A stretch of DNA of 64,000 bases, from assembly GCF_017877055.1 (NCBI RefSeq), contig NZ_JAGIPG010000005.1:124001-188000 (forward strand), given 5' to 3'. Below, piece by piece: positions 1-64,000 of the stretch. How positions within the stretch are numbered: the first letter of the stretch is position 1; each line of letters starts with the position of its first letter. Both the position numbers and the translations under genes were made by a program. Below the pieces are notes generated by a model that was given only the letters and a program-made list of their open reading frames with translations, was not told the DNA's origin and ran no database searches. Source of the DNA: Neorhizobium galegae (lineage in GTDB: Bacteria; Pseudomonadota; Alphaproteobacteria; Rhizobiales; Rhizobiaceae).

Positions 1-2108
1 ATACGACGCGGTTCATCGACACGACGCCGGAACTTTTCGAGCAGGTGAAGCGGGCCGACCGCGCCACCAAGCTGCTCACCTACATCGCCGACGTCACCGT
101 CAACGGCCACCCGGAAACCAAAGGCCGACCGGCGCCGTCCGCGCAGGCGGCAAAACCGGTTCTGCCCTATATCAACGGGCCGATCCCGGACGGCACCAAG
201 CAGCGTCTCGACACGCTCGGCCCCAAAAAATTCGGCGAATGGATGCGCAACGAAAAGCGCGTGCTGATGACCGACACGACGATGCGTGATGGCCATCAGT
301 CGCTGCTGGCCACCCGCATGCGCACCTATGACATCGCGCGCGTCGCCGGCGTCTATGCCCGGGCTCTGCCGAACCTGTTTTCGCTGGAATGCTGGGGCGG
401 GGCGACTTTCGACGTTTCCATGCGCTTCCTCACCGAAGACCCGTGGGAACGCCTGGCGATGATCCGCGAGGGCGCCCCGAACCTGCTTCTGCAGATGCTT
501 CTGCGCGGTGCCAACGGCGTCGGCTACAAGAACTATCCCGACAACGTGGTGAAATATTTCGTTGCCCAAGCGGCCAGGGGCGGCATTGACCTCTTCCGTG
601 TCTTCGACTGCCTGAACTGGGTCGAGAACATGCGCGTCTCGATGGATGCGATCCAGGAGGAGAACAAGCTCTGCGAGGCGGCGATCTGCTATACCGGCGA
701 CCTGCTCAATTCGGCGCGGCCGAAATACGATCTCAAATATTACGTCTCGCTGGCTGAAGAGCTGGAGAAGGCAGGCGCCCATATCATCGCGCTGAAAGAC
801 ATGGCAGGCCTGTTGAAGCCGGCAGCCGCACGCGTGCTGTTCAAGGCGCTGCGCGACGCGACCTCGCTGCCGATCCATTTCCATACGCATGACACGTCCG
901 GCATTTCGGCTGCGACCGTGCTTGCCGCCGTGGATGCGGGCGTCGATGCGGTCGATGCGGCAATGGATGCGGTTTCCGGCAATACCTCGCAGCCCTGCCT
1001 GGGATCGATCGTCGAGGCGCTGGCCGGCGGCGAGCGCGATCCGGGCCTCGATCCGGAATGGATTCGCCGCATCTCGTTCTATTGGGAGGCGGTGCGCAAC
1101 CAATATGCCGCCTTCGAGAGCGATCTCAAGGGGCCGGCGTCGGAAGTCTATCTGCATGAGATGCCGGGCGGTCAGTTCACCAACCTCAAGGAACAGGCCC
1201 GGTCGCTCGGCCTCGACACCAAGTGGCACAAGGTCGCGCAGACCTATGCGGACGTGAACCAGATGTTCGGCGACATCGTCAAGGTGACGCCGTCCTCCAA
1301 GGTGGTCGGGGACATGGCGCTGATGATGGTCTCGCAAGACCTTACCGTCGCCGATGTCGAGAACCCCGCCAAGGACATCGCGTTTCCGGATTCGGTCGTG
1401 TCGATGCTGAAGGGCGATCTCGGACAGCCCCCTGGCGGCTGGCCGGAAGCGCTGCAGAAGAAGGCGCTGAAGGGCGAACAACCCTATACGGCGGTGCCCG
1501 GCTCGCTTTTGCCGCCCGCTGACCTCGCTGCGGAAAGAAAAGTCATCGAGGACAAGCTGGAACGCAAGATCGATGACTTCGAATTTGCGTCCTACCTCAT
1601 GTATCCGAAAGTGTTCACGGACTTTGCCCTGGCCTCCGACACTTATGGCCCGGTCTCGGTGCTGCCGACGCATGCCTATTTCTACGGGCTCGGCGATGGC
1701 GAGGAGCTGTTCGCCGACATCGAGCGGGGCAAGACGCTGGTCGTCGTCAACCAGGCGATGAGCGGCACGGATGCCCAGGGCATGGTCACCGTGTTCTTCG
1801 AGCTGAACGGCCAGCCGCGCCGCATCAAGGTGCCGGACCGCGCGCATGGGGCTTCCGGCAGCGCGGTGCGCCGCAAGGCCGAACTAGGCAATGCAACCCA
1901 TCTCGGCGCGCCGATGCCGGGCGTCATCTCCCGCGTCTTTGCGACAACCGGCCAGGCGGTCAAGGCCGGCGATGTGCTGCTCTCCATCGAGGCAATGAAG
2001 ATGGAGACCGCGCTGCATGCCGAAAAGGATGGCACGATCGCGGAAGTGCTGGTCAAGGCCGGTGACCAGATCGACGCCAAGGATCTGCTGATCGTCTACG
2101 GCGGCTGA
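1..2108 (+). CDS. pyc: Pyruvate carboxylase, C-terminal part (5' end outside window)
   Basis: Biotin-dependent enzyme that carboxylates pyruvate to oxaloacetate, an anaplerotic step. About 700 residues are visible of a family length near 1,150, and the reading frame is open from base 3, so the biotin carboxylase half lies outside. The carboxyltransferase domain starts at DTTMRDGHQSL and contains the metal and lysine motifs IALKDMAG and HFHTHDTSG. It is followed by the PYC/OADA domain and a C-terminal biotinyl domain with AMKM, whose lysine codon is near base 1998. The sequence just before the first in-frame ATG (TTRFIDTTPELFEQVKR) is typical family sequence, so that ATG is not the start. No frameshift is visible. 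Confidence 0.97.
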   Translation, partial: TTRFIDTTPELFEQVKRADRATKLLTYIADVTVNGHPETKGRPAPSAQAAKPVLPYINGPIPDGTKQRLDTLGPKKFGEWMRNEKRVLMTDTTMRDGHQSLLATRMRTYDIARVAGVYARALPNLFSLECWGGATFDVSMRFLTEDPWERLAMIREGAPNLLLQMLLRGANGVGYKNYPDNVVKYFVAQAARGGIDLFRVFDCLNWVENMRVSMDAIQEENKLCEAAICYTGDLLNSARPKYDLKYYVSLAEELEKAGAHIIALKDMAGLLKPAAARVLFKALRDATSLPIHFHTHDTSGISAATVLAAVDAGVDAVDAAMDAVSGNTSQPCLGSIVEALAGGERDPGLDPEWIRRISFYWEAVRNQYAAFESDLKGPASEVYLHEMPGGQFTNLKEQARSLGLDTKWHKVAQTYADVNQMFGDIVKVTPSSKVVGDMALMMVSQDLTVADVENPAKDIAFPDSVVSMLKGDLGQPPGGWPEALQKKALKGEQPYTAVPGSLLPPADLAAERKVIEDKLERKIDDFEFASYLMYPKVFTDFALASDTYGPVSVLPTHAYFYGLGDGEELFADIERGKTLVVVNQAMSGTDAQGMVTVFFELNGQPRRIKVPDRAHGASGSAVRRKAELGNATHLGAPMPGVISRVFATTGQAVKAGDVLLSIEAMKMETALHAEKDGTIAEVLVKAGDQIDAKDLLIVYGG

Positions 2109-2352
2109 GTTCAGCCGCCTTACCCAGTTGCTTGGACTTTCCGGCCGAGCTTTTCGGAAGATGATCATCAGGCCGGCGCCGCCGATCAGGATTGCGCCGG
2201 CCGCGACGTTTGCGGCCGGTGGATTGCCCCAGATCAGGAAACCGAGCGCGAAGGCCCAGTCGAGCGCGGTATATTCGAACGGAGCGAGCACCGAGACCGG
2301 CGCATGCCCTCGAAATAAGGGTACTGCGCCAGACCGCCGCGCAGGCCCTCGG
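2109..2352 (-). pseudogene. Remnant of an EamA/DMT-family transporter
   Basis: Read on the minus strand, this 400-base gap holds the C-terminal signature of a drug/metabolite transporter. The segment APFEYTALDWAFALGFLIWG is followed by a GAILIGGAGLMIIFRKAR helix. The preceding piece, GGLAQYPYFEGM, is in a different frame and would join it directly, so a small indel near 2300 has broken the frame. Nothing recognisable remains of the first eight or so helices, and the frame runs without a stop into the antisense of pyc. This is a truncated, frameshifted relic. Bases 2353-2506 show nothing else apart from the ribosome binding site of the next gene. Confidence 0.75.
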
Positions 2353-2506
2353 AAGCCGGAGTTTCGGCAACCTGTCAATCGCCGCGAACATTTCTCGTCG
2401 TTGCGGGTTTCCCCTCGATACAATTTGTGAGAGGGAGGGCCCTTTCGCAGCGTTGCAATTTCAATCGATTTAAATATGGTCGCGGCGATCGAAGAGGAAC
2501 ATATCC

Positions 2507-3697
2507 ATGGATAGTCGCGCGCCCGTAAACACTGCCTCCGGCACACGCACTTTCATCACCCGCGAAAGAGTTGGTGTGTCGCTGCTCTTTCTGATGAACG
2601 GCTTCATGGTCGGCGCCTGGGCACCAAAAATTCCCGAATTCGCAAGCCGGTTGAGCTTGAGCGAGAGCTCGCTCGGGCTGATGATCCTGACATTCGGGCT
2701 CGGATCACTCGTGATGATGCCGCTTGCCGGCAGCCAGATCGCCCGGTTCGGCTCCAGCCAGGTCTCCAAATACACGTCCGTGCTTCTGACGCCGACATTG
2801 TTGCTCCTCACGTGGGTCGGCAGCATCTGGTCCGGTGCGGTCGCCATCTTCCTGTTCGGCGGTTTGATCGGGGCGATGGACGTGGCGATGAATGCCAATG
2901 CGGTTTCGGTCGAGAAGAAGATGCGCCGGGCGATCATGTCGTCCTGCCACGCCTTCTGGAGCCTCGGCGGGTTGCTCGGCTCGTCGACGGGCGGTTTTCT
3001 CATCGAACATATCGGCGTTTCCGTGCATGCCATCCTGGTCACGGCGCTTGCCGCGCTGATGATCGTCGCCGCCTGGCGGACGGTGCTGCACGACGCGCCG
3101 CATCCGGATGAGGCAAGGCATGGCGGAAGCCGCCTGCCGCGTTCGCCGCTGCCCTGGCTGATCGGCATCATGGCGCTGTTCTGCATGATCCCGGAAGGGG
3201 CGATCCTCGATTGGGGTGCGCTTTACCTTCGCAACGAGCTTGCGGCTTCGGTCACCCTGTCCGGTTTCGCCTTCGCGGCCTTTTCGCTGACCATGGCGAC
3301 GATGCGTTTTGCCGGCGACCTGATCCGCGACCGTTTTGGCGCGGTGAAGACGCTGCGGGTCTGCGCCGTCATCTCGATCTTCGGCCTGCTGCTGATCGGC
3401 TTTGCCCAGAATGCGCCGATGGCGATCGCCGGTTTTGCGCTGACGGGCATCGGCATTTCCAACATCGTGCCGATCGCCTTCTCCGCGGCCGGCAACCTGC
3501 CGGGCATGGCCGCCGGCGTCGGGCTCTCGGTGGTCACGACCATGGGTTATTCCGGCATCCTGGTCGCGCCATCCGCCATCGGCTTCATTGCCGAGCATAC
3601 CGGCCTTGCGATCATCTTCGCCGGCCTTTCGGTGCTGATCGTCGTGGTGCTCATGCTCTCACCCTTGGCCAAACATGCGGACACGGCGCATCACTAG
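2507..3697 (+). CDS. MFS transporter, YbjJ-like
   Basis: A 396-residue major facilitator superfamily protein of the inner membrane, with about twelve hydrophobic segments and an arginine/serine-rich cytoplasmic start. The N-terminal half has GFMVGAWAPKIPEFASRL, a pattern of the YbjJ-type subgroup, and a short basic loop (DAPHPDEARHGG) separates the two six-helix halves. The start is supported by GAGGAAC eight bases upstream. The substrate cannot be told from sequence. It stands alone between the EamA relic and ispG. Confidence 0.85.
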   Translation: MDSRAPVNTASGTRTFITRERVGVSLLFLMNGFMVGAWAPKIPEFASRLSLSESSLGLMILTFGLGSLVMMPLAGSQIARFGSSQVSKYTSVLLTPTLLLLTWVGSIWSGAVAIFLFGGLIGAMDVAMNANAVSVEKKMRRAIMSSCHAFWSLGGLLGSSTGGFLIEHIGVSVHAILVTALAALMIVAAWRTVLHDAPHPDEARHGGSRLPRSPLPWLIGIMALFCMIPEGAILDWGALYLRNELAASVTLSGFAFAAFSLTMATMRFAGDLIRDRFGAVKTLRVCAVISIFGLLLIGFAQNAPMAIAGFALTGIGISNIVPIAFSAAGNLPGMAAGVGLSVVTTMGYSGILVAPSAIGFIAEHTGLAIIFAGLSVLIVVVLMLSPLAKHADTAHH

Positions 3698-3823
3698 GTG
3701 CGTCAGCCTGCCGGGCTGGAACGGGAAGGGCCGGTGCGATAAAGTGAGTGTCGCGGCGGTTGACAAGCCGCAAGCCATACGCCACCTGAAAGGCGCTTCA
3801 TTCCCCAGGCGACGAGACTTCCG

Positions 3824-5074
<1,251 letters not shown>

Positions 5075-5078
5075 TCCC

Positions 5079-6143
5079 ATGAGCCAATACTGGTCGCCGA
5101 TCGTCAGCCGGCTTTCGCCCTATGTCGCGGGCGAGCAGCCGCGCATCCAGAATCTGGTCAAGCTCAACACCAACGAGAACCCTTACGGCCCATCTCCAAA
5201 GGCGGTTGCCGCCATCCAGGCGGCCGCGGGCGATGCCCTTCGGCTTTATCCGGATCCGTCGGCGACCGCATTGCGCGAAGCGATCGCAAAGCGGTTCGGG
5301 GTAGACGCGGATCAGGTCTTCGTCGGAAACGGTTCGGACGAGGTACTGGCGCACACGTTCCAGGCGCTCTTGAAGCACGACAAGCCGCTGCTTTATCCTG
5401 ATATCACCTACAGCTTCTATCCGACCTATAGCCGGCTCTACGATATCGACGTCGTCGAAATCCCGCTTGATGAAGGCTTCCGGATCAAGATCTCCGACTA
5501 TGACCGGCCCTGCGGTGCCATCATCATCCCGAACCCGAATGCGCCGACCGGCATCGGCCTGGCCCTTTCGGAGATCGAGGCGCTGGTTGCCGCCCATCCC
5601 GACGTGCCGGTGGTGGTGGACGAAGCCTATATCGACTTCGGCGGCGAGACTGCCGCGAGCCTCATCGCCCGCTATCCAAACCTTCTCGTCATCCAGACGC
5701 TGTCGAAATCCCGCTCGCTGGCGGGGATGCGCGTCGGTTTCGCGCTTGGCCAGCGGCATCTGATCGATGCGTTGGAACGGGTGAAGGACAGTTTCAATTC
5801 CTATCCGCTCGACCGGCTGGCGCAGGTTGCCGCCACCGCTGCGATCGAGGATGCCGCATGGTTCGAGACCTGCCGGCAGAAGATCATCGCCACCCGCGAC
5901 CGCGTCAGCGGTGAATTGCAGGCGATGGGTTTCGACGTGTCGCCGTCGCAGGCGAATTTTGTCTTCGCCAGGCATCCGGCCCTGTCCGGCGTCGAGGTCT
6001 ATTCCGCGTTGCGGGGCAAGGGTGTGCTGGTACGGCACTGGAACAAGCCGCGCATAGCCGACTATCTGCGCATCAGCATTGGTACGGATGCAGAATGCGA
6101 CCGGCTGCTCGAAGTCCTGAAAAGGCTGCCGGCGGCCGGCTGA
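5079..6143 (+). CDS. hisC: Histidinol-phosphate aminotransferase
   Basis: PLP-dependent fold-type I aminotransferase that converts imidazole-acetol phosphate to histidinol phosphate in histidine synthesis. At 354 residues the length is normal. Visible motifs are NENPYGPSP near the start, NPNAPTG at 152-158, the PLP-binding DEAYIDF at 181-187, and the Schiff-base lysine in [13 protein letters not shown] (Lys210). It starts four bases after ispG. A broader aromatic aminotransferase role is possible, as for many second hisC copies. Confidence 0.93.
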
Positions 6144-6306
6144 TCCTCCCGCCTTTTACCGTACCGGATTTCTTCGCCGGGTCTCTTGATCGGCTCTATT
6201 CCGGCCGGCCTCGTGGTCGATCACGAAGACATGCCGGCCTCCTCGCTATTGCCGCAATTCATGGTAAATGAGGGTGGAACCACTGACGACGGGGATATCA
6301 ATCTAC

Positions 6307-6966
6307 ATGCTCAAGAAAATCGCAATCGTCGCACTTTGCGCGACCTATCTTTCCGCCTGCACCACGACCGACCCCTATACGGGCGAGCAGAAGATTTCCA
6401 ATACCGCCGGCGGCGCTGCCATCGGCGCGGGCCTTGGCGCGCTTGCCGGCGGTTTGACCGGCGGACGCCATGCAGGCCGTAATGCGCTGATCGGTGCCGG
6501 TATCGGCGCGCTCGCCGGTGGCGGGATCGGCGCCTATATGGATAACCAGGAAGCGGAACTGCGCGCCCAACTGCAGGGCACCGGCGTTTCGGTGACCCGC
6601 GTCGGCGACCGCATCATTCTCAACATGCCGTCGAACATCACGTTCGCCACCGATCAGGATCAGGTGATCCCGCCCTTCTACCGGACGCTGGATTCCGTCG
6701 CGATCGTGCTGAACAAGTTCAACCGCACCCTGATCGACGTCAACGGCCATACGGACTCGACCGGCAGCCTGCAGCATAACCAGGCGCTTTCCGAACGTCG
6801 CGCCGCTTCCGTCGCGAACTATCTCGGAAGCCGTGGCGTGGACCAGCGCCGCATGTCGACGATGGGCTTCGGGCCGTCGCAGCCGGTTGCTTCCAACGCG
6901 ACCTCGGACGGCCGCGCGCAGAACCGCCGCGTCGAAGTGGCGATCGCGCCGATCACGCAGGGCTGA
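6307..6966 (+). CDS. OmpA-family outer-membrane lipoprotein
   Basis: A 219-residue lipoprotein. I chose ATG 6307 over the in-frame ATG 6268 because it gives a clean signal peptide, MLKKIAIVALCATYLSAC, with lipobox LSAC. A glycine-zipper segment follows (GGAAIGAGLGALAGGLTGG and a second similar run, about residues 35-75), probably spanning or lining the outer membrane. The C-terminal OmpA domain contains NGHTDSTGS and the family repeat LSERRAASVANYL, and should bind peptidoglycan. The architecture resembles YiaD. It is convergent with the LysE gene. Confidence 0.88.
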   Translation: MLKKIAIVALCATYLSACTTTDPYTGEQKISNTAGGAAIGAGLGALAGGLTGGRHAGRNALIGAGIGALAGGGIGAYMDNQEAELRAQLQGTGVSVTRVGDRIILNMPSNITFATDQDQVIPPFYRTLDSVAIVLNKFNRTLIDVNGHTDSTGSLQHNQALSERRAASVANYLGSRGVDQRRMSTMGFGPSQPVASNATSDGRAQNRRVEVAIAPITQG

Positions 6967-6994
6967 TCGGAACTGGACGAGGAGGGCGAGCCGT

Positions 6995-7636
6995 TCAGAT
7001 GCGGCTCGTCAGCAGCTTCAGGCCGGCGACGCTGTAGAACACCGCCATCGTGCCTTCCACCCAGCGCCGCGCGGCCTTGTAGCCGCGCAGTGCATGGGAT
7101 GTCGAAAACACCAGCGCATAGGTGGTGAAGATCAGGATGCTCGAGCTCATGCAGACGGCGATGATCAACAGGATCGCCGAGGTCGGCGCATTGTCCGGCA
7201 GGCCAAGCGAAATGATCGCCAGCCAGGCAAAGATCGCCTTCGGATTGGTGACGTGGATCGCGTAACCGCGCAGCCAGAGCTGGCGCGCCGTATAATTCGT
7301 TTTCGCATTGCCGAGGGCGACCTTGGAATCCGGCAGGCGCGCGGACTTGTAGGCCTTCCAGGCCAGGTAGATCAGATAGATCCCGCCGAGCACCTTCATG
7401 ATTTCCAGCGCGATCGCATAGTTGCGGAGCAGTGCCGCAAGACCAAGCGCTGCGGCGCAAGCCCAGGTGAAAGAACCGCAGGCGATGCCGAGCGCCGTGA
7501 TCAGGCCGGCGCGGCGGCCTTGCGAGATCGATGTGCCGATGATGGCGAAATTGGCCGGGCCTGGGCTCGCGACATTGATGACATAGGCCACATAGGCCGG
7601 CCACATATACGGCAGATAGCTCAGGACGTCCGGCAT
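6995..7636 (-). CDS. LysE/RhtB-family amino-acid exporter
   Basis: A 213-residue inner-membrane translocator with about six transmembrane segments. The N-terminal VINVASPGPANFAIIGTSIS carries the SPGP motif of the LysE/RhtB family. It probably exports an amino acid or homoserine-like compound; the substrate is not assignable. It is followed, on the same strand and upstream by 19 bases, by the prenyl synthase gene, so it may be the second gene of that transcript. Confidence 0.88.
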   Translation of the reverse strand: MPDVLSYLPYMWPAYVAYVINVASPGPANFAIIGTSISQGRRAGLITALGIACGSFTWACAAALGLAALLRNYAIALEIMKVLGGIYLIYLAWKAYKSARLPDSKVALGNAKTNYTARQLWLRGYAIHVTNPKAIFAWLAIISLGLPDNAPTSAILLIIAVCMSSSILIFTTYALVFSTSHALRGYKAARRWVEGTMAVFYSVAGLKLLTSRI

Positions 7637-7655
7637 TCTCGTTTCCTATCCTTGT

Positions 7656-8570
7656 CTAGTTTTCCCGGCTGGTGATGAAGCGCGCGGTCTCCTGCAGAAT
7701 GAACGCCTTTTCGCCGTAGGGCGCAAGCAGTTCCACGGCTTCCTTCGTCAGAACATCGAGCCGGCCTTCCGCCCAGCTTATGCCGTGCAGGGCGACGAGC
7801 GTGCCCTTGCCGCGTCCCGCATCCTTGCCGGTCGCCTTGCCCATGGTTGCCGCGTCCGAAGTCAGGTCGAGTAGATCGTCGGCGAGCTGGAAGGCGAGGC
7901 CGATCTTCTGGCCGAAGAGCCGCAGCCTTTCGCGATGCTCCGGCTCAGAGCCGGCGATGATCGCGCCCGCCTCGCAGGCAAACCGCAGCAACGCACCGGT
8001 CTTCATCGCCTGCAACGTGGTGATGCCCGCCTCGTCGGGCGGCGATTTTTCGGCGGCGAGATCGAGTGCCTGGCCGCCGGCCATGCCGCCCGGTCCCGCA
8101 GCGCGGGCAAGCGACAGGACGAGTTCCGTCTTCGGCCGGTCAGCGAGCGCGGTTTCCGGTGCGGCGATGATGTCGAAAGCGTAGGTCAGCAGACTGTCAC
8201 CGGCAAGGATCGCGGTCGCCTCGTCGAAAGCCTTGTGCACGGTCGGCTGGCCGCGGCGCAGGTCGTCATTGTCCATCGCCGGCAGGTCGTCATGGATCAG
8301 CGAATAACAATGCAGGCATTCGAGCGCGACGCCGACCCGAAGCGCCACATCCGCCGGTCCGCCGAGCAGGGCGGCACTCTCGCGGACGAGGAATGGCCGC
8401 AGGCGCTTTCCGCCGTTCAGCGACCCATGCCGCATGGCGGCCATCAGATGCGCCGGGCGGGTCGTCTCTTCGGAAAGAGGGGTATCGGACAGGAGAGACG
8501 AAAGCAGTGCTCCCGTCTCGGCGGCGCTCTGCCGCAGGCGTGTTTCGAATGCCGTTTTCGCGTCCGTCAT
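7656..8570 (-). CDS. ispA: Polyprenyl (farnesyl) diphosphate synthase
   Basis: Head-to-tail prenyltransferase that condenses IPP with DMAPP/GPP to make farnesyl diphosphate. It has 304 residues. The first aspartate-rich motif is DDLPAMDNDD and the second is DDLLD, with GGKRLRPFL before them and the typical KTGALL in between. The residues just before the first motif (HCYSLIHDDLP) include the chain-length-setting positions and suit a short-chain FPP synthase, though geranylgeranyl synthase cannot be fully excluded. It is divergent from mtgA across about 170 bases that should hold both promoters. Confidence 0.92.
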   Translation of the reverse strand: MTDAKTAFETRLRQSAAETGALLSSLLSDTPLSEETTRPAHLMAAMRHGSLNGGKRLRPFLVRESAALLGGPADVALRVGVALECLHCYSLIHDDLPAMDNDDLRRGQPTVHKAFDEATAILAGDSLLTYAFDIIAAPETALADRPKTELVLSLARAAGPGGMAGGQALDLAAEKSPPDEAGITTLQAMKTGALLRFACEAGAIIAGSEPEHRERLRLFGQKIGLAFQLADDLLDLTSDAATMGKATGKDAGRGKGTLVALHGISWAEGRLDVLTKEAVELLAPYGEKAFILQETARFITSREN

Positions 8571-8742
8571 GGCCGCTGTTTGGCACGCTGATGGTTGGCT
8601 GGCAACGGCGATTCACCGAGACACGCGAAGTTTTCGGCGCCGGACTCGCCTTGGCCACGTTGAACGGTTATGAAATTCAAAACGAGGGACGAGTGGGATA
8701 TTGGACTTCACACCCGAACAGCAGGTGCAGGAGGAGGAGCCC

Positions 8743-9447
8743 GTGAGGGCCGGCTGGAGGCGGCGCCCGGTTTCGGGCAATCTGATCCGCCGGATCGTGA
8801 TGATCGCGATCGCGCTGGTGCTGTTGCCCTATCTGCTGATCTTCGTCTACGCGCTGCCGTTCACCCGCCCCGTCTCGACGCTGATGCTGTCGGAACTGGT
8901 GCTGTTTCGCGGATACGACCGGCGCTGGGTAAGCCTCGAGGAAATTTCACCCAACCTCGTCCGATCGGTGATGATGTCCGAGGACGGCCAGTTCTGCTTC
9001 CATGGCGGCGTCGACTGGAACCAGATGCGCGGCGTGGTCGAGGATGCTCTCGACGGCGAGGCGACGCGAGGCGCGAGCACGATCCCCATGCAGACCGCCA
9101 AGAACCTGTTCCTCTGGAACGGCCGCTCCTTCATCCGCAAGGGGCTGGAGCTGCCGCTGGCGCTTGGCGCGGACCTCGTCTTGTCGAAGCGGCGGATGAT
9201 GGAGATCTATCTGAACATCGCCGAATGGGGGCCGGGCATCTATGGTGCGGAAGCGGCGGCGCAATATCATTTCAAGGTGCCGGCTTCGAAGCTGAGCGCC
9301 CGGCAGGCGGCCCTTCTGGCCGTAGCACTTCCCAACCCGATCACCCGCGTCGCCGGCAAACCGAGCCGCGGCGTGCAGCGCCTGGCCGGTGTCGTCGAAA
9401 ACCGAGCGCGCGGTTCCGGCGATTACATCAAATGCATTTATGACTGA
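8743..9447 (+). CDS. mtgA: Monofunctional biosynthetic peptidoglycan transglycosylase
   Basis: Membrane-anchored GT51 glycosyltransferase that polymerises lipid II into glycan strands at the periplasmic face. I prefer GTG 8743, preceded by a near-perfect AGGAGGAG, to the TTG at 8701. This gives 234 residues, one N-terminal membrane helix ([20 protein letters not shown]) and the GT51 domain. The catalytic motif is [16 protein letters not shown], followed by [17 protein letters not shown] and the [15 protein letters not shown] motif. No transpeptidase domain is present. Confidence 0.95.
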
Positions 9448-9519
9448 GGTCTATCGATTTCATTGGTCGCGTCCGGCCGCGGCCATTATAGGCTGAATAA
9501 ACCAATCGGAGACGCGGCC

Positions 9520-10167
9520 ATGGAAAAGCTTATTCTTTATATCGGCAACAAGAATTATTCCTCCTGGTCTTTCCGCCCCTGGATTGCGCTGACGGCGGCG
9601 GGCATTCCCTTCGAGGAGGTGCTGATCCCCTTCGATTTCCCGGCCGGTAATCCGAAATTCAGGCCGATCTCGCCGACCGGCAAGGTGCCGGTGCTGCACC
9701 AGGGCGATATTCGCGTCTGGGAATCGCTGTCCATCATCGAATACGCCGCGGAGCTTTTTCCGGAGAACGGCATCTGGCCGAAAGCCGCTGCCGACCGCGC
9801 CGTTGCGCGTTCCATCTCGATGGAGATGATTTCCGGCTTCCGGGCGTTGCGCAATGCCTGCCCGATGAACATGCGCCGCCCGAAGGCGAGGATTGCGCTC
9901 CCGGACGGCGTCATGGACGACGTGGCGCGCATCGGGACCATCTGGCGCGAACTCAGGGCGAAGTCCGGAGGGCCATTCCTGTTCGGCGAATTTTCCGGAG
10001 CGGACGCGATGTTTGCGCCTGTCGTCAATCGTTTGGACGTCTACGACTTGGCGATCGATGCCGAGACGCTCGCCTATATGACGGCGATGAAATCGCATCC
10101 GGCCTGGCTCAAGTGGCAGGAGGCGGCGCTTGCCGAAACCTGGATCGTCCCGGAGGACGAGGCCTAG
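9520..10167 (+). CDS. Glutathione S-transferase family protein
   Basis: A 215-residue thioredoxin-fold plus helical GST-like protein. The start is the ATG at 9520, preceded by a weak TCGGAG. A TTG at 9463 would add a basic, unconserved leader. The N-terminus [16 protein letters not shown] is characteristic of the YfcF-like group. The cis-proline region reads [11 protein letters not shown] and [11 protein letters not shown] binds the glutathione gamma-glutamyl end. The role is probably detoxification or a peroxide response; the substrate is unknown. Confidence 0.88.
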
Positions 10168-10316
10168 GTCGCATATTTCTCAAAAATTCCCCGCAGGGAC
10201 TGGTCAAAGCCCGGCAGGGCATGTATAAGCCGCCCAAATTTCCGAGATCGAGACATGTCCAATCGGCCTCAGTTCCGGCCGGGGATTATGTTTTGCACGC
10301 AAGTGGAGTAACGAAA

Positions 10317-10502
10317 ATGGCTGTACCGAAGAGAAAAACGAGCCCGTCGAAGCGCGGTATGCGCCGCTCCGCAGACGCACTCAAGGCTCCGACCTATGTC
10401 GAAGACAAGAACTCCGGCGAACTGCGCCGCCCGCACCATGTCGATCTGAAGACCGGCATGTATCGCGGCCGTCAGGTTCTGACGCCGAAGGAAAACGCAT
10501 AA
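10317..10502 (+). CDS. rpmF: 50S ribosomal protein L32
   Basis: Ribosomal protein of the large subunit, 61 residues starting [18 protein letters not shown]. The start has GTGGAGTAACGAAA upstream. It lacks the zinc-binding cysteine pairs of the C+ paralogue, so it is the cysteine-free form. It is followed by a strong intrinsic terminator and lies next to the PHA genes, as I recall for other rhizobia. Confidence 0.97.
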
Positions 10503-10524
10503 GCGTTTTTCGTTCTATTGCATC

Positions 10525-10550
10525 AAAGGCCGGCTCTGCCGGCCTTTTTT
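10525..10550 (+). terminator. Intrinsic terminator of rpmF
   Basis: A perfect ten-base stem, AAAGGCCGGC with GCCGGCCTTT around a TCT loop, runs straight into a T tract. Confidence 0.9.
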
Positions 10551-10640
10551 GTTGCGCGAAGAGCTTGTTTTGCTGCGCCAACACTTGCGAAAGCAAGGCA
10601 AGCACGTACAGTCCGGCCATATCGACTGGAGGCCGAGACC

Positions 10641-11048
10641 ATGCTTGCCGCGTTGCCGCTGATGATCATCCCGTTCATTCTCTATAACCTGAGCATGCTC
10701 GGTATCCTGGGCGGCGGCGGGGTCGCGTCGCTTGGCAACGTCATCAGCTCGCTGCAGATGCTCTCAGGTGCCGTCTGGACCATGACGCTCGGCGACGTGA
10801 TCATCGTCGTCTCGCTGGTCTTCCTGTTCGTGGAAATCCTCAAAGCCAGCCGCAACGGCCGCGGTTCGCTGATCAACCACATGCTGTCGATGCTGGTCTT
10901 CATCGCTTATCTGGTCGAATTCCTGCTGGTGCGGGATGCCGCGACGCAGATCTTCTTCATCCTGATGACGATTACTTTCGTCGACGTCATCGGCGGCTTC
11001 GCGGTGGCGATCCGCTCTGCCGGCCGCGACGTGTCGATCGGGCTCTGA
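10641..11048 (+). CDS. Conserved four-helix inner-membrane protein of unknown function
   Basis: A 135-residue hydrophobic protein. ATG 10641 has CTGGAGG upstream, which decides the start. Four membrane segments are visible, at about residues 3-25, 45-68, 80-98 and 103-126, linked by a short basic loop (KASRNGRG). I do not recognise a named family. It lies between rpmF and phaR and is convergent with phaR, whose stop is 14 bases away. No catalytic or binding motif is apparent. Confidence 0.8.
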   Translation: MLAALPLMIIPFILYNLSMLGILGGGGVASLGNVISSLQMLSGAVWTMTLGDVIIVVSLVFLFVEILKASRNGRGSLINHMLSMLVFIAYLVEFLLVRDAATQIFFILMTITFVDVIGGFAVAIRSAGRDVSIGL

Positions 11049-11062
11049 AAAAAACGTCAGTC

Positions 11063-11638
11063 TCAGAGGTTATCCAGACGGCTCTGCAGGTTGCGGAGCT
11101 GTTCCTTCAACTCGTCGATATCCTTGGCATCAGTCTTCTTGGCGGTGGGTGCCAGAGGCTGCGCCGTAAACGGCGAGAACATCTGCATGGCCTGGCGGAA
11201 CATGTCCGTGTTGCGGCGTACATGCTCTTCCATCATCTGGATCGGCATCTGCAGGTTCTTGCTGAGCGGCGTATCGCCGAAGGCGCGCGTCATCTGTTCG
11301 CGCATCTGAACCTGCTGGTCGGTGAAGGCCTTCATCGAGTGTTCGAGGAAGGTCGGCACGACCATCTGCATCTGGTCGCCGTAGTAGGAAATCAGCTGCC
11401 GCAGGAAGGAAATCGGCAGCAGCGTGTTGCCGGTCTTGGATTCCTGCTCGAAGATGATCTGCGTCAGAACCGAATGGGTGATGTCCTCACCGCTCTTGGC
11501 GTCCTGGACCGTGAATTCCTCGCCCTTCTTCACCATCTTCGCCAGGTCTTCCAGCGTTACATAAGTGCTGGTTCCCGTGTTGTAGAGGCGCCTGTTGGCG
11601 TATTTCTTGATTATGATTTCGCCTTCGGTCTTTGCCAT
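11063..11638 (-). CDS. phaR: Polyhydroxyalkanoate synthesis repressor PhaR
   Basis: DNA-binding repressor that also senses PHA granules and controls phasin and carbon-storage genes. It has 191 residues. The N-terminal PHB_acc domain IIKKYANRRLYNTGTSTYVT is diagnostic and is followed by the PHB accumulation repeats (residues about 65-110) and a C-terminal coiled coil (DIDELKEQLRNLQSRLDNL). It is divergent from phaA, which fits regulation of the neighbouring biosynthetic genes. Confidence 0.94.
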   Translation of the reverse strand: MAKTEGEIIIKKYANRRLYNTGTSTYVTLEDLAKMVKKGEEFTVQDAKSGEDITHSVLTQIIFEQESKTGNTLLPISFLRQLISYYGDQMQMVVPTFLEHSMKAFTDQQVQMREQMTRAFGDTPLSKNLQMPIQMMEEHVRRNTDMFRQAMQMFSPFTAQPLAPTAKKTDAKDIDELKEQLRNLQSRLDNL

Positions 11639-11758
11639 GATTGCCTCCTGCTCCCGTCAATATGGTTTTGTGATTATCGATTGGCATTGCTTCTCCCGAC
11701 AGGAATGTAAGCCTAAATGACGAGGACTTACAAACGATTTGTGCGGCGCGGCGACTGC

Positions 11759-11774
11759 TTTGTTGCGCAGCAAA
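11759..11774. promoter_or_regulatory. Candidate PhaR operator
   Basis: The near-perfect palindrome TTTGTTGCGCAGCAAA lies in the 262-base phaR-phaA divergent spacer. PhaR proteins are known to bind TGC/GCA-rich inverted sites, and this is the only such palindrome I noticed there. The assignment is inferred. Confidence 0.45.
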
Positions 11775-11900
11775 CCCGTGAAATCTAACGGGCATTTTGA
11801 TGAGAGCCGGTGGCTGCCTTCCGGTGTCCGATCGGGGTTTGACTCTCGGCTAAAGCTTTGCCAGTCTCACGCATAAATATCTAATAAAAGGAAACGCCCC

Positions 11901-13082
<1,182 letters not shown>

Positions 13083-13217
13083 TATTTTAGAAGGATGTGG
13101 ATAATCCCGCAGGTTGCAAAACTTCGTGGCGGGACTATCTCTCCATCAAGCATGTCAAAATAGGTAAGTATCCGGTCACACAGAAGGACCGGACCAAATC
13201 GAAGAGGGGAAAATCGC

Positions 13218-13946
13218 ATGAGCAGGGTTGCATTGGTTTCGGGAGGAACGCGTGGGATCGGAGCAGCCATCTCCATCGCGTTGAAGGCGGTCGGTTATCG
13301 TGTTGCCGCAAATTTCGCGGGCAATGAGGAAAAGGCGAAGGCATTCCACGACGAAACCGGCATTCCGGTCTTCAAATGGGATGTCTCCAGCTATCAGGCC
13401 TGCGTCGACGGCATTGCAAAAGTGGAGGCCGAGCTCGGCCCGATCGAGGTGCTCGTCAACAATGCGGGCATCACCCGTGACGGCATGTTCCACAAGATGA
13501 CACCTGAACAGTGGAACGAGGTGATCGGCACCAACCTGACCGGTCTCTTCAACATGACGCATCCGGTCTGGACGGGCATGCGCGACCGCAGTTTCGGCCG
13601 GGTCATCAACATCTCCTCCATCAACGGCCAGAAGGGCCAGATGGGCCAGGTGAACTATTCGGCGGCCAAGGCCGGCGATCTCGGCTTCACCAAGGCGTTG
13701 GCCCAGGAAGGCGCTGCAAAGAACATCACCGTCAACGCCATCTGCCCCGGTTACATCGCCACCGAAATGGTGCGGGCTGTGCCGGAAAAGGTGCTGAACG
13801 AGCGGATCATTCCGCTGATCCCGGTCGGGCGCCTCGGCGAACCGGAAGAGATTGCCCGTTGCGTCGTATTCCTCGCCTCCGACGATGCCGGCTTCATCAC
13901 CGGTTCGACGCTGACGGCGAATGGCGGCCAGTTCTTCGCGAGCTGA
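13218..13946 (+). CDS. phaB: Acetoacetyl-CoA reductase
   Basis: NADPH-dependent short-chain dehydrogenase that reduces acetoacetyl-CoA to (R)-3-hydroxybutyryl-CoA, the monomer for PHB. It has 242 residues. The cofactor motif is SGGTRGIG, the structural motif is NNAG, and the catalytic Ser-Tyr-Lys triad lies in NISSINGQ and NYSAAKAG. The PhaB signature NGQKGQMGQVNYSAAKAG is present, and the protein ends with a typical TLTANGGQ. AGAGGGGA lies upstream. It acts directly after phaA. Confidence 0.96.
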   Translation: MSRVALVSGGTRGIGAAISIALKAVGYRVAANFAGNEEKAKAFHDETGIPVFKWDVSSYQACVDGIAKVEAELGPIEVLVNNAGITRDGMFHKMTPEQWNEVIGTNLTGLFNMTHPVWTGMRDRSFGRVINISSINGQKGQMGQVNYSAAKAGDLGFTKALAQEGAAKNITVNAICPGYIATEMVRAVPEKVLNERIIPLIPVGRLGEPEEIARCVVFLASDDAGFITGSTLTANGGQFFAS

Positions 13947-14036
13947 TCTTCGCCATTAACCTTCGAGCGGGTTTCTGCGCATGGTGGTTGCGCCGAAACG
14001 GCCGGTCTCTATGGTTAACAAACTGTTTTTACACGA

Positions 14037-14097
14037 CATATTGCGGTGAACAAACCGCGAAACGGGTGATGTCGCCGATTCGTCGGCGATTCGTTCC
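14037..14097 (+). repeat. Copy 1 of an undescribed intergenic repeat
   Basis: The shared pattern is CATAT, then GAACAAA, then exactly 22 bases, then paired GATTC sites 11 bases apart (14077 and 14088) ending in GATTCGTTCC. The same layout recurs at 14853 and 15113. This copy lies downstream of phaB. Confidence 0.7.
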
Positions 14098-14134
14098 GGC
14101 TTTGGCCAAAGGTTAATGCCGGCGGTCTCTGAGG

Positions 14135-14170
14135 CAAAACAAAACCGGCGCCGATTGCTCGGGCACCGGT
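14135..14170 (-). terminator. Terminator of the glycine-zipper/DUF3309 operon
   Basis: On the minus strand ACCGGTGCC pairs with GGCGCCGGT (one mismatch) and is followed by TTTTGTTTTG. Confidence 0.65.
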
Positions 14171-14197
14171 CCTGAGGGACTGGATTATTGCTCGCGA

Positions 14198-14455
14198 TTA
14201 GCGGCAACGCGCCTCGTAACGGCGGCCGTAACGGTCGCGATAGATGCAATAGCCGCGGCGTTCCGAGGACTGGCCGATCGCAGCGCCGACAAGGCCGCCT
14301 GCAACTGCGCCAACTGCCGCACCACCCCAACTATTCGTCACGGCACCACCGATCACCGCACCTGTGCCGGCGCCGATTGCGGTGCCGCGTTCAGTTGCAG
14401 TACAGGAGGCGAGCGTGCCGATCATGCAGCCCGCAATCAGAATCTTCTTCATCAT
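14198..14455 (-). CDS. Small glycine-zipper lipoprotein
   Basis: An 85-residue lipoprotein with signal peptide MMKKILIAGCMIGTLASC (lipobox LASC). A glycine-zipper run of alternating G/A residues follows (residues about 26-62), then a basic C-terminus with RDRYGRRYEARCR. Proteins of this shape are outer-membrane-associated and often stress-induced. It begins 41 bases after the DUF3309 gene on the same strand, and the gap shows no terminator or promoter, so the two are probably co-transcribed from the EcfG-type promoter at 14698-14722. Confidence 0.82.
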   Translation of the reverse strand: MMKKILIAGCMIGTLASCTATERGTAIGAGTGAVIGGAVTNSWGGAAVGAVAGGLVGAAIGQSSERRGYCIYRDRYGRRYEARCR

Positions 14456-14496
14456 GTCAGTTTCCCTTCCCTTTGGTACACACGGCTACGCCGCTT

Positions 14497-14652
14497 TTAA
14501 ATCCTGCCCATCAGCAGCAGGATAATGATGATAAGCACTACAAGGCCCAATCCGCCCGACGGACCATAGCCCCAGCCTCGGCTATAGCCCCAATTCGGCA
14601 ACGCGCCAATGAGTAGCAGAATGAGGATGACGAGCAACACGGTTCCGAGCAT
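14497..14652 (-). CDS. DUF3309-type small membrane peptide
   Basis: A 51-residue peptide, MLGTVLLVILILLLIGALPN and so on, ending MGRI. Two hydrophobic helices flank a glycine/tyrosine-rich turn (WGYSRGWGYGPSGG), the pattern of the DUF3309 family. No function is known to me. A sequence matching the general-stress sigma consensus lies 46 bases upstream, so induction in stress or stationary phase is likely. Confidence 0.8.
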   Translation of the reverse strand: MLGTVLLVILILLLIGALPNWGYSRGWGYGPSGGLGLVVLIIIILLLMGRI

Positions 14653-14697
14653 GGTTTTTCTACTCCGCTAGATAATCCGGTATGGATTTGGCGAGGA

Positions 14698-14722
14698 AAC
14701 GTAGCACCGCGATTTTTGTTCC
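14698..14722 (-). promoter_or_regulatory. EcfG (RpoE2)-type promoter of the DUF3309 operon
   Basis: On the minus strand the sequence is GGAAC, 16 bases, CGTT. It matches the alphaproteobacterial general-stress consensus exactly and sits 46 bases before the DUF3309 start codon. Confidence 0.75.
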
Positions 14723-14852
14723 ATCGGGTTGCACGCGTGTGCTCTCAGGTGTGGTTAAAGTGCGTTAGCCAATGTTAATGGCACCTGAACGATTCGCTTC
14801 GGAGGTCTTTACCGCGACGATTTTCTTGCGGGTCTCTCCTGATGGTGCCTAC

Positions 14853-14914
14853 CATATCTTGTGAGAACAAATGGCGAAGACATGGATGTCTGTGATTCGT
14901 CGGCGATTCGTTCC
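14853..14914 (+). repeat. Copy 2 of the intergenic repeat
   Basis: CATAT, GAACAAA at 14865-14871, 22 bases, then GATTC at 14894 and 14905, ending GATTCGTTCC. The sequence GATTCGTCGGCGATTCGTTC is identical to copy 1. Confidence 0.7.
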
Positions 14915-15112
14915 GCGTTTGGCCTGAATCTTAATTCTGTGCTCGAACGAGGGTGGAGCAGCCTGAATCGGTTGATGAAACATTAACCATATCAATGGAT
15001 TGACTCTTTCGATTCTTCGTGAAAGCGCAGCTTCGGGATGAATCCTTCGGTTGTGTGCACCCAATCTTGATGCAGATTCAGGATGTCGTGGGCGGAGCCG
15101 GGGCCGCATCAA

Positions 15113-15173
15113 CATATAGCGGTGAACAAAAGCTGAATCTTCTGGAGTCTGCGATTCGTCTCCGATTCGTTCG
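15113..15173 (+). repeat. Copy 3 of the intergenic repeat
   Basis: CATAT, GAACAAA at 15124-15130, 22 bases, then GATTC at 15153 and 15164, ending GATTCGTTCG. It differs from copies 1 and 2 by two bases between the GATTC pair. Confidence 0.68.
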
Positions 15174-15377
15174 CGTCTGTTCCTTGGGCGTTTGAAATTC
15201 GAATCGCCGAGCCTTGATTTGCTGCCTTCGGCGATCATTCTGCGGCCGCAAAACCATTCTTCAGGCTTGCGTTTGTCGGCCGAGATCGCCATGTGTTGCG
15301 TGGCTTTGAGTTTTGGGCGAAGGCGCGAGACTTGAGGCTTATGTGATGCGCGGAACCAGGCTTTGAATTTCCAGCCC

Positions 15378-18300
15378 ATGATGCTCAGCGGGCGCGGCGT
15401 CACCGCCGTCCTCGGACCCACCAATACCGGCAAGACCCATTACGCCATCGAGCGAATGGTGGCGCATGGCACCGGTGTGATCGGCCTGCCGCTCCGGCTG
15501 CTGGCGCGCGAGGTCTATACGCGCCTTGTCGAGAAGGTCGGGGCCTCCCAGGTCGCGCTCGTCACCGGCGAGGAAAAGATCACCCCGCCGAATGCCCGCT
15601 TTTCCGTCTGTACCGTCGAAGCCATGCCGCGCGAGACGAAAGCCTCGTTCGTCGCGATCGACGAGGTGCAGCTTGCGGGAGATCTCGAGCGCGGCCATAT
15701 CTTTACCGACCGCATCCTGCATCTGCGCGGGCGCGATGAAACGCTGCTTCTGGGGGCAGCGACCATGCGGCCTATCCTCGAAAGGCTCCTGCCGGGGATA
15801 ACCGTCGTCGAGCGGCCGAGGCTCTCGCAGCTCTTCTATTCCGGCCAGAAAAAGATCACCCGCCTGCCGCAGCGTTCCGCGATCGTGGCGTTTTCGGCCG
15901 ACGAGGTCTATGCGATCGCCGAGCTCATTCGCCGCCAGCGCGGCGGCGCTGCGGTCGTGCTCGGCGCGCTCAGCCCCCGGACCCGCAATGCTCAGGTCGG
16001 CCTCTACCAGTCCGGCGACGTCGAATATCTCGTCGCGACGGATGCGATCGGCATGGGGCTCAATCTCGACGTCGATCACGTGGCGTTCGCCCAGGACCGG
16101 AAATTCGACGGCTATCAGTTCCGCAGTCTCAATCCGGCCGAACTCGCGCAGATCGCCGGCCGCGCCGGGCGGCATGTGCGGGACGGGACGTTTGGGGTGA
16201 CCGGTCAGGTCGCACCTTTCGAGGACGAATTGGTCGAGCGAATCGAAAGCCATCATTTCGATCCGGTCAAAGTGCTGCAGTGGCGCTCGAAAAACCTCGA
16301 TTTTTCGTCACTCAAGGCTCTCCGGGACAGTCTGGATGCGGCGCCGACCCTTGCGGGCTTGACGCGCGCGCTTCCCGCGACCGACAGCCAAGCCTTTGAT
16401 TATCTTTCGCGTTATCCCGAAATCAAGGACATCGCGACGACGCCGCAGCGGGTCGAGAAACTCTGGGAAGCCTGTGCCTTGCCGGATTACCGGCGAATTG
16501 CGCCGGCGCAGCACGCCGACCTTATTTCGACTCTTTTTTCCGATCTTGTACGCTTCGGGACGGTGAATGAAGAATTCATGGCGGAACAGGTTCGCCGCGC
16601 CGACCGCACCGACGGTGAAATCGACACGCTGTCGGCCCGCATAGCGCAGATCCGGACCTGGACCTACGTCTCTAATCGCCCTGGCTGGCTTGCCGATCCG
16701 ACACACTGGCAAGAAAAGACACGGGAAATAGAGGATAGGTTATCGGACGCGCTACATGAAAGGTTGACGAAACGCTTTGTTGATCGCAGGACATCTGTGC
16801 TCATGAAGCGCCTGAGAGAGAATGCGATGCTGGAAGCTGAAATCAGTGTGAATGGCGATGTCTTCGTAGAGGGACATCACGTCGGGCAATTGGCCGGTTT
16901 CCGGTTTACGCCCGTTTCGGGAACCGAGGGGCCCGACGCCAAGGCGGTGCAGGGTGCCGCTCAGAAAGCGCTGGCGCTCGAATTCGAGGCGCGGGCTGCG
17001 AGGCTCTATGCCTCCGGCAACAGCGATCTGGCAGTCGGTTCCGACGGTTTCGTGCGCTGGCTCGGCGAACCCATCGCCCGTCTTGCGCCGACCGAGCATG
17101 TCATGCGTCCGCGCGTCATCCTGCTCTCCGACGAGCAGCTGACCGGCAATGCGCGCGAACACGTGCTCGCCCGCCTCGAACGCTTCGTCAATCATCACAT
17201 CGCGACGGTTCTGAAGCCGCTCGACGATCTGTCGCGCGCCGAAGACCTGCAGGGCCTTGCCAAGGGGCTGGCTTTCCAGCTCGTCGAGAGCCTTGGCGTG
17301 CTGTTCCGGCGCGACGTCGCGGACGAGGTGAAGACGCTCGATCAGGATGCGCGCGCTTCGATGCGCCGCTACGGCATCCGTTTCGGCGCTTATCACGTCT
17401 TCATGCCGATGCTTTTGAAGCCGGCTCCGGCCGAGCTCATAACGCTCCTCTGGGCGCTGAAGAACGACGGTCTCGACAAGCCCGGTTACGGCGATCTCAT
17501 CCCGGCGCTTGCGGCAGGGCGCACTTCCGTGGTCGCCGATCCGACGTTCGAGCGGATGTTCTACAAGCTTGCCGGTTTCCGTTTCCTCGGCAAGCGTGCG
17601 GTGCGTATCGACATCCTGGAGCGCCTTGCCGATCTCATCCGTCCGCTTCTGCAGTGGAAGCCCGGCGCGACGCCGCGTCCGGAAGGTGCCTATGACGGCC
17701 GCCGCTTCGTGGCCACGACCGCCATGCTCTCCATCCTGGGAGCTACGCCGGACGACATGGAAGAAATCCTGAAAGGTCTTGGATATCGTGCCGATGCCGT
17801 GAAGGCGGAAGAGGCGCAGGCGTTCCTGGCTGGCCAGGATGCCGGTTCGGCGAGCGCTGTAGCTGCCGCCGCACCGGCTGTGGCGCCGGCGGAAGACACG
17901 CCGGAGGCTTCCGAAACCGATGATGCCGATGCGAGCGACGCCCCGGCCGAGACTGCGGCAGAAGCCGCCCCGGCTGAGACTGCGGCGGAAGGTGCTCCAG
18001 CCGAGACTGCTCCGGAGACGGCTTCGGCCGAAGCTTCGGCAACCGGCTCCGCTTCTTCCGAAGAAGTTCCCGCGGAGCAGGCATCGGCTGGCGAACCGAC
18101 CGACGAGGCAAAGGCTGCCGAGGCTGGAGAGCCGAAACCGGTCCTGCTGTGGCGTCCGGGCGGCGGCCGTGAAAACAACCAGCGTGGCGGACGTCCGCAG
18201 CATGGCGACCGTCGCGGTCATGGCGGCCAGCGCAACAACGCCGGCGGCGAGGCGGGCCAGCCTGCCCAGGGTCGCCGTGACGACCGTCGCGACGGCGGCG

Positions 18301-18611
18301 AGCGGCGCGATGCGCGTCCGAACGGCGAACGTGGTGGCGAACGCAACGGCGGCGGTGATCGCCGGGACGGCGGCAAGCCGAACCGCGACAACAACCGCCG
18401 GCCGGACAACAACAATAACAACAATCGCGGGGGCGATCGTCCGAACCGCGGGGAGCGCCACGAAGGTGGTCCGCGTCCGGACCGCAACGACCGCGGCAAA
18501 GGGCCGCAGCCCGCTCGCTTCGAGGCCAAGCCGCCCCGCAAGGAAAAGCCGATCGATCCGGACTCGCCCTTTGCAAAACTTGCAGCTCTCAAGGAGCAGA
18601 TGAAGAAGTAG
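15378..18611 (+). CDS. SUV3-like RNA/DNA helicase with low-complexity RGG-type tail
   Basis: A protein of about 1,077 residues related to the SUPV3L1/SUV3 superfamily-2 helicases. The Walker A motif is GPTNTGKTH, motif II is DEVQ (in IDEVQLAGD), and motif VI reads QIAGRAGRH. The helicase core ends near residue 400 and is followed by a SUV3 C-terminal region. From about residue 830 the sequence turns into Ala/Glu/Pro repeats (AETAAEAAPAETAAEGAPAE), then Gly/Arg/Asn-rich RGG-like runs (NNNNNRGGDRPNRGERHEGG), a likely RNA-binding disordered tail. ATG 15378 or 15381 is the likely start; neither has a good ribosome site. The S4 gene follows after three bases. The function is presumably RNA processing or degradation. 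Confidence 0.85.
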   Translation: MMLSGRGVTAVLGPTNTGKTHYAIERMVAHGTGVIGLPLRLLAREVYTRLVEKVGASQVALVTGEEKITPPNARFSVCTVEAMPRETKASFVAIDEVQLAGDLERGHIFTDRILHLRGRDETLLLGAATMRPILERLLPGITVVERPRLSQLFYSGQKKITRLPQRSAIVAFSADEVYAIAELIRRQRGGAAVVLGALSPRTRNAQVGLYQSGDVEYLVATDAIGMGLNLDVDHVAFAQDRKFDGYQFRSLNPAELAQIAGRAGRHVRDGTFGVTGQVAPFEDELVERIESHHFDPVKVLQWRSKNLDFSSLKALRDSLDAAPTLAGLTRALPATDSQAFDYLSRYPEIKDIATTPQRVEKLWEACALPDYRRIAPAQHADLISTLFSDLVRFGTVNEEFMAEQVRRADRTDGEIDTLSARIAQIRTWTYVSNRPGWLADPTHWQEKTREIEDRLSDALHERLTKRFVDRRTSVLMKRLRENAMLEAEISVNGDVFVEGHHVGQLAGFRFTPVSGTEGPDAKAVQGAAQKALALEFEARAARLYASGNSDLAVGSDGFVRWLGEPIARLAPTEHVMRPRVILLSDEQLTGNAREHVLARLERFVNHHIATVLKPLDDLSRAEDLQGLAKGLAFQLVESLGVLFRRDVADEVKTLDQDARASMRRYGIRFGAYHVFMPMLLKPAPAELITLLWALKNDGLDKPGYGDLIPALAAGRTSVVADPTFERMFYKLAGFRFLGKRAVRIDILERLADLIRPLLQWKPGATPRPEGAYDGRRFVATTAMLSILGATPDDMEEILKGLGYRADAVKAEEAQAFLAGQDAGSASAVAAAAPAVAPAEDTPEASETDDADASDAPAETAAEAAPAETAAEGAPAETAPETASAEASATGSASSEEVPAEQASAGEPTDEAKAAEAGEPKPVLLWRPGGGRENNQRGGRPQHGDRRGHGGQRNNAGGEAGQPAQGRRDDRRDGGERRDARPNGERGGERNGGGDRRDGGKPNRDNNRRPDNNNNNNRGGDRPNRGERHEGGPRPDRNDRGKGPQPARFEAKPPRKEKPIDPDSPFAKLAALKEQMKK

Positions 18612-18614
18612 CCT

Positions 18615-19028
18615 ATGACGGAAAAACAGCCACAATCCGGTTCGCGCCAGCGCATCGACAAGTGGCTGTTTTTTGCCCGCATGGCGAAGTCGCGGTCGAT
18701 CGCCCAGGATCTGATCCGCTCCAACCACGTGCGCGTGAACGGCGATCTGGTTTCCCAGCCGAGCTTCCAGGTGAAGGCGGGCGATCGCATCGATCTCAAG
18801 CTGGAACGTCGTGATCTCGTGCTGATGGTGAAAGCCGGTGGGGAAAGGCGAGGGCCTTTCGAGGAGGCGCGGATGCTCTATGAGGACATCAGCCCTCCTC
18901 CTGAAGAAGCCAAGCGGCTGACGTTGTTCGAACAGGCGCAACGCGCGCAGGGAAGCGGCCGGCCGACCAAGAAGGAGCGCCGCGAGACGGATCGGCTGTT
19001 TCCAGGTATCGACGCGGACCTGGATTAG
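18615..19028 (+). CDS. S4-domain RNA-binding protein, HslR-like
   Basis: A 137-residue protein with an N-terminal S4 domain (RIDKWLFFARMAKSRSIAQD, then HVRVNGDLVSQPSFQVKAGD) and a basic C-terminus (RPTKKERRETDRLFPG). HslR (Hsp15) binds stalled 50S subunits carrying nascent chains. It begins three bases after the helicase stop, so the pair is translationally linked and supports an RNA-related role for both. Downstream, an 8-base inverted repeat (TGCTTAGC/GCTAAGCA, 19045-19080) has no T tract. Confidence 0.9.
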   Translation: MTEKQPQSGSRQRIDKWLFFARMAKSRSIAQDLIRSNHVRVNGDLVSQPSFQVKAGDRIDLKLERRDLVLMVKAGGERRGPFEEARMLYEDISPPPEEAKRLTLFEQAQRAQGSGRPTKKERRETDRLFPGIDADLD

Positions 19029-19231
19029 AAAAAACGACCCGATGTGCTTAGCTTTTCAGCACGGATATCCTTGCTAAGCAAAGCCAAAGGCTTTACCTGA
19101 CTGTCGAAAAGCCGGATCGCCTACCTCCTGTCATTTTTGCAGTTGGGTTTTCGCCTCTCCCGGCTTTCCGGTGTGCCGGCGCTTCCCATCCGTCGACGTG
19201 CCGCTGATCCGCGAAAGTCCTGGAGTGCCGC

Positions 19232-19570
19232 ATGACGTATGTCGTGACCGACAATTGTATCCGCTGCAAGTATACCGACTGCGTCGAGGTCTGCCCGGTC
19301 GACTGTTTTTATGAAGGCGAAAACTTCCTGGTCATCCATCCCGACGAATGCATCGACTGCGGCGTCTGCGAACCGGAATGTCCTGCCGAGGCGATCAAGC
19401 CGGACACGGAACCGGGTCTCGACAAATGGCTCAAGATAAACACCGAATTCGCTCAGATCTGGCCCAACATCACGGTCAAGCGCGATGCGCTGCCCGAGGC
19501 CAAGGAGATGGACGGCGTCGCCAACAAGTACGAGCAGTATTTCTCCGCCGAACCGGGCAAGGGCGATTGA
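19232..19570 (+). CDS. fdxA: Ferredoxin FdxA (7Fe-8S type)
   Basis: A small soluble electron carrier of 112 residues, [20 protein letters not shown] and so on. The first cluster motif, [17 protein letters not shown], has the longer spacing of the 3Fe-4S site, and [12 protein letters not shown] binds a 4Fe-4S cluster. The long C-terminal helix region ([15 protein letters not shown]) is typical of the alphaproteobacterial FdxA group. It sits in the widely conserved order helicase, S4, fdxA, carD. Confidence 0.96.
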
Positions 19571-19763
19571 GATTTGCCGCGCCGGCATAGGTCGCAAGCA
19601 GTTTCGAATCGCTTTGCCTTTTTGTTGGGCAGAGTGCGGGTGTGGCGCTCTGTGCACGTGCAAAAGCAAATTATTGATTTCCGCACTTTTTTGTGGTAGA
19701 CAACAAGAACTGTTCCACAAGGCGGCACGTGTGTGCCCAAAAAACATCACGAAAGCAACAGAC

Positions 19764-19836
19764 CACCCAAAGCGCGGTTTCCGTGACATTGCAACGCTCG
19801 AATGTTGTCGGTCGCAGTTCGCGGTGGGTGTTTTTT
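19764..19836 (+). terminator. Terminator-like hairpin in the carD leader
   Basis: The 386-base gap 19571-19956 has no credible separate gene. It contains CACCC...CGCG pairing with CGCG...GGGTG, an inner CAAC/GTTG stem, and then six T residues. Two shorter stems follow (GACGG/CCGTC and CCGGG/CCCGG) before carD. A promoter candidate, TTGATT-17-TAGACA, lies near 19675-19705. The hairpin could be an attenuator or the end of the fdxA transcript. Confidence 0.4.
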
Positions 19837-19956
19837 CGCTCGCGTTGGTCGGACCAGTATGGAGTGACCCGACGGTTTCCCCCGTCTCATCCGGGCCTGA
19901 CAGACCCGGTTCCCCCGACCCGACAACGGGTGAGTAACAGGGAGTTTGTGAAACGA

Positions 19957-20529
19957 ATGACGACTCAGCAGAAAAAGACTTCTCCCGCACGCCAGGGCTT
20001 CAAGACTGGTGAATCGATTGTATACCCCGCTCATGGCGTAGGCACTATCTCTGCGATTGAAGAGCAGGAAGTTGCCGGCATGAAGCTCGAGCTTTTCGTA
20101 ATCGATTTCGAAAAGGACAAGATGCGCCTCAAGGTGCCAGTCGCAAAGGCCGTCAGCATCGGCATGCGCAAGCTGTCCGAAACGGATTTTGTGGAGCGCG
20201 CTCTCAAGGTTGTTCAAGGCAAGGCCCGCGTGAAGCGCACCATGTGGTCGCGCCGCGCCCAGGAATATGATGCAAAGATCAATTCCGGCGATCTGATCTC
20301 GATTGCGGAAGTGGTCCGCGACCTCTATCGCGCCGACAACCAGCCGGAACAGTCCTATTCCGAGCGCCAGCTTTATGAAGCTGCTCTCGACCGCATGGCT
20401 CGTGAAATCGCCGCCGTGAACAAGATGTCCGAAACTGAAGCCGTCCGCCTTGTCGAGGTCAATCTCGCCAAGGGTCCGAAGCGCGGCAAGAACGTCGAGG
20501 AAGATGAGGCGCAGGAAGAAGCGGCCTGA
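19957..20529 (+). CDS. carD: CarD/CdnL-family RNA polymerase-binding regulator
   Basis: A transcription factor that binds the RNA polymerase beta subunit and stabilises open complexes. It has 190 residues from ATG 19957. An in-frame GTG at 19948, nearer to GGGAG, is an alternative, and the longer upstream frame is unconserved and basic. The CarD_CdnL_TRCF domain begins KTGESIVYPAHGVGTISAIE and the second helical domain contains ARVKRTMWSRRAQEYDAKI. An acidic tail, VEEDEAQEEAA, ends the protein. It lies directly upstream of the rpoH-type sigma factor. Confidence 0.93.
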   Translation: MTTQQKKTSPARQGFKTGESIVYPAHGVGTISAIEEQEVAGMKLELFVIDFEKDKMRLKVPVAKAVSIGMRKLSETDFVERALKVVQGKARVKRTMWSRRAQEYDAKINSGDLISIAEVVRDLYRADNQPEQSYSERQLYEAALDRMAREIAAVNKMSETEAVRLVEVNLAKGPKRGKNVEEDEAQEEAA

Positions 20530-20550
20530 TCATCCATCCATCGTTCTCCC

Positions 20551-20580
20551 AAAAACCCGGCCTTCGCGCCGGGTTTTTTA
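20551..20580 (+). terminator. Intrinsic terminator of carD
   Basis: An eleven-base stem, AAAAACCCGGC with GCCGGGTTTTT around CTTCGC, is followed by TTA. It ends three bases before the EcfG-type promoter. Confidence 0.9.
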
Positions 20581-20582
20581 TT

Positions 20583-20607
20583 GGAACTTTTTCTCCGCCT
20601 CCGCGTT
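20583..20607 (+). promoter_or_regulatory. EcfG (RpoE2)-type promoter of rpoH
   Basis: GGAAC, 16 bases, CGTT, an exact match to the general-stress sigma consensus, located 225 bases before the rpoH start. In Sinorhizobium rpoH2 is known, as I recall, to be RpoE2-dependent. The leader contains a perfect hairpin GATCGGTC-TTTCG-GACCGATC at 20674-20694. Confidence 0.75.
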
Positions 20608-20831
20608 AATCCGCCGGAACGGCGAACTGATGTGCGTCGGTTTGCGTTCGGGACAGCTAAGTGCGGGGCAGAAGATCGGTCTTTCGGACCGATCGTGAAT
20701 CCCCCGCTGAACTCAAGACGAGGGGAGCAAAGGCGGCAGGAAAACAGGCAATCATCGTTCGGGCTTGTCGCACGGTGTTTCTAGTTTGTGCCCGCTGTTT
20801 TTGTCGGATCAGACCGTTCACGGAGAACACG

Positions 20832-21695
20832 ATGACAGCCATGTCCGCAGACCGCATCATGATCAAGATAGCAATGTCCGCTCCATATCTCGCCCGGGAG
20901 GAGGAGCGCGATCTGGCGGTCCGCTGGAAGGACGATCAGGACCAGGATGCCCGCAACCAGATTGCCCTTGCGCATATGCGTCTCGTGATCGCCATGGCCT
21001 CGAAGTTCCGTGGCTTCGGATTGCCGATGAGCGATCTGGTACAAGAGGGCTATGTAGGGCTGCTCGAAGCGGCGGCAAGGTTTGAACCGGCCCGCGACGT
21101 GCGTTTTTCTACTTATGCCAGCTGGTGGATCCGCGCTTCAATGCAGGATTACATTCTCCGGAACTGGTCGATCGTGCGGGGCGGCACCAGCTCCGCGCAG
21201 AAGGCGCTGTTCTTCAATCTTCGCCGGCTGCGCGCCAAGCTCGCCCGCGGCGATTCCAATCTCACCGCCCGGGCCATTCACGAAGAGATCGCGGTCGCGC
21301 TCGGCGTCAGCGTCGCCGACGTCCAGACCATGGATGCCCGCCTCTCAGGCAATGATTCCTCGCTGCAGGCGCCATCGATCGCCGGCGATGCGGATAGCGG
21401 GGAACGGCTCGACATGCTCGCCAGCGCCGAACCGCTGCCGGATGAGCAGGTTTCCGGAATGATCGATGGCGAGCGGCGCCTGAAATGGCTGCAGGGCGCG
21501 CTCACCAAGCTCAACGACCGGGAAAAGAAGATCATTCGCGCCCGCCGCCTGACCGACGACGGCGCGACGCTCGAAGCGCTCGGCGCGGAACTCGGTATCT
21601 CCAAGGAGCGTGTTCGGCAGATAGAAAGCCGGGCGATCGAAAAGCTCAAGTCGGCGCTGGTTTCCGCCAATCCGCAGATGGCTGCCGCCTGCTGA
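20832..21695 (+). CDS. rpoH: RNA polymerase sigma-32-type factor (RpoH2-like)
   Basis: An alternative sigma factor of 287 residues. The start ATG 20832 has GGAGAAC upstream. Region 2 includes DLVQEGYVGLLEAAARFEP and RFSTYASWWIRASMQDYI. The RpoH-box hallmark QKALFFNLRRL separates it from housekeeping sigmas. Region 4 contains LGAELGISKERVRQIESRA for the -35 element. Rhizobia carry RpoH1 (heat) and RpoH2 (general stress). The EcfG-type promoter and the position beside an M48 protease gene suggest RpoH2. Confidence 0.93.
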   Translation: MTAMSADRIMIKIAMSAPYLAREEERDLAVRWKDDQDQDARNQIALAHMRLVIAMASKFRGFGLPMSDLVQEGYVGLLEAAARFEPARDVRFSTYASWWIRASMQDYILRNWSIVRGGTSSAQKALFFNLRRLRAKLARGDSNLTARAIHEEIAVALGVSVADVQTMDARLSGNDSSLQAPSIAGDADSGERLDMLASAEPLPDEQVSGMIDGERRLKWLQGALTKLNDREKKIIRARRLTDDGATLEALGAELGISKERVRQIESRAIEKLKSALVSANPQMAAAC

Positions 21696-21710
21696 GGCGG
21701 CGGGCTGATC

Positions 21711-23249
21711 TCATTCGGAAATGATCTTGAACTTCTGGCCCGGGGAGATTGTCGCCCCGGCCGGCAGTGCATTGATCAGTTTGAAAAGATCGAGCTTGCG
21801 ATCCGTTCCCATCACGCGCGCCGATAGCGATGCGATGGTGTCGTCCTTGGTCGCCGTGACGATGCGGACTCTCAGCGGCTTCAGCGTCGCGATTTCCTGA
21901 GGTGTCATTCGGCGGAAGGTCGAACGCAGAATCTCGGCCGTCGTATCGAGCGCCGGGCTGCCCTTCGGCACTGCCGTCAGGAAGCGGAAGATCTGATTGT
22001 CGACGCGGATGACGGTCACGTCGAAATCCCAGCGTTCGGCGGAAGCCCGTGCGGTCGCCGCGGGCATGCCGTTCACCTGGATCTCCCGCACCGTCTCCGG
22101 CTGCAGGCCCGCAACCCAGCCGCTCGTCAGGTAGTTCGGCAGATTGTCGTTATCCCCCGCGGCAACGCCGTCGAAGCGGACCGCCGTTTCGCCGGGGCCG
22201 GTCGCCAGCACCGCTTCCACCTTGTTATCGATCCGGAAGTCCGGCGGCACGTCGAAACGGATGCCGAGGCCGCCATGCAGAAAAGTCTGGCCGCGGACGT
22301 AGCCCTCCTGCGGGCTGTCGCCATAAAGCAGGCCATCGATGCCGGCGATGTAATAGTCACGGCCCTTGTCGCCGACAGTGCCTTCCTGGCCGAAATTGCG
22401 GGCATGGCGGCGGGCGAGGTCGACGCGCTGGGCGGAGTTCGGATGGCTCGACAAGAAGTCGAGGCTCTGATCGTTATCCGGATCGACCGCCGAATAGCGG
22501 GCATAGGCCGCCATGGAATCCAGGAAGCGCGCCGCTGCGTAGGGGTCGTAACCCGCTTCGCCGAGCATTCGCACGCCGATTACGTCGGCCTGCAGTTCCT
22601 GCTGGCGCGAGAATGCCGCCAGGCGAAGTTTGCCGCGGGCAAGCGCCTGCTTGCCGGCGAGATCGCTGGAGAGGACTTCGGCCACGACGCGGCTGGCAAT
22701 CACTTCCGCCTCTTCGCGGCGCTGGCGTTCGATACCGTGGTTGGCGGTCACGTGGCCCATCTCATGCGAGAGCACGGCCGCGACTTCCGAAGCATCATTG
22801 GCGAGCGCCAGAAGCCCGCGCGTCACGTAGAGATAACCGCCCGGCAGGGCAAAGGCGTTGATCGCCGGCGAATTCAAAATAGTGATGCGGAAAGACTGGT
22901 TGGGATTTTCCGAAACCGACGTCAGCGCACCAGCGATGCGGGCGACCAGGCGCTCGGTCTTGGCGTCGCGATATTCGCCGCCGTAACTGGCGACGATACG
23001 CGGATGCTCGCGCGCGCCCATCTGGGCTCGCGGATCGTTCTTCTGCACTTCGTCGACGATCTGGGGCGAGTCGGAGGGAGAGACATTCGGGGTATAGGCC
23101 TGATCGAAGAGCGACTGGCAGCCGGAAAGGATCGCACCGCTGAACAGCAGGGCGCCCAAGGCTCGTCGACCGGGCAGGGCACGAACAATCGTCCAGACAG
23201 CCGGGATAGCTGTGTCGCGCCTCATCGTCCTCGTCTTCCGCACCATCAT
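21711..23249 (-). CDS. M48-family metalloprotease lipoprotein with LysM-like C-terminus
   Basis: Zinc endopeptidase of the periplasm or outer membrane (BepA/LoiP-like quality control). From ATG 23249 it has 512 residues; ATG 23246 and 23225 are alternatives. The last gives signal peptide MRRDTAIPAV and lipobox LSGC. The active site is HEMGH, with the glutamate ligand in the QQELQADVIGVRML helix. A C-terminal domain with ATKDDTIASLSARVMGTDRK and SPGQKFKIISE resembles LysM and probably binds peptidoglycan. It is convergent with rpoH, whose stop is 15 bases away. Confidence 0.9.
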   Translation of the reverse strand: MMVRKTRTMRRDTAIPAVWTIVRALPGRRALGALLFSGAILSGCQSLFDQAYTPNVSPSDSPQIVDEVQKNDPRAQMGAREHPRIVASYGGEYRDAKTERLVARIAGALTSVSENPNQSFRITILNSPAINAFALPGGYLYVTRGLLALANDASEVAAVLSHEMGHVTANHGIERQRREEAEVIASRVVAEVLSSDLAGKQALARGKLRLAAFSRQQELQADVIGVRMLGEAGYDPYAAARFLDSMAAYARYSAVDPDNDQSLDFLSSHPNSAQRVDLARRHARNFGQEGTVGDKGRDYYIAGIDGLLYGDSPQEGYVRGQTFLHGGLGIRFDVPPDFRIDNKVEAVLATGPGETAVRFDGVAAGDNDNLPNYLTSGWVAGLQPETVREIQVNGMPAATARASAERWDFDVTVIRVDNQIFRFLTAVPKGSPALDTTAEILRSTFRRMTPQEIATLKPLRVRIVTATKDDTIASLSARVMGTDRKLDLFKLINALPAGATISPGQKFKIISE

Positions 23250-23487
23250 TCCCAAGGTCCGCCATCCAGCTTGGCAGAGGTCCTCTCGATCCAAGCCGGC
23301 TCCTTCTCTATGTCGCTTAGCGATTTTCGCGTCGAATGCACAGATGCTCTTATTGAAATATGTCTCGCTGGTGCGTTTGCAATGAAAATCCCCGCTGCCT
23401 TTCCGCGATGCCATCGCGGCACGTCCAAATTGTGGCGAGTTCCATAACGGTCCGGCCTTCTCTGTCGCCAAACGTGATCACGCAAAT

Positions 23488-23512
23488 AGTGACTTGCAAA
23501 TTGCTAGTAACT
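23488..23512. promoter_or_regulatory. Candidate operator of the HxlR-MATE operon
   Basis: A 25-base imperfect palindrome, AGTGACTTGCAA-A-TTGCTAGTAACT (10 of 12 pairs), lies 36-60 bases before the HxlR start. HxlR proteins usually bind such dyads next to their own gene. Confidence 0.55.
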
Positions 23513-23547
23513 TATGCCACAAGGCCGCGGTCACCTGGAGAGATTCC

Positions 23548-24057
23548 ATGAAACGAGCAGGTCCCGCTGACACCGGATGTCCGGTACTGCGCAGTCTCAA
23601 ACATGTCGGCGAGGGCTGGAGCTTCCTGATCCTGCGCGATGCGCTGGCGGGCACAACCCGCTTCGACGAATTCCAGCGCAATCTCGACATCGCCCCGAAC
23701 ATCCTGACCACGCGGCTGAAGTCGCTTGTCGAATCCGGACTGCTGGAACGGCGGCGATATTCCGAACGGCCGCCGCGTGACGAATATCACCTCACTGAGC
23801 GTGGCCGCGATTTCAAACCCGTGTTGCACGCGCTGCTTGCCTGGGGCAACCGACATCTCGCCCCGGAAGGCGAGAGCGTGGTGATCGTCAACAGGGAAAC
23901 GGGCGAGCAGGCCGAGCCGGTTATGGTCGACCGTCGCAGCGGCAGGCCGCTCAGCGATCCCGTTTTCACCAATGCGGCAGGGCCGGCCGCAAACGAACGC
24001 ATCCGCCGCCGCTATCCATCCATGAACCAGTTCCCGCAGCATAGAGAGGCTGATTGA
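23548..24057 (+). CDS. HxlR-family winged-helix regulator
   Basis: A 169-residue MarR-like transcription factor. ATG 23548 has CTGGAGAG upstream. The HxlR domain begins with the conserved cysteine in DTGCPVLRSLKHVGEGWSF and includes RFDEFQRNLDIAPNILTTRL and ERPPRDEYHLTERG. The conserved cysteine may sense electrophiles or redox state. Its stop overlaps the MATE start (TGATG), so they form one operon and the regulator very likely controls the exporter. Confidence 0.92.
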   Translation: MKRAGPADTGCPVLRSLKHVGEGWSFLILRDALAGTTRFDEFQRNLDIAPNILTTRLKSLVESGLLERRRYSERPPRDEYHLTERGRDFKPVLHALLAWGNRHLAPEGESVVIVNRETGEQAEPVMVDRRSGRPLSDPVFTNAAGPAANERIRRRYPSMNQFPQHREAD

Positions 24058-25472
24058 TGAGCGCCGTTACCACCGAAGCCGTCGAGGCGGCGTCTCCTTT
24101 CGAAAACGGCGACGCTGCGCCGATCAATCCGCGGACCCGGCAGCTGCTGCAGGATCCGATCCTGCCGATGCTGATCCGGCTCGCATGGCCGAATATCCTG
24201 ATCATGCTCGCCCAGGCTTCGACGGGCCTGATCGAAACCTGGTGGGTTTCGCATATGGGCACGGCCGCGCTCGCCGGCATGGCGCTGGTCTTTCCGGCCG
24301 TGATGCTGATGCAGATGATGTCGGCCGGCGGTTTCGGCGGGGCGATCTCGTCTGGCATCGCCCGCGCCCTCGGCAGCGGCCGGCGTGACGATGCGGACCT
24401 GCTTGCCTGGCATGCGGTCGTGGTCAATGTCGCGCTCGGGCTGTTGTTTTCGGCGGTCATGCTTGCCTTCGGCCGACCTATCTATCAGGCGCTCGGCGGC
24501 GAAGGCCCGGAACTCGAAGCGGCGCTCGTTTATTCGAACGTCGTCTTCGGCGGCATGATCTTCGTCTGGCTGATGAACGGGCTTGCAAGCGTGGTGCGCG
24601 GCACCGGTAACATGCTGTTTCCGGCTCTGGTTACCTGTGTGGGGGCCGCTCTCCTGGTACCCTTCTCACCGTTGCTGATTTTTGGCTTCGGCCCTTTTCA
24701 GGGGTTCGGCATTGCCGGCGGCGGTCTCGCCCTGGTGCTCTACAGCCTGGGAGGAACGTCGGTCCTTGCCTGGTACATTCTCTCGGGCCGCAATCTGGTA
24801 CGCTTCGGTGTCGGCCCGCTTCGCTGGGCGGTTTTCCGGAATATCCTCCGGCTCGGTGCCGCTGCGTCGATCAACTCCATTCTCACCAACGTGACCATCG
24901 GTGTGGCCACGGCATTGGTGGCGACTAAGGCGGGCGTCTCGGCGGTGGCCGGTTTCGGTACCGGGGCCCGGCTCGAATACCTGCTGATCCCGGTGATCTT
25001 CGGCATCGGCGCGCCGATGGTGGCGCTGGTCGGCACCAATATGGGGGCGGGGCAGAAGGATCGGGCGATGCGCATTGCCTTTACCGGCGCCGCGATTGCC
25101 TTCGTCGTCACCGAGACGATCGGCCTGATTGCGGCGATCTTCCCGGTCGCCTGGATCTCGCTGTTCAGCGAGGAGCATGGTGCCATCGACGCGGGCGTCG
25201 CCTATCTGCAGATTGTCGGGCCGGTCTACGGTTTCTTCGGCGCAGGGCTCGCCCTTCTTTTCGCTTCGCAGGGCGCAGGCCAGCTCTTCTGGCCGCTTGC
25301 ATGCAATTTCCTCAGGCTCGTCATTGCAGCTGTCGGCGGTTGGCTGGCGCTCGAGCTGACCGGTTCGCTGAACGGATTGTTCTTTGCGCTGGCTGCCGCG
25401 CTCGTGGCTTATGGCGTCATCCTGTCTCTCGCGGTCCGCTCGGGCGTGTGGTTTCGCGCAAAGGCTGCCTGA
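24057..25472 (+). CDS. MATE-family multidrug efflux transporter
   Basis: A 471-residue inner-membrane antiporter of the NorM/DinF type with about twelve membrane segments in two homologous halves. Typical positions include PNILIMLAQASTGLIETWWV near helix 1 and GAPMVALVGTNMGAGQKDRA in the second half. It overlaps the HxlR gene by one base and ends one base before the convergent thiQ stop, so the two operons abut with no spacer. The compound exported is unknown. Confidence 0.92.
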   Translation: MSAVTTEAVEAASPFENGDAAPINPRTRQLLQDPILPMLIRLAWPNILIMLAQASTGLIETWWVSHMGTAALAGMALVFPAVMLMQMMSAGGFGGAISSGIARALGSGRRDDADLLAWHAVVVNVALGLLFSAVMLAFGRPIYQALGGEGPELEAALVYSNVVFGGMIFVWLMNGLASVVRGTGNMLFPALVTCVGAALLVPFSPLLIFGFGPFQGFGIAGGGLALVLYSLGGTSVLAWYILSGRNLVRFGVGPLRWAVFRNILRLGAAASINSILTNVTIGVATALVATKAGVSAVAGFGTGARLEYLLIPVIFGIGAPMVALVGTNMGAGQKDRAMRIAFTGAAIAFVVTETIGLIAAIFPVAWISLFSEEHGAIDAGVAYLQIVGPVYGFFGAGLALLFASQGAGQLFWPLACNFLRLVIAAVGGWLALELTGSLNGLFFALAAALVAYGVILSLAVRSGVWFRAKAA

Positions 25473-26180
25473 TCAGCCGGAGAGGAATCCGGCGAGTGCG
25501 GGAATATCGCGGCGGGCAAGGAATTCCTCGGCCGGTGCCTGCAGCGAGATCTGCCCGTGGTCGATGAAGATCGCGTGGTCGGCCAATCGGCCGACCTCAT
25601 CCGGATCGTGGGTGACGATCAGCACCGTATTGCCCGTCTCGCGATGCAGGTCGATGAGCAGGCTGGCCATCGAAAGCCGAAGGCCGGGGTCGAGCGCCGC
25701 GAACGGCTCATCCATCAGCAAAACCGGCTTCCTGCGCACCAGAGCCCGCGCGAAGGCGGCGCGCTGCCTTTCGCCGCCGGAAAGGGTTCCCGGCATCCGC
25801 TTTTCGAAGCCGCCAAGGCCGACGCGCTCCAGTGCCTGCGAGATCGCCGCCCGGTCGCTGCCGGAAAGTTTGAGAGACGGACTGATGCCGAGCCCGATAT
25901 TGGTGGCGAGGTCCAGATGGGCGAAGAGATTGTTATCCTGGAAGACCAGCGAGACCGGGCGCTCGGAGGGATGTTTCTCCGTCACGTCCTCGCCGGCAAT
26001 CAGGATACGGCCGCGATCGGGCGCCTCGAAGCCCGCAACGAGGTTGAGGAAGGTTGACTTGCCGGAGCCGGAAGGGCCGGTGATCGCGGTCACGGCGCCG
26101 GCCGAAACCACGCAATCGAAGCGGAATTCCTTCGTGCCAAGCCTGAGCTCGACCTTTTCGAGCACGATCCCATCAGCCAT
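25473..26180 (-). CDS. thiQ: Thiamine ABC transporter, ATP-binding protein
   Basis: ATPase that powers import of thiamine and its phosphates. It has 235 residues: Walker [11 protein letters not shown]-loop [11 protein letters not shown], signature [16 protein letters not shown], Walker [14 protein letters not shown] and the switch histidine in VTHDPDEV. It overlaps thiP by eight bases, so translation is coupled. The TPP riboswitch ahead of thiB should control the whole operon. Confidence 0.94.
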
Positions 26181-27792
26181 GCTTTTCTTCCCGTTGACCG
26201 GCAGTGCCGATCATCGTCAGCCCCAGACAGATGATGCCAAGGATGAACGCCAGACCGTCGGCATCATTGGTGCGGTAGCTGGATAGCCGGCTATAGACAA
26301 GCCAGGGCAGGGTGGTGAGTTCGCTGGAACCGAATAGTGCCACCGCGCCGAGATCGCCGAGCGAGAGCGCCATGGCGAAGGACAGCGCCGTCAGCAGCGG
26401 CTTTGCCAGAACCGGCAGATCGATCTTCCGCAAGCGTGAAAAGCCCGAGAGGCCGAGGCTTGCGGCAAGCCTGCCGGTCCGCTTGCGATGCAGTTCGACG
26501 GCGGGTGACAAAACGCGCATCACGAAGGGAAGCGCCATCAGCATGTTGATGATCGCTACCAACGCCGGGGCGTAGCGCGCGACATCGCCGAACGGGCGCA
26601 ACATCAGGAACCAGCCGGTCCCGAGCACGACCGGCGGCACGAGCAGCACCAGCGAGGACATTCCACCCAAGGACACGGAAAACGCCCTGGCCGTTCCACC
26701 GGGCCGCTTCATGTCGGCTATTGCCTCACGCCCGGCAATCATCGCCAGCGACGTCAGAACGGCCAGCAGGCCGGCGGAAAACGCGATCGTGAAACTCGTC
26801 CATGCGGCGCGCAGGAAGGCGGCGCTGTTGACGAGACCCCAGAGATTGGCCTGGACACCCGCGCCAACGATGGATGCGAGCGGCAGGATCAGGAATGTCG
26901 TGGCAAGCAGGATAACGAGAGCATCCCAAAGCCGTGCGGGCAAATTTCGGCCATCGAACCGGCGTGTCGCCCGGCCAGCGGTCACGACAGCGTCGTCAGG
27001 GGCTGGAAGAGGCGAAATCGCGATCAGGATGAGCGCCGTAATGCCGATCTGCAGCAGCGACAGCGCTATGGCGCGCGGCGGATCGAAATCGAAACGCAGC
27101 GACTGGTAGATCGCCACTTCGAGTGTGGTTGCAGCCGGCCCACCGCCGAGCATCAGGACGAGCGTGAAACTCGTGGCGCAGAGCATGAAGATCAGGCCGG
27201 TTATGCCGGGGATGACCCTGCGCGCCGCCGGCCATTCGATGAAACGGAAGACGGAAAAGGGTTTCATTCCCAAGCTCGACGATAGCTGCCAATATTCCGC
27301 CGGCAGCCGCTCCAGTGCCGCGAGCAATAATCTTGCGGCGAGCGGCAGGTTGAAGAACACATGGGCGATCAAGATGCCGGATAGCCCATAGATGCTCACC
27401 GGTTGCTCCAGGCCCAATTTCAACAGCAGGCTGTTCATTACCCCTTGCCGGCCCCAGATACCGATCAGGCCGAGCGCGCCGATCAGCACCGGCAGGCCCA
27501 TCGGCAACGCCATCAGACGTATGATCCAGATGCGGCCCGGAAAACTTGGGCGGCGCGCGAGTGCGAGGGCGACGGGCAGCGCGAAAACCACCGACAGTAG
27601 TGTCGAGAGAGCCGCCTGCCACAGGGTGAAGCGCAGAATTCGCCAGGTATAGGCGGTGAACAGCCGGTTTTGGGTGCTGCCAGCATCCCAGGAGAGAAGG
27701 GCGGCGACCGCCATGCCGACGAAGAGGGCGATGCCGATCAGGCTCAACAGCCCCCAGCCTGTCCCCCGTCTCCGTTCAGCGCGCGTCAGCAT
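26173..27792 (-). CDS. thiP: Thiamine ABC transporter, permease
   Basis: A 539-residue fused permease with two copies of the binding-protein-dependent transport domain and about twelve helices. EAA-like loops appear around [20 protein letters not shown] in the first half and [20 protein letters not shown] in the second. It forms the channel for ThiB-delivered thiamine. It starts four bases after the thiB stop and overlaps thiQ. Confidence 0.94.
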
Positions 27793-27796
27793 CGGA

Positions 27797-28807
27797 TCAG
27801 TTCATGCTCATGGCGGTCAGCCATTCGTCGATCCAGGCCTGCCGGTTCTTGGCGACCTCGTCCGAGCCCATAAGGAACGTCTCTGCCGGCTGAACCAGCT
27901 TGCCGAAGGCGTCGGGAAGCGGCTCGGACGTCTTGGCCGCTGGCATCATCCAGTTGGTGGTCGGGATGACGTCCTGGAAGGCCGGAGACACCATGAATTT
28001 CAGGAACTGTTTCGCCAGATCCTTGTCCTTGGCCCCCTTCAGCAGGCCGGCAACCTCGATCTGGATGTAATGGCCTTCCGAGAAGGAGGCCGCCTGATAG
28101 CGGTCAGTCTTCTCCTCGACCATGTGATAGGCGGGCGAAGTCGTGTATGAGAACACCATCGGCACTTCGCCCTTGGTGAACAGGCCGTAGGCCTCCGACC
28201 AGCCGGGGGTGACGGTCAGCACACGCCTGCGAAGCTTTGCCCAGGCCTCTGGCGCCTTGTCGCCATAGACCGATTTCACCCAGAGCAACAGGCCGAGGCC
28301 GGGCGTCGAGGTGCGCGGGTCCTCGATGACAATCTTCTGCGCCGGATCGCCCTCGACCAATTCCTTGAGGCTTTTCGGCGGGTTCGTCATCGCCTGGGTA
28401 TCATAGACAACGGCGAAATGGCCGTAGTCGTAGGGAATGAACGTGTCGTCGCTGTAATTGCCGGGGACCTTGGCCGCCGAGGCGTCGAGCCCATGCGGCT
28501 CGAAGAGGCCGGTCGCCTTCGCCTCGGAGATCAGGTTGGTATCGAGGCCGAGCGCGATATCGGCGCCGGTCCCCTTGCCTTCCAGTTTGAGGCGGGTCAG
28601 AAGTGCCACGCCGTCGGCGACGCCCACGAAATTGAGCTTGCAGGTGCAGGACTTCTCGAAAGCCTCCTTGACCTTGGGTCCTGGCCCCCAGTCGGAAATG
28701 AAACTCTCATAGGTGTAGACGGTGAGCGTCTTTTCCTGCGCCTTGGCCGGCGCGGAAAGGGAAAAGACGGCAGCGGCCGCGACTATCGAAAGAATGGTCC
28801 TGCGCAT
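27797..28807 (-). CDS. thiB: Thiamine-binding periplasmic protein
   Basis: Solute-binding protein of the ThiBPQ importer. ATG 28807 is chosen because it follows CGAGGAGG and gives the signal peptide [20 protein letters not shown] ending AKAQ. The mature protein has [20 protein letters not shown] and [11 protein letters not shown], both typical of TbpA/ThiB. The family length is normal at 336 residues. An upstream in-frame start would run through the riboswitch and is rejected. Start codon and ribosome site lie in a hairpin downstream of the TPP aptamer. Confidence 0.95.
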
Positions 28808-28850
28808 CAGCGCCTCCTCGTTTTGTGACAAAGGGGACCAGGCGCTGATG
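28805..28850 (-). promoter_or_regulatory. Start-codon-sequestering hairpin of thiB
   Basis: On the minus strand CATCAGCGCC pairs perfectly with GGCGCTGATG. The second arm ends in the thiB ATG, and the ribosome site GAGGAGG lies at the loop edge, overlapping the stem by two bases. It is a likely translational expression platform of the TPP riboswitch. Confidence 0.7.
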
Positions 28851-28860
28851 AAAGAGCCGT

Positions 28861-28950
28861 CTAATCCCTCCGCCGGTGTTAACCGGATCAGGTTCCGCGG
28901 GTTGGCCAAAGGCCTCTCAGCCGCATGAAAACGCGCGGCACCCCGTTAGA
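28861..28950 (-). promoter_or_regulatory. TPP (THI-box) riboswitch
   Basis: The minus strand carries the conserved THI elements in order: ACGGGGTGC, CTGAGAGG, ACCCGCGGAACCTGATCCGG, TTAACACCGGCGGAGGGA. Thiamine diphosphate binding should lower expression of thiBPQ. Bases 28951-29034 beyond it show only short inverted repeats. Confidence 0.96.
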
Positions 28951-29034
28951 GCGGATCAGATTTAGCGGCGGCGGGAATGGCTGGCAAGAGGCGTCTCTTG
29001 CTCGCTGCGGCCGGATCCCGCAGGATCAAAATTC

Positions 29035-29484
29035 TCAGTGGTTCTGAGAAAACACTTTCAGTTCACGCGGAACGACCGCCATTCCGCCGAGACGGTTGGC
29101 GACGGCATAGCCGATCGTCTTCTCGACCACATCAGGCATGACCGGTTTGGTGAGGACGCCGAGCGAGCCTTTGACGCCGGCTTCCACATCATCCGGGTTG
29201 CCCGTCATGAACACGACCGTGATGCCATACTGCTCAGCAAGCTCGCGGCCGATCTCCGGACCGGTCCGACCATCCGAGAGATTGACATCGACAAGGGCAA
29301 TATCGGCATGGGCGGCGAGCGCCAGCGCATGTTTGCGAGCATTGGCAAAACCGGCGACTTTCAAGCCCATGGATTCGATCGTCTCGGCCACATCTAGGGC
29401 GATCAGAAACTCGTCTTCGACGATCATAACTCTCTGATTCATCGCCTCAGCGGCCAGCCGACGACGCGTAACATTTGTCAGCAT
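29035..29484 (-). CDS. Stand-alone receiver-domain response regulator
   Basis: A single receiver domain with no output domain, 149 residues from ATG 29484 (GGGGA upstream); ATG 29442 (MNQRVMIVEDEF) is an alternative. The acidic pocket is VEDE, the phosphoacceptor aspartate is in ALVDVNLSD, the switch threonine in VFMTGNP and the lysine in VLTKPV. The xxFMTGxP pattern resembles the FAT GUY group of alphaproteobacterial receivers used with HWE/HisKA_2 kinases. An EcfG-type promoter lies upstream, so it probably belongs to the general stress pathway. Its kinase is unknown; the HWE kinase at 39434-41239 carries its own receiver. Confidence 0.85.
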   Translation of the reverse strand: MLTNVTRRRLAAEAMNQRVMIVEDEFLIALDVAETIESMGLKVAGFANARKHALALAAHADIALVDVNLSDGRTGPEIGRELAEQYGITVVFMTGNPDDVEAGVKGSLGVLTKPVMPDVVEKTIGYAVANRLGGMAVVPRELKVFSQNH

Positions 29485-29563
29485 TGGATGTCCCCATTCG
29501 GTTGATCGGTTCTCGGCAAGGCCGATGCGTCCCCGGGACATCTCGACCACTATTCACACCCAG

Positions 29564-29588
29564 AACGTCTCGGGACATCATATGTTCC
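29564..29588 (-). promoter_or_regulatory. EcfG (RpoE2)-type promoter of the stand-alone receiver
   Basis: On the minus strand GGAAC, 16 bases, CGTT, an exact consensus match, 80 bases before the chosen start at 29484. Confidence 0.75.
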
Positions 29589-29644
29589 GGTCCGCGACAA
29601 ATATTTTTTCAGCTAACTATCTGTTAAGCTTAACAAATCATAAA

Positions 29645-31465
29645 TCAGCCTTCGATTTCCTCACGCAGCATTTCGAGCTCCAGCCATTCTTCTTCCATTT
29701 TGCTGATGTTTTGACGCAGCTTTTCCATCTCCGCAGCCAGCTTGTTGAAGGCGGCTGGATCCTTGGTGAAGAGATTGGGATCGGCCATTTTCTTCTCGCG
29801 GGCGGCGATCTCGGTCTGGGCTTTCGCCATTTCCTTCGGCAGGTTTTCGAGCGCGAATTTCTGCTTGAAGGAGAGCTTGCCCTTGCTGCGGGGGGCTTCA
29901 GCGGTGGGAGCCGCGGTATCGGTTTTTGCCTTGTCCGCCTTTTCCGCGCGACGCCTTTCTTCCTGCGCGCCTTTGCGCTGCGCCAGCATATCCGTGTAGC
30001 CGCCGGCATATTCGATCCAGCGGCCGTCGGGCGCGTCCGGATTGGCGGGGGCGATGGTCGAGGTCACGGTGCGGTCGAGGAAGTCGCGGTCGTGGCTGAC
30101 AAGGATGACGGTGCCGGTATAGCCGGCGACGATTTCCTGCAGCAGGTCCAGCGTCTCGATGTCGAGGTCGTTGGTCGGTTCGTCCAAGATCAAGAGGTTG
30201 GAAGGCCGGGCCATGATGCGGGCGAGCATCAGCCGGGCGCGCTCGCCGCCGGAGAGGTTCTTGATCGGTGTCCTGATCTGCTCCGGCTGGAACAGGAAGT
30301 CCTTCATGTAACCGGCGACATGTCGCTGCTCGCCGTTGACCAGCAGCGTCTCGCCGCGGCCATCCGTCAGATAATGGGACAGCGTGTCCTCGGGGTTCAG
30401 GTCCTCGCGTTTCTGGTCCAGCGTGGCGATTTCCAGATTGGTGCCGAGCTTAACGGTGCCGGTGTCGGGCGCCAGCTGGCCGGTCAGCATCTTCAGAAGC
30501 GTCGTCTTGCCGGCGCCGTTCGGGCCGACGAGGCCGATGCAGTCGCCCCGATGCACCCGGATCGAGAACGGCGCGACGATCGGCCGGTCATAGCTCTTGG
30601 TGATGTTTTCGGCCTCGATGACCAGCTTGCCGGATTCGCGGCCCTCGCTGACGGTCGCCTGGACCGTGCCCTGCGGTCCCTTGTGGCCGCGGTAATTGCC
30701 GCGCATCGTCTGCAGCTCGCCGAGGCGGCGCATGTTGCGCTTGCGGCGGGCGGTGACGCCGTAGCGCAGCCAGTGTTCCTCGCGCTCGATCGCCTTGCCG
30801 AGCTTGTGCTGTTCCAGCTCTTCGGCCTCCAGCACCTCGTCGCGCCAGGCTTCGAACTCGCCGAAACCACGGTTGAGGCGTCGCGACGTACCGCGGTCGA
30901 GCCAGACGGTGGCGTTCGAGACCTTTTCGAGGAAACGCCTGTCATGCGAGATCACCACCAGCGCGCTTCTCGTCTTGCGCAGCTCCTCTTCCAGCCATTC
31001 GATCGTCGGCAGGTCGAGATGGTTGGTCGGCTCGTCGAGCATCAGGATGTCCGGCTCGGGCGCCATGACGCGGGCCAGTGCGGCGCGGCGGGATTCTCCG
31101 CCCGACAGCGTATTCGGGTCTTCGTGACCGCTGAGGCCCAGGTGTTCGAGCAGGTAGGTGACGCGGTAGGGGTCGTCGCCCGGGCCGAGGCCCGCTTCGG
31201 CATAGGCCTGCACGGTCGAATAACCGGCAAAATCCGGCGCCTGTTCCAGATAGCGGATGGTCGAGGACGGATGGCGGAACACCTCGCCCGATTGCGGCTC
31301 GACCATGCCGGCCGCGATCTTCATCAGCGTCGATTTGCCGGAACCGTTGCGGCCGACGAGGCAGATCCGGTCGCCCGGCTCCACCTGCATGCCGGCGCCT
31401 GCAAGCAGCGGCGCACCACCGAAGCTCAGGAAGATATCGTCAAGTTTCAGGATAGGGGGCGCCAA
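29645..31465 (-). CDS. ABC-F family ATPase, Uup-like
   Basis: A soluble protein with two ABC domains and no membrane part, 606 residues. The first Walker A is GRNGSGKST and the second GPNGAGKTT. Signatures are LSGGESRRAALARVMA and LSGGERARLMLARIMA, with DEPTNHLD and DEPTNDLD. A charged linker and a C-terminal coiled coil (residues about 525-600) match Uup, which acts on ribosomes and DNA repair intermediates, rather than EttA. The thiamine diphosphokinase gene ends four bases upstream and reads the same way, so the two may form one transcript. Confidence 0.92.
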   Translation of the reverse strand: MAPPILKLDDIFLSFGGAPLLAGAGMQVEPGDRICLVGRNGSGKSTLMKIAAGMVEPQSGEVFRHPSSTIRYLEQAPDFAGYSTVQAYAEAGLGPGDDPYRVTYLLEHLGLSGHEDPNTLSGGESRRAALARVMAPEPDILMLDEPTNHLDLPTIEWLEEELRKTRSALVVISHDRRFLEKVSNATVWLDRGTSRRLNRGFGEFEAWRDEVLEAEELEQHKLGKAIEREEHWLRYGVTARRKRNMRRLGELQTMRGNYRGHKGPQGTVQATVSEGRESGKLVIEAENITKSYDRPIVAPFSIRVHRGDCIGLVGPNGAGKTTLLKMLTGQLAPDTGTVKLGTNLEIATLDQKREDLNPEDTLSHYLTDGRGETLLVNGEQRHVAGYMKDFLFQPEQIRTPIKNLSGGERARLMLARIMARPSNLLILDEPTNDLDIETLDLLQEIVAGYTGTVILVSHDRDFLDRTVTSTIAPANPDAPDGRWIEYAGGYTDMLAQRKGAQEERRRAEKADKAKTDTAAPTAEAPRSKGKLSFKQKFALENLPKEMAKAQTEIAAREKKMADPNLFTKDPAAFNKLAAEMEKLRQNISKMEEEWLELEMLREEIEG

Positions 31466-31468
31466 AGC

Positions 31469-32119
31469 TTAGGCTCCTGTCATGTCATAGGGGCGGGCAA
31501 GGATCATTGCCCTGCCGCTCTTTAGATGGAATTCCACAGGGCCTTCCGCAACGTTGGAGACGGTGCGCGAGGAGCCGAAGGGAAGCGAGAAGTTGTCGAG
31601 CGGATATCGTGCGCCGATGATATCGAGCCCTTCCAGGTCGGAAAAACCGATGACCGAAAACAGCGAACCCTTCGGCAGGTCCAGTGTCCTTGTGCCCGAC
31701 AGCAGCGGCACGGCTTCCTCGTCGCCCGACGTCAGCAGGATGTCGAGGTCGCGTTCGGCCAGGCTCATGGCGTGAAAGAGATGCTGAAGCGCATGGTCGC
31801 TGCGCTCGCCGCCGAGTGCGCCGACGAAGATCAGCCTTGTCGCGCCCCGGTCGATGGCTTCGGCCGTGGCGATCTCGCCGTCCGTCTCGTTTTTGGCCGG
31901 CGGAAAGGCCTGCCGCTCGACATCCGGGAACTGCGCGATCAGCGCGGCGTCGGAAGAATCGAAATCGCCGACCCAGAGTTCCGGCCTGACCCCCAGCGCC
32001 ACCGCATGGCGCATGCCGCTGTCGGCCGCGATGAGGCGGCTGCCGGCCGCCGCGTCGCGCAGGCGGTCGGTGACGGTCAGATTGCCGCCGAGCAGAATGG
32101 TGAAGGTCGAATGGCTCAT
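31469..32119 (-). CDS. thiN: Thiamine diphosphokinase
   Basis: Transfers pyrophosphate from ATP to thiamine, making TPP from imported thiamine. It has 216 residues from ATG 32119 (MSHSTFTILLGGNL); ATG 32125 is possible. The family motifs are ADSGMRHA, WVGDFDSSD, KNETDGEIA and GGERSDHALQH. A C-terminal domain contains LPKGSLFSVIGFSDLEG and TVSNVAEGP. Functionally it complements thiBPQ 3 kb away, but no riboswitch precedes it. Confidence 0.93.
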   Translation of the reverse strand: MSHSTFTILLGGNLTVTDRLRDAAAGSRLIAADSGMRHAVALGVRPELWVGDFDSSDAALIAQFPDVERQAFPPAKNETDGEIATAEAIDRGATRLIFVGALGGERSDHALQHLFHAMSLAERDLDILLTSGDEEAVPLLSGTRTLDLPKGSLFSVIGFSDLEGLDIIGARYPLDNFSLPFGSSRTVSNVAEGPVEFHLKSGRAMILARPYDMTGA

Positions 32120-32219
32120 GCGCATTGCCAATAGCGCAAAGCCGGCACAAAGGGAAAGCTGTTGCACCGCCAGGGATGAGCTTTTAGTTTGCAGCGCTTT
32201 GATCGATCAGGATACCGAG

Positions 32220-33059
32220 ATGCAGTTTCAGGGTACAGCAGACTATATTGCCGACAAGGATCTGATGGTGGCGGTCAACGCCGCGATCCGGCTCGAACGT
32301 CCGCTGCTGGTTAAAGGCGAGCCCGGAACGGGCAAGACCGAGCTGGCGCGGCAGGTGGCCGCCGCCCTCGATCTCGACCTGATCGAGTGGAACATCAAGT
32401 CCACCACCAAGGCGCAGCAGGGTCTTTACGAATACGACGCCGTCTCGCGGCTGCGCGACAGCCAGCTCGGCGACGAGCGCGTCCACGATGTCGCCAACTA
32501 TATCCGCCGCGGCAAGCTGTGGCAGGCCTTTGCCGCGGACAAGAAGCTCGTCCTGTTGATCGACGAGATCGACAAGGCGGATATCGAATTCCCGAACGAC
32601 CTGCTTCAGGAACTCGACCGCATGGAATTCCATGTCTACGAGACCGGCGAGATGGTGCGCGCCAAGGTCCGGCCGATCGTCATCATCACCTCCAACAACG
32701 AGAAGGAACTGCCGGACGCCTTCCTGCGCCGCTGTTTCTTCCACTATATCCGCTTCCCGGACGCCGATACGCTCGCCCGCATCGTCGAGGTCCACTATCC
32801 CGGCATCAAGCAGGCGCTGGTGCGGAACGCGCTGACGCAGTTCTACGAGATCCGCGAGATGCCGGGGCTGAAGAAGAAGCCCTCGACCTCCGAAGCGCTG
32901 GACTGGATACGGCTTCTGGTCTCCGACGACGTCGATCCGTCGGACCTGCGCGGCGACGCCAAGAACGCGCTGCCGAAGCTGCATGGTGCGCTGCTCAAGA
33001 ACGAGCAGGACGTGCATCTGTTCGAACGCATGGCCTTCATGGCGCGGCGGGAGAGATGA
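32220..33059 (+). CDS. MoxR-family AAA+ ATPase
   Basis: A 279-residue ATPase of the MoxR/CoxD group, chaperone-like proteins that insert metals or mature complexes with VWA partners. Walker A is GEPGTGKTEL, Walker B and sensor motifs are LLIDEIDKADIEFPND and ITSNNEKELPDAFLRRCFF. ATG 32220 is the start. A longer upstream frame lies antisense to thiN and is not credible. Its stop overlaps the NUDIX start. The likely VWA partner is the CoxE-like gene at 34639. Confidence 0.92.
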   Translation: MQFQGTADYIADKDLMVAVNAAIRLERPLLVKGEPGTGKTELARQVAAALDLDLIEWNIKSTTKAQQGLYEYDAVSRLRDSQLGDERVHDVANYIRRGKLWQAFAADKKLVLLIDEIDKADIEFPNDLLQELDRMEFHVYETGEMVRAKVRPIVIITSNNEKELPDAFLRRCFFHYIRFPDADTLARIVEVHYPGIKQALVRNALTQFYEIREMPGLKKKPSTSEALDWIRLLVSDDVDPSDLRGDAKNALPKLHGALLKNEQDVHLFERMAFMARRER

Positions 33060-33496
33060 TGCCCGATGCGTTCAAGGTACTGATCTATGCCGTTTGGCAG
33101 GATCGGCTCCTGGTTTTCGACGAGCCGGATTTTCCCGATCAGTGGCTGCAGGTGCCGGGCGGCACGATCGAGCCGAGGGAAGCGCCGGATATCGCCGCCG
33201 CCCGTGAATTTTACGAGGAGACGGGTCTCGATGTCGAGGTTCCGCTACATCCGCTTGTGGTTCACGACTACCGTTTTCCGAAGGATGGCGGCGAAATCTG
33301 CCATCGCCGGCACTATTTCCTGCTCCGCTTGGCGGGGAACTACCCGGATAGCTGGATTCATCTTGAAGAACATCGCTTCGATGGCGGCGAGCCCATTCGT
33401 TTCCGCTTTTCCTGGATGCGGTTGGACGAGGCAGCGCGCCAGCTTGGCGGCGGGATGGCGGACGCGCTTCCGCTTGTTCTCAGGGACGAACTGTAG
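33056..33496 (+). CDS. NUDIX hydrolase
   Basis: A 146-residue phosphohydrolase. The Nudix box is complete: GGTIEPREAPDIAAA followed by REFYEETGL, matching Gx5Ex7REUxEExGU. It overlaps the MoxR stop (ATGATG, either ATG can be the start), indicating translational coupling. The substrate is unknown; the box alone does not separate nucleotide, sugar-nucleotide and RNA-cap hydrolases. Confidence 0.9.
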   Translation: MMPDAFKVLIYAVWQDRLLVFDEPDFPDQWLQVPGGTIEPREAPDIAAAREFYEETGLDVEVPLHPLVVHDYRFPKDGGEICHRRHYFLLRLAGNYPDSWIHLEEHRFDGGEPIRFRFSWMRLDEAARQLGGGMADALPLVLRDEL

Positions 33497-33556
33497 AAGC
33501 AAGATTTTGCTCCCATTGACGGAGCCTGTAGCAAGGCGTATTTGAGCTCTTCAGAA

Positions 33557-33612
33557 TTCGTGGTGATTTGGCCGGCCGGCTTGCAGCCACGTTAAAAAAG
33601 TCGCTAAAGGGC
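33557..33612 (+). promoter_or_regulatory. SAM-II riboswitch
   Basis: The conserved SAM-II sequence is visible: CGTGGTGATTTGGCCGGCCG, GGCTTGCAGCCACG, TTAAA and AAGTCGCTAAA. These form the compact H-type pseudoknot. It precedes metA, the classic alphaproteobacterial target. Confidence 0.95.
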
Positions 33613-33636
33613 CGCGAGAAGATGTCTTCCCACGGA

Positions 33637-33673
33637 CCGGTCGCGATTTTTGTCGTTGCCGGTTTTTATTTTT
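33637..33673 (+). terminator. Candidate terminator in the SAM-II expression platform
   Basis: CCGG...CCGG with inner CGA/TCG pairing is followed by TTTTTATTTTTG. An overlapping alternative, CGCGA...TCGCG with ATTTTTG, starts at 33613. One may act as a SAM-dependent terminator between aptamer and metA. Confidence 0.45.
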
Positions 33674-33687
33674 GTTGGGTTTGAGAC

Positions 33688-34626
33688 ATGCCGATCAAGA
33701 TTCCCGATACGCTGCCCGCATTCAGCACGCTCGTTTCCGAAGGCGTGCGGGTGATGACCGAAACCATGGCGGTGCGGCAGGACATTCGTCCGCTGCAGAT
33801 CGGGCTTTTGAACCTCATGCCGAACAAGATCAAGACCGAGCTGCAGATGGCGCGCCTTGTCGGCGCCTCGCCGCTGCAGGTCGAGTTCTCGCTGGTCCGC
33901 ATCGGCGGCCACAAGGCCAAGAACACGTCGGAGGATCACCTCCTCTCGTTCTACGAGACCTGGGAAGAGGTGAAGCACCGCAAGTTCGACGGTTTCATCA
34001 TTACCGGTGCGCCGATCGAGACGCTTGCCTTCGAGGACGTCACCTATTGGGACGAGATGAGACAAATCCTCGACTGGACGGCGACCAATGTGCATTCGAC
34101 CATGAATGTCTGCTGGGGCGCGATGGCGGCGATCTACCATTTCCACGGCGTGCCGAAATACGAGCTGAAGGAAAAGGCGTTCGGCGTTTATCGCCACCGC
34201 AACCTCGTGCCGTCCTCGATCTATCTCAACGGATTTTCGGACGATTTCCAGGTGCCGGTATCGCGCTGGACGGAAGTGCGCCGCGCTGACATCGAAAAGA
34301 ACCCGGATCTCGAAATCCTGATGGAATCCGAGGAAATGGGCATCTGCCTGGTGCATGAGAAGGCGGGCAAGCGGCTCTACATGTTCAACCATGTGGAATA
34401 CGACTCCACGTCGCTCGCGGACGAATATTTCCGGGACGTGAATGCCGGCGTGCCGATCAAGATGCCGCACAACTACTTCCCGCATAACGATGATACGCTG
34501 ACGCCCTTGAACCGTTGGCGCAGCCATGCACATCTCCTGTTCGGCAACTGGATCAACGAGATCTACCAGACGACACCGTATGATCTGGAGAAGATTGGCG
34601 ACCTGGAGAAGATCGGCACCGAATAG
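33688..34626 (+). CDS. metA: Homoserine O-succinyl/acetyltransferase
   Basis: First committed enzyme of methionine synthesis, acylating homoserine. It has 312 residues, the normal length of the MetA class I amidotransferase-like fold. The catalytic cysteine lies in [10 protein letters not shown] and the His/Glu dyad in [16 protein letters not shown] and PHNYFP are family motifs. Many MetA proteins of this group prefer acetyl-CoA, and the deciding residue cannot be settled by eye. It is controlled by the SAM-II riboswitch. The CoxE-like gene starts 12 bases later. Confidence 0.95.
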
Positions 34627-34638
34627 GTTTTCGACGCG

Positions 34639-35820
34639 ATGTTCATTCCTTTCTTCCTTTATCTGAAAGAAGCAAAGATCCCGGTGACACTGCGGGAATT
34701 CCTTGACCTTCTTGAAGGCATGGAGGAAGGGATCGCTGATTTCGATGTCGAGGCCTTCTATTTCCTCGCCCGCACCGCGCTGGTGAAGGACGAACGGCAT
34801 ATCGACAAATTCGACCGGGTGTTTTCGTCCTATTTCCGCGGACTCGAGGCCGTCTCCGGCGAACCGGGCCTGGATGTCGCTAATATCCCTGAAGAATGGC
34901 TGCGCAAGCTCGTCGAGAAGCACCTGACCGACGAGGAGAAGAAACTCGTCGAGTCGCTCGGCGGTTTCGAGAAGCTGATGGAGACGTTGCGAAAGCGGCT
35001 GGAGGAACAGAAGGGTCGGCATCAGGGCGGCTCGAAATGGATCGGCACAGGCGGTACGTCCCCTTTCGGCGCCTATGGTTATAATCCCGAAGGCGTGCGG
35101 ATCGGCCAGGACCAGTCCCGCCACCGGCGGGCGGTAAAGGTCTGGGACAAGCGCGAATTCGCCGATTTCGACGACAAGGTCGAGCTGGGCACCCGCAACA
35201 TCAAGCTGGCGCTGAAGCGTTTGCGCCGCTGGGTGCGGGAAGGGGCGGTCGAGGAATTCGATCTTCCCGGCACGATCCGCTCCACCGCCGAACACGGCTA
35301 TCTCGACGTGCAGACCCGGCCGGAGCGGCGCAATGCGGTCAAGCTGCTGATGTTCTTCGATGTCGGCGGCTCGATGGACGACCATATCCGTGTCGTCGAA
35401 GAATTGTTCTCGGCGGCGCGGGCGGAGTTCAGGCATATGGAGCATTTCTACTTCCACAATTGCCTCTATGAAGGCGTGTGGAAGGAGAACCGCCGCCGCT
35501 CCGACAGGATGCCAACGCTTGACCTCATCCGCAGCTACGGCGCCGACTACAAGGTGATTTTCGTCGGCGATGCTTCGATGAGCCCCTATGAGATCACTCA
35601 TACGGGCGGTTCGGTGGAGCACTGGAACCAGGAACCGGGCGAGGCCTGGATACGCCGCGTCACCGAGCACTTCCATCGCTGCGTCTGGCTCAATCCGGTG
35701 CCGCAGGAGCACTGGGGCCATACGACCTCGATCGGGGTGATGCGGCGGCTGATGACCGAACGGATGTTTCCGCTGACACTCGGCGGGTTGGAACAGGCGA
35801 CCCGTACGCTCACCCGCTGA
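34639..35820 (+). CDS. CoxE-like VWA-domain protein
   Basis: A 393-residue cytoplasmic protein with an N-terminal helical region (MFIPFFLYLKEAKIPVTLRE) and a C-terminal von Willebrand A domain. The MIDAS first motif is DVGGSMDDH, with glycine where canonical sites have serine, and VIFVGDASMSPYE supplies the later metal loop. CoxE/VWA proteins pair with MoxR ATPases to mature metalloenzymes. Its MoxR partner is likely the gene at 32220, separated here by NUDIX and metA. Confidence 0.88.
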   Translation: MFIPFFLYLKEAKIPVTLREFLDLLEGMEEGIADFDVEAFYFLARTALVKDERHIDKFDRVFSSYFRGLEAVSGEPGLDVANIPEEWLRKLVEKHLTDEEKKLVESLGGFEKLMETLRKRLEEQKGRHQGGSKWIGTGGTSPFGAYGYNPEGVRIGQDQSRHRRAVKVWDKREFADFDDKVELGTRNIKLALKRLRRWVREGAVEEFDLPGTIRSTAEHGYLDVQTRPERRNAVKLLMFFDVGGSMDDHIRVVEELFSAARAEFRHMEHFYFHNCLYEGVWKENRRRSDRMPTLDLIRSYGADYKVIFVGDASMSPYEITHTGGSVEHWNQEPGEAWIRRVTEHFHRCVWLNPVPQEHWGHTTSIGVMRRLMTERMFPLTLGGLEQATRTLTR

Positions 35821-35916
35821 CTTTGCTTTTCCCTGAACTTTATCGGTCTCCGGCGTTGCGGCGTGCCATCAAATCGCGCAGTTTGCCGCAAGGCATATTG
35901 GCGGAGGAACAGTCCC

Positions 35917-36939
35917 ATGGCGGATCAGAATTTCGAAGTTTTCGGCACCACGGAAAAGGGCGAAACCGTCTATCGCGTCCGGATCTCCGGTGGCGGGCTG
36001 ACGGCCAACGTCATCACCTGGGGTGCGGTGATCCAGGATCTCAGGCTCGAGGGCCACCAGCCGCCGCTCGTGCTCGGCTTCGAACAGTTTGAGGACTACC
36101 TGAACCACTCCCCCTATTTCGGTGCGACGCCCGGCCGTTCGTCCAATCGCATCGGCGGCGGACGCTTCACGCTGGATGGCAAGCAATATCAGCTAGAACT
36201 GAACGAGCGGGGTGTCACCCATCTCCATGGCGGCTCGGACGGTATCGGCCGCAGCAACTGGACGATTGTCGAACATGCCACCGACAAGGTCGTGCTGCGG
36301 ATCACCGATCCGGACGGACGTGCCGGTTATCCGGGGAACTGCACGGTCACGGCGACTTACCAACTCAAAAGTGACGGCGTTCTTTCCGTCGTCTACCAAT
36401 CCACCACGGATCAGCCGACGCTCGCCAACATCTGTCAGCATACCTATTTCAATCTCGACGGCCGCGAGGATGCGCTCGACCATGACATCATGATTGCCGC
36501 CGACCATGTGCTCGTCTTCGACGACAAGCAGGTGCCAACGGGCGAATTGATGGCGGTCGCAGGCACGCCTTTCGACCTGCGCGAGATGGGGCCGATGAAG
36601 CGGTTCGATGGCGACGCTCAGGTCCTGTTCGATCACAATTTCTGCCTGTCTCCGGAGCGGACAGCCAAGCGTTCCGTGGCTCTGGCGCGCAGCATCCATT
36701 CCGGCATGTCGATGGAAGTTCGCACCACCGAACCGGGCGTGCAGCTTTATGCCGCCTTCAAGCTGCCGCAGATCCCGGCGCCGGGCCTCGATGGCCGCCA
36801 CTATGGTCCGTTCGCCGGGTTCTGCCTGGAAACCCAGGTCTGGCCGGATGCCATCAACCACGCCGGTTTTCCGAATGCCGTGCTGCGCCCGGGCGAGGTG
36901 TTGCTGCAGGAAACGGATTATGTCTTCTCGAAGCAATAA
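35917..36939 (+). CDS. galM: Aldose 1-epimerase
   Basis: Mutarotase that interconverts alpha and beta anomers of aldohexoses. It has 340 residues from ATG 35917, which has GCGGAGGAAC upstream; an earlier in-frame ATG at 35863 is rejected. Motifs include SNRIGGGRFTLDGKQYQLE, LHGGSDGIG, the catalytic histidine region NICQHTYFNLDG and the C-terminal GFCLETQVWPDAINHAGFP with the catalytic glutamate. No sugar operon surrounds it. Confidence 0.92.
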   Translation: MADQNFEVFGTTEKGETVYRVRISGGGLTANVITWGAVIQDLRLEGHQPPLVLGFEQFEDYLNHSPYFGATPGRSSNRIGGGRFTLDGKQYQLELNERGVTHLHGGSDGIGRSNWTIVEHATDKVVLRITDPDGRAGYPGNCTVTATYQLKSDGVLSVVYQSTTDQPTLANICQHTYFNLDGREDALDHDIMIAADHVLVFDDKQVPTGELMAVAGTPFDLREMGPMKRFDGDAQVLFDHNFCLSPERTAKRSVALARSIHSGMSMEVRTTEPGVQLYAAFKLPQIPAPGLDGRHYGPFAGFCLETQVWPDAINHAGFPNAVLRPGEVLLQETDYVFSKQ

Positions 36940-37250
36940 TCGCGCCGAGCTTTCTGGGGCCGGGCTCGTCAAGGCCTGGCCAAATAACTCTCGTCATGCA
37001 ATCTCTGCTTGCTTCGGCGTCCAGGTAAAATTGGTAAGCGGCAGATTCCAGTTGTAATTTTACGGACGGGCAAGCTTTCCGGAGCAATGTTACCGCTCAC
37101 CGCTTTACAATGTGGAATGCGGTGTTGAATGCAGTAGGATTTTGGCATTAGTTAAATTTCAACCGATTTCGTCATAGTTTTCTTCAGGATTGGCACTGCC
37201 GCCCGCCGGGCGGCTGCCCTCTGCTTTGCGGAGCAGGATTCGAGGGATAT
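36940..37250 (+). other. Non-coding leader upstream of the chemoreceptor
   Basis: No gene is seen in these 311 bases. A perfect inverted repeat, GTAAAATT/AATTTTAC with 23 bases between, lies at 37025-37063. Near the gene are two hairpins, GCCGCCC-GCC-GGGCGGC (37198-37214) and CTGCT/AGCAG (37221-37236), immediately before the ribosome site CGAGGGA. They could affect translation. No promoter could be assigned. Confidence 0.5.
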
Positions 37251-39377
37251 ATGGAAGAGATCAGCATCAGGAAGCCGCTGTCGAGACGACTTACCTTCTT
37301 CGGTTTTGCCGCCGTGCTTTTCGCGAGCGTGGTGATAGGCGGGCTTGCCTGGGAACGGCAGTCGAGCATGACCGAGCAGGCGCTGCAGACCGAACTCGAT
37401 AGCGATCTCGCGGTCATCCAGGACGACATGGCCGCCCAGGGGCGTGCCGCATCCGCGCTCGCGCTGACGATCGCCTCCCTGCCGGAAACCTCCCCGCTCA
37501 TCCTCGCCAACGATCGGCAGGGCCTGCTCTCTCGCTACTCCAATATGAAGGCCGTGAAGGAAACGAGCGGCCTCGAAATGATCACCTTCAGCACCGCGAC
37601 GGCCGATGTGGTCGCCCGCGTGCACGATCCGGATGTGTTTGGTGACAATATCAAGGCGCGCCGCAAGATGGTGGCGACCTCGCTCAGCGACAAGAAACTG
37701 GTAGTCGGCATCGAAACCGGCCGCACCGCGGTCAGCCTGTTCGCAACCGCGCCGGTCGTCACGGACGGCAAGGTCGTCGGTGTGGTGGATGTCGGCCTGA
37801 AGCTCGTCGACAGCTATTTCTCCCGGTTGACCAAGGAAGTGAATGCCCATGTCACCCTCTATACGAAGGCTGCCGATAAGTTCGACAAGCAGGCCTCCAC
37901 CCATGGCGGCAATCCGATCCTGAGCGGCGCTGAGCTTCAGGAGGCTTATGACAAGGGCTCGATGCGGCGTTATGCCGATATCGGCGGCAAGCACTATGCC
38001 GTCGAGGCGGTGCCACTCCTCGACTTCTCGGGGACCAAGGTCGGCGTGCTCGAAATCGCCTCTGATATCACGCCGCTGGTCACGGCCAGCGAAACCGCAT
38101 TGTGGATGACCGCACTCGGCACCGTCATCGTTTCGATCCTGTCGCTGATCGGCTTCCTGATCTTTGCCCGGTCGCTCGGCGGCACCGTGCGCCGCCTGAC
38201 GACGACGATGACCAAACTCGCCGCCGGCGATCTCAGCGCCGAAGTGAGCGGCCAGGAGCGCCAGGACGAACTCGGTGCCATGGCGCGTGCCGTTCAGGTC
38301 TTCAAGGCATCAGCCGAGGAGAACATCCGGCTCGAACAGCAGGCATCGGAGGCCCGCGCGGCGCAGGAACACCAGCGCCAGCGCCAGTCGGCGATCGACA
38401 ACGCCAAGGGCGAGGATCTGCGCGCCTTCGTGCACGCGATCGAGGAAGGTTTTAACCGGCTCGCCGGCGGCGACCTGACGGTCCGTATGGATCGTGCCGT
38501 TGCTGAGGAGTTCGAGCCGATCCGCGCCAAGTTCAACAGCTCGGTCGGCAATCTCGAAGAGGCGATCGGCTCGGTCGTCGGAGCCGTCGGCACGATCCGC
38601 GCGGGTCTGCAGGAAATCTCGATCGCCTCCAACGATCTCGCCAAGCGCACGGAACAGCAGGCCGCCAGCCTCGAAGAGACGGTAGCCGCTCTCGGCCAGG
38701 TGACGTCGGCCGTCAACGACAGCGCCAGCGGTGCAAGCCGCGCCCAGGGTGTCGCATCGCTCGCCCAGCAGAAGGCTCAGCGCGGCGGCGAGATCGTCGC
38801 CAGCGCGGTCGCTGCCATGGCTGCGATCGAAGGCTCGGCCGAGCAGATCAATCGCATTATCGGCGTCATCGACGACATCGCCTTCCAGACCAACCTGCTT
38901 GCTCTCAATGCAGGGGTCGAAGCCGCCCGCGCAGGCGAAGCCGGTCGCGGGTTCGCGGTCGTCGCCCAAGAAGTCCGCGGGCTCGCCCAGCGCTCGGCCG
39001 ATGCCGCCAAGGAGATCAAGGCGTTGATCTCCACCTCGTCGGCACAGGTCAAGCAGGGCGTCGAGCTCGTCACCGCTTCCGGCAAATCGCTCGACGATAT
39101 CGTCGGCGAAGTGGCGCAGATGAGCATTTTCGTCAACACGATCACTTCCAGCACCAGCGAGCAGGCGACCAGCCTGCGCGAAGTGGCGGCATCCGCCGAC
39201 CAGATGGACAAGGTGACCCAGCAGAATGCTGCGATGGTGGAAGAAACCACCGCCGCCGCCCAGAGCCTGACGCAAGAAACCGACAGCCTCGCCGACATGA
39301 TGGCCCGCTTCAAGACGAATGCAGGCGCACCCTCGCAGGGGTATGTTTCCGGCGGTTATCGCTCGCGCGCAGCCTGA
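37251..39377 (+). CDS. Methyl-accepting chemotaxis protein
   Basis: A 708-residue transmembrane chemoreceptor. Helix 1 ([20 protein letters not shown], about residues 14-33) and helix 2 ([20 protein letters not shown], about 283-303) frame a periplasmic Cache-type ligand domain. Two HAMP-like segments follow ([20 protein letters not shown] and the [14 protein letters not shown] region), then a long coiled-coil signalling domain. The hairpin tip, [20 protein letters not shown] with [16 protein letters not shown], binds CheA and CheW. No C-terminal CheR-binding pentapeptide is present. The ligand is unknown. It converges on the HWE kinase gene. Confidence 0.95.
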
Positions 39378-39398
39378 CCGGGCTTTTTCGAAACTGAC

Positions 39399-39429
39399 GA
39401 CGCCGTCTGCTTAAAGCCGGCGGCGTTTT
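39399..39429 (+). terminator. Likely terminator of the chemoreceptor gene
   Basis: ACGCCG pairs with CGGCGT across a 14-base loop, then TTTTC. It lies between convergent genes. Confidence 0.5.
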
Positions 39430-39433
39430 CCGG

Positions 39434-41239
39434 TCATGTCGGTTGGCGGATGCGACGCAGCTCGCCTTCCAGCATCGTCATGTTCACGGGTTTTCGAATG
39501 GTCGTCCAGTCGCTGAAGAACTCGTGATCTTCGAGCTGCTCGTATCCGGTGCAGAACAGGAAGGGCACGCCGCGGGTCTGCAGCCATTCCGCAAAAGGAT
39601 AGACCGGCTTTCCGCCAAGATTGACGTCGAGAACAGCGACGTCGGGGAGCTGTGTGCCGCCGACCAAGCGCATGGCTTCGTCCGCTGTTGCAGCCGGCCC
39701 GACGACTTCCCAGCCGCGCGATTCAAGTTCGCTGCAGAGTTCCATGGCGATGAGCGTCTCGTCCTCCACGACGAGTATCCGTCCCGCCGAGCCGGTCTCC
39801 GACGATCTGGGCACGGCCTCCTGGCCCGAGACCGGGGCGGCTGAAGCGTCGGGACGATAGACGGACTGCGGCAGCGTCGCGACAAGGCACATGCCGGTTG
39901 CGGGCCAAGTGATATCGAGTTTGCCAGCCAGTTGGCGGGTAGCGACCTCGGTCACCAGGGTGGAGCCGAAACCCCTGGAGACGGGCTTGTGCACCGGCGG
40001 TCCGCCGGTCTCGGTCCAGCGAAGCTCCAGTTCGAAAGACGGCAGGATGCGCCATGAGACGTCGACCCGCCCTTCTGCGACCGACAATGCCCCGTATTTG
40101 ACGGCATTGGTGGCCAGTTCATGGATGAGGAGGCTGATCGGCTGTACGGCATTGGGGGTGAGGGTGACGGTGGGGCCGCCGATCATCAGCTGGTTGACGC
40201 TCTGATAGGTCCGGGTTTCCTCGGTGAGGACGGCCGCGAGGTCTCCGCCCTGCCACCTGTTCTGAGCGAGCAGGGAATGGGCGCGGCTCAGCGTCGAAAC
40301 GCGGCCCCGAACCGCGACGATGAACTCCTCCTTGGTTTCGGCGCGTGTCAGGGAGACCAGGGCCTGCACGACCGCCAGGGCATTCTTGGCCCGGTGATCA
40401 ACTTCCCGGGCCAATAACTGACGGGAATCCTCGTTGGCCTTGCGTTCGGTAATATCGCGCAGGATGACGGTCGCAAGTTTCCCCCCGCCGATCTGTACCT
40501 GCGAGATCGACGCCTCGACCGGGAATTCCTCGCCATTCGCGCGCAGGCCGCTGATGGCCCCCAAGGCGCCCATCCGCCGGTTGGTGACTCCGGTCTCCTT
40601 GAACAGGCGGATATGTTCGGCGTGTCCGTGCCGAAACCGCTCGGGGATGAAGCGTTCGATCGGTGAGCCGATCGCATCTTTGCCCGCAACGCCGAACATG
40701 CGCTCGGCGGCCGGGTTGAACAGCACGATCCGCTGACCTTCATCGACGGTGATCAGCGCGTCCATCGCCGATTCCACGATTCCCTCCATGCGCCGCCGGC
40801 TTTCCAGCAGAGCATCCTCGGCGGCCTTGCGCTCGGTGATATCGCGCAGGATGACGGTGGCGAGGCGTTCGCCCCCGACCTCGACCTGCGAGATGGAGGC
40901 CTCGATCGGAAATTCCGTGCCGTCCGCTCGCAAACCGCTGATTGCGCCGAGCGAACCCATCTGTCTTGTGGTCACCCCGGTCTTGGTAAAGCGGTGAATG
41001 TGCGCCGCATGGGTCGGACGATAGCGCTCCGGCATGAAACGGGAGATATGCTGGCCGAGCGCCTCGGCGGCCGGCAGGCCGAACATGCGTTCGGCGGCCG
41101 GGTTAAACAGGATGACCCGCTGCTCGTCATCGATGGTGATGATGCCGTCCATCGCCGAGGCAACGATGCCCTCCAGCCGCTGCATGATTTCAACGGCGGT
41201 TTTCTGATTGAGTTTCTGTTGATGTGGGCGAGATTCCAT
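39434..41239 (-). CDS. PAS-PAS-HWE hybrid sensor histidine kinase with receiver
   Basis: A soluble 601-residue hybrid kinase from ATG 41239. Two PAS domains (residues about 22-139 and 151-268) are near-duplicates of each other. The HWE/HisKA_2 dimerisation domain has the phosphoacceptor histidine in AREVDHRAKNALAVVQALV (about His282), and the ATPase domain includes LLIHELATNAVKYGAL and SRGFGSTLVTEVATRQL. A C-terminal receiver has VEDE, the aspartate in VAVLDVNLGG and the lysine in IRKPV. There are no membrane helices, so it senses a cytoplasmic cue such as redox, light or oxygen. Its output is unknown. Confidence 0.92.
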   Translation of the reverse strand: MESRPHQQKLNQKTAVEIMQRLEGIVASAMDGIITIDDEQRVILFNPAAERMFGLPAAEALGQHISRFMPERYRPTHAAHIHRFTKTGVTTRQMGSLGAISGLRADGTEFPIEASISQVEVGGERLATVILRDITERKAAEDALLESRRRMEGIVESAMDALITVDEGQRIVLFNPAAERMFGVAGKDAIGSPIERFIPERFRHGHAEHIRLFKETGVTNRRMGALGAISGLRANGEEFPVEASISQVQIGGGKLATVILRDITERKANEDSRQLLAREVDHRAKNALAVVQALVSLTRAETKEEFIVAVRGRVSTLSRAHSLLAQNRWQGGDLAAVLTEETRTYQSVNQLMIGGPTVTLTPNAVQPISLLIHELATNAVKYGALSVAEGRVDVSWRILPSFELELRWTETGGPPVHKPVSRGFGSTLVTEVATRQLAGKLDITWPATGMCLVATLPQSVYRPDASAAPVSGQEAVPRSSETGSAGRILVVEDETLIAMELCSELESRGWEVVGPAATADEAMRLVGGTQLPDVAVLDVNLGGKPVYPFAEWLQTRGVPFLFCTGYEQLEDHEFFSDWTTIRKPVNMTMLEGELRRIRQPT

Positions 41240-41455
41240 GACCGCACATTTCCAATTCAACCGCCGAATCACCGGCGCGGCATTGCTTGTACGGTTGTAA
41301 TTACTATTCCATCTCTCGCATTTGGTGAATGCGTAAATCATTAGATTTATGTGGGAAGGTCATGAAAAGCAGGCTGCCTTGACAATCGGCAGCGCGGCCG
41401 AGCCTCACGAATGATCAGATCGTCGGCCGAAGACAAGTTGAATTTTTAGAAAATT

Positions 41456-41530
41456 TGGAGCGGGCGAAGGGATTCGAACCCTCGACCCCAACCTTGGCAA
41501 GGTTGTGCTCTACCACTGAGCTACACCCGC
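41456..41530 (-). tRNA. tRNA-Gly (anticodon GCC)
   Basis: The minus strand reads GCGGGTGTAGCTCAGTGGTA, anticodon arm CAACCTTGCCAAGGTTG, T arm GAGGGTTCGAATCCC, acceptor CGCCCGC, discriminator T and an encoded CCA. All four arms pair. It stands alone between the HWE kinase and the cytochrome gene. No nearby integrase or attachment-site duplication is seen. Confidence 0.97.
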
Positions 41531-41723
41531 TCATCAATCCATCGGTCCGTGGTAGTGAAGCTTGACCGTGGCGTCGTGGCTCGTTGCCGGCGACGGGCGC
41601 TATATGGCCCAGTCTTTTTTCAAATGCAACAGGGAAATGACGATTGGTGCCAAGAAAAATTGCGATCCCGTCAAAGCCCCTGCAAACCGCCGGTTCCGGC
41701 CGGAACCGGCGGCCGCTTCACTC

Positions 41724-42377
41724 TCAGGAGGCGGGGCAGGCCGCTCCGGATTTCACCCAGGCGCTGATGAGTTCGCCGAATTCGGCCTGCGTGCCGGGTA
41801 CCGGTTCGCGGCCGGCGCCTGGATTCCAGCCCCAGCCGACCAGTTCGTCATGCGCCATGTGTTCGACGATCTCGTCCATGGTCTTGCCGCCGTTGCGGGC
41901 CGGGTCCTTGATCTGCTGGCAGATCTGGGCGAGCGATTTTCCGGCCCAGGCCATTTCGATCGGTGCGAGATGCCAGGCGGGATTGCCGGGGATGCTCTTG
42001 ATCGTATCGGCCTGGCCGACGACCGGGGTGTTATCCGCGCTGTGGCAGGTGGTGCACTGCATGCCCGGCAGGCCCATGCCGCCGTCGCCGCGGAAGACCG
42101 GCGGTTGGTGCGGGTGCATGTTGGCACCCTGCAGCGGCCGGTCGGTCGCCGGGTGACAGTTGACGCAGCGCGGGTGCTGGATGACCTTGCCCGCCTCCTG
42201 GAAGAGCGCGACGGAGCGTTCCCGCTCGTTGGCGATCGACTGGAAGGAGGCGGCGGGCTTCAGTGTCTTGGTGTCGGTCTTGGCGTCCTGGGCGACCGAG
42301 GCGGGCGATAGCAGCGTGCCGGCGCCCACGAACAGACAGAGGGCGGCAACGCCGGTGATAGCGAATTTCCAATTCAT
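41724..42377 (-). CDS. Two-heme cytochrome c associated with IorAB
   Basis: A 217-residue periplasmic cytochrome. From ATG 42377 it has signal peptide MNWKFAITGVAALCLFVGAG ending near SVAQ. Two heme-binding motifs are seen, CVNCH (71-75) and CTTCH (108-112). It lies 13 bases downstream of iorB, on the same strand, and should receive electrons from the molybdenum hydroxylase. Homologues are often labelled isoquinoline 1-oxidoreductase subunit. Confidence 0.85.
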   Translation of the reverse strand: MNWKFAITGVAALCLFVGAGTLLSPASVAQDAKTDTKTLKPAASFQSIANERERSVALFQEAGKVIQHPRCVNCHPATDRPLQGANMHPHQPPVFRGDGGMGLPGMQCTTCHSADNTPVVGQADTIKSIPGNPAWHLAPIEMAWAGKSLAQICQQIKDPARNGGKTMDEIVEHMAHDELVGWGWNPGAGREPVPGTQAEFGELISAWVKSGAACPAS

Positions 42378-42390
42378 CGGGTTTTGATCC

Positions 42391-44544
42391 TCAGGCCGAG
42401 ACGATATTGACGATGGGCAGCTGCCGGACCGGTGCACCGGTCAGGCGGCGCCAGGCATTGGCAACCGCCGGGCCGACGGGCGGCACGCCGGGTTCGCCGA
42501 CGCCGGTCGGTTTTTCGCTCGACTTGATGATCTCCACCGCGACATCCGGCATCTCGTTGATGCGGATGGAGCGGTAGTCGTGGAAGTTCGACTGCACGAT
42601 CTTGCCGCCCTTGGCCAGCGTCACCGCGTCGAAGAGAACCGCGCCGAGACCATAACCGACGCCGCCTTCCATCTGCGCCTTGATGACGTTCGGATTGACC
42701 GCCACGCCGCAATCGACCGCCACCCACACCTTGTGGACGCGCGGCGCGCCTTCCGGCCCGACCGAGACCTCGACCACCTGGCCGACGAAGGTGCCGAAGC
42801 TTTCGACCACCGCAACGCCGCGGGCGCGGCCCTCCGGTACCGGCGAGCCCCAGTTCGCCATTTCGGCGGCCTTCCTCAGCACGCCCGCGTGACGGGGTTT
42901 TTCGCCGAGAAGCGCAAGGCGTCCCTCGACCGGATCCTTGCCGATCTTCTGGAAGAGCTCGTCCACGAAGGTCTCTACCGCAAAGCCGGTATGGGTATGG
43001 CCGACCGAGCGCCACCAGAGCGGCGGGACGGAGAGTTGAACGTTGTGGGCGCTGACCCTCAGGTTCGGGATCGTGTAGGGCAGGTTGGATGCGCCTTCGA
43101 CCGAGGTCGAATCGAGATCGGCCTTGCCCATGATCGACTGGCCGACGATCACCTGTTCCCAGGCGGTGATCTGGCCCTGAGCGTTGATGGCGCCGCGCAT
43201 CCTGTGGGCATACATCGGGCGGTAATAACCGCCGCGAATGTCGTCCTCGCGGGTCCACATATGCTTCAGCGGGCGGCTGCGATCAGTTGCGGCATAGACG
43301 GCTGCCGCTTCCTGGATATAAGGCGAGCCGAACTGTGCCTTGCGGCCGAAACTGCCGCCGGCGAGCTGGGTGTTCACCCGCACCTTCGTTTCGTCGAGCC
43401 CGAGGATCTTGGCGGCGACCTCCTGGTCCATGCCGGGGAATTGCGCGCCGTTATAGATATCGACCGATCCGTCATCCGCCTTGATGAAGACGGCGTCGAG
43501 CGGCTCCATCGGTGCATGCGCCAGGAAGGGGAAGACGATCTCGGCTTCCACAGTCTGGAGGCCGGGCGCCTTGAAGGCCTCGTCGACATTGCCGTTGTTG
43601 GCCGCTTCCAGTCCTTTTTCGCCGAAGAGCTTCCTATAGTCGGCGGAAAGCTCTTCCGAGGAGCGGGTCTCGGCCTTGGAGAGGTCCCATTCGATGCTGA
43701 GCGCATCGCGGCCCTTCAGCGCCGCGAACGTGTTGTCCGCGTAAACGGCGATGCCCGCCGGCACCTGCTTCACATCGACCACGCCCTGCACCTTGCGGGC
43801 TTCGGCATCGTCGAAGCTCTTCACCGTCGCGCCAAAATGCTCCGGATGGGCGACGACCGCGATCAGCAGGTTGTCCGGCGTGATGTCGAGCGTGAAGATC
43901 GCCGTGCCGTTTATCTTGCCATGTGTGTCGAGTTTCGGCAGTTCGGTGCCGATCAGCACGAAATCCCTGGGGTCCTTGAGTTTCGGCTCCGCGGGCGGCG
44001 TCTGGCGGGCCGCCTTTTCGGCAAATGCGCCAAAACCGCTCTCCTTGCCGGAAGCGGCGTGTTTGATTCGGCCTTTCTGGACGGTGATCTCGGAGGCAGG
44101 CACCTTCCAGTCCTCGGCGGCTGCCGCGACCAGCATCGCTCGCGCGGTGGCGCCGGCCTTGCGCATCTGCTCGTAAGAATTGGCAATGGAGCTCGAACCG
44201 CCGGTTCCCTGCAGGCCGAACATCAGGTTGGCATAGACCTTGTTGTCGGTCGGCGAATGGACGGCACGCATCTGGCTCCAGTCGGCATCGAGTTCTTCGG
44301 CGACTAGCGTCGCAAGGCCGGTGAACGGTCCCTGGCCGAATTCGATGTGCTTGGCGAGCACGGTCACCGTGTCGTCGGTGCCGATCTTGACGAAGGCGTT
44401 CATTGGAGCGAGCGCGGCATCGCCGCCGGCATGCACGCCGGTCGGTGCGGCGGGAAGCATTTTGGGCGCGATCGCGACGCCGATGACGAGGCCGGAGCCG
44501 GCGAGAAAGCCGCGGCGGGTGGCTTTGATATCCTGGATTGTCAT
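42391..44544 (-). CDS. iorB: Isoquinoline 1-oxidoreductase-type molybdopterin subunit
   Basis: A 717-residue molybdenum hydroxylase large subunit of the xanthine dehydrogenase family. A Tat signal is seen at the start (ATRRGFLAGSGLVIGVAIAP), so the complex is folded with cofactor and exported. Family motifs include GQGPFTGLATLVAEE, PFLAHAPMEPLDAVF, GGSFGRKAQFGSPYIQEA and the C-terminal GVGEPGVPPVGPAVANA, where the glutamate is the catalytic base. The substrate is an N-heterocycle or aldehyde; isoquinoline itself is not proven. It is preceded by iorA with a three-base gap. Confidence 0.92.
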   Translation of the reverse strand: MTIQDIKATRRGFLAGSGLVIGVAIAPKMLPAAPTGVHAGGDAALAPMNAFVKIGTDDTVTVLAKHIEFGQGPFTGLATLVAEELDADWSQMRAVHSPTDNKVYANLMFGLQGTGGSSSIANSYEQMRKAGATARAMLVAAAAEDWKVPASEITVQKGRIKHAASGKESGFGAFAEKAARQTPPAEPKLKDPRDFVLIGTELPKLDTHGKINGTAIFTLDITPDNLLIAVVAHPEHFGATVKSFDDAEARKVQGVVDVKQVPAGIAVYADNTFAALKGRDALSIEWDLSKAETRSSEELSADYRKLFGEKGLEAANNGNVDEAFKAPGLQTVEAEIVFPFLAHAPMEPLDAVFIKADDGSVDIYNGAQFPGMDQEVAAKILGLDETKVRVNTQLAGGSFGRKAQFGSPYIQEAAAVYAATDRSRPLKHMWTREDDIRGGYYRPMYAHRMRGAINAQGQITAWEQVIVGQSIMGKADLDSTSVEGASNLPYTIPNLRVSAHNVQLSVPPLWWRSVGHTHTGFAVETFVDELFQKIGKDPVEGRLALLGEKPRHAGVLRKAAEMANWGSPVPEGRARGVAVVESFGTFVGQVVEVSVGPEGAPRVHKVWVAVDCGVAVNPNVIKAQMEGGVGYGLGAVLFDAVTLAKGGKIVQSNFHDYRSIRINEMPDVAVEIIKSSEKPTGVGEPGVPPVGPAVANAWRRLTGAPVRQLPIVNIVSA

Positions 44545-44547
44545 GGC

Positions 44548-45006
44548 TCAACCCTCCATCGAGCTGGCGGCATTGTGGATCGCCGCACGGATGCGATGGT
44601 AGGTGGCGCATCGACAGATATTGCCGGCCATCGCTCCGTCGATATCGGCATCCGTCGGCTTCGGTATCATCTGCAGCAGGGCGACTGCCGACATGATCTG
44701 CCCGGACTGGCAGTAACCGCATTGCGGCACGTCGAGGCCGGTCCAGGCGGTCTTGACCGCATCGGCCTCGGTGCCGGAAACGCCCTCGATGGTGACGACC
44801 TCCGAGCCTTCGATCGTGGCGATCGGGGTCACGCAGGAACGCCGCGGCATGCCGTCCAGATGGACCGTGCAGGCACCGCACTGGGCGACGCCGCAGCCGT
44901 ATTTGGTGCCGGTGAGTTTTTCGAAATCGCGAATGACCCAGAGAAGCGGTGTGTCGGGGTCGCCGTCGAACGTTCTTTCCTGTCCGTTGAGCGTGAAGGT
45001 GACCAT
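44548..45006 (-). CDS. iorA: Isoquinoline 1-oxidoreductase-type 2Fe-2S subunit
   Basis: A 152-residue small subunit with two 2Fe-2S clusters. The plant-type ferredoxin cluster is [16 protein letters not shown] and the C-terminal cluster uses [10 protein letters not shown] and CRCATYHRI. It passes electrons from the molybdenum centre of IorB towards the cytochrome. There is no Tat signal of its own, so it presumably hitchhikes with IorB. It is the first gene of the three-gene operon. The 300-base gap to the divergent ybaK holds no visible gene. Confidence 0.93.
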
Positions 45007-45306
45007 GAGGGGACCTTTCTTATGAGAAGCCGGACGCTGCGCCGGCGCTGGAGACGAGGTGGCTGCTATCGGCCGGGGCCGGTAACCAAGGGCGCGGAAA
45101 CTCGCGCCGAAATAAACTTGATAAATTTAGAATAGTTATTGTTTATCAGCTGGATGCCGGGCGAAATCCGGTTCTCCTCAGCTGAAATAGATGGTCGACC
45201 ATCATACAAGTTCAAGCGCCTCACGAGATCGTGTGCACTTGTCTTGGCCACGCAGAACATTGCGGTTATAGTCGGCCCGCCCGCCAACAGAGCCAATTCC
45301 ATCCAC

Positions 45307-45816
45307 ATGACCGAGACACAGCCGAAAACCGCCGAGGATCTTTTCCGTTTCCTCGACAGCCTGAATATCCCGCATTCGACGAAGACGCATCCGCCGGTTT
45401 TCACCGTGGCGGAATCCGAAAGCCTGCGCGACGAGATCCCCGGTGGCCACACCAAGAACCTGTTCGTGAAGGACAAGAAGGACCAGTATTTCGTCCTGAC
45501 GGTCGAGGAGAACGCGACTGTTGATCTGAAGACCGTGCACAAGGTAATCGGAGCGTCGGGCCGTGTCTCTTTCGGACGAGCGGAAATGCTGCTGGATTAT
45601 CTCGGCGTCGTTCCCGGCTCGGTGACGGTATTTGGCGCCTTCAACGATACCGGGCGCAATGTTACCTTCGTGCTCGACGAAGACCTGATGAAACACGAGA
45701 TCATCAACGGCCACCCACTGTCGAACGACGCCACGACGTCCGTCGCCAGCAGCGATCTCATCCGCTTTCTGGAGGCGACCGGCCACGCGCCGCTTGTCTT
45801 GAAAGTGACAGACTGA
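45307..45816 (+). CDS. YbaK/ProX-type aminoacyl-tRNA deacylase
   Basis: A trans-editing enzyme that hydrolyses mischarged tRNA (probably Ala-tRNA-Pro or Cys-tRNA-Pro). It has 169 residues from ATG 45307. The conserved lysine region is GHTKNLFVKDKKDQYFVLTV, and the loop GVVPGSVTVFGAFND matches the PrdX/ProXp-ala type. The longer upstream frame is unconserved and rejected. No tRNA synthetase gene is adjacent. Confidence 0.9.
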   Translation: MTETQPKTAEDLFRFLDSLNIPHSTKTHPPVFTVAESESLRDEIPGGHTKNLFVKDKKDQYFVLTVEENATVDLKTVHKVIGASGRVSFGRAEMLLDYLGVVPGSVTVFGAFNDTGRNVTFVLDEDLMKHEIINGHPLSNDATTSVASSDLIRFLEATGHAPLVLKVTD

Positions 45817-45873
45817 CATACGATCTTTGCAGCCTAGATGGCGAAGATGCGAAGCGTTCCCGGGAGAACATTC

Positions 45874-46848
45874 ATGAGCGGCAGCAATAACCCCTATGGC
45901 GGTTCCTACGGTGGGCAGATGACCGCTTCGGCGAGTTTTGGGGCGGCAGCCGCCGCATCGGCTCCTGCAGGGGCTTACGTGTCGGATACGAGCACGGCCG
46001 GCTTCACCAAGGACGTCCTCGAAGAATCGCGCCGCCAGCCGGTTCTCGTCGATTTCTGGGCGCCCTGGTGCGGCCCCTGCAAGCAACTGACGCCGGTGCT
46101 CGAAAAGGTCGTCAACGAAGGGCAGGGCCGGGTCAAGCTCGTCAAGATGAATATCGACGATCATCCGTCGATCCCGGGCCAGCTCGGCATCCAGTCGATC
46201 CCGGCTGTCATAGCCTTCGTCGACGGTCGCCCGGTTGACGGTTTCATGGGCGCGGTGCCGGAAAGCCAGGTTCGCCAGTTCATCGACAAGCTCGCCGGAC
46301 CTCCCGGCGCCGACCAGGCTGCCGAGATCGAAGCGGCTCTTGCCGAGGCGGATACCCTGCTTGCCGGTGGTGAAATCCAGGAAGCCGCACAGCTTTACGG
46401 CGCCGTCCTTCAGGCCGATCCGGAAAATGCCAAGGCCGCCGCCGGCATGATGCAGTGCCTGATCGCCATGGGCGAGACGGCGCGCGCCAGCCAGATGCTC
46501 GCCTCCCTCCCGGAAGAGCTTGCCAAGGATCCGGCGATCCAGGCGGTCGCCAAGAAGCTTGAACACATCGAGGAGGCCCGCAAGCTCGGCGATCCGGTGG
46601 CTCTGGAGCGCCAGCTGGACGCCAACCCGGACGACCACGACGCCCGCCTGAAGCTTGCCAAGATCCTCAACGTCCAGGGCGAGCGCGACAAGGCCGCCGA
46701 GCACCTGCTGACCATCATGCGCAAGGACCGCACGTTCGACGATGACGGCGCTCGCCGCCAGCTCCTGGCATTCTTCGAGGTCTGGGGGCCGAAGGATCCG
46801 GCGACGATCGCCGCCCGCCGCCGCCTGTCATCCATCCTGTTTTCGTGA
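45874..46848 (+). CDS. Thioredoxin-TPR protein, YbbN/CnoX-like
   Basis: A 324-residue protein. ATG 45874 follows GGGAGAAC, so it is preferred to ATG 45838. A glycine/alanine-rich leader is followed by a thioredoxin domain with the active-site WCGPC (Cys66, Cys69) and the cis-proline IQSIPAVIAF. The C-terminal half (about residues 145-320) consists of TPR-like helices. YbbN/CnoX proteins protect GroEL substrates from oxidation. Unlike E. coli YbbN, this one retains a full CGPC and may be redox active. Confidence 0.92.
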   Translation: MSGSNNPYGGSYGGQMTASASFGAAAAASAPAGAYVSDTSTAGFTKDVLEESRRQPVLVDFWAPWCGPCKQLTPVLEKVVNEGQGRVKLVKMNIDDHPSIPGQLGIQSIPAVIAFVDGRPVDGFMGAVPESQVRQFIDKLAGPPGADQAAEIEAALAEADTLLAGGEIQEAAQLYGAVLQADPENAKAAAGMMQCLIAMGETARASQMLASLPEELAKDPAIQAVAKKLEHIEEARKLGDPVALERQLDANPDDHDARLKLAKILNVQGERDKAAEHLLTIMRKDRTFDDDGARRQLLAFFEVWGPKDPATIAARRRLSSILFS

Positions 46849-46980
46849 GCCCGGCACTGTTTTCGTGAGCCAAGGCCAATCCTTGTGGATTGGCCTTGCG
46901 TTCTCCGGTAGGCGCCCCACATTATTCGAAGCGGCGAATCCTTGGTCTGAGCCAGTGGTCGTCTGGGAGGTGTCGGACCC

Positions 46981-47658
46981 ATGCATGTGGGAAATTCGAG
47001 ATATCTGAAACGGGAGGATTTGCCGGAGACGGTTCCCGTCTTTCCCCTCACCGGTGCACTGCTTCTGCCGGGCGGACAGCTGCCGCTCAACATCTTCGAA
47101 CCGCGTTATCTCGCCATGTTCGATGCAGCGCTCGCAGGTAATCGGCTGATCGGTATCGTACAGCCGTCGCTGCTCGAATCCGGCGAGGCCGCCGAAGGCC
47201 CGCGGGCTCCGCTCTCGACGGTCGGCTGCATCGGTCGCATCACCTCATTTGCCGAAACCGGCGATGGCCGCTACATCACCTCGATCAGCGGCATCTGCCG
47301 TTTCCGGCTCATCGAAGAGGTGGGGCACGGCCATCCCTATCGCACCTTCAAGATCGCGCCGATGATGACCGACCTCTCCACCGAGGACGACGAGAGCACG
47401 GTCGACCGCGCCGAACTGCTGCGCGTCTTCCGCGCCTATCTCGATGCCAACAAGCTTGAGGCGGATTGGGAAAGTGTGGAGCGCGCCGGCAACCGCACGC
47501 TCGTCAACTCGCTGTCGATGATGTCGCCCTTCGGGCCTGCTGAGAAACAGGCTCTTCTCGAAGCGCCGGACTTGCGCACACGCGCCGAAACGCTGATCGC
47601 CATCACGGAAATCCTGCTGGCGCGGGATTTCGGCGATTCCGACACCATCCTCCAGTAA
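46981..47658 (+). CDS. Lon N-terminal (substrate-binding) domain protein
   Basis: A 225-residue protein consisting of the LON N-terminal domain without the AAA+ or protease parts. The start has GGGAGGTGTC upstream. Family motifs are [20 protein letters not shown] and [12 protein letters not shown]. The role is unknown; such proteins may bind unfolded clients. It is closely followed by the Trm112-like gene, 11 bases away. Confidence 0.9.
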
Positions 47659-47669
47659 GGCCCAGGCGC

Positions 47670-47858
47670 ATGGACGAGAAACTCAGCAAGGTCGATCCGA
47701 AACTGCTCGACCTGCTCGTCTGTCCGCTCTCCAAGAGCCGGTTGTCCTTCAACCGGGAAACCAATGAGCTCATTTCCCAGAAGGCCCAGCTTGCCTACCC
47801 GATCCGTGACGGCATCCCGATCATGCTGATCTCCGAGGCCCGCAAGATCGAGGACTGA
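47670..47858 (+). CDS. Trm112-like small protein (YcaR type)
   Basis: A 62-residue protein with [17 protein letters not shown] and [17 protein letters not shown], the Trm112p/UPF0434 fold. Only one cysteine of the ancestral zinc site remains. In bacteria its role is unclear, although related proteins activate methyltransferases. It is co-oriented with the Lon-N gene. Confidence 0.9.
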
Positions 47859-47864
47859 GATTTG

Positions 47865-47932
47865 CCCCTCTGCGCCTGCCGGCACCTTCGCCCCGCGTGC
47901 GGGGAGAAGGTCGCAGAGGCGGGATGAGGGGG
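47865..47932. repeat. Rhizobial RIME-like palindromic element
   Basis: A nested palindrome: outer CCCCTC/GAGGGG and inner CCTTCGCCCCGC/GCGGGGAGAAGG. It resembles the intergenic mosaic elements common in rhizobia. It lies between convergent genes and may end both transcripts. Confidence 0.7.
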
Positions 47933-47945
47933 CTCTGGGCCGTGC

Positions 47946-49160
47946 CTAAATTGTTTGGCCTGCCAGCAGCTTTGGCCCGTCTTCGCCGCTCTTGCCGGCC
48001 GCCTGGTCGATGAAGAAGCTTTTCAGCTTCGGCAGCCGTTCGACGATGCCCAGCCCGAAATCGCGGGCGATGCGGATCGGGGTGATGTCGTTGGAGAACA
48101 GCCGGTTCAGCACGTCGGTGGTGACCCCCATGCGGAACGTGTCGAAACGGCGCCAGGACTGGTAACGCTCCAGCACGTTGAGCGCGCCGATATCGAGACC
48201 GAGGCGATCGGCTTCCACGACAGTTTCGGCGAGCGCCGCGACATCCTTGAAGCCGAGATTGAGGCCCTGGCCGGAGATTGGGTGGATGCCATGCGCGGCA
48301 TCGCCGGCAAGGGCGATGCGCGGCGCGACGAAAGCGCGGGCGAGCGTCAGGCCAAGCGGGAAGGCGCGCTTGCCGCCGACCACCGTCAGTTCTCCGAGCT
48401 TGTGGCCGAAGCGGCGTTGCAGCTCTTCCTCGAACACCAGATCGTCCGCGGCGACCAGCCGGTTGGCCTCCGGCGTCCGTTCGGTCCACACCAGCGAGGA
48501 ACGGTTGTTGGTGAGCGGCAGGATGGCAAACGGGCCGGACGGCAGGAAATGTTCTTCCGCGACGCCTTCATGCGGCCGTTCATGGGCGACGGTTGCGACG
48601 ATGCCCGACTGGCCGTAATCCCAGGTGACGGTCTTGATGCCGGCCATGTCGCGCAGTGTCGAGCGCACGCCGTCACAGGCGACGAGCAGGCGGCTCTCGA
48701 CCGTCGAGCCGTCCGAGAGCGACACCGTGCAGCGGGTGCTGCCGGACTGGAAGCCGGTGGCGGAAAGTCCGTGGCGGATGGCGATGCCGAGGCGTTCGGC
48801 GGCACCCCGCAGGGCTCTCACCATGGCGACATTCGGCACCATGTGGGCGAATGGCCTGCCTTCCTCGATTTCGCCGTCGAAGGTGAGGAAGACCGGTCGT
48901 ACCGGATCGGAAGTGCGGCTGTCGGTGACGATCATCCGGTTGATCGGCTGTGCGTCGACGGCGATCTCGTTCCAGACGCCGATGACGTCCAGCATGCGTG
49001 TGGCGGCGGCGATGATGGCCGAGGCCCGCTCATCCTTTTCCCAGACGCCGGCCGGCGCGGCCTCTATCACCTCGACCTTCAGATGCGGCGCCGCCTGCTT
49101 GACCGCGACAGCGGCGGCGAGACCCACATAACCGCCTCCTACAACCAGCATGTCCAGCAT
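47946..49160 (-). CDS. UbiH/UbiF-family FAD-dependent hydroxylase
   Basis: A 404-residue flavoprotein monooxygenase probably acting in ubiquinone ring hydroxylation. The dinucleotide motif is VVGGGYVGLAAAVAVKQ, the DG motif is CDGVRSTLRD and the second FAD motif is ALAGDAAHGIHPISGQGLN. The ring position (C5, C6 or C1) cannot be set from sequence, and alphaproteobacterial UbiL/UbiM are also possible. It is divergent from tesB. Confidence 0.88.
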   Translation of the reverse strand: MLDMLVVGGGYVGLAAAVAVKQAAPHLKVEVIEAAPAGVWEKDERASAIIAAATRMLDVIGVWNEIAVDAQPINRMIVTDSRTSDPVRPVFLTFDGEIEEGRPFAHMVPNVAMVRALRGAAERLGIAIRHGLSATGFQSGSTRCTVSLSDGSTVESRLLVACDGVRSTLRDMAGIKTVTWDYGQSGIVATVAHERPHEGVAEEHFLPSGPFAILPLTNNRSSLVWTERTPEANRLVAADDLVFEEELQRRFGHKLGELTVVGGKRAFPLGLTLARAFVAPRIALAGDAAHGIHPISGQGLNLGFKDVAALAETVVEADRLGLDIGALNVLERYQSWRRFDTFRMGVTTDVLNRLFSNDITPIRIARDFGLGIVERLPKLKSFFIDQAAGKSGEDGPKLLAGQTI

Positions 49161-49247
49161 TTGCCTAAACTCCCGTAAGCCTTGAGAATATCATGTGGTG
49201 GATATAGATCATCTGGCAGCTGCTTCCTATCGCCGGAGTTCGTCATA

Positions 49248-50132
49248 ATGTCGCGCCAGACCGAATCCCCCTCCGCCATGGAACAGCTCATCGCGACGCT
49301 CGACCTCGAAAAGCTCGAGGAGAACATCTATCGCGGCACCAGCCCGGATGTCGGCTGGCAGCGGGTGTTCGGCGGGCAGGTGATCGCCCAGGCGCTGATG
49401 GCCGCCCAGCGCACCGTGGACGCCGATCGTTTCGTGCATTCGCTGCATGCCTATTTCATGCGCCCCGGCGATCCTTCCGTGCCGATCCTCTATCAGGTGG
49501 AGCGCATCCGCGACGGGTCAAGCTTCACCACCCGACGCCTCACGGCGGTGCAGCACGGCAAGGCGATCTTCGCCATGTCCGCCTCGTTCCAGCTCGAGGA
49601 GGGCGGCTACGAACACCAGATCGATATGCCTTCGGTGACGCAGCCCGAAGACCTGATGGGTGAGAAGGAGTTCAAGGAACTCTTCATGAAGAATGCCCCG
49701 GAGAACGTGCGTCGCTACTGGAGCCGCGAACGGCCGATCGAAGTGCGACCGACCTCGCTCGTGCATTATCTTACCAGGGACAAGCTCGATCCGCGGCAGG
49801 ACATCTGGGTCCGCACTGTCGGCGAAGTGCCGCACCACCGCCACTACCAAGCAGCGATGCTCGCCTGGCTCTCCGACATGACGCTGCTCGACGCCTCGCT
49901 TTATCCGCACGGGACGTCGATCTTCGATCCGACGCTCCAGGCGGCCAGCCTCGACCATGCGATGTGGTTCCACCGGCCCGTTTCATATGACGACTGGCTG
50001 CTCTACACCCAGGACAGTCCGAGCGCATCCGGCGCCCGCGGAATGACCCGCGGCAGCATTTATACCCGTTCTGGCGCACTGATCGCCTCGGTCGCCCAGG
50101 AAGGACTGATTCGGAAAAAGGCAAATGATTAA
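49248..50132 (+). CDS. tesB: Acyl-CoA thioesterase II
   Basis: Double-hotdog thioesterase that hydrolyses medium and long acyl-CoA. It has 294 residues. Motifs include WQRVFGGQVIAQALMAAQ, SLHAYFMRPGDP and LDHAMWFHRP near the C-terminal active site. ATG 49248 is chosen; a second in-frame ATG at 49278 would lose only ten residues. It stands alone, followed by the glnK regulatory region. Confidence 0.95.
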   Translation: MSRQTESPSAMEQLIATLDLEKLEENIYRGTSPDVGWQRVFGGQVIAQALMAAQRTVDADRFVHSLHAYFMRPGDPSVPILYQVERIRDGSSFTTRRLTAVQHGKAIFAMSASFQLEEGGYEHQIDMPSVTQPEDLMGEKEFKELFMKNAPENVRRYWSRERPIEVRPTSLVHYLTRDKLDPRQDIWVRTVGEVPHHRHYQAAMLAWLSDMTLLDASLYPHGTSIFDPTLQAASLDHAMWFHRPVSYDDWLLYTQDSPSASGARGMTRGSIYTRSGALIASVAQEGLIRKKAND

Positions 50133-50255
50133 TAGTTGAGCAATTTTTCAATTTTGCACAAGTTTTGGACGTCTTTGCGCCATCCAAATGCCCGTTTTTT
50201 TGAGGCCCGCGTTACAAGCCTTTACATTTCAATAACTTATAGGCTGCATCGAAAC

Positions 50256-50696
<441 letters not shown>

Positions 50697-50725
50697 AGCA
50701 CGGCTGACAGGGGAGTTTTTAAGCT

Positions 50726-52156
50726 ATGCAATTTAACAAGATTTCCACTCTGGGACGTCTGGGGGCCGCCGCTGCGGCGCTTCTCGCGCCCGCAGTCGCT
50801 TTTGCGCAGACGGCTGCCGCACCGGCGGCTGAAGCTGCAGCAGCAGCTCCGGCGATGACGATGGACAAGGGTGACAACACCTGGATGCTCATTTCGACCA
50901 TTCTCGTGCTGCTGATGACCATTCCGGGTCTCGCGCTCTTCTACGGCGGCCTCGTCCGCGCCAAGAACATGCTGTCCGTGCTGATGCAGGTCTTCATGAT
51001 CACAGCTGTCGTGATGATCATCTGGGTCACCTACGGCTATTCGCTGGCCTTCACCAACGGCGGTTCGCTGAACAGTTTCGTTGGCGGCTTCTCCAAGATG
51101 TTCCTGGCCGGCGTCACCACGTCGTCGCTGGCCGAAACCTTCACCAAGGGCGTCGCCATTCCGGAACTAACCTTCGTCTGCTTCCAGATGACCTTTGCCT
51201 GCATCACGCCGGCCCTGATCGTCGGCGCCTTTGCCGAGCGCATCAAGTTCTCGGCCGTCATGCTGTTCGTCATCCTGTGGGTCACGTTCATCTATTTCCC
51301 GATGGCGCACATGGTCTGGTTCTGGGGCGGCCCGAGCGCCTATGCGGATCCGTCCGGCCTGATCTTCTCCTACGGAGCGATCGATTTTGCCGGCGGTACC
51401 GTCGTGCACATCAATGCCGGTATTGCGGGCCTTGTCGGCGCGATCATGCTCGGCAAGCGCACCGGCTACAAGAAGGACATCATGGCTCCGCATTCCATGA
51501 CCCTCACCATGGTCGGCGCTTCGCTCCTCTGGGTCGGCTGGTTCGGCTTTAACGCCGGCTCCAACCTCGAAGCCAACGCCTATGCATCGCTCGCCATGAT
51601 CAACACCTTCGTCGCAACGGCTGCCGCCGCTGTCTCGTGGTGCCTGGTCGAAACCTTCTCCCGCGGCAAGGCCTCCATGCTGGGCGCCGCCTCGGGTGCG
51701 GTTGCCGGTCTCGTTGCCGTCACCCCGGCTGCCGGCTTTGCCGGCCCGATGGGCTCGATCGTTCTCGGCCTCATCGTTTCGCCGGTCTGCTACTTCTTCG
51801 TCGACGTGGTGAAGAACAAGTTCAACTACGACGACTCGCTCGACGTCTTCGGGGTCCATTGCATCGGCGGTATCCTCGGCGCCATCGGCACCGGTATCCT
51901 CGTCAACCCGGCACTCGGCGGCGCAGGCATCGTCGACTACTCGACAGCCGACTTCGCAGCCTCCTATTCGGGCACGGCGACGCAGGTCTGGGCACAGCTC
52001 AAGGGCGTTCTGACGACCCTCCTGTGGTCCGGCATCGGTTCGGCGATCCTCTACAAGGTTGTCGACCTGATCGTCGGTCTGCGCGTCACTGTCGAAGCCG
52101 AACGCGAAGGTCTTGACCTCGCGACCCACGGCGAAGCCGCCTATCACGCGTCCTGA
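50726..52156 (+). CDS. amtB: Ammonium transporter
   Basis: A 476-residue inner-membrane ammonium channel with an N-terminal signal-like segment, an Ala-rich linker and eleven membrane helices. GLALFYGGLVRAKN marks helix 1, FAGGTVVHINAGIAGLVGAI carries the first pore histidine and DVFGVHCIGGILGAIGTG the second. It is operonic with glnK and ends before a strong terminator. Confidence 0.97.
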   Translation: MQFNKISTLGRLGAAAAALLAPAVAFAQTAAAPAAEAAAAAPAMTMDKGDNTWMLISTILVLLMTIPGLALFYGGLVRAKNMLSVLMQVFMITAVVMIIWVTYGYSLAFTNGGSLNSFVGGFSKMFLAGVTTSSLAETFTKGVAIPELTFVCFQMTFACITPALIVGAFAERIKFSAVMLFVILWVTFIYFPMAHMVWFWGGPSAYADPSGLIFSYGAIDFAGGTVVHINAGIAGLVGAIMLGKRTGYKKDIMAPHSMTLTMVGASLLWVGWFGFNAGSNLEANAYASLAMINTFVATAAAAVSWCLVETFSRGKASMLGAASGAVAGLVAVTPAAGFAGPMGSIVLGLIVSPVCYFFVDVVKNKFNYDDSLDVFGVHCIGGILGAIGTGILVNPALGGAGIVDYSTADFAASYSGTATQVWAQLKGVLTTLLWSGIGSAILYKVVDLIVGLRVTVEAEREGLDLATHGEAAYHAS

Positions 52157-52224
52157 TCAATGGTTTGCGGCGGCGGGTGACCGCCGCCGCAATCTCACAC
52201 AGCAGCTTTTTGGCAACTGCATTC

Positions 52225-52250
52225 GCCCGGGCCTCGGCCCGGGCTTTTTT
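52225..52250 (+). terminator. Intrinsic terminator of glnK-amtB
   Basis: A perfect nine-base stem, GCCCGGGCC/GGCCCGGGC, separated by TC and followed by six T residues. Confidence 0.92.
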
Positions 52251-52285
52251 ATTCATGTTTTCAGCCCTTCCGCGGCCCGTCGTGG

Positions 52286-52300
52286 TTAAAGGGGCATTAA
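52286..52300 (+). promoter_or_regulatory. CtrA-type binding site upstream of ftsK
   Basis: TTAA-AGGGGCA-TTAA is a perfect TTAA-N7-TTAA CtrA box. It is embedded in a palindrome, GTGGTTAA/TTAACCAC, and lies 97 bases before the ftsK start. Confidence 0.65.
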
Positions 52301-52396
52301 CCACCGTCGCGCTATTCTCCGCTGGAATTGCGTGAATCAGCTGTCAGGCTGCCAATTCGCGCTTGTAGTTGCGTTCAAGGACGGCGGGCAGAAACG

Positions 52397-55096
52397 ATGG
52401 GCAGAAGCAGTTCAGCGGCTATGGCAAACCGGTCCACCCGCCTGGTGCTCACCGCCTTCGTGTGGCGGCAGGCGGTGGCGCTTGTGGGTTTCGGCGTCTT
52501 CCTCGCGCTGGCGTTGGCGGTTGCGGCGCTGGCGACCTGGAACGTAGCCGACCCGAGCTTTTCCTATGCGACCGACAATGCGCCGACCAATATCCTCGGC
52601 TTTGCCGGCGCGGCCTTCGCCGACCTGATGATGCAGTTTCTCGGCCTTGCGAGCCTTGTCGCCCTGCTGCCGGTTCTCGCCTTCGCCCTGGCATTGATCG
52701 CCGGCCGCAAATATGACCGCGTCCCGGCTCGCCTCGCCGCCTGGGGCGGCGGCACGCTGCTCGCTTCGGCGATGCTCGGCTGCTTTCCCGCACCGCTCAC
52801 CTGGCCGATCCCGAACGGTATCGGCGGCGTCATCGGCGACATGATCCTGCGTTTCCCGGCGCTGTTCGTCGGCGCCTATCCGACGGGTACCGTGGCGATG
52901 GTGCTCGGCTGCCTCTTCATCATCCCCTGCGCCTGGCTGATGCTGTTTGCCTCCGGCCTCGTCGGCGAAGCCTTCGCGGAGGATGCGGAGGACGACGACC
53001 AGCCGGTTGCAGCGGCAAAAACCCGTTCCAAGCGCGAGGAGATCGAGGAAGAGGACGACGAGGACCGGTTCGCCGGCTTCCTGGCCTTCGGCGCGCTTGC
53101 TCACTACTGGTATATCGCCCAGGCCAGATTGCGCCGCCTTGCCGGCATCAAGCCGCGCAGCCGAATGGACTTCGACCAACCCTACGATTTCAATGAGGAC
53201 GAGTTCGGGACGCTGAACGAGCCGGTTCGCGCGAGATCGGCTCCCGTCGCCCCCGGCCGTCGCATGGAGCCCTCGCTCGATGGTCCCGTCGAACGGGTCA
53301 CCTCGCCGCGTCGCGTGGTGGCAACTCCACCGATTTCTAGCCATGAGGAAGACGACGACTACGATCCGCCGTTCGACCGGGACGACATGCCACCGCGTCC
53401 GGTGGGCATCCTTGCCGATGACGACGAGGACGACGATGCGCCGTTCGTCGCCTCGCGCGCACCGCAGACCGTCAACGGCGTCCGCGTCCAGCAGCGTGTG
53501 GCGCCGTCGGCTGCGCCGCCAAAGCCGAGCGCCCGTGTTGCCCGCGAAGCCCAGGGCTCGTTCATCGCGCCTGATGGCTTCCAGCTTCCTTCCGTCCATC
53601 TGTTGAACGAACCGAAGGCCGTCGCCCGCGACGCCTCGCTGTCCGCCGATGCGCTGGAGCAGAATGCCCGCCTTCTCGAAGGCGTTCTCGAGGATTTCGG
53701 CGTCAAGGGCGAGATCATCCATGTCCGCCCCGGTCCGGTCGTCACGCTTTACGAACTCGAGCCTGCGCCGGGCATCAAGTCGTCGCGCGTCATCGGCCTG
53801 GCGGACGATATCGCCCGTTCGATGAGTGCAATCGCCGCCCGCGTCGCCGTCGTCCCCGGCCGCAATGCCATCGGGATCGAACTGCCGAACCGCACCCGCG
53901 AGACGGTCTATCTGCGCGAAATGATCGGCTCCAAGGATTTCGAGGGCAGCAAGGCGAAGCTCGCCATGGCGCTCGGCAAGACGATCGGCGGCGAGCCTGT
54001 CGTCGCCGATCTTGCCAAGATGCCGCACCTGCTCGTCGCCGGTACCACCGGTTCGGGTAAATCTGTCGCCATCAACACGATGATCCTCTCGCTTCTCTAC
54101 CGCTATACGCCGGAGAAGTGCCGCCTGATCATGATCGACCCGAAGATGCTCGAACTCTCCGTCTATGACGGTATTCCGCATCTTCTCTCGCCCGTCGTCA
54201 CCGACCCGAAAAAGGCTGTGGTCGCGCTCAAGTGGACCGTCCGCGAGATGGAAGAGCGTTACAAGAAGATGTCGAAGATCGGCGTGCGCAATATCGACGG
54301 CTTCAACAGCCGCGTCGAGCAGGCGCTCGAAAAAGGCGAGGTGCTGACTCGCACCGTGCAGACCGGCTTCGATCGCCATACCGGCGAGGCGATGTACGAG
54401 ACCGAGGAATTCGATCTCCAGCCGATCCCCTATATCGTCGTGATCATCGACGAAATGGCCGACCTGATGATGGTGGCCGGCAAGGACATCGAAGGCGCCG
54501 TGCAGCGTCTGGCGCAGATGGCGCGTGCGGCCGGCATCCATGTGATCATGGCGACCCAGCGTCCCTCGGTCGACGTCATCACCGGCACGATCAAGGCCAA
54601 CTTCCCGACCCGCATTTCCTTCCAGGTGACGTCGAAGATCGACAGCCGCACGATCCTCGGCGAGCAGGGCGCCGAACAGCTGCTCGGCATGGGCGACATG
54701 CTCTACATGGCCGGCGGCGGCCGCATCCAGCGCGTTCACGGGCCGTTCGTCTCCGATACGGAAGTGGAAGACATCGTCGCCTACTTGAAAACTCAGGGCC
54801 AACCCCAATATCTCGATGCGATCACGGCCGATGACGACGAGGATGGCGACGGCCCCGGCTCTGCCGGCATGTCCAACCTCGCAGAGTCGGACGACCCTTA
54901 TGACCAGGCGGTGGCGATCGTGCTGCGGGACGGCAAGGCGTCGACGTCCTATGTCCAGCGCCGTCTCGGCATCGGCTACAACCGTGCTGCTTCGCTCATC
55001 GAGCGGATGGAACAGGAGGGGCTGATCGGGCCGGCCAACCATGCCGGCAAACGCGAAATCCTGGTGCCGACCGAGGGCGACATCCTCGAACGGTAA
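52397..55096 (+). CDS. ftsK: DNA translocase FtsK
   Basis: A septal DNA pump that couples division with chromosome dimer resolution. It has 899 residues from ATG 52397. About four N-terminal membrane helices (residues about 20-200) are followed by a short acidic/proline linker ([18 protein letters not shown]). The motor domain has Walker [13 protein letters not shown] (about 548) and Walker [13 protein letters not shown]. The gamma winged helix that reads KOPS is near the end ([20 protein letters not shown]). The short linker is typical of this group compared with E. coli FtsK. Confidence 0.96.
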
Positions 55097-55170
55097 GGCT
55101 TTCGTGATCACCAGGGGCCGGCCATCAAGCCGCCGCCTTTGGTGCGGAGGAGTAACGAAAGGAGACCAGA

Positions 55171-55827
55171 ATGAGACAAGAAAAGACTATCCTTTCAAAC
55201 ATCAATACCAGCGTGCTCAGCCGCCGGCAGTTTTCGCTCGGGCTCGCGGGCCTGGCAGCAGCCGCGTTTGCGCCGAACCCCGGCTTTGCCCAGAGCTCCA
55301 GCAGTGCGGCGGCCCAGAAGATCGCCGACCATTTCTCCTCGGTCAAAACCATGATGGGCGAATTCGTGCAGTTCGGGCCGCGCGGCGAGCAGACCGGCGG
55401 AAAATTCTTTATCGAACGCCCCGGCAAGCTGCGCTTCAATTTCGAGGACCCGTCGCCGATCCGCGTCATCGCCGACGGCAACAACGTCGTCATCGGCAAT
55501 ATGAAGCTCAAGACCTGGGATATCTACCCGCTCTCCAAGACGCCGCTCAGCCTGCTGCTCGCCAGCCGCATCGACCTCGGCAACCAGATGGTCCGCGACG
55601 TCAAGCAGGAATCCGACCTCACCACGATCGTGCTCGGCAACAAGACCGTCTTCGGCGATTCGACGATTACCATGATGTTCGATTCCAAGACCTACGACCT
55701 GCGCCAATGGACGATCACCGACGCCCAGAACAAGGACACATCGGTGATGATCTACAACGTCCAGAACGGCGTCAATCTCGACGAAAAGGTCTTCATCATT
55801 CCCTATGAGGACGTCCGCAAGGGCTGA
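55171..55827 (+). CDS. LolA-like outer-membrane lipoprotein carrier
   Basis: A 218-residue periplasmic protein. The N-terminus SRRQFSLGLAGLAAAAF with FAQ looks like a Tat or Sec signal. The LolA-like fold is indicated by KIADHFSSVKTMMGEFVQFG, GGKFFIERPGKLRFNFEDP and the C-terminal strand pattern. It may carry lipoproteins from LolCDE to the outer membrane, or be a related LolA-like protein. It starts 74 bases after ftsK, an order often found in bacteria. Confidence 0.88.
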   Translation: MRQEKTILSNINTSVLSRRQFSLGLAGLAAAAFAPNPGFAQSSSSAAAQKIADHFSSVKTMMGEFVQFGPRGEQTGGKFFIERPGKLRFNFEDPSPIRVIADGNNVVIGNMKLKTWDIYPLSKTPLSLLLASRIDLGNQMVRDVKQESDLTTIVLGNKTVFGDSTITMMFDSKTYDLRQWTITDAQNKDTSVMIYNVQNGVNLDEKVFIIPYEDVRKG

Positions 55828-55938
55828 CCTTAGCAGGGCCTGGAAAGCAAAAGGGGCTGCGCTTGATTGCGCGGCCCTTTTCGCTTCTCAGGGACCACAA
55901 AATTTCCTAAAGCTCGCGGCAAAGCCCCGAGGGATATC

Positions 55939-56742
55939 ATGACATTTTCGATCACGACCTGGAATATCAACTCCGTGCGGCTGCGCATGCCGATCGTCCA
56001 GCAGTTCCTCGTCCGCCACAAGCCGGACATTCTCTGCCTGCAGGAAATCAAGTGCCAGGAGCCCGAATTCCCGCTGCAGCCGCTGAAGGACCTCGGCTAC
56101 CAGCACATCATCATCCACGGCCAGAAGGGCTATCACGGCGTCGCCATCGCCTCGAAGGTGCCACTCCTCGAAGACCATCGCCAGAACTACTGCAATGTCG
56201 GCGATGCCCGGCACATTTCGGCGATCTTCGAGCGCGGCTCGCGGCGGATCCGCCTGCATAATTTCTACGTGCCGGCCGGCGGCGACGAGCCGGACCGGAC
56301 GGTCAATCCGAAATTCGGCCACAAGCTCGATTTCGTCGAGGAGATGAAGGCACTGAAGGCGGACGGCATGCCCGGCATTTCGTCGATCCTCGTCGGCGAC
56401 CTCAATATCGCGCCGCTGGAGCACGATGTCTGGTCACACAAGCAGCTGCTGAAGATCGTCAGCCACACGCCTGTCGAGACCGAGGGCATGAAGGAGGTCA
56501 TCGCCAAGGGCGGCTGGCTCGACCTGATGCGCCAGCATACGCCGGAACCTGAGAAGATCTACACGTGGTGGAGCTACCGCGCCAAGGACTGGGAAGCGGC
56601 CAACAAGGGCCGCCGCCTCGACCATATCTGGTCGTCACCCGACCTCGGGCCGTTCCTTGACCGTATTGACGTACTGAAGGAAGCCCGCGGCTGGAACCAG
56701 CCTTCGGACCATGTGCCGGTGACGGCGGTGTTCAAGTTCTGA
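55939..56742 (+). CDS. xthA: Exodeoxyribonuclease III
   Basis: AP endonuclease and 3' exonuclease of base excision repair, 267 residues. ATG 55939 starts MTFSITTWNINSVR. The metal site is LQEIKC, the catalytic region is GGDEPDR and LVGDLNIAP, and the terminal catalytic histidine is PSDHVPV. An in-frame upstream ATG at 55867 lies in a stem region and is rejected. Confidence 0.95.
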   Translation: MTFSITTWNINSVRLRMPIVQQFLVRHKPDILCLQEIKCQEPEFPLQPLKDLGYQHIIIHGQKGYHGVAIASKVPLLEDHRQNYCNVGDARHISAIFERGSRRIRLHNFYVPAGGDEPDRTVNPKFGHKLDFVEEMKALKADGMPGISSILVGDLNIAPLEHDVWSHKQLLKIVSHTPVETEGMKEVIAKGGWLDLMRQHTPEPEKIYTWWSYRAKDWEAANKGRRLDHIWSSPDLGPFLDRIDVLKEARGWNQPSDHVPVTAVFKF

Positions 56743-56763
56743 CGTGGCGTTGGACGTCGCATC

Positions 56764-56874
56764 TGGATCCTCGGGTCAAGCCCGAGCATGACGCAAACAA
56801 GGGGCGTGCCATGCCGTGAGCTCCGCCTGAAGAGCATCAAGGTCGTCATCCTCGGGCCTGACCCGAGGATCCAG
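56764..56874. repeat. Paired intergenic palindromes
   Basis: TGGATCCTCGGGTCAAGCCC, continuing to GACG at 56793, recurs in inverted form at 56844-56874 (CGTCATCCTCGGGCCTGACC and on). Each arm also contains its own CTCGGG/CCCGAG hairpin. This sequence type is widespread in alphaproteobacterial intergenic regions. It separates convergent xthA and the cNMP gene. Confidence 0.75.
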
Positions 56875-56893
56875 GACGAAGCTGCTTCGAAGT

Positions 56894-57349
56894 TCAGGCA
56901 AACCGGTCCTGCATCGCTGCCGCCGCCTTGGCGAGGCTGGCGATGTTGTCGCGGATGCGGCTTTCGATCACCCGGCCGACCTGCGGATATTCCTCCAGCA
57001 GGCGGTGGAACAGCGAGCGGCTGATCTTCAGGGCTTCGGAATCCTCGATCGCAATGGCGGTGAACTTGCGCTCGACCATGGTGACGAGCGCAAGTTCCGA
57101 CAGCAGGGTGCCGGCCCCAACCGTTGCTTCGACCTTCAACTCGCCGCCCCGATCCGCCATCAGCAGCTCGAAACGGCCTCTTGCGACGATGAAAGCCGAT
57201 TCGGCCGGGGATTTTTCCCGGAACAGTTGCTGACCGGTCGTCACCTGCCGACGCTCGGCACCGAAGGCGACGAGGCGCAGCTGGTCGTCGTTCATGTCCC
57301 GGAACAGCGGGACCTGCGAAAGCAGGCGGATATCTTCGGTCAGCGACAT
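56894..57349 (-). CDS. Cyclic-nucleotide-binding-domain protein (Crp-like, no DNA-binding domain)
   Basis: A 151-residue protein made of one cNMP-binding domain: VPLFRDMNDDQLRLVAFGAE, GQQLFREKSPAESAFIVARG and GAGTLLSELALVTMVERKFT. The phosphate cassette is not canonical (no RxA arginine at the usual site is clear), so cAMP binding is doubtful. There is no helix-turn-helix. It ends a two-gene minus-strand unit with the response regulator, nine bases apart, and may modulate the same pathway. Confidence 0.85.
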   Translation of the reverse strand: MSLTEDIRLLSQVPLFRDMNDDQLRLVAFGAERRQVTTGQQLFREKSPAESAFIVARGRFELLMADRGGELKVEATVGAGTLLSELALVTMVERKFTAIAIEDSEALKISRSLFHRLLEEYPQVGRVIESRIRDNIASLAKAAAAMQDRFA

Positions 57350-57358
57350 CAGGGCCCT

Positions 57359-58042
57359 TTACGGTACGATCTTGTAGCCGCCGTTTTCAGTGACCAGGAT
57401 TTCGGCGCTCGACGGATCGCGCTCGATTTTCTGGCGAAGACGGTAGACATGGGTTTCCAGCGTATGCGTAGTGACGCCGGAATTATAGCCCCAGACTTCC
57501 TCCAGCAGCACGTCGCGGGTCACCACTTTCTGGCCGGCGCGATAGAGGTAGCGGATGATCGCCGCTTCCTTTTCGGTGAGGCGAATCTTCTTGCCGTCCT
57601 CGGTGGTCAGCAGCTTCTGGCTCGGCTTGAAGAGATAGGGGCCGACGGTGAAGGTGGCGTCCTCGCTCTGCTCGTACTGGCGAAGCTGGGCGCGGATGCG
57701 GGCGAGCAGCACGGCGAAGCGGAAAGGCTTCGTCACGTAGTCGTTGGCACCGGCTTCGAGGCCGAGAATGGTGTCGGAATCGGTGTCATGGCCGGTCAGC
57801 ATGATGATCGGCGCCTTGAAGCCGTTCTTGCGCAGCAATTTCACCGCCTCGCGGCCGTCCATATCCGGCAGGCCGACGTCCATGATCAGGAGATCGATCT
57901 GGGCGTTCTTGGCGGTCTGCAACGCCTTGGCGGCATTCGCCTCCTGGAGAATTGCGAACTCGTCGTAGAACGACAACTGCTCGACGAGCGTTTCACGCAG
58001 ATCGTCGTCGTCGTCCACCAGGAGTATCGTGCGCGCTGCCAT
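57359..58042 (-). CDS. OmpR-family response regulator, CenR-like
   Basis: A 227-residue regulator from ATG 58042 (MAARTILLVDDDDDLRETL). The receiver has DDDDDL, the phosphoacceptor aspartate in LLIMDVGLPDMDG and the lysine in YVTKPF. The C-terminal winged helix has EKEAAIIRYLYRAGQKVVTR and THTLETHVYRLRQKIE. The N-terminus and overall layout resemble CenR, an essential envelope regulator of alphaproteobacteria. No kinase gene is adjacent. The CenR assignment is by recall and moderate. Confidence 0.88.
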   Translation of the reverse strand: MAARTILLVDDDDDLRETLVEQLSFYDEFAILQEANAAKALQTAKNAQIDLLIMDVGLPDMDGREAVKLLRKNGFKAPIIMLTGHDTDSDTILGLEAGANDYVTKPFRFAVLLARIRAQLRQYEQSEDATFTVGPYLFKPSQKLLTTEDGKKIRLTEKEAAIIRYLYRAGQKVVTRDVLLEEVWGYNSGVTTHTLETHVYRLRQKIERDPSSAEILVTENGGYKIVP

Positions 58043-58182
58043 GCGTTCTTGCCTTTCGTCTCGCCGTTGCGTTCTGACTGTCGTTGCAGTCAATCGAAGC
58101 GCATTTAGGGCTCCTCGATCTAAATCCCAACGTGCTATGAATTCAAACGAAATCATATTCAAAGCAAAACCTTGTGAGAGAA

Positions 58183-58746
58183 ATGCAACGTTTTCGCGAG
58201 GGAAATCACAAAAAGACTGCCGTCGTCACCGTCCGGACCGCGCCGCGCGACCGGCGCCGGGCGATCGTCTCCTTCGGCGGCGTCACCGCGCCGGCAGCGC
58301 TCGGACGGTCCGGCACCACGCCCTTCAAGCGGGAAGGGGATGGCGCAACGCCGATTGCGACGATGCGCCTGCTCCATGGCTATATACGTGGGGACCACGT
58401 GCGACTGCCTCCGACGGCGCTTTCGATGACGCGGATCGGCAAGGACCTGTTGTGGTGTGATCAGCCGGAGCACCCTGCCTATAATCGCCCCGTGAAGAAA
58501 CGTCCCGGGGCCCCGTTTCGGCCAAGCCACGAGGAGATGATGCGGGCCGACGGGCTCTACGACATCTGCCTGGTGCTCGACTGGAACATCAAGTCGCGCG
58601 CCCGCAACCGCGGTTCGGCGATCTTTTTCCACCTCATCAAGCCCGGTTACCAGCCGACTGCCGGCTGCATCGCCGTCAGCCTCGCGGACATGAAGCGGAT
58701 CATCCGCTTCCTGCGGAAGGGAACGGTGGTGAGGGTGCTTGGCTAA
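58183..58746 (+). CDS. L,D-transpeptidase (YkuD) family protein
   Basis: A 187-residue protein with the YkuD catalytic motif HLIKPGYQPTAGCIAVS, in which the cysteine is the nucleophile and the histidine its partner. Such enzymes crosslink peptidoglycan or attach proteins to it. A GTG at 58174 is an alternative start. No signal peptide is visible, which is unusual for a periplasmic enzyme, although the group of small rhizobial YkuD proteins often shows this. Confidence 0.85.
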   Translation: MQRFREGNHKKTAVVTVRTAPRDRRRAIVSFGGVTAPAALGRSGTTPFKREGDGATPIATMRLLHGYIRGDHVRLPPTALSMTRIGKDLLWCDQPEHPAYNRPVKKRPGAPFRPSHEEMMRADGLYDICLVLDWNIKSRARNRGSAIFFHLIKPGYQPTAGCIAVSLADMKRIIRFLRKGTVVRVLG

Positions 58747-58756
58747 GGCCGCCCGA

Positions 58757-58787
58757 AACGAAAATGCCCGGCGCGAAGGCCGGGCAT
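58757..58787 (-). terminator. Intrinsic terminator of leuC
   Basis: A perfect nine-base stem, ATGCCCGGC/GCCGGGCAT with a six-base loop. On the minus strand it is followed by TTTTCG, so it serves leuC. Confidence 0.8.
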
Positions 58788-58811
58788 ATCGAGATCAAGG
58801 CTGAAATATGC

Positions 58812-60221
58812 CTATTTCCACTCGCGGATGTCGACGAAATGTCCGGCGACCGCGGCAGCCGCCGCCATGGCCGGCGAGACGAGATGGGTGCGGCCCTTGT
58901 AGCCCTGGCGGCCCTCGAAATTGCGGTTCGAGGTGGAGGCGCAGCGCTCGCCCGGCTTCAGGCGGTCGTCGTTCATCGCCAGGCACATCGAGCAGCCCGG
59001 CTCGCGCCATTCGAAACCTGCGTCCTTGAAGATCTTGTCGAGGCCTTCGGCTTCCGCCTGTTCCTTGACGATGCCGGACCCGGGGACGACCATGGCGGAA
59101 ACGGTCGATGCGACGGTGCGGCCTTCGACAACCTTGGCTGCGGCACGCAGGTCCTCGATGCGGCCGTTGGTGCAGGAACCGATGAAGACGCGGTCGACCG
59201 CGATGTCGGTGATCTTGGTGCCCGGCTTCAGGCCCATATACTCCAGAGCGCGCCATTTGGAGGTGCGCTTGGTTTCGTCCTGAATATCGTCCGGGTTCGG
59301 AACCGAACCCTCGACCGAGATCACGTCTTCCGGCGAGGAACCCCAGGAGACGATCGGCGGCAGGTTGGCTGCGTCGAGCACCACGACCTTGTCGAAATGC
59401 GCGCCTTCGTCGCTCTGCAGCGTCTTCCAGTAGTCGAGCGCCATGTCCCAGGCCTTGCCCTTGGGGGCGCGCGGCTTGTCCTTGATATATTCGAAGGTCT
59501 TTTCGTCCGGCGCGATCAGGCCGGCGCGGGCGCCGCCTTCGATCGTCATGTTGCAGACCGTCATGCGGCCTTCCATGGAGAGCGCGCGGATGGCCTCACC
59601 GGCGAACTCGATGACGTGGCCGGTGCCGCCGGCGGTGCCGATTTCGCCGATGATGGCAAGGATGATGTCCTTGGCGGTGACGCCCGGCGGCAGCTGGCCG
59701 TCGACGCGCACCAGCATGTTCTTCGCCTTCTTCTGCACCAGCGTCTGGGTGGCGAGCACGTGCTCGACTTCCGACGTGCCGATGCCGTGCGCCAGGGCGC
59801 CGAAGGCGCCGTGGGTCGAGGTATGGCTGTCGCCGCAGACGATGGTCATGCCCGGCAGGGTGAAGCCCTGTTCGGGGCCGACGATGTGGACGATGCCCTG
59901 GCGGACGTCCTTTTCGGAATAATATTCGACGCCGAAGTCATGGGCGTTCTGGGCAAGCGCTTCCACCTGGATGCGGCTTTCCTCGTTCTTGATGCCTTCG
60001 TGGCGGTCGGCGGTGGTCGGCACGTTGTGGTCGACGACGGCGAGCGTCTTTTCCGGCGCGCGGACCTTGCGGCCGGCGATGCGCAGGCCTTCGAACGCCT
60101 GCGGCGACGTCACCTCGTGAACGAGGTGACGGTCGATGTAGAGAAGACAGGTATTGTTCTCATCCTGCGAAACGACGTGGTCGTCCCAGATCTTGTCGTA
60201 AAGGGTGCGGGGTGCGCTCAT
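58812..60221 (-). CDS. leuC: 3-isopropylmalate dehydratase, large subunit
   Basis: Aconitase-family enzyme of leucine synthesis that isomerises 2- to 3-isopropylmalate together with LeuD. It has 469 residues. The 4Fe-4S cysteines lie in [14 protein letters not shown] and [15 protein letters not shown], and substrate-binding motifs include [20 protein letters not shown]. leuD and leuB are not in this window. The upstream region has unusual hairpins (see 60222-60540). Confidence 0.97.
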
Positions 60222-60540
60222 GGCTGCTGTCCGTAAAGCTGACTGAAACTGAAATGGGTGTCCGGCAGCACGGGCTGCCGCAAGCTGAAAGATCAGCTAA
60301 GTCGGTCGCAAAGCGCCCCGGATACGCGCGCGAAAAAGCGTGCCGGCAGACGCTTGTGGTCCTGCAGCACGACGATATGGTTCGCGAGGCATCCGAATTT
60401 CGATCCCATGGCCGCTGCAATAGCAGTTTCCCGAGAAATCGGCAATCGAATTGCTTCGCAGAAAATCTGTCGCATCTCTGTCATAAAGCTTTCGCGGAAA
60501 CGTGGTTGATCTGAGTCTCAATAACGGAGGAATGCCCACC
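60222..60540. other. leuC/ppk2 divergent spacer with leader hairpins
   Basis: No credible gene in 319 bases. The leuC leader (minus strand) contains AGCTGA-TCTT-TCAGCT (60283-60298) and CGGCAGC-ACGG-GCTGCCG (60263-60280). A second TCAGCT lies at 60237-60242, next to the ribosome site, and could compete for AGCTGA. An open minus-strand frame (60293-60484) encodes no leucine run, so a classic leader peptide is not evident. Confidence 0.45.
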
Positions 60541-61455
60541 ATGTCCGAACCGATGCAAGACCAGCTCAGCCGCATCAAGGAGGAGATCGCCGACAGCTTC
60601 GATGAAGAGCTGGAAATGCAGATGGAAGAGGACCGGCTCGACGAGCTGGTCGCCGAGGGCATGTCCGAGCCCGCCGAGGCGACGCTCGACCGCCGGATCT
60701 ATTTCCGCGAGCTCTTCCGCCTCCAGCACGAACTCGTCCGCCTGCAGGACTGGGTGCAGTACAAGAAGCTGAAGATGGTCGTGCTGTTCGAAGGCCGCGA
60801 CTCGGCCGGCAAGGGCGGCGCCATCAAGCGCGTCACGCAACGCCTCAATCCGCGCGTCTGCCGCACCGTCGCCCTTCCTGCACCGACCGAGCGCGAGCGC
60901 AGCCAGTGGTATTTCCAGCGCTACGTGCCGCATCTGCCGACCGCCGGCGAAATGGTGCTGTTCGACCGTTCCTGGTACAACCGCGCCGGCGTCGAGCGCG
61001 TCATGGGCTTCTGCACCAAGGACGAACTGGAAGAATTCTTCCGCTCGGTGCCGGAATTCGAACGCATGCTGGTCCGCTCCGGCATCATCCTCGTCAAGTA
61101 CTGGTTCTCGATTACCGACGAGGAGCAGGAATTCCGCTTCAAGATGCGTATCCACGATCCCCTGAAGCAGTGGAAGCTGTCGCCGATGGATCTCGAAAGC
61201 CGCGTCCACTGGGAAGAATATACCAAGGCGAAGGAAGAGATGCTCCAGCGCACCCACATTCCGGAAGCGCCGTGGTGGGTGGTGCAGGCCGTCGACAAGA
61301 AGAAGGCGCGGCTCAACATGATTTCCCATCTTCTCGCCCAGGTGCCCTACGAGACCGTGCCGAAGGAGCAGATCGACCTGCCGGGCCGCGTTCGGAACGA
61401 CGATTACATCCGTCATCCGGTGCCGGCGGACATGTACGTACCGGAAGTCTACTGA
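60541..61455 (+). CDS. ppk2: Polyphosphate kinase 2
   Basis: PPK2 uses polyphosphate and a nucleotide to make NDP or NTP, or the reverse, storing energy and phosphate. It has 304 residues. ATG 60541 follows GGAGGA at the right distance; ATG 60532 directly abuts it. Walker A is FEGRDSAGKGGAIKR (about 84-98), Walker B/lid are FDRSWYNRAGVERVMGFC, and TRVHWEEY-like SRVHWEEYTKAKEEML follows. It is class I by length and acidic N-terminus. Confidence 0.94.
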   Translation: MSEPMQDQLSRIKEEIADSFDEELEMQMEEDRLDELVAEGMSEPAEATLDRRIYFRELFRLQHELVRLQDWVQYKKLKMVVLFEGRDSAGKGGAIKRVTQRLNPRVCRTVALPAPTERERSQWYFQRYVPHLPTAGEMVLFDRSWYNRAGVERVMGFCTKDELEEFFRSVPEFERMLVRSGIILVKYWFSITDEEQEFRFKMRIHDPLKQWKLSPMDLESRVHWEEYTKAKEEMLQRTHIPEAPWWVVQAVDKKKARLNMISHLLAQVPYETVPKEQIDLPGRVRNDDYIRHPVPADMYVPEVY

Positions 61456-61494
61456 ATTTCTCTGCGTGTTCGCTCGATAGAGACTGAAATGGCG

Positions 61495-61516
61495 AGGCGG
61501 CCTCCGGGCCGCCTTA
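61495..61516. terminator. Shared hairpin between ppk2 and the permease gene
   Basis: AGGCGGCC-TCCG-GGCCGCCT, a perfect eight-base stem between convergent genes and reaching the permease stop codon. The T tract is short, so strength is uncertain. Confidence 0.5.
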
Positions 61517-62332
61517 TCGCTCTGTCCTTCTTCGCAACCGCCCTTCGATGCCGCGCAGGGCCAGCGACAGGCCGATCGTCAACAACAGGTAGATATAGGT
61601 GACGATCGAATAGGTTTCGAAAAAGCGGAAGGAACCAGCGGCATAGACCTTCGCCATCTGGGTGATGTCGGCGACGCCGAGCACCGAGACAAGCGATGAA
61701 TCCTTCACCATGGAGACGAAATCATTGGAAAGCGGCGGCAGGATCACCCGCATCGCCTGCGGGAAGACGATCAGCCGGAAACGCTGCCAGCGGCCGAATC
61801 CCAGCGCCTTTGCCGCCTCGATCTGGCCGATGTCGATCGACTGGAACCCGGCACGAAAGATCTCGGCGATGAAGGCGGCATACCCGATCGTCAGAGCGAT
61901 GATCGCCCGCCACAGCAGCGAGACGTCGCGCACCAGAAGCGCCTGCGCCCAGCCGCCCTCGATCAGCGGCGCCAGCGCCCAATTGTAGAGCGTCACGAAG
62001 GCCGGTGCGCCGACGAAGGCGATGTAGAAGAGCAGCACGAGGATCGGGATGCCGCGGATGAGCTCGATATAGAAACGCGCCGCCTGCCTCAGCACGACAT
62101 TGCCGGAAAGACCCGCAAGCGCGATGCCGAGCCCCAGCAGCGTCGCAAGGAGAAAGGCGGCGAGCGTCACTCCGACCGTGATGCCGATGCCCTTGACGAC
62201 GACATTGAAGACCTGGGAATAAAGGTCGTTGAGGGCGATGACCGCCGCCAAGCCGAGGCAAAGTATCGCGAAGGCGACCAGCCACCAGGGTAAATCCTGC
62301 GGCTGGGACGTTCTGCGGCGCGAAGGCGCCAT
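61514..62332 (-). CDS. Polar amino-acid ABC transporter permease
   Basis: A 272-residue His/Glu/Gln/Arg-type permease. Helices include GITVGVTLAAFLLATLLGLG and IRGIPILVLLFYIAF. The EAA loop is EAAKALGFGRWQRF, the site of contact with an ATPase. The partner binding protein lies five bases upstream. No ABC ATPase gene is next to it, so the ATP-binding subunit must be encoded elsewhere. Confidence 0.93.
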   Translation of the reverse strand: MAPSRRRTSQPQDLPWWLVAFAILCLGLAAVIALNDLYSQVFNVVVKGIGITVGVTLAAFLLATLLGLGIALAGLSGNVVLRQAARFYIELIRGIPILVLLFYIAFVGAPAFVTLYNWALAPLIEGGWAQALLVRDVSLLWRAIIALTIGYAAFIAEIFRAGFQSIDIGQIEAAKALGFGRWQRFRLIVFPQAMRVILPPLSNDFVSMVKDSSLVSVLGVADITQMAKVYAAGSFRFFETYSIVTYIYLLLTIGLSLALRGIEGRLRRRTER

Positions 62333-62336
62333 GTCT

Positions 62337-63134
62337 TTACTGGCCCATCTTGTAATCGAGGAACCACTTCTTGTTCAGTGCGTCGAGCGTGCCGTCGACC
62401 TTCAGTGCGGCGATCGCGGCGTTGATCGGCGCAACGAGATCCGAGCCCTTCTTGAAGATGAAGCCGAAATCCTCGGTGCCGAGCGGCTGACCGATCAGCT
62501 TCAAAGAACCCCCGGATGCCTTGACGTAACCATCGCCGGCGGTGCTGTCGGTCAGCACCAGATCGACGTCTCCCGCCTTCAGCGCCTGCACCGTCGCGCC
62601 AAAAGTCTCGAACAGCTTGATCCGCGGGTTCTGCTCGTTGCCGTCGAGGATCTCGTAGACCGCGGTATAGAACGGGCTCGTTCCCGGCTGCGCGCCAATC
62701 AGCCCGGTCGTCAGGGCACCAAAGCTCCCGGCGTCGGTAAAACGCTTCTCGTCGCCGCGCACCAGCATCAGTTGCTGGGACCGCATATAGGGATCCGAGA
62801 AATCGACCTTCTGCTTGCGGTCGTCCTTGATGGTGATGCCGGTCATGCCGATGTCGTATTGCCCGTCGGAGACGGCCTGGATCATCGCGTCCCAGCTGGT
62901 GTTCTGGTATTCAAGCTTGAAATTCAGCCGCCTGGCGATCTCGTTCATCGCGTCATATTCCCAGCCGATCGCCTTGCCGCTCTTCGGATCGACGAATTGC
63001 AGCGGCGGATAGGCGTTTTCTGTCACCACCACCACGGTGCGGCCGTCGAGATTGGGAAGTTCGGCGGCAAACGCCGCCGCGGGCAGGAGGAGAAGTGCGG
63101 CAAGGCCAGCGAGGACGGTGCGGCGGGCAGGCAT
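62337..63134 (-). CDS. Amino-acid ABC transporter substrate-binding protein
   Basis: A 265-residue periplasmic binding protein of family SBP_bac_3. ATG 63134 gives signal peptide [20 protein letters not shown] ending AFA. Ligand-binding motifs are [31 protein letters not shown] and [14 protein letters not shown]. The ligand is probably a polar or acidic amino acid; it cannot be fixed by eye. It is co-transcribed with the permease. Confidence 0.92.
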
Positions 63135-63228
63135 GGGGAAACTCCTCAAGCAAACGGTCGGGCGGAAAATTCTCACATGTTCAAAGCGGATGGCAAGGCG
63201 CATCGTTGCCCGCTGCCGGTCCGAAACG

Positions 63229-63256
63229 AAAAAAGGCGGCCCGAAGACCGCCTTTT
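63229..63256 (-). terminator. Intrinsic terminator of rplS
   Basis: A perfect nine-base stem, AAAAGGCGG/CCGCCTTTT. On the minus strand it is followed by a T tract. It also separates rplS from the amino-acid transporter genes. Confidence 0.85.
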
Positions 63257-63275
63257 CGAAATCGATGTTGGAAGC

Positions 63276-63812
63276 TTATTCGGCAGAAGCTTCAGCGGCC
63301 TTGGCGGCTTCGGCTGCGGCCTTTGCTTCAGCGGCTTCCGCTGCTGCCTTTTCGGCGGCGAGAGCCTGGGCTGCGGCAACCTTCTCGGCTTCGATACGTG
63401 CCTTCTCTTCGGCAACGGCCTGGCGCTCGGCGTCGTTCAGCTTGCGGGCGCGAACGCCGGTGTCTTCGACGATACGAGCCGACTTGCCGCGACGATCGCG
63501 CAGGTAATAGAGCTTGGCGCGACGGACTTTACCGCGGCGAACGACTTCGACGCTTTCGACCATCGGCGAGTAGACCGGGAATACGCGCTCGACGCCTTCG
63601 CCGTAGGAGATCTTGCGGACGGTGAAGCTTTCGTTGATGCCGCCGCCGGAACGGGCGATGCAGACGCCTTCATAGGCCTGTACGCGGGTACGGTTGCCTT
63701 CGGTAACCTTCACATTGACGCGGAGCGTGTCGCCGGCGGAGAATTCCGGAAGCGTGCGCTTGGCTGCAATCTTGGCGGCCTGTTCGGCTTCCAATTCCTG
63801 GATGATATTCAT
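63276..63812 (-). CDS. rplS: 50S ribosomal protein L19 with Ala-rich C-terminal extension
   Basis: Large-subunit protein at the 30S-50S interface. It has 178 residues, whereas most L19 are near 115. The core contains [32 protein letters not shown] and [20 protein letters not shown]. From about residue 125 it continues as an Ala/Glu/Lys-rich helical tail ([20 protein letters not shown]), an extension seen in rhizobia. The remaining 188 bases to the window edge hold no visible gene; trmD is normally upstream. Confidence 0.95.
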
Positions 63813-64000
63813 CGTCTCAAACCTTTGGTTCTTCTGAAACAGCCAGAGCGCTCGGGTCTATCCCTTTGGTCGAAGCCTTGGGGATTTGCCTTTCCGGCAG
63901 AGCGAATTCGCCATTCTTTGTTACTGGTCGACGGGATATTTCCCATTTCCGGCTGGGCCAATACACGAAAGACTTGGGTTTGTCATCCCGTTGATCGCGA

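Follow-up and report, generated by a model that had tools for sequence, protein, structure and literature searches.

The window examined here, a 64,000-nucleotide stretch of the Neorhizobium galegae genome, carries the gene order phaR-phaA-phaB, a glycine-zipper gene, a DUF3309 gene, a group of repeats, a Suv3-type helicase gene and an S4-domain gene. The helicase gene is presumably the orthologue of Sinorhizobium meliloti SMc03877 (mgpS), which is termed an RNA helicase in PMC4941405. Rhizobium sp. NLR16a has a similar annotated gene order, as does S. meliloti Ak57 except that the two small genes are missing there; ferredoxin and CarD genes follow in both. The features of the region are given below; the boundaries of the three repeat copies r1 to r3, flanks included, were set by comparison with relatives.

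13218-13946, plus strand: phaB-like reductase gene, upstream of r1
14034-14118, plus strand: r1, with core CGATTCG at 14076-14082, second GATTC at 14088, GAACAAA at 14048-14054 and TTAA at 14113-14116
14198-14455, minus strand: glycine-zipper lipoprotein-like gene, convergent to r1
14497-14652, minus strand: gene for a DUF3309 small protein of 51 aa, with an annotated counterpart at this place in Rhizobium sp. NLR16a
14791-15205, no strand: GANTC cluster of 14 sites, seven within r2 and r3 and seven between or beside them
14851-14935, plus strand: r2, with core TGATTCG at 14893-14899, second GATTC at 14905, GAACAAA at 14865-14871, GAATC at 14926 and TTAA at 14931-14934
14983-14990, plus strand: TTAACCAT, CtrA half-site-like, between r2 and r3, identical in five of six close relatives
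15110-15194, plus strand: r3, with GAACAAA at 15124-15130, GAATC at 15135, GAGTC at 15145, core CGATTCG at 15152-15158 and second GATTC at 15164
15363-18611, plus strand: gene for a Suv3-type, MgpS-like RNA helicase of 1082 aa, with which the element is associated

The original prediction of 14 GANTC sites within 415 bp was reproduced exactly, the sites lying at 14791-15201. The cluster is also intergenic, with the DUF3309 gene on one side and the helicase gene on the other; a putative open 194-aa reading frame on the minus strand overlaps it. Every other non-overlapping 415-bp stretch of the window holds at most four GANTC sites (mean 0.60). For the genome of origin, 40 stretches of 20 kb (12.6% of 6.35 Mb, the cluster locus included) were scanned. 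They contain 888 GANTC sites in 800 kb, or 1.11 per kb, and the 14 sites of the cluster form the maximum, the runner-up window holding six. The cluster is unique within this 800-kb sample, which is not the whole genome. Chance or base composition as its source is slightly favoured by the G+C content, 50% in the 415-bp stretch against 62% in the window, which slightly lifts the number of GANTC sites. However, shuffling the 907-bp spacer between the lipoprotein gene and the helicase gene yields 3.2 sites where 14 are observed, so that low G+C explains only little of the cluster, and the cluster is without equal in the 800 kb sampled. The seven sites outside the repeat copies are kept on average in 3.86 of six close relatives, against a background of 1.93 (resampling p 0.004).

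Three pairs of GATTC placed 11 bp apart had been reported at 14077/14088, 14894/14905 and 15153/15164, and these coordinates are correct. Each pair forms the core of one of three diverged direct repeats of about 85 bp, which the original prediction did not mention; r1 lies outside 14791-15205 and faces the 3' end of the convergent gene. The copy closest to the helicase gene, r3, lacks TTAA at the usual place and keeps all four of its GANTC sites in six of six close relatives. A CtrA half-site had been placed at 14985; TTAACCAT is indeed present, with its start at 14983. When up to two mismatches were allowed, the core pattern occurred at three places in the 6.35-Mb genome, all at the mgpS locus, which does not fit a dispersed intergenic repeat of the REP, RIME or MITE type, with its many scattered copies.

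The element also lies upstream of the helicase gene in other genomes. A search with the helicase N-terminus found the gene in 155 of 160 genomes of the order, and about 1 kb of upstream DNA was taken from 80 of the 155, approximately one per genus, without inspection of the sequence. This motif-blind set was searched with a profile of pattern-selected copies. Six of 194 rows were out of context and were removed (L089, L110, L116, L122, L142 and L152), leaving 188; for the search model, three rows with ambiguous letters and then near-duplicates were removed, taking 185 rows to 160. The element was detected at E < 1e-3 in 58 of the 80 regions, every match being on the strand of the gene, and was missing at this threshold from 22. 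The 11 matches on the opposite strand were all weak (E 0.0012 to 0.8), and a shuffled control gave a single match (E 0.14). At the level of the class, the helicase was found in 90 of 142 genomes; among 40 taken from these 90, the element was present upstream in 10 and missing at the same threshold from 30. Model-free counting of words in the 80 regions gave GATTCGG and CGATTCG as the commonest 7-mers by region (51/80 and 50/80), and YGATTCG occurs 139 times on the strand of the gene versus 17 times for its complement. This recurrence across the order speaks against chance or base composition, an explanation to which we give practically no credence and which is refuted by the motif-blind test, the 800-kb scan, whole-genome pattern counts and the model-free word counts.

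At the 68 loci with the element (58 from the order, 10 from the class), one copy was found in 33, two in 32, three in two and four in one. Same-genus genomes carry the element in 24 of 28 spacers, with one to five copies; two of 30 loci, in which no helicase was in view, were left out of this set (L017, L029). Linkage to the helicase gene was also apparent from 80 whole genomes of the order, in which YGATTCGNNCNNNNTTYGTTC occurs 81 times, in 56 genomes, against one occurrence of the reversed-pattern control. At the helicase gene lie 74 of the 81, namely 72 inside the upstream stretches and two, in genomes G184 and G185, at 1.0 and 1.4 kb upstream. The window copies themselves depart from YGATTCGNNCNNNNTTYGTTC at its C position.

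A pattern scan of named genomes returned at least 119 stretches, with sources among the matches listed including Rhizobium, Mesorhizobium, Brucella, Bartonella, Ensifer, Hoeflea, Phyllobacterium and a Hyphomonadaceae MAG. Among the matches listed, 101 of 119 stretches show the helicase gene; in these it shares the strand of every copy and lies downstream of all of them, the nearest copy being a median of 211 bases away (range 102 to 3043; three above 600); 11 more show only pha genes, and seven neither pha genes nor the helicase. The copies share one orientation in all 56 of the 56 multi-copy stretches of the pattern set among the matches listed.

Six records of a plasmid collection match the element, five of them 3.5 to 4.6 Mb in size. 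The NLR16a locus, with rpmF and three element copies, stands on a 489-kb record named plasmid p3 (NZ_CP072868.1, L353). In S. meliloti Ak57 the locus, with rpmF and other genes beside it, stands on a 3.7-Mb record named pSymB (CP090106.1, L352), a name that may be wrong. A phage collection gave no match to the element, and spread by phage was dropped as an explanation.

The architecture of the element was derived from the motif-blind copies. A GANTCG word stands where expected in all 107 matches at E < 1e-3 (97 from the order, 10 from the class), and 104 of them were aligned on this word, three near stretch ends being left out. In the 104 copies the N of GANTCG is always T and the preceding base always C or T, neither of which is imposed by the anchor. 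The base before the core is likewise C or T in all 188 pattern-selected copies, again without having been imposed, whereas the GATTC core of that profile proves nothing, because the selection pattern imposed it. Within the element, YGATTCG on the strand of the gene is the word that varies least, being present in 3/3 window copies and 104/104 motif-blind copies, an invariance that is somewhat overstated because the seed copies had an imposed GATTC and because profile and anchor favour core-bearing copies.

Around this core the approximately 85-bp layout is rigid and nearly ungapped. GAACRAA stands mostly 21 bp to the left of YGATTCG and TTYGTTC 7 bp to the right, with a second GTTC 11 bp further. 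In the 80 upstream regions the gap between GAACRAA and YGATTCG is 21 in 52 cases, 22 in 10 and 32 in seven, and YGATTCG-N7-TTYGTTC occurs 82 times on the strand of the gene and never on the other, all other gaps below 30 totalling five. Among the 104 copies, GTTC at +16 is nearly invariant, and conservation is strong for GTTC at +27, GAAC at -29 and GAA at -18. The four other GANTC slots are filled in only 23 to 36 of 104 copies; the second GATTC seen in the window copies is found in only 23 of the 104. TTAA at +37 is present in 37/104 motif-blind and 120/188 pattern-selected copies; in the window it stands at +36 in r1 and at +37 in r2. One block excepted, there is little conservation upstream of -45 in the pattern-selected copies. 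At the left end, a palindromic block CAnnATnTwG, which spans -43 to -34 (15110-15119 in r3), is similar to the NtrX site CAAN2-5TTG as given in PMC9223101; the strict form of this site is present there in 14/104 motif-blind and 32/188 pattern-selected copies.

The alphaproteobacterial LexA box has the general form GAAC-N7-GAAC, and the arms of the element could accordingly be read as LexA/SOS operators of the helicase gene. The right arm conforms as GTTC-N7-GTTC in 54/104 and 103/188 copies, and 27 of 30 lexA loci, that of our genome included, have GAAC-N7-GAAC in the promoter close to the gene. The left arm, however, is strict in only 8/104 and 21/188 copies, and the lexA promoters have nothing that corresponds to YGATTCG at a set position; YGAKTCG appears in 4/30 of them and is scattered. 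The reading was dropped for the window copies, which carry a strict box on neither arm (0/3), and we consider it very unlikely for the element.

Tandem small-RNA genes, each copy with its own promoter, were initially favoured, given tandem copies at a PHB locus and the precedents of MmgR and alpha-r8; MmgR is placed at 3,046,712 of the S. meliloti chromosome in PMC7143759. The copies are tandem and occasionally occur elsewhere too, a promoter-like TTAACA-16-CATATT lies upstream of r1, and the predicted folds of single copies are slightly more stable than those of mononucleotide shuffles (first 60 of 104; mean z -1.14 on the strand of the gene and -0.56 on the other). Against this stands RNAalifold, which gave no consensus structure on the 104 copies (energy 0.00), a blunt test because column-shuffled alignments also give about zero. 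The arms do not co-vary: their columns are pairable in 55 to 89 of 104 copies and changes are uncompensated, A-25 standing opposite C26 in 33/104. Two terminator-like sites, at 14166 and 15288 (1.5 expected from shuffles), lie 48 and 94 bp past r1 and r3, and none follows r2; Rfam gave no match at gathering score in 13000-16000. The scarce conservation upstream of -45 also counts against this reading. With no family match, consensus structure or copy-end terminator, the small-RNA reading was lowered, and we now regard it as quite unlikely.

Inspection covered the seven occurrences of YGATTCGNNCNNNNTTYGTTC away from the helicase gene. In G193, two copies are flanked by a GST gene and by a convergent gene that looks hydrolase-like by eye (L345); in G167, two copies have a transketolase-like gene on one side and, on the other, a convergent gene judged by eye to be RNase T2-like (L346). 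G070 and G147 have one copy each after a GST gene. A match to YGATTCGNNCNNNNTTYGTTC in G155 lacks the arms and looks like coding DNA. Together with r1, the copies of G193, G167, G070 and G147 are in convergent or 3' intergenic positions, which argues against a plain mgpS promoter and suggests that an element copy does not have to serve a protein gene as its promoter. The G070 GST resembles a GST encoded near phaR in S. meliloti (44% identity; 42% to the G193 GST), so that some of these positions may be remnants of a neighbourhood since broken up.

Copies downstream of GST genes were noted in L345, L348 and L349, and S. meliloti has a GST of the same family a few kb from the element; in these GST-linked genomes an old neighbourhood may have been split. 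A related near-palindrome, GAACGAATC..AATCG..GATTCGTCCGCGATTCGTTC, was seen beside another gene in a Methylopila MAG (L089, position 1891, minus strand) and in Chelatococcus sambhunathii (L110, position 3103, plus strand); the gene near the L089 palindrome encodes a 269-aa product without a Pfam match.

Convergent and 3' intergenic positions would also suit a DNA site that serves something other than transcription control, which is the main rival to a CcrM/GcrA-type module. According to this alternative, a different, perhaps dedicated, protein binds the element, or the element serves chromosome maintenance such as replication timing or anchoring, with CcrM setting its state. The rigid, nearly ungapped layout and the single orientation of the multi-copy stretches listed speak for it, as does a sigma-70 consensus scan, which found no clear promoter pair (one site versus 1.0 in shuffles). 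TGTGGATAA, which we take to be DnaA-box-like from the general form of the alphaproteobacterial DnaA box, adjoins a few copies (L074, L148, L156 and L229). On the other hand, linkage of 74 of 81 occurrences to one gene is more easily explained by control of that gene, and there is no candidate protein. Helical phasing between copies was rejected, as their spacings give no sign of it among the motif-blind regions (Rayleigh p 0.36-0.56); the phasing in the pattern set (p 0.017 or less) is probably due to shared ancestry. We hold a DNA site of this kind to be possible, with the lesser share of probability. The element, tied to one locus and kept in many families, might also be an orientation-specific, CcrM-methylated composite site acting as a sensor of replication passage, a hemimethylation clock read by a dedicated complex, and not a promoter, known operator or RNA gene; copies in convergent positions would then be the same device elsewhere. 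This we consider rather doubtful.

To judge from its sequence, we give an even chance to the cluster being built around a conserved CcrM/GcrA-type regulatory DNA module, present at the mgpS locus in three tandem copies. The core of the element is the GcrA motif YGAKTCG with K always T, and YGAKTCG/YGAKTCK is described in PMC7987155 as the context for activation of methylated Caulobacter promoters by GcrA. GcrA binding is methylation-dependent and GcrA contacts RNA polymerase (PMC3667746). Counting against the CcrM/GcrA reading, GcrA sites of B. subvibrioides are reported in PMC7987155 to be without the extended motif. The genome of origin encodes a RAMA (CcrM-type) domain protein (E 1.2e-17) and GcrA (E 2.0e-59). 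A RAMA domain match was found in 80/80 genomes, 79 of them above the cut-off, and GcrA in 40/40 genomes of the order tested, our own included. This presence alone proves nothing, because all 22 genomes of the order without the element encode GcrA and have a RAMA match (that of G083 below the cut-off). In the class sample, GcrA is above the cut-off in 9/10 genomes with the element and 22/30 without, rates from which co-occurrence says little. Co-occurrence of GcrA or CcrM was therefore set aside as an uninformative test of the reading.

What the analysis shows is the sequence, conservation, orientation and linkage of the element; methylation, GcrA binding, a protein at the GAAC arms and a transcript we infer. 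CcrM would methylate the adenines of YGATTCG, and GcrA, together with sigma-70 RNA polymerase, would read the methylated or hemimethylated site. The GAAC-type half-sites would be bound by some further protein, and the TTAA of the element perhaps by CtrA. The copies could thereby tie transcription in the mgpS region to replication and cell-cycle state, the product being mgpS mRNA, a leader or a non-coding RNA. The original prediction is supported in part: its methylation-sensitive regulatory zone gains comparative support for a CcrM/GcrA reading, but the GANTC sites are not all equally important.

CcrM/GcrA sites as such are known; a literature search that covered mostly open-access texts without supplements gave no description of a rigid, tandem composite element linked to a single gene in many families. 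CcrM/GcrA regulons and the GcrA motif are said to overlap very little between species (PMC8725594, citing PMC7987155). If the CcrM/GcrA reading is true, a site of this type kept next to the same gene in many families would be a target of unusual stability and would suggest that the MgpS/Suv3-like helicase has a core function in the cell cycle. In S. meliloti, for which published methylome and cell-cycle studies exist, the spacer with the element contains up to 13 GANTC per 415 bp, so that the question is testable at once.

Known systems share single traits with the element. Alphaproteobacterial LexA boxes have GAAC/GTTC half-sites 11 bp apart, as it does; unlike them, the element has a methylation-site core between its arms, and strict boxes are missing from the window copies and from most left arms. 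Hypomethylated GANTC sites shielded by MucR in Caulobacter and Sinorhizobium (PMC5172544) are comparable in that methylation state may carry regulatory information, but no fixed sequence module was found for them in that article, and its main text makes no mention of a helicase or of phbB. The tandem rhizobial small RNAs AbcR1/AbcR2 (PMC7143759) are likewise tandem homologous intergenic units, whereas for the element neither a consensus RNA structure nor a terminator at the copy ends was found.

The GcrA/CcrM promoters of Caulobacter (ctrA P1, mipZ, podJ) have, like the element, a CcrM site in YGAKTCG context near TTAA. At ctrA P1, GANTC lies at about -29 and TTAA at -14 (PMC4287350), a 15-bp offset like that from the +22 slot of the element to TTAA at +37, although only 6/104 copies have both. 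The element differs from these promoters in showing no clear -35/-10 pair in the consensus scan. It differs further in being a module of approximately 85 bp with GAAC-type arms, arranged in one to five tandem copies and associated with one gene in many families.
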